Shown here piece by piece: positions 1-23,201 of a stretch of DNA of 23,201 bases. The stretch is taken from the NCBI GenBank assembly GCA_016209155.1, contig JACQWU010000122.1, positions 1-23,201 on the forward strand, written 5' to 3'. Numbering within the stretch: position 1 is the first letter of the stretch; each line of letters begins with the position of its first letter. Source of the stretch: Candidatus Desantisiibacteriota bacterium. GTDB taxonomy: Bacteria; JACRDZ01. The position numbers were made by a program, and so were the translations under genes. The notes beneath the pieces are model-generated. The model made no database searches. It saw only the letters and a program-made list of their open reading frames with translations, and had not been told where the DNA came from.

Positions 1-354
1 ATAAAGATTATTTAAATTAATAATTCTTTTTATTAAAAGTTTAAATAGGGTTTCAAATGAAATCTGATTATAACATAACCCCTTTTGTTCATCTTTTAGT
101 TTTAACGCTGTAATTAATTCAATTACCAATTCTTCATTAAGATGTTCATCAGCAGTGAATAAATCAATAAATTTTTTTGGAGGTTCAGCTTGTATTTCTT
201 TTATTTTAAACCTTCCTCTGTCTCTTCCTATTCCTATTTTCCCAATTTTCTCAACGACTTTTATAAATTTTTCATAATGTTCAATTGCTTCACCTATAAG
301 AAGGATATCAACAATCAGCTCTTCTTTGGGAGTATACATTTTTTTTGTGTCAAG
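1..354 (-). pseudogene. 5'-truncated second copy of cas6 (runs off window start)
   Basis: Read on the minus strand, this stretch stays open and closely matches the middle of the complete cas6 at 1377-2306, roughly residues 98 to 216 of that protein. Shared blocks include IGEAIEHYEKF, RGRFRIKE with one change, AEPPKKFIDL and KLKDEQKGLCYNQISFETL. Just upstream of the homology, in the same frame, lie TAA codons near 367-378, and nothing resembling the first ~97 residues (the WRGAFG and cysteine-rich part) is present. The copy therefore lacks its N-terminus and any evident start signal. The C-terminus lies outside the window, so whether the 3' half is intact is unknown. I read it as the relic of a cas6 duplication; a recombined gene starting at an internal ATG is possible but less likely. 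Confidence 0.8.
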
Positions 355-454
355 CCTATCGTACTTTTATTAAAGTTATTCTTTAAACATCGTTTTTTTC
401 AGGCGGTAAAAATACAAAAAGCTAAAATAAAATTATAATCAAATTAGGATTTTT

Positions 455-883
455 TTATAATTTTTGTACCTGTTTTATAATCAAAGAATATCCCGCTTGT
501 TCAAAATGCTTATCATTTGTTAATGTTTTTTTGATATTAAATATTCGCATAACTTCAAAACTTGTACAATCAGTAAATCCCCAGTCCTTATCCATTCTTT
601 TTTGATAAAATACCCATGCATTATTATACATTTTGTTAGTTATTTTGATTATCCTAACACTTGGAGATTTTTCAAGCTTATCAACAAACTCAATTAGAGC
701 TTTTCTAAAAGTTACTTTGCTTAAAGCATTAATAGTTTCAACAATAACATAATTTGTAGTAAAAAACTTAACCCGTTTTTCGAGAAGTTCTTTAAATAAT
801 TCTAAAATAACTTCATGGTAGTTATCACTTTTATTAATTGAAGCAATCCATGCAAAGCTGTCAATAAAAATAATTTCCCTCAT
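455..883 (-). CDS. VapC-type PIN-domain ribonuclease toxin
   Basis: A 142-residue PIN-domain protein, the usual length for VapC toxins, which are Mg2+-dependent RNases that cut tRNA or rRNA when their antitoxin is degraded. The acidic catalytic positions are visible: Asp8 in the first strand (FIDSFAW), Glu49 in the NYVIVET helix, Asp105 in WGFTDCTSF, and Asp124 in LTNDKHFEQAGY. The TDC.SF..M...I...LT.D.HF..AG pattern is typical of a large PIN subfamily. The start overlaps the last four bases of the upstream antitoxin gene (ATGA), so the two are translationally coupled. The gene is complete with no missing catalytic residue, so it is probably active. The RNA target cannot be told from sequence. 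Confidence 0.9.
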   Translation of the reverse strand: MREIIFIDSFAWIASINKSDNYHEVILELFKELLEKRVKFFTTNYVIVETINALSKVTFRKALIEFVDKLEKSPSVRIIKITNKMYNNAWVFYQKRMDKDWGFTDCTSFEVMRIFNIKKTLTNDKHFEQAGYSLIIKQVQKL

Positions 884-1125
884 TTAGGTACTCCATAGAG
901 ATAAAAATTATGATTTTCTGCAAGGTCTTTGATGCCAGTTTCTACAGCAATATTCCCCAGTTCAAAAAGCGGATCTTTCTTTTTCTTAATTTTAATATTT
1001 CTCTTTCTTTTTTTAATATTTGATTTTAAACAATGAATTACCTTAAGCAATTTTGGCATAACTTCGTCTGGTATATTTTGTAGCTCTTTGATAACTTTTT
1101 CTCTATATTTAATTTGCGAGTACAT
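880..1125 (-). CDS. Antitoxin partner of the adjacent PIN toxin
   Basis: An 81-residue protein directly upstream of and overlapping the PIN toxin by ATGA, the standard antitoxin-first order of VapBC operons. It has a helical N-terminal part with a conserved-looking LQNIPDEVMPKLLKVIHCL segment, a strongly basic Lys/Arg linker (about residues 38-50), and a C-terminal DPLFELGNIAVETGIKDLAE tail that would wrap around and inhibit the toxin. The start is supported by an AAAGGAG site seven bases upstream of the ATG. Antitoxins of this kind usually repress their own promoter; a candidate promoter lies at 1189-1216. The exact antitoxin family is not certain. Confidence 0.8.
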   Translation of the reverse strand: MYSQIKYREKVIKELQNIPDEVMPKLLKVIHCLKSNIKKRKRNIKIKKKKDPLFELGNIAVETGIKDLAENHNFYLYGVPK

Positions 1126-1188
1126 TTTATATCTCCTTTTTGAATACTAAATATATTTTTATTATTTTTTTCCTCCTTAAAGAAACAT

Positions 1189-1216
1189 ATTATAGTATAA
1201 TACATTTAAAAGTAAA
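1189..1216 (-). promoter_or_regulatory. Candidate sigma70 promoter of the left VapBC operon
   Basis: On the minus strand, TTTACT (1211-1216) and a perfect TATAAT (1189-1194) are separated by 16 bp. They sit about 60 bp upstream of the antitoxin start. The region is very A+T-rich, so chance matches are common. Confidence 0.4.
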
Positions 1217-1260
1217 TAATAACAAAAAAATTTAAATAAAATTGTTAAACTTTATCTGGA

Positions 1261-1306
1261 AGTGCCATTAATACCCTGCCTTTTAAGGCAGGGATGAATT
1301 GGCACT
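1261..1306. repeat. Two-tier inverted repeat (REP-like hairpin)
   Basis: A nested palindrome: outer arms AGTGCCA (1261-1267) and TGGCACT (1300-1306), and an inner stem CCCTGCC (1274-1280) and GGCAGGG (1287-1293) around TTTTAA. It is conspicuously GC-rich inside an A+T-rich spacer. The form resembles REP elements mobilised by TnpA_REP (RAYT) transposases, but no such transposase is in the window. Confidence 0.7.
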
Positions 1307-1339
1307 AAAATAAATAATAAAGAATTCCTATCAGAGACA

Positions 1340-1372
1340 GAAGATACCTCGCAGCTTGCTGCGAGGTTCTTC
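1340..1372. terminator. Strong hairpin just downstream of cas6, possible terminator or REP element
   Basis: A 10-bp perfect stem, ACCTCGCAGC (1346-1355) and GCTGCGAGGT (1358-1367), with a two-base loop, extended by GAAGA/TCTTC with one bulge. It begins about five bases after the cas6 stop codon on the minus strand and would fold strongly at the mRNA end. It is not followed by a U-tract, so intrinsic termination is uncertain. It may instead be a 3'-end-stabilising REP-type element like its neighbour at 1261-1306. Confidence 0.5.
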
Positions 1373-1376
1373 ATCA

Positions 1377-2306
1377 TTAATTACATAAAATTTTATATCT
1401 CCCAAATCCACTCGTAGTATTTTGTCCAACTCCGATTATTTCTCCTAATTTTAAATAAGGATAAAATGAATTTAAATCACCGGATAATTTAATTGTTCCA
1501 GATTGCCCGCCAATTTTCATGGATATATTCTGTCTTGAGGAAAACCTATTAAAATCTTTCCATTTTGTATCAGATTCTGTTTTGATAGATTTTGCATTTT
1601 CAATAAGAACATGTTTTTCATTTTCAATTTTCTCTTTATCAAAATCTTTACCATTGCAATAAAGATTATTTAAATTAATAATTCTTTTTATTAAAAGCTT
1701 AAATAAAGTTTCAAATGAAATTTGATTATAACATAACCCCTTTTGTTCATCTTTTAGTTTTAACGGTGTGATTAATTTAATTAATAATTCTTCATTAAAA
1801 TGTTCATACCCAGTGAGTAAATCAATAAATTTTTTTGGAGGTTCAGCTTGTATTTCTTTTATTCTAAACCTTCCTCTATATTTCCCAATCCCAATTTTCC
1901 CGGCTTCTTCAATAACTTTCACAAATTTTTCATAATGCTCAATTGCTTCACCAATTAAAATAATTTCAACGGAAAATTCTTCTTTATGGGAATATGCTAC
2001 CTTTGAGTCAAGCAGAGGTGAAATTACATAAGGATGAGGCTTATCTATTTCAAAATAAGCGAAATAAAAACAATTTAATTTTTTATCACAAGAGGAGCAT
2101 TCAGTTTGTTCCCACCTATAAAAACATGCTTTATTCCGGAAAACTTCACCAAACGCCCCTCTCCACATATCACCTTTTTTTTCATCCGCGCCAAGTATGA
2201 TTTTGTCTTGAGGTGTAAGGATAAATTTCAAGTTTAGCATATTGAATTCGGATAAGGATTTATCAATAATGGAAGTATCAAATAATATTTTCATTTCTTT
2301 TTCCAT
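1377..2306 (-). CDS. cas6: Cas6-family CRISPR RNA-processing endoribonuclease
   Basis: Cas6 cuts CRISPR precursor RNA within repeats to give mature crRNA; here it would supply the type III-D complex encoded to the right. The family is recognised by WRGAFGEVFR (about residues 48-57), followed by a cysteine set Cys61, Cys70, Cys73 and Cys79 (CSSCDKKLNC), and by the C-terminal RAMP glycine-rich block LKLGEIIGVG plus SGFGRY (about 286-304). This is the layout of the Cas6 C-terminal (PF10040-like) group. Residues 1-22 (MEKEMKILFDTS...) do not look like Cas6 but like the start of a PIN toxin; the same codons occur in the truncated cassette at 3129-3357. A natural Cas6 start would be Met23 (MLNLKF, base 2240), although no clear ribosome site precedes it. 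The true start is therefore open. Confidence 0.85.
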   Translation of the reverse strand: MEKEMKILFDTSIIDKSLSEFNMLNLKFILTPQDKIILGADEKKGDMWRGAFGEVFRNKACFYRWEQTECSSCDKKLNCFYFAYFEIDKPHPYVISPLLDSKVAYSHKEEFSVEIILIGEAIEHYEKFVKVIEEAGKIGIGKYRGRFRIKEIQAEPPKKFIDLLTGYEHFNEELLIKLITPLKLKDEQKGLCYNQISFETLFKLLIKRIINLNNLYCNGKDFDKEKIENEKHVLIENAKSIKTESDTKWKDFNRFSSRQNISMKIGGQSGTIKLSGDLNSFYPYLKLGEIIGVGQNTTSGFGRYKILCN

Positions 2307-2495
2307 GATATAACTTTTTTAAATCGTTCATTCTGATTTTTTTTACAATTGTAGTTATATCTCCTGTTATTTCACCCGAATATATTACAATACCTTCTTT
2401 TTTTGAAAGAGAGATTGTTTCACGAGTTGGCTTTAATATAATTTTATTGTTAATTTTTTTTATTTTCAATAGTTCTCCTGATTTTAACCCAAATA
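2268..2495. repeat. Direct repeat copy B: antitoxin-like gene plus PIN-toxin start
   Basis: About 228 bp that recurs at 3129-3357 in the same orientation with only scattered differences, including 8 versus 9 T in one homopolymer. It contains an antitoxin-like gene and the first ~12 codons of a downstream toxin-like reading frame. Homology stops abruptly on both sides (after GATACTTCC-TTA on the toxin side, read on the minus strand). In this copy the toxin start runs in frame into cas6. Confidence 0.85.
2278..2469 (-). CDS. VapB/AbrB-like antitoxin, orphan (copy B)
   Basis: A 63-residue protein that I read as an antitoxin-like polypeptide: a short beta-rich start (KKINNKIILKP), then SLSKKEGIVIYSGEITGD and a helical tail, the general shape of small AbrB-type VapB proteins. 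The call rests mainly on context. It precedes, and overlaps by 29 bp, a frame beginning MKILFDTS, which is the classic first strand of a PIN toxin. That toxin is not present; the frame continues as Cas6. The start is a TTG preceded by AGGAG five bases away, and copy A conserves both. I cannot prove it is expressed, and a different small DNA-binding role is possible. Confidence 0.5.
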   Translation of the reverse strand: MKIKKINNKIILKPTRETISLSKKEGIVIYSGEITGDITTIVKKIRMNDLKKLYHGKRNENII

Positions 2496-2504
2496 TGCAT
2501 TATA

Positions 2505-2732
2505 TTATGTTGTTTTAATAGAAAAACATTTTTTAGGATAGTCAATTGTAAGGATAAAGTTACTTAAGAAGCTTTTAACACCAAGTAATGGTATTTTTAA
2601 ATTTGGCATAAAGTCAATTAACACATTATCTATTTTAAATTCCGGCAATTGTATGCACATTGTATGAGGATTTTTTATGATAACAGGTAGCCAAGCTCTA
2701 TTATTTTTTAAGGCTAAATTTAATATTTCCAT
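2505..2732 (-). pseudogene. Retropepsin-like aspartyl protease with internal deletion
   Basis: The 75-residue frame joins an N-terminal piece (NRAWLPVIIKNP) to a C-terminal piece (LPEFKIDNVLIDF, then LGVKSFLSNFILTIDY) of the small retropepsin-like proteins commonly encoded next to DUF5678-type genes. Such proteins are usually about 120-140 residues and carry a catalytic Asp-Thr/Ser-Gly-Ala motif between these pieces. Here that whole segment is absent, at about residue 24, without breaking the frame. The product should therefore have no protease activity. It starts at an ATG overlapping the stop of the upstream gene by one base (TAATG), so translation is coupled. Family assignment is from pattern recall. 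Confidence 0.6.
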
Positions 2733-2923
2733 TAATATATTTGCACCATATTTTTTGGAGGTATATATATTACGACAGGGTCAGCATAACCCTTTTTTAT
2801 GGCATTATCATATGTTTCTAAAATTGTATTTCCTGAAGTTACAATGGTCTCATCATCGAAATCTTTTAAAGCAATATATTTCCCGGAATATTCTTCTGTA
2901 TCTTTTCCAAAAATTTGTGTCAT
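2732..2923 (-). CDS. DUF5678-like small protein
   Basis: A 63-residue protein with the pattern EEYSGKYIALKDFDDETIVTSG followed by a helix (DNAIKKGYADPVVIYIPP). This matches small DUF5678-type proteins of unknown biochemical function. These are typically followed by a retropepsin-like aspartyl protease gene, exactly as here, although the partner is deleted internally. The ATG start is preceded by AAAGGGAG about 11 bases upstream. No function beyond the pairing can be inferred. Confidence 0.65.
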   Translation of the reverse strand: MTQIFGKDTEEYSGKYIALKDFDDETIVTSGNTILETYDNAIKKGYADPVVIYIPPKNMVQIY

Positions 2924-2997
2924 AATAGCTACATCTCCCTTTTATAATATTATATATTTTATAATACCATACTTTTTATTAAAACTCTATTTTTAGC

Positions 2998-3040
2998 TTA
3001 CATTTACTGCTGGATTAGTATCAATTAAAATATTATGTAA
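2998..3040 (-). pseudogene. Remnant of a PIN toxin N-terminus
   Basis: On the minus strand this short stretch reads NILIDTNPAVNVS and then a stop. The first seven residues equal the start of the PIN toxin at 3571-4035 (NILIDTNA), and the nucleotides match closely over about 25 bases (compare 3015-3036 with 4005-4031). Nothing else of a PIN domain follows and there is no start codon at the right place. It is best read as debris of a vapC gene. Confidence 0.5.
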
Positions 3041-3128
3041 GAAATGTTATTTAACGTAGGAATTATATTACCCATACAACTCTTCCCTTCTTTAAGGTAA
3101 AATAATTTGCATTTTATCTTCTATATGT

Positions 3129-3357
3129 AACGGAAGTATCAAATAAAATTTTCATTTCTTTTTCCATGATATAGCTTTTTTAAATCGTTCATTTCGATTT
3201 TTTTTTACAATTGTAGTTATATCTCCTGTTATTTCACCCGAATATACTACGATACCTTCTTTTTTTGAAAGAGAGATTGTTTCACGAATTGGCTTTAATA
3301 TAACTTTATTGTTAAATTTTTTTATTTCCAATAGTTCTCCTGATTTCAAACCAAATA
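3129..3357. repeat. Direct repeat copy A: antitoxin-like gene plus truncated PIN-toxin start
   Basis: The second copy of the cassette at 2268-2495, in the same orientation. In this copy the toxin-like frame reads MEKEMKILFDTSVTYRR and stops, so the toxin is truncated after about 12 native codons at almost the same nucleotide where copy B joins cas6. The flanks of the two copies are unrelated. Confidence 0.85.
3152..3331 (-). CDS. VapB/AbrB-like antitoxin, orphan (copy A)
   Basis: Near-duplicate of the protein at 2278-2469 over its first ~45 residues (ILKP.RETISLSKKEGIV, then YSGEITGDITTIVKK). An extra T in a T-run shifts the frame near the end, so its last residues (NRNERFKKAISWKKK) differ from copy B. 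The TTG at 3331 has AGGAG five bases upstream as in copy B; the frame is open to another TTG at 3349, but that site has no ribosome-binding sequence. The cognate toxin is reduced to a dozen codons. It may be a decaying gene or a free antitoxin able to neutralise related toxins nearby. Confidence 0.45.
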   Translation of the reverse strand: MEIKKFNNKVILKPIRETISLSKKEGIVVYSGEITGDITTIVKKNRNERFKKAISWKKK

Positions 3358-3489
3358 GGTGTTAAGTTAAAAATAATGAATTACTACAATTAACCAATAA
3401 AAACAACTGTAAACTGTAATAAGCCCTTGCTATATAAGTATTTTTTAGATGTTAATTTCACAAAAGCCTTGTAAATCAAGGTGATTTAG

Positions 3490-3539
3490 TGGCGAGAGAT
3501 ACTGGTTTCGAACCAGTGACCCCTGCTGTGTGAAAGCAA
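3490..3539 (-). pseudogene. 3' portion of a tRNA-Val(CAC) gene, probable att-site relic
   Basis: On the minus strand the bases fit tRNA positions 27-76. They comprise an anticodon stem and loop with T33, anticodon CAC and A37, a GGGTC variable loop, a perfect five-pair T arm ACTGG/CCAGT with loop TTCGAAA, acceptor 3' strand ATCTCTC, discriminator G and encoded CCA. The D arm and the 5' acceptor strand are missing upstream, so it cannot be a working tRNA. Partial tRNA 3' ends like this are the classic scar left when an integrative element recombines into a tRNA gene. No integrase or intact partner tRNA is in the window. Confidence 0.75.
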
Positions 3540-3570
3540 TTATAGTTTAATGACATTATTTAATTTCAAT

Positions 3571-4035
3571 TTATATTCTAAAAATAAGTTTGCAGCTATC
3601 TACCGAATAAATTCTTTTGATTTTTGAGATTTCATCAAAATCTGTATCAAAAGAAATAATATATTTTAATTTGTCATGAATCATATATTGTAATAAAAAA
3701 CAGTCATTGTAATTCAGCATTCCGCTATATTCAGTTAACATTTCCAGAATATCATTATGAAATTCTTTTATTCTTTCACTTATCCATTCAATGTCTTCTG
3801 CTTTATAATCCATTTTTATTTTGGAAATTAATTCCGGAAATTCTTTCTCTTTTCCTTTACTTTCAAATCTTTTAGATAAAACGTTTAATGCTTCATTTAA
3901 AACTATATCTGTAATTATTATATTTATTTTATGCTCTGATAATGTTTTTAAAATATCGTCTCTTATTTTATTCCATTTATCTTGTTTATCTAATATTGAG
4001 ATAAATGCATTAGTATCAATTAAGATATTACTCAT
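3571..4035 (-). CDS. PIN-domain ribonuclease toxin (VapC-like)
   Basis: A 154-residue PIN-domain protein with first-strand Asp7 (NILIDTNAF), Glu48 in the DIVLNEALNVL helix, Asp111 in NYNDCFLLQYM, and an acidic C-terminal cluster at Asp130, Asp132 and Asp134 (SFDTDFDEI). This gives the four-acid active site of VapC-type RNases. It overlaps the upstream antitoxin gene by 8 bp. It is somewhat longer than the VapC at 455-883 and belongs to a different subfamily. Next to the tRNA fragment, it fits an accessory-island boundary. It appears complete. Confidence 0.88.
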   Translation of the reverse strand: MSNILIDTNAFISILDKQDKWNKIRDDILKTLSEHKINIIITDIVLNEALNVLSKRFESKGKEKEFPELISKIKMDYKAEDIEWISERIKEFHNDILEMLTEYSGMLNYNDCFLLQYMIHDKLKYIISFDTDFDEISKIKRIYSVDSCKLIFRI

Positions 4036-4249
4036 TATAAATATCCTCAGATTCTGTTAATGCATCTCCTCCGATAGAACAATAATTTATTTTTTTTATA
4101 AAATCTGAAATTTTAATACCAATTTTATGCTTAACAGGAATTAGTATTCTTACTTCAGTTTTTTTAGCTATTTCTTTATTCTTTATTTTTTCTAATAATC
4201 TTATTGAACCTCTATCATAAATACCTTTAATAGATAAATATTTGATCAT
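4028..4249 (-). CDS. Antitoxin partner of the PIN toxin
   Basis: A 73-residue protein with a basic, beta-rich N-terminal half (SIKGIYDRGSIRLLEKI, then EVRILIPV) and an acidic, glycine-containing tail (SIGGDALTESEDIYNE). This is the look of antitoxins paired with PIN toxins, in which the tail blocks the toxin active site. I chose the ATG at 4249 (MIKYLS) because AAAGGAG lies eight bases upstream; the reading frame also has a GTG three codons earlier, but that would overlap the ribosome site. It is coupled to the toxin by overlap. Confidence 0.8.
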   Translation of the reverse strand: MIKYLSIKGIYDRGSIRLLEKIKNKEIAKKTEVRILIPVKHKIGIKISDFIKKINYCSIGGDALTESEDIYNE

Positions 4250-4377
4250 TATTAGCACTCCTTTAAATTTTTAAATAATATCTTCATTAAGTTCTTTTAA
4301 AATGTAAAATATTTTTGTGGTAAAGTCAAGAATTTTTGTTTTATCTGTTTTATATGGTCATATGGATATTCCCATTG

Positions 4378-4686
4378 TTAATCAATCAAATCTCCCGGTT
4401 TATATTTTGTTCCATGAGATAATGCAATTACATATTTATTAAGTTTAGGATCAAAAACTCCAATAGCTTCAAAAAGATGGGCTACAGCATGAGCAATAAC
4501 AATCGCAACCGGCAATGATGCCGGTCCATTGATCTTCAAAATCTGACCACCTTTAAGAATATTATTCTCAATCATACTATCAAGGATTTTACCAGCATCA
4601 CGAACAATTTGGTCGTTTTGCGCCGGTTCTCCGAAACCAATTCTCAATAAATTATTATCCTCTAAAGATATTTTATATGAAATCAT
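4378..4686 (-). CDS. csx3: Csx3 (Crn3) cyclic tetra-adenylate ring nuclease
   Basis: Csx3 is a type III CRISPR accessory protein shown in other organisms to degrade cyclic tetra-adenylate (cA4), switching off the antiviral signal made by Cas10. This 102-residue protein has the full family pattern: ISYKISLEDN, RIGFGEPAQND, KINGPASLPVAIVIAHAVAHL, then GVFDPKLNKYVIALSHG and a final PGDLID. His66, His70, Asp79 and His91 are candidate functional residues by position. The start at 4686 (MISYK) follows GGATGGAG; the frame could extend to a GTG at 4710, but that would sit upstream of the ribosome site. It is the last gene of the CRISPR operon and looks intact, unlike its upstream partner. Confidence 0.9.
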   Translation of the reverse strand: MISYKISLEDNNLLRIGFGEPAQNDQIVRDAGKILDSMIENNILKGGQILKINGPASLPVAIVIAHAVAHLFEAIGVFDPKLNKYVIALSHGTKYKPGDLID

Positions 4687-4718
4687 TTCTCCATCCTTTC
4701 CGGAATTCACTATTTCTA

Positions 4719-5270
4719 TTAAATTTCTGCAAGTCTTTTTATAGTTGGCCGATCATAAACTTTTTCACCTCTTTCAAGATGATGTACTGATCCGCGATAT
4801 ATCCCGTCTTTATCAAGTTCAGGAACTATATCTTTTACTCCGTTTTAATCACTATATATCTCTGCAATAATCCGAAGATTAACTTTTCTACAAAATTCCT
4901 GCTATTCCGGTAAATGATTTAAATCACCTATCAATAATATTGCATGAGTAGCAGAAGCGCAAATAACTTCGTTGTCCTCAGATGTCCTACCACCTATATC
5001 AATTAAGGTCAAAGGAAGCTGACAATTTTTCACTGAATCGGCTACTCTTTGGATAAATTCCGGTGTAAATTTTGATTTATAAGCTGCTTTACATTCTGCC
5101 GCAAGTTCAGGATTTGCATTCATAGTCTCCTGAAACCATGCCCCTTCTCCATCAGGACAGGCAGTAATCACATAAGGATAAGGCTCATTCTGAATTCCGA
5201 TTGCCTTCTTAAGCCCTTCACGCAAACATGATTTACCTGACCTCGGAGGGCCACAAAAGACGAGTTTCAA
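4719..5270 (-). pseudogene. P-loop/AAA-type ATPase partner of Csx3, broken by two stop codons
   Basis: The family accompanies Csx3, either as a neighbour or fused to it; its own reaction is not established to my knowledge. A Walker A motif GPPRSGKS lies at residues 7-14, followed by PYPYVITACPDGEGAWFQE and LTLIDIGGR. The frame ends at a TAG (4902-4904) after GDLNHLPE, but the same frame continues with recognisable family sequence: QEFCRKVNLRIIAEIYSD, then a TAA, then DIVPELDKDGIYRGSVHHLE, RGEKVYDRPTIKRLAEI and a final stop. The first stop sits where a Trp (TGG to TAG) and the second where a Tyr is expected, so both look like point nonsense mutations. The start is TTG with GGAG nine bases upstream. 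A truncated 122-residue P-loop protein may still be made. Confidence 0.85.
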
Positions 5271-5436
5271 CAGAAAATCTCCGTAATACCTAAAAATAAC
5301 AAATGATAATTCACCTTCTACATGTAGTGGTGGGTTACCATCCCTCTTTCATTTTTTTAATTCCATACCCATTTGTTTCGGCTTGTTGGCAAGGGAAAAA
5401 CCATATAAATACAGTTCAAATAAGTAGCTAATAAAA

Positions 5437-7170
5437 TTATTTTAATGGATAAAATGGAGAACTCTTCTCATTATTAATAAATTTGTTATACTCTTTTTCC
5501 CACCAATATCTTAGCTTAATTTTATAAGTATTATATAAATATTTTTCAACCTCTTTATATTCGTCAGAAACTTCTTTTTCTATTAATTTTTTCCTTGATT
5601 CATTAAGATATACGTCTGCAATCCCTTCTTCATTATTCGGATATAGGACTATATCAAATTCTAATGAATCTTTAGGATGATAAATTAATACTTCTTTAAC
5701 ACATTGATGTTTAATATAATGATCCTTATGTGAAAACCTCATGCTTGCTATATCAATAAATTCAGCAGCAGTAAGCCAGACTGTTGCAAGTGTTTTTTCA
5801 ATGTCGCTGCCATTTTTTAATTTTTCAAGACATATTTTTTTGAAATTTATATATTCTTTTTTTAATTTAATATTCCCATTATCATTTTCAATATAAATGC
5901 AACCTTTTTTTAGTTCGTCGTTTCCTTCATGTGCAAGTATGCAACAATGTTTATAAGCTTCAAAAGCATCTTTTGCTTTATTCTTTAAAATTTCATAATC
6001 TTTATCAATAAGATTACACGCAATGGTAATTTCATTTTTTTTACCCGCTCTTCCAACCTGATTATCACATCCGTCAATAATTCTCATAAAAGCAACAATT
6101 TTCATAATATCAATATCTATAAATTTTTCTTTTTTATCTTCTAATTTAAGTTCTCTTTCATTTGATAAATATTTAACACCTTTTTCATTATCATCTTTAT
6201 CAAAAGGCATACGTCTTCTATGATTAAGACATACTTCCAAAATAGCCTCGGACAAATTCAAATTAAATTTTTTAATTTCTATCCAGCCAAGATCATCTGC
6301 CATTTTATCATTATTAAGCCTTTGCACTGACAAAAAATGATGAAAGTCTCTTATCTCATTAGGGAAAAGAGGGATTTCTTCATTTTTTATTTTTATAAAA
6401 TTTAAACTATGACCGCAGTCGTGAAGTAAAATCCCGGCAATTAAACAAAATCTTTCGTTTATATTAAAAAATTTTTTATCTTTATCAAAAGTGAAAAATT
6501 GCTCTGCAAATTTAAGAAGGTTATGATGATGCCGTCTTGCATGTTCCACCATTTCAGGGATTTTATCCCCTGTCCATATATGAACTCCTGCTTTAGTAAT
6601 CATACCTTCTAACTTCTCTCTATAGTAACTAAGATTATCTTTAGGTGTATCCTTTAAAAGTATATTTATTATCTCTTTTGAATAAACCTCCAAACGTGCG
6701 TCTTTAGACTCTGATTCATATTTATCTTGAAGTTGTTTACCAAGTGTGTCAAGGTGTCCATTCTTTATAAGATTTTCTATTTCTGGAGCAAGATTTTTTT
6801 TGAAATCTTCTTCTCCTTTGTCAATCATTTTTAAACGTACAACATTTTTTTCCCATTTATGATAATCAACACCTATTGGGTATTTCGGTATTTCAATAAT
6901 TTCCAACGAACTTTCATACAAATAACATATAGTAACTTTTTCAGGATATAGCATACCTTGCAAGGTTGCATATGGAACGACACCTTTATAACCTCCGGTA
7001 ATGTTTAGATATATTCTGTATGAATCATCATTTTTGTATTTATTAATAATACTATTTATTTTTGTAAATAACTCAGTGATCCCTTTATTTTTAAACTCTT
7101 CACCATCATATGCATTTATTCCATCAATGGGAGTAATTTTCTTTTTGTTTATTTCTTGATTTTTTTTCTT
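5437..7170 (-). pseudogene. CARF-HD effector: second CARF half plus HD domain (out of frame with its N-terminus)
   Basis: This frame opens just after a TAG at 7171-7173 and holds the second half of a CARF domain (NITGGYKGVVPYATLQGMLY, the cyclic-oligoadenylate-binding signature; then YLYESSLEIIEIPKYPI) followed by a large HD domain. Counting from the TTG codon at 6963, HD residues are HARRHHH at 141-147, His181-Asp182 in LLHDCGHS, His208-His209, His248 in CLNHRRR, and Asp297/Asp300 in RIIDGCD. CARF-HD proteins are known type III ancillary effectors, with the HD domain acting as nuclease or phosphohydrolase. The TTG at 6963 lies inside the CARF domain and is not a credible start. Without the first half, which is encoded in another frame at 7124-7501, CARF cannot fold normally. 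The HD part could be active only if restarted internally or after frameshifting. Confidence 0.8.
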
Positions 7171-7501
7171 CTATTCTTTTAAAAAGATAACTAATTTCCT
7201 GCGGAAGTCGATCTTGAGGAGTATTAACTGTTTGTTTGTTTTTTCTGAGATTTATTTCATAAATAGGATCAATGCTTTTATTAAAGTCGGTTAAAAAGCT
7301 GCATACTTCTGATTTCAAATCATTCTCTGATAGAGAATTTGATTTAATATTATTTCGTATTTCTCCAGACTTACTATTTAAATTTTTTATTGAACGTTGC
7401 TCCCCTTTATCATTACCCGGTTTCCTGCTTTCTGTCTCACCTCCATTTGTTAATAAAGATATTCCAACTGTAAGTATATGAACTATTTTTTTTTCATCCA
7501 T
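7124..7501 (-). pseudogene. CARF-HD effector: N-terminal CARF fragment, ends in a frameshift
   Basis: The 125-residue frame begins with the first strand of a CARF domain (HILTVGISLLTN) and reaches LPQEISYLFKRIEEKK, a usual CARF helix. It then passes an eight-A run (7160-7167 on the complement) and ends with unrelated residues RNKQKENYSH. The next expected CARF strand, a D.V.L..SDT..G segment of about 20-30 residues, is found in neither frame. The downstream half continues one frame over. A small deletion of 3n+2 bases explains both the gap and the shift. The start ATG overlaps the end of the upstream RAMP gene by 8 bp, so this was the next gene of the operon. A Ser/Asn/Lys-rich stretch (about 23-70) is unusual for CARF. 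Confidence 0.75.
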
Positions 7502-9674
7502 TCTGTGTCTCTTTTTTTTCTATTTCTTCGAGAGTTTTCAATGTGTCTTCTTCGTGATTGTTTTTTCTTTTTTCTCTTTCTCTCATGAAATATCCATACC
7601 CCTTATCAGCAGTATCATCTGGAGAATAATACTGAATCGGAATATCCAACAAAGGATTTTTTTTAACCAGGTTAATTTGTAATACTCTTAACAAGTCTTT
7701 AATATTTGTACTATTGGAAGTATCTGCTAAAAATTCTTTAACATATCCTGAAAGTTTCTTGTCTTTTATTACTTCTTTATCAATATGTTCAAGATCGACA
7801 TTTTCATCGTCTAACTTTTGAAACCAATTTTTTTCAGGATTTTCAACTAAGACTTTGTCAATATTAAATCTTACACTTCCCATTCCAATCCCTTTGCCCA
7901 TACCGAGTTTATGTGCATGCTTTTCAGAAGACTCTACTGGATTTTCTGAAAGCGTCAAACACCAGAGAAGCATTCCTAATTCATAAGTATCCAGAGATTC
8001 AAATTCGATTGCACCTTTAAATTTAGTTTTTTTAAAAAGGACTTTACATGTTGAATTAAATTTTGTATGAGGAAATATTTCTACATCATTACCGTTTTTA
8101 TCCTTAATTATATTTTTTCCAGCATCGTCAGAAAGTTTTTCAGATATAAGACTTAAATACGCTTCCCAATTTACAGGAGTAGGATCGGGATGATGTAAAT
8201 AAAATTTTCTTCCTCTTATTACACCTGGAGTATTTGACCATGGAGTATCAATATTTTGAGTGTAATATGCAGCTCCAGCAGTCCCATTTTTTGCTTTAAG
8301 ATAGAACGGATAATATTGGGGTTTAGGACTTGCCAATATTTTTAGAGGTATCGATTTTATATCCATATCTTCAATAACTTTATTCGCTGTACATGCAACC
8401 TTAAACCTTACTCTACCTGAGATTCCTTGTTTATTATTTTCATCCTTTTCAGGTGTCCAACCAAAAAGTCTGGATGCAGAGCATAAATGTTTTTCATCCA
8501 ATTTTGAGTTAATTATCTGCTTTGGTAGTATTTCCTTAAGACTGGCATTTTCAGCACTTTTAAACATGGAAACTGGACCAAATTCCAATATTGATTTATC
8601 ATCTATTGATTCACCATCTTTTTTTTCATAATATACAACTTGCCCATTTTCAAGTTGGCCATAAATATCAATATAATCTTTAGTTGAAACACTATATGCG
8701 TTAGATTCATCTTCTCCATAAGTTACAAAGGTATATAATTCGCTCTTTTTTATATCGCTTTCTCTTACTTTTTTATCTTCATAAAATTTTTGGAGAAAAA
8801 ATTTTCCTTCAACAAAATCATTAGATATACCTGTCCATATTTTACCATTATGAGTAATTTCAATCACTCTTTTATGTCCATAATTTAGTTTAGGGAAATT
8901 ACAATATTTAAAATTAACTTTATCCGCTGTAAAATTTCTTCCAACATTAAACGATTCACAATTAAAAACCTCATCATCCCATGGGCAATAAAATTTTTCT
9001 CCATTTTCAATAACAATTTGTCTTTTATGTTTATTTCTTAGTTCAAATCTACCTTCGTCCTCTTTTATATTTATTGGAAGAGCTATCGCTGTAAATTCTT
9101 GTCCTCCTAATTTAAAACTCATGACCACTTTTCTACCTGTGTGTATTTTCCATAATTTCACTTCTATGGGTTTATTTCTATATTCGTTAATCTTATCTTC
9201 ATCTACTAAATTAATAGAAGATAAATTTTTCAGTGATTTGATTGCTTCTTTTAAAGCTCCAAGCGGAAGTTTGGCAACCTTACATGGAACTATTTTATTA
9301 TCTCTGTATATACCTATTAAATTTCTAAATTCATCTTTTTTTCTAAATGAAAATTTTTTTTCTATTCTATCCAGCACTCCAAACGTGCTATTTGTGGCAG
9401 CTTCAACTACACTGCGAACCATCCCTTTGATCGAGGTTGGAGGGATACATAAATGTTCATTTATATTAAAAAAATCCATCGCTTTATGTTCACCATCTTC
9501 AACTTTATATATTGTCGTTCCTTCAGGATCAGGAATAAAAAGAGGACTTAAATTTTCCAGAGTATATTCTATTCTACCTGTTAGCCCATCATAATAATGG
9601 AGCGGCTTAAATTTTTCTCTTTTTTTACTATCACCAATAGAAACAAAATTATATGGGTATATAAATTGAGACAT
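7494..9674 (-). CDS. TIGR03986-family RAMP protein (Cas7-like) of the type III-D complex
   Basis: A 726-residue RAMP-superfamily protein, among the longest of the operon. Near the N-terminus it has GRIEYTLENLSPLFIPD and then CIPPTSIKGMVRSVVEAATN, the Cas7-type entry pattern (I-P-x-S-S/T-I-K-G). Near the C-terminus it has LGMGKGIGMGSVRF, the glycine-rich loop seen in RAMPs and in the TIGR03986 group. Between them lie long, less familiar insertions. It probably forms part of the crRNA-binding backbone or a cap. The start at 9674 (MSQFIY) is preferred because AGGAG lies six bases upstream; an ATG two codons earlier abuts the ribosome site. It follows the toxin gene at 9698 by 23 bp. Confidence 0.8.
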   Translation of the reverse strand: MSQFIYPYNFVSIGDSKKREKFKPLHYYDGLTGRIEYTLENLSPLFIPDPEGTTIYKVEDGEHKAMDFFNINEHLCIPPTSIKGMVRSVVEAATNSTFGVLDRIEKKFSFRKKDEFRNLIGIYRDNKIVPCKVAKLPLGALKEAIKSLKNLSSINLVDEDKINEYRNKPIEVKLWKIHTGRKVVMSFKLGGQEFTAIALPINIKEDEGRFELRNKHKRQIVIENGEKFYCPWDDEVFNCESFNVGRNFTADKVNFKYCNFPKLNYGHKRVIEITHNGKIWTGISNDFVEGKFFLQKFYEDKKVRESDIKKSELYTFVTYGEDESNAYSVSTKDYIDIYGQLENGQVVYYEKKDGESIDDKSILEFGPVSMFKSAENASLKEILPKQIINSKLDEKHLCSASRLFGWTPEKDENNKQGISGRVRFKVACTANKVIEDMDIKSIPLKILASPKPQYYPFYLKAKNGTAGAAYYTQNIDTPWSNTPGVIRGRKFYLHHPDPTPVNWEAYLSLISEKLSDDAGKNIIKDKNGNDVEIFPHTKFNSTCKVLFKKTKFKGAIEFESLDTYELGMLLWCLTLSENPVESSEKHAHKLGMGKGIGMGSVRFNIDKVLVENPEKNWFQKLDDENVDLEHIDKEVIKDKKLSGYVKEFLADTSNSTNIKDLLRVLQINLVKKNPLLDIPIQYYSPDDTADKGYGYFMREREKRKNNHEEDTLKTLEEIEKKETQNG

Positions 9675-9697
9675 TTCCATCTCCTATAATAATAGTA

Positions 9698-10009
9698 TTA
9701 ATGTTTTGGCAAACTTTCTAACCTGTTTATCCAATAATTTGGACGGCGTTTCTGATGCATTACAGCAAGAATTAATAAGATGTCATTATCTATAAAATAG
9801 AGCAGATTATAAGGAAATCTCTGTAAAGATTTTTTTCTAATACGCCTACCAATAGGTGTAAAAGCTTGAGGATTGATTAATATTACAGCAACTGCTTTTC
9901 TAATTTCATTGATAAATGTAATCCCAAGACCCGGTGCTTCGCTTTCATAATATCTGGCAGCTTCAATAAATTCTATTTCTGCTTCCGGATGAAATGATTC
10001 TTTTATCAT
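9698..10009 (-). CDS. ParE/RelE-family toxin
   Basis: A 103-residue RelE/ParE-superfamily toxin: FHPEAEIEFIEAARYYE at the start, then GLGITFINEIRKAVAVI, RRIRKKSLQRFPYNLLYFID and a closing MHQKRRPNYWINRL. The basic KRRPNYW ending and the RFPYNLLYFID strand are typical. ParE-like members poison DNA gyrase and RelE-like members cut mRNA; this sequence resembles the ParE side, but the target is not proven. Its ATG overlaps the antitoxin stop (ATGA). It sits in the middle of the CRISPR operon, between csx19 and the large RAMP gene, in the same direction. Confidence 0.88.
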   Translation of the reverse strand: MIKESFHPEAEIEFIEAARYYESEAPGLGITFINEIRKAVAVILINPQAFTPIGRRIRKKSLQRFPYNLLYFIDNDILLILAVMHQKRRPNYWINRLESLPKH

Positions 10010-10236
10010 GAAATTTCACCTATTGCTCGTCGATATACTTCATCTGCTGGTATTGCAGATACTTTCTTTTCCTGAAATTCCTTAAGCCGACGCTCTGCTT
10101 CACAGACCCAGAGGTGCTCAATCTCAGAGTCTGATGGTGTATCCAGACTTAGAATCAATTTTTCTGCAAGTTCTGCACGAGATTTTATCTCAAGTTTCAT
10201 TGCTTCAACAGTTATTTCTTCAAGTTTCATCGACAT
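10006..10236 (-). CDS. Addiction-module antitoxin (TIGR02574-like)
   Basis: A 76-residue antitoxin of the putative addiction-module component type: helical AMKLEIKSRAELAEKLILSL, then an acidic, Trp-containing EIEHLWVCEAERRLKEF and a tail with IPADEVYRRA. This is the customary partner of ParE-like toxins. The ATG is preceded by AAGGAGG with good spacing. It starts 54 bp after csx19, so the module could be transcribed with the CRISPR operon; the spacer is A+T-rich and could hold its own promoter, but I do not see a convincing one. Confidence 0.88.
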   Translation of the reverse strand: MSMKLEEITVEAMKLEIKSRAELAEKLILSLDTPSDSEIEHLWVCEAERRLKEFQEKKVSAIPADEVYRRAIGEIS

Positions 10237-10290
10237 AATTCAACCTCCTTCAAATCAAATTTATTATATACTATATTTTATGTCTTTTTT

Positions 10291-10851
10291 TTATCTTTTT
10301 CCCATCGGACTTACAAATCTCCATAATATAGGTTCATCCTGATCATTTAAATATTCTTTTATTTTAAGTTTAGGATATCTCTTACCTGAATTTTTAATAA
10401 TTGCAGGATAATCAATTGCAATTGAACCTGAAACCCTTTGTTCAAAATAAGCTTTTTCCTCTTTTCCATTTTTTTTGTATGATCCCCATAGTATTAGAGT
10501 CCTGATTTTTTCTTTTACTTCAATTTCTGATGAAGTTATTTTATCCGGTAAATTTGAAATTTCTCCATCCTCGATTAAAATTAAAATTGAAAATTTATCA
10601 TAATCAACCCTTCTCCATTCAATTTGACCTTTATCCCAGAATATTCTTCCTTTTAGTCCATATTCTTCAATTTCATTTCTATTTAAATCAGCAATCATTC
10701 CGCCTATATCAGAAAAATTAAATCTATGAACATATTCAATCAGAGCATATGTATCTTTATATTGTTTTATCCATTCTAAAAAAACTTCTTCATTAATCCA
10801 TGTTTGCAAAGAATTCTTATCAATTTTTCCTGTTTTAACTTTTAAATTCAT
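10291..10851 (-). CDS. csx19: Csx19, type III-D CRISPR-associated protein
   Basis: A 186-residue protein matching the Csx19 (TIGR03984) pattern: GLKGRIFWDKGQIEWRRVD in the first half, IRTLILWGSYKK in the middle, and KLKIKEYLNDQDEPILWRFV at the end. Csx19 is a signature of subtype III-D. Structural work on III-D complexes places it as an accessory subunit, but its own activity is not well defined. Its ATG overlaps the stop of the upstream double-RAMP gene (ATGA), so it belongs to the same translational unit. The match is by motif order rather than by alignment. Confidence 0.8.
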   Translation of the reverse strand: MNLKVKTGKIDKNSLQTWINEEVFLEWIKQYKDTYALIEYVHRFNFSDIGGMIADLNRNEIEEYGLKGRIFWDKGQIEWRRVDYDKFSILILIEDGEISNLPDKITSSEIEVKEKIRTLILWGSYKKNGKEEKAYFEQRVSGSIAIDYPAIIKNSGKRYPKLKIKEYLNDQDEPILWRFVSPMGKR

Positions 10852-12527
10852 GTTTTATTTTTTCCTATATATGCCTGCAATTCTTTTTTAAAAGCTCTTA
10901 TCGCTTTTTCTATTATAATGAATAACCTATCATCTTTATTAACCCAGAAGTTTTCCCCTGATTTTATTGGAGTTTCAGGAATATGTATAAATTCACCAAT
11001 ATCCCCACCCGTTTTATCAGTGAAATCAGCAAAAATACCTTTGTTATCTTTATTAAAATTATATGTAAGTCCTTCTATTGTAATGTTTCCTTTTAGCAAT
11101 TTGACTCTGCCGAATCCTTTATTTTTCCCGTAACCTATTAAAATTTGTCCGTTATAAAGATCTTTTAGAAGTAATGCAACAAGCCCCAGGTGCCATTCTT
11201 CAAAATCTTCAAGTCTGATTAAAAATTTCATATCACCCGAACTATCCTGTTCCGGGTAATTCGGGAAAAATGGTCTTGAATTGAACTTTTTCTTTTGCGC
11301 AGCTCCACCTGTAAATCTATCTATTGCTACATGATCTATTAATTTAAGATGTCCCTTAAATTTTTCTTTATTTTCAGGTTCCGCATCACTAAAGCTTATT
11401 CTACCACCCATAGCACCAAAACCGAATAATTTACTGATAATACATGCTTCATCGTAAATTTCATTATAATCTTTATCTTTTAATTCTTTCGCTTTTATTC
11501 CTAAAGTTTTAACATCCCATACAGAATTTTTTGCATTCTGGTCGTTCTTGTTAATATTGTATATCAATGTTCTGATTATTTTTTCAGCATGAGATCTAAA
11601 ACATCCTCTTATAGAACTGCCAGGGATATATGGAATATTATCAGGATAACAACAAAATGCCGAATCAACACTGACAGGTTTATCATCAATAGGAAGATCT
11701 TTTAGCTCATTAATTGTGATGGTATTTTTACGATTTACTATATCTGTTGGAAAGCCTGTTTTAACAAGTATTGGGTCAAGAGGTCTTATTATCCCCTTTA
11801 TTTTTATAACTTCAGGAGTAAATTTTATTTTTGAAATATTTTTATTTAAAGAAATATTATGTTTTTTTAACGATGTTATTTTTTCAACTCTGGGCAAAGC
11901 ATTGGTTTTTTCCAGAGCAAAGTTTAATATGTCATCAGGATTTGTTCTCTCAAAATAAAAACATTCTAAAATCGTGAGTTTGAAATTGCCGTGTCCTGTC
12001 CCAGTTTTGCCTCCAATTGATGCTAATCCGCTTCCCATAATTTCAAGAACATCAATTAGAAGATTTAAATTTTCAAATTCTACTTTTTCTCTAAATTCAC
12101 ACGAAAATTCGAAACAAGCATTTGAAGAAACCACCTCATCGTGAAATAAATATTTTTCCAGAGACGATCCTCTTTCTCTATCTATCGAATTTCTATCTTG
12201 AATAAATATTTTTACATTTTTATCAGGAACAAGTATTGCATCAAGAACAATAAGACGGGATTCTTCCCCTTCACCTTTCTTGCCTGCGGAACCAAAAAGT
12301 GATCTAAAAATAGGATTAAATTCTGCTTTTTCAAAAGCAATATCATCAAGCATTAATCTTTTTTTCGCAATGATAGCCATTATTCCACATATCGATGTTC
12401 CGGGAATATACGGATTATCATTACTATCCCGCATTATTAAATTATCTATAAAATCCCCTGATTCCCCTGACCCAATATGCAATGGACTTTGAATTTGAAT
12501 ATTTCCCTTAAAATAATAGTTTCTCAT
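10848..12527 (-). CDS. Double-RAMP (Cas7-Cas7) backbone subunit
   Basis: A 559-residue fusion of two Csm3/Cas7-like RAMP domains. Domain 1 (about 1-200) has HIGSGE, Asp28, PYIPGTSICG (39-48) and the glycine loop GGKTGTGHGNF (172-182). Domain 2 (about 240-485) has Asp288, PYIPGSSIRG (299-308), DHVAIDRFTGGAA (398-410) and GYGKNKGFGRVKL (465-477). Asp28 and Asp288 each lie about 12 residues before the PYIPG motif, where Csm3 carries its target-RNA-cutting aspartate, so both domains may cut target RNA. Covalently joined Cas7 units are known in III-D and, more extremely, III-E complexes. It overlaps both neighbours by ATGA. Confidence 0.85.
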   Translation of the reverse strand: MRNYYFKGNIQIQSPLHIGSGESGDFIDNLIMRDSNDNPYIPGTSICGIMAIIAKKRLMLDDIAFEKAEFNPIFRSLFGSAGKKGEGEESRLIVLDAILVPDKNVKIFIQDRNSIDRERGSSLEKYLFHDEVVSSNACFEFSCEFREKVEFENLNLLIDVLEIMGSGLASIGGKTGTGHGNFKLTILECFYFERTNPDDILNFALEKTNALPRVEKITSLKKHNISLNKNISKIKFTPEVIKIKGIIRPLDPILVKTGFPTDIVNRKNTITINELKDLPIDDKPVSVDSAFCCYPDNIPYIPGSSIRGCFRSHAEKIIRTLIYNINKNDQNAKNSVWDVKTLGIKAKELKDKDYNEIYDEACIISKLFGFGAMGGRISFSDAEPENKEKFKGHLKLIDHVAIDRFTGGAAQKKKFNSRPFFPNYPEQDSSGDMKFLIRLEDFEEWHLGLVALLLKDLYNGQILIGYGKNKGFGRVKLLKGNITIEGLTYNFNKDNKGIFADFTDKTGGDIGEFIHIPETPIKSGENFWVNKDDRLFIIIEKAIRAFKKELQAYIGKNKT

Positions 12528-13003
12528 TTTTTTGAAGACCTTCCCATCAGTTCTTTAATAATTTTCCGTAAAACTTTTATTCTCCAAATTTTATATTCAT
12601 CTATGGTCACTTCAAATTTAATCATACTTGTTCCCCAGCTTTTTACTAACTCATATAATACATTATCTGTTCTGGTTGTTTTTTTCTTATACCAGTCAGG
12701 AATCTTTTCTGCAAAAATTTTGACTATCTCATATTCCCATTCACTTTCTTTTTTTAATTGTTCATGTTTCAAAAAATCAGCCCATTTTTCAACGTCATCG
12801 GATCTGCTAATAAGCTCAAAAAAATGTTCTTTTTGTGTTTTATTTGAAAAATTACAAAAAAAATCAATAAGTTCTTCACTGCTATTTTTATCATCAAATA
12901 TATCTTTAAATATTAAAATAGGTTTAATTTCATTTTTTAAACATTCTTTTATAGCTTGTTTAACAATCCTTACTCTAATTTTTTCTTTTTCATTCATATA
13001 CAT
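12524..13003 (-). CDS. Small helical protein, candidate Cas11 (Csm2-like) subunit
   Basis: A 159-residue, strongly charged, apparently all-helical protein with no motif I recognise. It sits between Csx10 and the double-RAMP gene and overlaps both (10 bp and ATGA), so it is a co-translated member of the operon. Type III complexes need a small helical Cas11 subunit and no other gene here fits, which is the main reason for the call. Tryptophans at KWADFL, PDWYKKK and KSWGTSM and the KEEH/KHEQ helices are not diagnostic. The first ATG (13003) and a second at 12997 are both close to an AGGA; the second has the better spacing. Confidence 0.55.
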   Translation of the reverse strand: MYMNEKEKIRVRIVKQAIKECLKNEIKPILIFKDIFDDKNSSEELIDFFCNFSNKTQKEHFFELISRSDDVEKWADFLKHEQLKKESEWEYEIVKIFAEKIPDWYKKKTTRTDNVLYELVKSWGTSMIKFEVTIDEYKIWRIKVLRKIIKELMGRSSKK

Positions 13004-14115
13004 TTATCCTGTAAATGGAATGGATCATTAATTTTAATTTCACCAAATCCTTGAGAACGTAAAAGGCCAATTCCTTTATTTTGTAGATCAGTAAGTCGGT
13101 ATGAAATACTTTGATGGTCATCTTTTGCTTCGAAAGTATAGCAAAAGGTGCTTCCTATCGAAATAGCTATTTGTTCTTCCTGAGGCCTTCGATAAGCTCC
13201 ATTCCATCCTTGAATTACTTTTATTGAAGAGAAATAATAATCCATTAGTGAACATGTATTTAAAATATCATTCAATTTTTCCTGTATTAATTCTCCTGGA
13301 ATATATGGCAAATATCTGTGATAGGCATCCATAATTATAGTATCTGAGTAACATGTTATTATAAATTTATTATTTTTTAGTAATATATCATCTTTAATAT
13401 CATCTTTAGCAATATATCGAGTTTCATTATCAAGTTTTAATTTAATACGACCTGGTGCTCTTCCTATAGGAATTTCTATTTCTTTTTCTACAAAAAAATT
13501 TATATTATCAGTTAGTTTTTTTTCAATATTTATATCTAATGAATCATCTATACTAATATAACCGGCAAAAAATGATTTTCGAGGAATTGTTATTCTTGAA
13601 AAAAGCATTCCTTCTTTCGTAGTACCACTATTCACATCACGCTCATGCTGTATTTGCTGATTAAACGGTTGCAAAACTGTTTCACAGGTTGGCGGATTAC
13701 CGTAATAAAAATTTTCATACTTTATATCATCTCCTATTTCATCCGGCATTGGTTTTAAAAGATAATCCCATATACCCGCTCCTATGCCATCTTCCGCATA
13801 ATCAACTTTATCACTCTTAAATCCCGGACAAATTTTTTTTGTTCTTGCCGATAAAGGCACTGGTTTTACTCTATAATTATTTTTGATAGGATAAAGATTT
13901 GAAAAAACAACATTTCCAGAATAAAAAATATCCATAAACCATTTAGAAGGAGGAGTTAATGTCCCGGGTTTTATTCCTGTCATTGATGCAATAGCGCCCC
14001 ATACAATACGGCCGGGAATATAGTTCAAACTTTGATATATATTTTTCATATCCTGCCTTGATGAAAGACAAATATCCTCAGTTACTTCTGCAAGAAGTCT
14101 TCTGTATATTTTCAT
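12994..14115 (-). CDS. csx10: Csx10, Cas5-like RAMP protein of subtype III-D
   Basis: A 373-residue RAMP protein with the Csx10 (TIGR02674) layout: NYIPGRIVWGAIAS near the N-terminus, a middle KEGMLFSRITIPRKSFFAGYI, later YLPYIPGELIQEKLN, QGWNGAYRRPQEEQIAISIGS, and a glycine-rich end LLRSQGFGEIKI. Csx10 takes the Cas5 role, binding the 5' tag of the crRNA next to Cas10, and is the hallmark of III-D. Its start lies inside the end of the upstream Cas7 gene (38-bp overlap) and is preceded by AAAGGA. The gene is complete. Confidence 0.85.
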   Translation of the reverse strand: MKIYRRLLAEVTEDICLSSRQDMKNIYQSLNYIPGRIVWGAIASMTGIKPGTLTPPSKWFMDIFYSGNVVFSNLYPIKNNYRVKPVPLSARTKKICPGFKSDKVDYAEDGIGAGIWDYLLKPMPDEIGDDIKYENFYYGNPPTCETVLQPFNQQIQHERDVNSGTTKEGMLFSRITIPRKSFFAGYISIDDSLDINIEKKLTDNINFFVEKEIEIPIGRAPGRIKLKLDNETRYIAKDDIKDDILLKNNKFIITCYSDTIIMDAYHRYLPYIPGELIQEKLNDILNTCSLMDYYFSSIKVIQGWNGAYRRPQEEQIAISIGSTFCYTFEAKDDHQSISYRLTDLQNKGIGLLRSQGFGEIKINDPFHLQDKCI

Positions 14116-14851
14116 TTATAATATTCCTTTTACTTTTCCATATTTCAATATGTGTGTTAATATCTACTTCCCAATCTTTATCCAGAGGATTAAATCTGCA
14201 TTGCCCTGAACCACGATTTCTATTTCCACCTATATTTGTGACTAATCTCATTGCAAGTAAAATTAATACTCTATCAATTTTTTTTATTTTATCATCAACA
14301 TTTTTATTGTAAGACGCTATTTCAATTATATTCCCTTCGAAGGGCAATGGGAGATCAACCATACCAGCAGTAAATAATGCATCTTCTTCAGATCTTTTAA
14401 GAAGCGGATTAATTTTATTTCTGGTACGTTTTTGATAAATTGCTTCAGGGCTGTTTTTATTTATTTTTTCAAATAATTCTTCATTTGTCTCATTGATATA
14501 TGCTCCGGAAAAATCATATCCTCTGGTAATTTCACTACCCGGGATACCGAATATTCTGCATAACGGACATGATTTTTTTATATTTTCACAAAATTTCCCC
14601 TTCCCTGTTTTCTGAGCATCACATATATGATTATATTCATCAAATGAGACTTTATAAGTTTTATCATTTTCAACGCAATGCTGTCTTATTGCAGCTTTTA
14701 TCCTACCCCTTATACTCGATCCCGGAATATATGGAACTCCATTTGAAAGCACTGATACCATATCATAATTCCCTGAATCTATTACTGATGAAGCTATAAT
14801 AAAAGGTGAATTAAAAAGCAACTCATATTTGATATCTTTACATTCATTCAT
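14078..14851 (-). CDS. Csm3-like Cas7 RAMP with zinc-binding cysteines
   Basis: A 257-residue single-domain Cas7 subunit. It shows PYIPGSSIRGRIKAAIR (40-56) with Asp30 11 residues before it, at the place of the Csm3 RNA-cutting aspartate. A four-cysteine set (Cys77, Cys88, Cys95, Cys98; the last pair in CPLCRIFG) likely binds zinc, and the C-terminal glycine loop is NIGGNRNRGSGQCRF. It probably coats the crRNA together with the double-RAMP protein. The ATG overlaps the cas10 stop by 8 bp and is preceded by GGAG with seven-base spacing. Confidence 0.85.
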   Translation of the reverse strand: MNECKDIKYELLFNSPFIIASSVIDSGNYDMVSVLSNGVPYIPGSSIRGRIKAAIRQHCVENDKTYKVSFDEYNHICDAQKTGKGKFCENIKKSCPLCRIFGIPGSEITRGYDFSGAYINETNEELFEKINKNSPEAIYQKRTRNKINPLLKRSEEDALFTAGMVDLPLPFEGNIIEIASYNKNVDDKIKKIDRVLILLAMRLVTNIGGNRNRGSGQCRFNPLDKDWEVDINTHIEIWKSKRNIINENIQKTSCRSN

Positions 14852-16391
14852 TATTTTCTCCGACTTTTATCAGCCCTATCATTTCTATTGCATCTATTAG
14901 AAGTGTTGAATCATAATTCATGTGGTCTTTTTTTATTAAAGGTAATTTATCACTGTCAGGCAATTTTAAAAGATTTAATACTTCTTTAAAATTTTTTTCT
15001 TGTTCATCTGTTAAATGTTTTTTCCATATTTCATAATCGACTTCTGCTTTAAATTTTTTTTGATAAAAAATGTTTTGAAGCTCTTTCAATTTACTATTTA
15101 GAAAATTTTTTCCCAATAGTATTGCAGCTTTATTTAGGTTATCAATATCTTCTGGTAAATATGGCCCGCCATAAAGTAAAAAATCTATATTGTTGTTATC
15201 ATCTCGAATTATTTTTGATTTTCTTATTTCCTGAAGCTTTCCTATTGCATTATTTTTAATAATACAAAAATCTATATAACCGCTGTTTTTATTATTACGA
15301 CTATGTATCTTTGCTCTTTGCTCTAATTCATGACCTAATTGATTGAAAGCAAGAATTGGATATTTATATGAAGCAATAACTACTCCTGCTGACATGGTAA
15401 GATTTTGAACTTTTTTTATTCCTAATTCTGTCATTAATTCTTCAGATTCAACTTTAATACGATGCAATAATTCTTTTGCAACATCGAGAGCTAATGCCCC
15501 TTGAACTGCTATAGCAAGATCATCCCCGCCAATATATAAAATTCTTATTGGAAGAGCTTCTCTCTTTTTTTTTATTGCATTTTTTATTACATTTTTCAGG
15601 GAATCTCGAACAACTGTATTTATACGCTCTTTTAAAAAAAAGCAAAAATCAGCATAATTAATTTCTGTATCAGCTATATCTTTAGTTTTAGTGCCAAGTC
15701 CGTTAATATCGGCATAAATAATTCCGAGTAACATTGATTCAGAAGTGCCACAGTCTTTTTGAATATTATCTCCTGTTGTTGTCCAATTAACAATACCCCC
15801 GAAATCTCGTGGGATTTTATAATCCTTATGCGTTTCTATTAACTCTTTTTCAATTTCCGTATATTCCTTTTTAAGCTTTTTAAAAAAATCATTCTTCCCT
15901 TTTTCCGTAAGATTACATCTTCTATATTTTTTATCTGGTAATTTAATTATACCTTCTGATGATCCTATACCGGATTCTTCGCATGGAACTGCAAGGATGC
16001 TTGAGATAGAAAGCATTGGACTTTTTAGTTGTGTCTTTTTTTTATTTAATTTTTTAATTGAGGGATGAATGACCTCATCAAAAAAATTGACAGGTTCGTT
16101 TTTAGTAGTATGTTTTATTATCGTTACTTCTATTCCGTATTCCCTAAAAATCTTTTCAGATTCAATTAAAAACTTTTGAGCATTATTTTTATTATTTCCT
16201 TCAAATTTAGCTATTGTCAACCCACCGCCTGAACGTATTATTTCTACATTATTTTTCTCTGCAATTTTAGGAATAATATTTTCTTCAATATCTGCAAGTA
16301 ACATGGAAGCATTACATATTTGTTTTAATCGATTTGATGCAAAGACATAAGCTTGTATGCGGTTACAATCTATCAACACATATTCAGGCAT
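14844..16391 (-). CDS. cas10: Cas10, cyclic-oligoadenylate synthase subunit lacking the HD domain
   Basis: Large subunit of the type III effector complex, 515 residues, which is short for Cas10. It begins directly with the first palm-like domain (VLIDCNRIQAYVFASNRL; then SGGGLTIAKFEG about 54-65). The second palm has LLGIIYADINGLG (Asp228) and the catalytic YIGGDDLAIAV with GGDD at 288-291, so target-activated synthesis of cyclic oligoadenylate from ATP looks possible. A helical C-terminal domain follows. No N-terminal HD nuclease domain exists, so this Cas10 should not cut DNA. It is the first gene of the operon; AAAGG precedes the ATG, and the start matches the conserved first strand. Confidence 0.93.
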   Translation of the reverse strand: MPEYVLIDCNRIQAYVFASNRLKQICNASMLLADIEENIIPKIAEKNNVEIIRSGGGLTIAKFEGNNKNNAQKFLIESEKIFREYGIEVTIIKHTTKNEPVNFFDEVIHPSIKKLNKKKTQLKSPMLSISSILAVPCEESGIGSSEGIIKLPDKKYRRCNLTEKGKNDFFKKLKKEYTEIEKELIETHKDYKIPRDFGGIVNWTTTGDNIQKDCGTSESMLLGIIYADINGLGTKTKDIADTEINYADFCFFLKERINTVVRDSLKNVIKNAIKKKREALPIRILYIGGDDLAIAVQGALALDVAKELLHRIKVESEELMTELGIKKVQNLTMSAGVVIASYKYPILAFNQLGHELEQRAKIHSRNNKNSGYIDFCIIKNNAIGKLQEIRKSKIIRDDNNNIDFLLYGGPYLPEDIDNLNKAAILLGKNFLNSKLKELQNIFYQKKFKAEVDYEIWKKHLTDEQEKNFKEVLNLLKLPDSDKLPLIKKDHMNYDSTLLIDAIEMIGLIKVGENNE

Positions 16392-16412
16392 AGTTTTTGC
16401 CTTTCTAATTTT

Positions 16413-16442
16413 ATAATACCTAAATTAAATAATCCAGCACAA
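16413..16442 (-). promoter_or_regulatory. Weak candidate promoter of the CRISPR operon
   Basis: On the minus strand, TTGTGC (16437-16442) and TATTAT (16413-16418) with an 18-bp spacer lie about 20-50 bp upstream of cas10. It is the only sigma70-like arrangement I could fit there, but the boxes are imperfect and the region is A+T-rich. Confidence 0.3.
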
Positions 16443-16595
16443 CAACATTGGTTAAATTTTTATTTATGCATAAAACAATTAGATCTATAGGACTTAACAA
16501 TATTTTGGTAAGACACATGAAAAAAAAATGATAAAAATATATTTTCTATTATTCAATAATTATTTATTAAAATAAGCTATAATTTTTTTTTAAGC

Positions 16596-16616
16596 GGGCA
16601 GGCGCAAGACCTGCCC
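16596..16616. repeat. GC-rich inverted repeat between cas10 and the PEP-CTERM gene
   Basis: A seven-pair stem GGGCAGG (16596-16602) and CCTGCCC (16610-16616) around a seven-base loop. It lies 28 bp after the end of the PEP-CTERM gene. There is no U-tract after the stem on either strand (the A/T run precedes it on plus), so it resembles a REP-type element more than an intrinsic terminator, though it may mark the 3' end of that gene's mRNA. The rest of the 252-bp spacer shows nothing I can identify. Confidence 0.55.
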
Positions 16617-16643
16617 CCACATTATATGGTATGGTAGAAATTG

Positions 16644-17501
16644 TCATTCTTTTATCTTACCATTAAATCCGGCAAAAACAGCCAAACCGAATAGCATAAG
16701 TATAATTGTTCCGGGTTCGGGAATTGGGGATTCGGCAACAGCGGCTGTGATAGATACTTGTTTTGTTCCGTACCAGCCTTTTATCCAGTCGGCTCCGGGT
16801 GCAATCGGGGATGTCCCGAGTGACATTGACATGGATGTTGTCTCCTGATGCGGATCTGATAAATACCAGGTCATTATATCACTTGGATCAAATAAATTAT
16901 TATCGTTCGTATCATCCCATATGTAGTGGTCAAAAGTTAAAATGGCCGCGGTATCAGGATCGTCATCAAATACACCTTTAGCAGGATGAGTCCAATGCGC
17001 GCCGCCATCCCACCGGATAATTACTTCAACATCCTGTTTTTTATCCATTTGTTCCTTTATCCATGCCCATGTCGGTTTATTTTTTCCCCATTTTCCGGTG
17101 GAAGAGTTCCAGTCTGCGCTCCTTGATTCTACAGTCCATTTATTAGGTTTTCCATGATTTTTGAAATATTCTTTTTTCCCGTCAATAAAGTCATTTACCC
17201 ATGTACCTTTAGTTACATCGGTCTTCATATAACCAGCCAGCTCATTAACAGCAGCTTTCCAATCAGCAGGTTTTGTATCATTAAATAATGAAGGATAAGT
17301 ATCGTATAACCATTCAATACTGTTCCACGCGGCAACAGGACCGCAATAATAACCGGATTTTGGGGAAGGAAGTTCTTTTTGATCATGATTCGGCATATTA
17401 CGCGGAGGACTGGTAATTATATCGGCACTCGCATTAAATGCGAAAAGCAAAAAGAAAAATAAATTCAAAATAATAGCAGTTTGTTTTTTTAATAGTTTCA
17501 T
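16644..17501 (-). CDS. Exported cysteine-protease-like protein with PEP-CTERM sorting signal
   Basis: A secreted 285-residue protein. It has a signal peptide (LLKKQTAIILNLFFFLLFAF, cut near NASA/DI), then a domain with GYYCGPVAAWNSIEWL, a GGAHWTHPAKG segment and FDHYIWDD. The Cys-Gly-Pro helix start with later His and Asp resembles C39/papain-like cysteine peptidases, here roughly Cys53, His168 and Asp190; the family call is an inference. It ends in IPEPGTIILMLFGLAVFAGF with basic residues after, a PEP-CTERM signal processed by exosortase systems for surface attachment or export. The ATG at 17501 has AGGAGG at proper spacing; a TTG two codons earlier is less likely. A good promoter lies upstream (17534-17562). 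It is not obviously linked to CRISPR. Confidence 0.75.
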   Translation of the reverse strand: MKLLKKQTAIILNLFFFLLFAFNASADIITSPPRNMPNHDQKELPSPKSGYYCGPVAAWNSIEWLYDTYPSLFNDTKPADWKAAVNELAGYMKTDVTKGTWVNDFIDGKKEYFKNHGKPNKWTVESRSADWNSSTGKWGKNKPTWAWIKEQMDKKQDVEVIIRWDGGAHWTHPAKGVFDDDPDTAAILTFDHYIWDDTNDNNLFDPSDIMTWYLSDPHQETTSMSMSLGTSPIAPGADWIKGWYGTKQVSITAAVAESPIPEPGTIILMLFGLAVFAGFNGKIKE

Positions 17502-17533
17502 TTTCAATCCTCCTTATTTATTTCTATATTATT

Positions 17534-17562
17534 ATTATACTAATTATTAGAATAATTGTCTA
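17534..17562 (-). promoter_or_regulatory. Sigma70-type promoter of the PEP-CTERM gene
   Basis: On the minus strand, TAGACA (17557-17562), a 17-bp spacer and a perfect TATAAT (17534-17539). It sits about 33 bp upstream of the ATG, leaving a short leader with AAGGAGG. It is one of the two best promoter matches in the window. Confidence 0.6.
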
Positions 17563-17583
17563 TAAAAAAATGTAAACATGCTC

Positions 17584-17612
17584 TTGTAATTTATCTTTTA
17601 ATTTGTTAAAGT
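17584..17612 (+). promoter_or_regulatory. Weak candidate promoter for ispG
   Basis: TTGTAA (17584-17589) and TAAAGT (17607-17612) with 17-bp spacing, about 30 bp before the ispG start, in the divergent spacer shared with the PEP-CTERM gene. Each box matches the consensus at only four positions. Confidence 0.3.
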
Positions 17613-17640
17613 ATTTAAACATAAGGATTGGTAAAATATT

Positions 17641-18705
17641 ATGATTATTAAACGAAAAAAAACACGAGAGGTCAGGGTTGGGAAGGTTATTATAGGGAAT
17701 CATTCTCCTGTGTCACTCCAATCTATGACCAATACGGATACGCGGGATGTTAAAAGCACAGCGGCGCAAATTCACCGGCTTGAAAAGGCCGGATGTGAAT
17801 TGGTAAGGGTGGCTGTTCCTGACGAAAAAGCGGCAAGGCAGATATCATATATAAAAAATAAGATTAATATTCCTCTTATTGCGGATATTCATTTTAATCA
17901 TCAACTGGCGCTAATTGCAATGGATCAGGGAGCGGATAAAATAAGAATTAATCCGGGAAATATCGGGGATAAAAAAAAGATAAAAGAAATAATAAAAAAG
18001 GCCCAAAGCTGTAATATTCCGATTCGAATCGGGGTAAACAGCGGCTCGCTGGAAAAAGATATTTTAAACAAATACGGAAAAGTGGAAGCAGAGGGATTAG
18101 TCGAAAGCGCTTTAAGGCATATATCTTTTTTTGAAGATAATGGATTTTTTGATATGGTTATTTCCTTAAAATCTTCAGACGTGCTTACCAGTATTGAGGC
18201 ATATACCCTGTTAAGTAAAAAATGTGATTATCCTCTGCATCTTGGGATAACTGAGGCAGGGACCGAATTTCAGGGATCAATTAAATCTGTTTTGGGAATA
18301 GGCTCTCTTCTTGTAAATGGGATTGGAGATACGTTAAGGGTTTCTCTGACTGCTCCTCCAGAAAAAGAAATCGAAGTCGGCAAAGAAATATTAAAAATTT
18401 TACATTTAAAAGAAGAAGGGGTGGATTTTGTATCATGCCCTACATGCGGAAGGTGTGAAGTTAACCTTATTCCAATCGCCTGTAAAATAGAAAAACAGTT
18501 GAAATGTCTGGATGTTAAAAAGCCTTTAAAAGTAGCAGTAATGGGATGTGTGGTTAACGGACCCGGAGAAGCAAAGGAAGCAGATATAGGTATTGCCTGC
18601 GGGAAAAAGCAGGGGATAGTATTTAAAAAAGGCAGACAAATAAAAAAAGTTGCTGAAAACAAAATAGTCAGTGAATTTATCAATGAAATAAAAAAAATGA
18701 TATAG
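17641..18705 (+). CDS. ispG: (E)-4-hydroxy-3-methylbut-2-enyl-diphosphate synthase (IspG/GcpE)
   Basis: Penultimate enzyme of the MEP isoprenoid pathway, converting ME-cPP to HMBPP with a [4Fe-4S] cluster in the cytoplasm. The 354-residue length is that of the standard short bacterial form. The TIM-barrel half shows SLQSMTNTDTRDV, IPLIADIHF, KIRINPGNIGD and IRIGVNSGSLE; the C-terminal half has the cluster ligands Cys266 and Cys269 (SCPTCGRCEVNL), Cys303 and Glu310 (MGCVVNGPGEAKEADIG). No residue is missing. It heads a plus-strand cluster whose other members are unrelated to isoprenoids. It is visibly richer in G+C than the CRISPR genes, as expected of long-resident chromosome. The ribosome site (AAGGA) is rather far from the ATG. 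Confidence 0.96.
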   Translation: MIIKRKKTREVRVGKVIIGNHSPVSLQSMTNTDTRDVKSTAAQIHRLEKAGCELVRVAVPDEKAARQISYIKNKINIPLIADIHFNHQLALIAMDQGADKIRINPGNIGDKKKIKEIIKKAQSCNIPIRIGVNSGSLEKDILNKYGKVEAEGLVESALRHISFFEDNGFFDMVISLKSSDVLTSIEAYTLLSKKCDYPLHLGITEAGTEFQGSIKSVLGIGSLLVNGIGDTLRVSLTAPPEKEIEVGKEILKILHLKEEGVDFVSCPTCGRCEVNLIPIACKIEKQLKCLDVKKPLKVAVMGCVVNGPGEAKEADIGIACGKKQGIVFKKGRQIKKVAENKIVSEFINEIKKMI

Positions 18706-18729
18706 TATGTAATATCGGAGAGGTAAAAA

Positions 18730-20079
18730 ATGAGTGAGCAAAAAATTTGTACTAATTGTCAATCTGTATTAAATGAAAATGTCCTGGTCTGTAGCTGCGG
18801 AAAAGCAGTATTCCCAAAGACAGATGAATATTTTAGTCCTTTCAATGTTTTTATGATTATTTTTGGATATTTTTTTATATTTTTTTCTTCAGGATTTATT
18901 GCCGGAGCTATTACAAAAGCAATAAATAAAGGCGGATTTTTTACTCCATGGGATATGGGGATGATAACACTCGGAATAATTACCGGAAAATATTTTGCAG
19001 ATAAAAAAGGATATTCTTACTTTTTATGGATTACACTGGGAGGGGTCTGCGGTGCTGTGATAAGTTCCCTTATCTATGCATATTTCATCCAATATTATTT
19101 TTTAAATGTAATTTTTAACGGTGTGACCGGTGTTTTACTCGGGATTTTTGTTGGGATAGCAGTAAAGCTATCCAATTATAATAAATTTAAAAGGTATGTA
19201 TATATTATTATCGGCGGAATGATAGGCGGATTAATCGCTAACGCAATAAATGGTACTATAATAGATTTCAGGCTTGTAGGAGCATTCAATTCACGCAGTT
19301 TACTTTCAAATATTTTTAATGGCGCGAATGCCGGGATAATATTTGGATTATGTTTTGTTTTTGCCGAGAGACTAACAATAAATAAAAATGCGTTTATCAG
19401 TATTGCATTTGGTACTCTGGGCGCAGTTATATTTGGAGGGATATTCGGGGCAATTATTGATGCCTCAAATTTTAGCGCTTACTGGAGCGGGCTTTTTGGA
19501 GAAAATGAAAATATTTTTTTAAATATCAGAACGGGATTTATAAGAGATGGGATCGCATGCGGGGCTGTTGCACTCAGTATAACTTTGATGAATAATCTTA
19601 TTGATAAAAACAAACGTTTAAATATTTATATTTCAAATATTATAGGCGGGGCGGCCGGTGGAATTATTGTTGTGTACATATTTTTATATATTTATATTGA
19701 TTTGTTCAGTTTTACAAGACTCGAAAATTTTTTTTATAATGTGATTGATATCAAAGTTTACAGCGAAAATTTATGGATAATCATGGGTGGAATATCCGGC
19801 AGTTTGATTGGACTTTGGATAATTCTGATAAATGATATTTTTAAATATGATACCTTATCTGATTTTAAAAAAAGACTGGTTAGATCTCTTGGAGGATTTT
19901 TGGGAGGGGCTCTTGCAGGAATAGTAAGCGGAAGCATATTAGTCATTAAAAGTAAATCATCAATAGATATTAAATTAGCATTTGGAATAATTTTTTTAAT
20001 AAGCATTATTTGTTCAATATACGGTCTTTTAATTTCACTTGGATTAAGTTTGTCAGGTGTCAGTGAAGAGAGTATTTAA
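18730..20079 (+). CDS. Zinc-ribbon multi-pass membrane protein of unknown function
   Basis: A 449-residue protein starting with a short zinc ribbon, Cys7, Cys10, Cys21 and Cys23 (CTNCQS then CSCGKA), followed by about ten hydrophobic segments rich in small-residue GG/GxxxG motifs (for example GGMIGGLIAN, GTLGAVIFGGIFGAI, GGAAGGIIVV, GGFLGGALAGIVSGS). The repeating Gly-rich helices suggest internal duplication and tight helix packing. It starts 24 bp after ispG behind GGAGAGG, so it is probably co-transcribed. I do not recognise a transporter family, and no catalytic motif is apparent. Confidence 0.75.
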   Translation: MSEQKICTNCQSVLNENVLVCSCGKAVFPKTDEYFSPFNVFMIIFGYFFIFFSSGFIAGAITKAINKGGFFTPWDMGMITLGIITGKYFADKKGYSYFLWITLGGVCGAVISSLIYAYFIQYYFLNVIFNGVTGVLLGIFVGIAVKLSNYNKFKRYVYIIIGGMIGGLIANAINGTIIDFRLVGAFNSRSLLSNIFNGANAGIIFGLCFVFAERLTINKNAFISIAFGTLGAVIFGGIFGAIIDASNFSAYWSGLFGENENIFLNIRTGFIRDGIACGAVALSITLMNNLIDKNKRLNIYISNIIGGAAGGIIVVYIFLYIYIDLFSFTRLENFFYNVIDIKVYSENLWIIMGGISGSLIGLWIILINDIFKYDTLSDFKKRLVRSLGGFLGGALAGIVSGSILVIKSKSSIDIKLAFGIIFLISIICSIYGLLISLGLSLSGVSEESI

Positions 20080-20106
20080 ACCAATTCATATTTCGGGAAA
20101 TAGTAT

Positions 20107-20595
20107 ATGCTTTTATCATATTATTCTTTTGTTACAATTATTGGTAAAATTCATATAGGTGTAACATCAAAAGGAGTAAAATTTGTTAATATCGGTGAGT
20201 TAAATACGGGAAATAAGCTCTCAAAATTTAAAACCGATTCAATATTTTTTAAATCCCGCTATGGAAAACTAATTGATGATATAAATGAATATTTAAGCGG
20301 AAATTGTCCTCTTAAGCAAAGATATCCTTTGGATCTGGATGGTTATACCCCATTCCAGCTGAAAATATGGAAAATATTAACTGCAATCCCCTATGGTGAA
20401 ACACGTTCCTATTTATGGGTGGCGGAAAAAGCGGGAAATCCCATGGCGGCAAGAGCTGTTGGACAGGCAAATCGCTCGAATCCGCTTCCTCTTTTTATCC
20501 CGTGCCATAGAGTAATAAGGAGAGACGGGAAACTCGGAGGTTTTTCATGCGGAATAAAGTATAAAAAACTTTTAATTGAACTTGAAAGGCACTAA
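20107..20595 (+). CDS. ogt: Methylated-DNA--[protein]-cysteine S-methyltransferase
   Basis: Suicide repair enzyme that transfers alkyl groups from O6-alkylguanine in DNA to its own cysteine. The 162-residue protein has the variable N-terminal ribonuclease-H-like part and the conserved C-terminal domain: TPFQLKIWKILTAIPYGETRSY, then the helix AARAVGQANRSNPLPLFIPC, with nucleophile Cys133 in IPCHRVIRRDGKLGGFS. It is the single-domain Ogt type without the Ada DNA-binding half. Spacing from the upstream membrane-protein gene is 27 bp with no strong ribosome site. It lies close to an AlkA-type glycosylase gene two genes on. Confidence 0.95.
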   Translation: MLLSYYSFVTIIGKIHIGVTSKGVKFVNIGELNTGNKLSKFKTDSIFFKSRYGKLIDDINEYLSGNCPLKQRYPLDLDGYTPFQLKIWKILTAIPYGETRSYLWVAEKAGNPMAARAVGQANRSNPLPLFIPCHRVIRRDGKLGGFSCGIKYKKLLIELERH

Positions 20596-20618
20596 TTAAA
20601 CATAAATGAAAATTTTTT

Positions 20619-20647
20619 TTGACTTTTCTTTAAAAAAATATTATATT
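20619..20647 (+). promoter_or_regulatory. Sigma70-type promoter of the TPR gene (and alkA)
   Basis: TTGACT (20619-20624), a 17-bp spacer and TATATT (20642-20647), starting 24 bp after the ogt stop and about 26 bp before the next ATG. Each box is one mismatch from consensus, so the TPR-alkA pair probably has its own transcript. Confidence 0.6.
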
Positions 20648-20672
20648 AAAAGCTATTAAAAAGAAAGAAAGA

Positions 20673-22397
20673 ATGCTAATGATGTATAATAAATTAAAAA
20701 TATATATCTATTTTACAATTCTGATTCTTTTAAATATTAGTATCATGTCTTATGCCGACGTAATCCCCTATGATCCCCAGATATTTTATATTCAGCAGTT
20801 TAGCTGGATAAAACCACTGGAATTACATGCCAGGGGTAAAATAAAATCTGTCACAGAAACAGAAATACAAATAAATTTAGGAAGATTGCACGGTGTGCAG
20901 CTTGGTTTTATTTATGATATTTACAGTAGTAATTCAAAAGTTGCTCAATTATGTATATCATCAGTCTTCGCGGAATATTCATGCGGATATATATTCGACA
21001 GATTGGCTCCTATCGATAAAAATGAAGGTTTCGTGGTGTTTGCAAAAAAGATCGATGATGCGGAAAACATTTCTTATAAAAATCGCTGGTACCCGAAATT
21101 ATACGGTGTTTTAACTTTTGTTGCGGAAAACTATTGTTTAATAAATTTAACCGCTTTAGATGGCGTATCTGTCGGTATGAAATTTAATATTTATGATAAT
21201 AATTCTAATCTGGATGGAGTAGTTGAAGTGGTTGAAATTTCACTAAATGAACCATCCATTGCTAAAATATTAGGCAAGGGGAGTAGATTTAAAGTCGGAC
21301 AGAAAGTGCAAAATGTTGAACGTACTAAAGCTGACTGGGTCATGAATGCGGAAAAGTTTACCAAAAATAAAGATTTTTATGAAGATGCAATTTTTTGTTA
21401 TGAAAAAGCATTTGAAATAGATAAAGAAGACGGCAGCTTAAAAAGGAGAATTGCGGAAATCTCAAGCATTGTAGCTAAAGAATATGAAAATGAGGGTGTT
21501 TATGACAGGTGCTTGCTTTTTTGGCGTAAAGCAATTGAGGGAGGATTCAAAAAAGATGAAAAAGAATATATGGAGCTCTGCCGGAAAATATTCGACATAG
21601 CAAATAAAGCATTAGCTACAAGACGATATTTATTACCTATAAAATATATGGAGTGTCTGGATAGATCACAGGAAGTCGAAGAGGCAATATCTCAGGCATA
21701 TTATTTGTATTCTATTGAACTGGAAAAAGAAGGGCAATTTGATCAGGCTCATGAATATCAGGAATTTGCATTCAACTTATCTAATCGTAATTATTTTATA
21801 GGTGAAAAACTAATAAAATATTATCTGGCAAGAAAAGATTTAGATAAAGTCGAAAAATTTGTTAATGCTATAATCCGTATCGCCGGTGATAAAAATTCAA
21901 AGAAATTTTTACAGCAGACATCCGAGTATGTAGCTTTTAAGCGTGACAATATTTTCCCTTCCAATGTTATGTTTCGAAATATGCATGGGGATATTGTTTC
22001 TATGGATAATTATGATGAACCGCTGGTTTTACTTTATTTATGGAAGACAGAGGGTTTTAATAACAGCATAGGAATCAGTAATTTAATAGAAATTGCGGAA
22101 AAATATAAAGATAAATCCTTACGGATAATCGCAGCTAATGTGGATATTGTTCCTCCATATGATGTGAAAGAAATAAAAAATAAAAAAGAAGTTATTGAAA
22201 ATTTTATGCATCGGTTTAAAAATGTATCCTTTGATGTGTTTTTACTTCATACTGATATCGGAAGCCTTATGGAATTTTCGAAAATACCTATAACAATAAT
22301 AATAACCCGCAACAAGAATATTTTATATATGCAGGAATCTTATTTTGAAAAAGAGCAGGTAGAAAAGATTGTATCTATGTTTTTCAATGAAAGTTAA
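20673..22397 (+). CDS. Exported TPR protein with C-terminal thioredoxin-like fold
   Basis: A 574-residue protein with several parts. It has a signal peptide (hydrophobic IYFTILILLNISIM, probable cut after SYA near residue 28). Two beta-rich repeats follow with the pattern I.L..L.GV..G..(F/Y).IY (about 55-80 and 145-175). A TPR-like helical stretch comes next (about 220-420; AIFCYEKAFEIDKEDGS and similar). The final domain, about 430-574, is thioredoxin/AhpC-like (PLVLLYLWKTEGFNNSIGIS, KIPITIIITRNKNI). Where a thioredoxin has W-C-x-x-C this protein has WKTEGFN, so redox chemistry is not expected; the fold may serve as a binding module. It is probably periplasmic or outer-membrane associated. 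Its partner is unknown. Confidence 0.65.
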   Translation: MLMMYNKLKIYIYFTILILLNISIMSYADVIPYDPQIFYIQQFSWIKPLELHARGKIKSVTETEIQINLGRLHGVQLGFIYDIYSSNSKVAQLCISSVFAEYSCGYIFDRLAPIDKNEGFVVFAKKIDDAENISYKNRWYPKLYGVLTFVAENYCLINLTALDGVSVGMKFNIYDNNSNLDGVVEVVEISLNEPSIAKILGKGSRFKVGQKVQNVERTKADWVMNAEKFTKNKDFYEDAIFCYEKAFEIDKEDGSLKRRIAEISSIVAKEYENEGVYDRCLLFWRKAIEGGFKKDEKEYMELCRKIFDIANKALATRRYLLPIKYMECLDRSQEVEEAISQAYYLYSIELEKEGQFDQAHEYQEFAFNLSNRNYFIGEKLIKYYLARKDLDKVEKFVNAIIRIAGDKNSKKFLQQTSEYVAFKRDNIFPSNVMFRNMHGDIVSMDNYDEPLVLLYLWKTEGFNNSIGISNLIEIAEKYKDKSLRIIAANVDIVPPYDVKEIKNKKEVIENFMHRFKNVSFDVFLLHTDIGSLMEFSKIPITIIITRNKNILYMQESYFEKEQVEKIVSMFFNES

Positions 22398-23195
22398 ATG
22401 CGGATGAAAAGAGCATTTTTAATAAATAATATCTGTGTCCTTTGTGAAATAATACAAAAAAATAAACATCTGAAAGTATCATTTTTAAACTCAGTGCCTA
22501 AAGAAGAAAATATAGAAATTATTAAAAAACAGATCCAAAAAATTTGTAATACTCAAACTGATATTAGAGAGTTCTACAAGACTATAAAAAAAGATAATAC
22601 CCTTTCAAAAATAAGCTCAAATTTTTCAGGACTTAAACCGCCTCTTGCTGCTTCGCTTTTTGAAGCAATGATTATTGCAATTACAGAACAACAATTAAAT
22701 ATATCTGTGGCTATTTCTCAGCGTACCAAACTGGTTAAAAATTTTGGAGAAAAAGTAAGTTTTGAAAATAAAGAATATTATTCTTTCCCTTCATTTAAAC
22801 ATATTGCGGATTTATCTTCGGGGAAAATACATAAACTTGGTTTCAGCAGTAAAAAAGCAGAATACATGATTTTAGCGGCAAAACTGATTAATGAAAATCA
22901 AATAAATGAAGAACAGCTAAAATGCATGGATATTGAAAATGCCAGGTGCAAACTTATGAGTTTTCATGGAATAGGACCATGGACAGCAGAGTATATTTTA
23001 CTGCGCGGGCTGAATCGATGCGACGTTTCCATGCTGAGTGATGCAGGAATAAAAAAAGCCATCTCTTTTTTTTATTTTAAAAATAAAGAACCGGATATAA
23101 AAGAGCTATTAGAGTTAAGTAATAATTGGGGAAAATATAAAGGATATGCCGCATTTTATCTGTTATATGCTTATCAACTTAATCTTTCATTGTAA
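22398..23195 (+). CDS. alkA: AlkA-type DNA-3-methyladenine glycosylase II (HhH-GPD)
   Basis: A base-excision glycosylase that removes 3-methyladenine and other alkylated purines. The 265-residue protein has the HhH-GPD core: FEAMIIAITEQQLNISVA (about 88-105), LGFSSKKAEYMILAA, the helix-hairpin-helix LMSFHGIGPWTAEYILLRGL (187-206), and the catalytic aspartate Asp215 in DVSMLSDAGIKKAI, the position of Asp238 in E. coli AlkA. The N-terminal ~75 residues are divergent from the usual AlkA N-domain. The ATG directly abuts the stop of the TPR gene, so the two are co-translated. Six bases of window remain after its stop codon. Confidence 0.9.
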   Translation: MRMKRAFLINNICVLCEIIQKNKHLKVSFLNSVPKEENIEIIKKQIQKICNTQTDIREFYKTIKKDNTLSKISSNFSGLKPPLAASLFEAMIIAITEQQLNISVAISQRTKLVKNFGEKVSFENKEYYSFPSFKHIADLSSGKIHKLGFSSKKAEYMILAAKLINENQINEEQLKCMDIENARCKLMSFHGIGPWTAEYILLRGLNRCDVSMLSDAGIKKAISFFYFKNKEPDIKELLELSNNWGKYKGYAAFYLLYAYQLNLSL

Positions 23196-23201
23196 GATTA
23201 A

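Follow-up and report, generated by a model that had tools for sequence, protein, structure and literature searches.

A type III-D CRISPR operon with open backbone genes and interrupted genes in its cyclic oligoadenylate branch

The window analysed here is the whole of contig C203, a stretch of 23,201 bp from a metagenome-assembled genome (MAG) of 3.08 Mb in 352 contigs, with estimated values of about 78.8% for completeness and 2.3% for contamination. It carries a type III-D CRISPR operon on the minus strand. The operon begins with cas10 (14844..16391), the candidate signal maker, which was recognized by PF22335 (48.8 bits) and by the PADLOC Cas10 profile (E 5e-53). It is followed by a Csm3-like backbone gene, cas7 (14078..14851; PF03787 and PADLOC Csm3/Cas7_IIId), a cas5 of the Csx10 type (12994..14115) and an open reading frame for 159 amino acids (12524..13003). 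The latter had no family match in a profile search; it is called a putative small subunit gene (cas11) from its position, which matches the place of a 128-aa ORF in genome G089. Next are cas7-2x (10848..12527; PF03787, 164 bits), which encodes two fused Cas7 domains, and csx19 (10291..10851). An addiction module is inserted behind csx19, with an antitoxin (10006..10236; PF09720, 53 bits) and a ParE-like toxin (9698..10009; PF05016, 34.6 bits), and it is followed by cas7-insertion (7494..9680). The genes for a CARF-HD effector, a Csx3-associated ATPase and a standalone Csx3 close the operon. The backbone is complete according to the profile matches, and all of the genes for the RNA-cutting complex are open. 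Cas10, Cas7-2x and Cas7-insertion match chains C, D and E of the III-Dv structure 8s9t by sequence (E 1e-17 for Cas7-2x and 9e-25 for Cas7-insertion).

The same strand also encodes an intact Cas6 with a short PIN-like N-terminal extension (1377..2306; PF10040, 54 bits; PADLOC Cas6, E 6.5e-66). A second, 5'-truncated cas6 copy is cut by the contig end (1..339); it has 82% amino acid identity to residues 105-216 of the intact Cas6 and 88% identity on the DNA level. Degraded toxin-antitoxin and PIN remnants are located at 2267-3369. Both cas6 copies and the ParE/antitoxin pair at 9698-10236 had been left out of the initial annotation, which was correct in stating that the window contains no cas1, cas2 or array.

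The assignment to subtype III-D is based on four features. The Cas5 is of the Csx10 type (Cas5_IIId, E 1.4e-24; TIGR02674 was the best NCBIfam match, albeit with 63 bits under its cut-off). The Cas7-insertion protein scored 277 bits with TIGR03986 (cut-off 161). A csx19 gene is present between the cas7 genes, as judged from its position, 28.9 bits with TIGR03984 (cut-off 35) and the PADLOC Csx19 profile (E 3e-5). Finally, the Cas10 of 515 aa keeps the cyclase motif and has no HD domain, as had been annotated: the protein begins directly at the palm region, and the GGDD (as IGGDD) and the palm aspartate could be aligned. Since only 3% of III-D Cas10 proteins carry an HD domain (PMC11229360), its absence is the norm in this subtype and nothing special.

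From the missing HD domain it had been concluded that cyclic oligoadenylate (cOA) must mediate any DNA defence. This conclusion is not supported, since it overlooks direct cleavage of the target RNA by the Cas7 subunits; in III-Dv the aspartates of three Cas7 domains each cleave target RNA independently (PMC11026444). The catalytic-loop aspartate of the Cas7 domains appears to be kept here, with FIDNLIM and SVDSAF in cas7-2x and NYDMVS in cas7. These motifs were read directly from the sequence; a pairwise alignment of cas7-2x to D33 of III-Dv is off by one position. A III-D operon of this kind can thus be useful without a cOA effector.

The CARF-HD gene does not encode one uninterrupted CARF plus HD protein; it is split by a frameshift, in agreement with the initial annotation. 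The N-terminal fragment (7124..7501) contains the start of the CARF domain with a TVGISLL motif and a weak CARF7 match (E 0.0017). The remainder lies in another frame (5437..7123) and contains the rest of the CARF domain and a complete HD domain (PADLOC CARF7-CARF_HD, E 1.3e-23; Pfam HD-CE, 40.8 bits). The two frames overlap only from the last stop of one (around 7168) to the TGA of the other (7124), which puts the break at about 7124-7168; a run of eight adenines (A8) lies inside this interval. Past the break all of the HD motif residues are present (HARRHHH, HDCGH, DFHH, NHRR and IDGCD), and the frame stays open to its end. Genome G089 has an intact CARF-HD protein of 832 aa with CARF7 plus HD (L041) at the same place after cas7-insertion. 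It shares 28% identity with the protein here across 407 aligned residues; because the two are too divergent to align in the CARF N-terminus, a second small indel may be present there. The predicted structure of the C-terminal part had a pLDDT of 36. A literature search found no paper on frameshifted type III ancillary nucleases.

The ATPase gene (4722..5273; PADLOC Csx3-AAA, AAA part, E 3.9e-55) is interrupted by two nonsense mutations, a TAG at 4902-4904 and a TAA at 4845-4847, in the frame that runs from 5273 to 4722. When read through these stops the protein is 57% identical to an intact homolog from Kaiserbacteria and 50% identical to that of genome G097, whose III-D locus has one intact gene for the ATPase and another for Csx3, ordered as they are here. 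The alignment continues beyond both stops, and both stop positions correspond to residues in the intact relatives. The Walker A motif, GPPRSGKS, is intact. The frame contains two stops in 184 codons compared with 9-22 in its other frames, and we calculated that about 5% of single substitutions create a stop. The small number of stops, together with the alignment with relatives past the breaks, makes the loss look recent. Recoding of TAG or TAA was rejected because all three stop codons terminate intact genes in the window (TAA 10, TGA 9 and TAG 1). A horizontal arrival of the ATPase gene is not claimed from its composition; the GC content is 38% versus about 30%, but the rise in GC3 is slight (0.24 versus 0.14-0.20). 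The viral contigs searched contained no relative of the ATPase.

The csx3 gene (4378..4710, or 4378-4686) is uninterrupted, like the backbone genes, and in this respect the initial annotation is confirmed. The protein was recognized by PF09620 (26.4 bits, cut-off 21) and by the Csx3 part of PADLOC Csx3-AAA (E 1.8e-21). We classified it as a divergent Csx3 and not as a Crn3 equivalog because it reached only 20 bits with TIGR02579, which has a cut-off of 55.4. An alignment with AF_1864 from A. fulgidus showed that H60, D69 and H80 are kept and that H57 is displaced by one position. Four residues of the A. fulgidus Crn3/Csx3 (PDB 3wzi, 6yud), namely R71, R46, S44 and I49, are K, P, N and L here. 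R71 is absolutely conserved in Crn3, and the residue roles, including cA4 binding, were taken from the same source (PMC7371418). K and P occupy positions 71 and 46 in the GPASLPVA subfamily to which this Csx3 belongs. G097, cyanobacteria and Kaiserbacteria share these replacements; hence they are a subfamily trait and not a sign of decay at this locus. Csx3 may still degrade the signal, with several of the Crn3 residues for cA4 binding replaced. A PDB search with the protein returned chance matches only. A fold search with a two-sequence model (pLDDT 73) gave an RNase E domain as best match and STAS anti-sigma-antagonists lower down, with no Csx3 among the matches listed.

We compared the catalytic residues in 37 Csx3 domains. 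All 19 standalone copies, including the one here, keep H57, H60, D69, K71 and H80. The ATPase-fused or ATPase-adjacent domains that occur beside a standalone copy have lost H60 in seven out of seven cases and keep D69 and K71. Fused domains without such a neighbor in the stretch read were evenly divided (H60 kept in 3/6, lost in 3/6); the other five domains came from double-domain proteins. These counts are not a significance test because the sequences are related; on the Csx3 tree about four changes are needed, at least two of them on well-supported branches. In Crn3 two dimers contribute to the active site, one with its D69 face and the other with its H60 face (PMC7371418). This composite site suggests that an ATPase-linked Csx3 may serve as a half-site partner. 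A tentative proposal, which we consider possible but on balance unlikely, is that the GPASLPVA/DPK Csx3 and the ATPase form a two-component signal eraser, in which the paired ATPase-linked Csx3, with its H60 face lost and D69 kept, would provide one half of a hetero-oligomeric ring nuclease. At the locus here the ATPase half would have been lost, and the standalone protein keeps both faces. The literature searched contained no statement on a half-site role of ATPase-linked Csx3. Fusion of Csx3 to the ATPase has been described before, as has the C-terminal domain, of unknown function, of the fused protein. Deletion of slr7080, which encodes a fused protein lacking the histidine, is reported to have left plasmid defence unaffected (PMC9676260).

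The initial annotation had considered a different cOA responder outside the window. Searches of the MAG (about 79% complete) for CARF7-HD, CARF4-PDDEXK and CARF1-HEPN gave no further match; the CARF4-PDDEXK search was positive in G097 and the CARF1-HEPN search in G016, which served as positive controls. Searches with Cas02710 and SAVED also found no match in the MAG, and here the positive controls were silent as well. No other CARF or SAVED protein was thus found in support of this idea. Contig C291 contains a second type III locus with two CorA-like effector genes and a Cas10 with AGDE. This variant of the motif has been seen in effector-bearing loci (PMC11229360); what activates III-D CorA is not known (PMC12669027). 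Three genomes from the same phylum had no match to the Cas10 described here.

Arrays in the MAG were sought beside cas1 and by one repeat. A type I-C locus with an array is present on contig C132 and a I-D locus on C29. Contig C224 contains cas1, two cas2 genes and an array of 35-nt repeats, GTTTCAGTTGCCTATTATCTTACCGGCTCTAATAC, which was found at no other place in the MAG. Of a CRISPR reverse transcriptase only the N-terminal ~125 residues are encoded there, fused to the start of an antitoxin; no YxDD motif was found on this contig. In G089 the corresponding reverse transcriptase is whole and sits together with cas6, cas1 and a III-D operon. This arrangement would make C224 a possible adaptation module for the III-D locus on C203.

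The data point mostly to recent gene loss and not to a new kind of system; interrupted accessory genes in MAGs are not rare. Our preferred interpretation, to which we assign a probability of roughly 0.6, is that of an ordinary multi-subunit type III-D operon, which recently lost its cOA output branch in the sampled genome and kept its crRNA-guided complex. By analogy with III-Dv, the complex of Cas10, Cas7 proteins, Cas5 and Csx19, with crRNA from Cas6, would bind target RNA and cut it via the Cas7 aspartates. Cas10, with its GGDD, would probably still make cyclic oligoadenylate. The CARF-HD protein that should answer this signal is frameshifted and the ATPase partner of Csx3 has two stops, so that the cOA branch would be lost; Csx3 may go on removing a signal without a receiver in the operon. 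The distribution of the lesions is consistent with this interpretation. By our own calculation from the coordinates, three lesions scattered randomly across operon and cas6 (12.2 kb) would all hit the accessory gene pair (2.6 kb) with a probability of about 1%; this figure treats the lesions as independent and overstates the case, because further lesions are free once a gene breaks. The 9.3 kb of backbone and cas6 contain no lesion, while about ten are expected at the density in the broken genes (3 in 2.6 kb), which suggests that the complex is still selected. As a sign of selection the open csx3 is weak; at the lesion rate of the ATPase gene, a 306-nt gene stays clean with a probability of about 0.33.

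Decay that begins with the effector, as had been suggested, is only partly borne out: both genes of the cOA branch are interrupted next to open backbone and cas6 genes, but decay is also seen in the adaptation reverse transcriptase and in one cas6 copy. The reverse transcriptase remnant and the cas6 fragment could equally reflect decay of the whole III-D system at an early stage, in which accessory and adaptation parts went first by chance and relaxed constraint, and the backbone is open because the loss is recent. The degraded remnants at 2267-3369 fit this alternative too. We consider it improbable in view of the roughly ten lesions that are missing from backbone and cas6, and C224 is only a putative part of this locus. 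Somewhat less probable still is an artefact of assembly or strain mixture, with both genes intact in most cells. The present MAG is fragmented and incomplete, and one lesion sits in a homopolymer-rich stretch; however, two of the three lesions are substitutions to stops, which are atypical for assembly errors, and the other cas genes on C29, C132, C203 and C291 have no such interruption. Slippage on the A8 run, which is placed in the sole possible interval ahead of an otherwise open frame and could give some full-length CARF-HD as a phase-variable or low-level effector, is very unlikely, since A8 is short for efficient slippage, the ATPase stops are left without such an explanation and no relative is known with the same arrangement.

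If the gene loss is real, the locus shows which parts of a type III system disappear first: the signal receiver and the partner of the eraser would go before the signal maker and the RNA-cutting complex. There are already 31 loci on record in which a ring nuclease occurs without a known effector (PMC12409355); breakage of the effector is one simple way to arrive at such a locus. The comparison of Csx3 domains furthermore points to a role, open to direct test, for the ATPase linked to Csx3, a protein without known function.

Among known systems, the III-D locus on plasmid pNsp_a of Nostoc sp. ATCC 53789 (NZ_CP046704) shares the short Cas10, the Cas7 proteins, the Cas5-type RAMPs, csx19 and the TIGR03986 Cas7-insertion protein with the operon described here, as well as a standalone Csx3 and an ATPase of the same family. 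The Nostoc ATPase differs in being uninterrupted and in having its own fused Csx3 domain, in which the histidine face is lost; the Nostoc effector is an intact DUF1887 CARF-PDDEXK protein and not a CARF-HD. The III-Dv system of Synechocystis 6803 (PDB 8s9t; PMC11026444) shares Cas7-2x, Cas7-insertion and Cas10 by sequence, and csx19 is present in both. Unlike in Synechocystis, Cas7, Cas5 and the putative Cas11 are encoded by separate genes here, an arrangement that is III-D1-like. The Synechocystis effectors are Csx1 and Csm6, and its Csx3-AAA protein (Slr7080) adjoins a III-B locus.

We compared the sequences of the Csx3 'GPASLPVA' subfamily, using the standalone copy of the window (4378-4710, minus strand) and the copies at L084:11291-12576 and in loci L086, L087, L091, L094, L110 and L014. 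H57, H60, D69, K71 and H80 (A. fulgidus Csx3 numbering) are retained in all of the standalone copies. The ATPase-linked copies that adjoin a standalone copy have lost H60 and kept D69 and K71 (7 of 7). This comparison suggests that the standalone and ATPase-linked copies may form a hetero-oligomeric ring nuclease.

The Csx3/ATPase locus L014:9415-15158 is from a CPR bacterium, Candidatus Kaiserbacteria MFMI01000005, in whose 0.7 Mb assembly Cas10 was not detected. One Csx3 looks intact there and another is His-less; the ATPase is of the same family as that of the window and is carried on a longer protein (624 aa) without a Pfam match.

In the window, several genes of toxin-antitoxin systems (PIN, ParE) lie within and adjoining the CRISPR operon, as do duplicated 5' portions of antitoxin and PIN genes (455-1125, 2267-3369, 3571-4035 and 9698-10236); one pair within the operon shares its orientation. 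Cas6 (1377-2306, minus strand) has an N-terminal extension of about 20 residues, which matches a duplicated segment at 3128-3205; with its ILFDTSII sequence, the extension resembles the beginning of a gene for a PIN toxin.

CRISPR loci also lie on other contigs of the MAG. An adaptation module (C224, 1659-3890) contains Cas1, two Cas2 genes, a truncated RT fused to the start of a CopG-type antitoxin and an array that extends past the contig end. The second type III locus (C291, 2551-9707) has AGDE in its Cas10, a 634-aa fused Cas7-Cas5-like protein and two CorA-like genes in tandem. The I-C locus (C132, 7422-10415) has, as judged solely by sequence, two cas4-like genes, one of which is fused to a four-helix-bundle-like tail.
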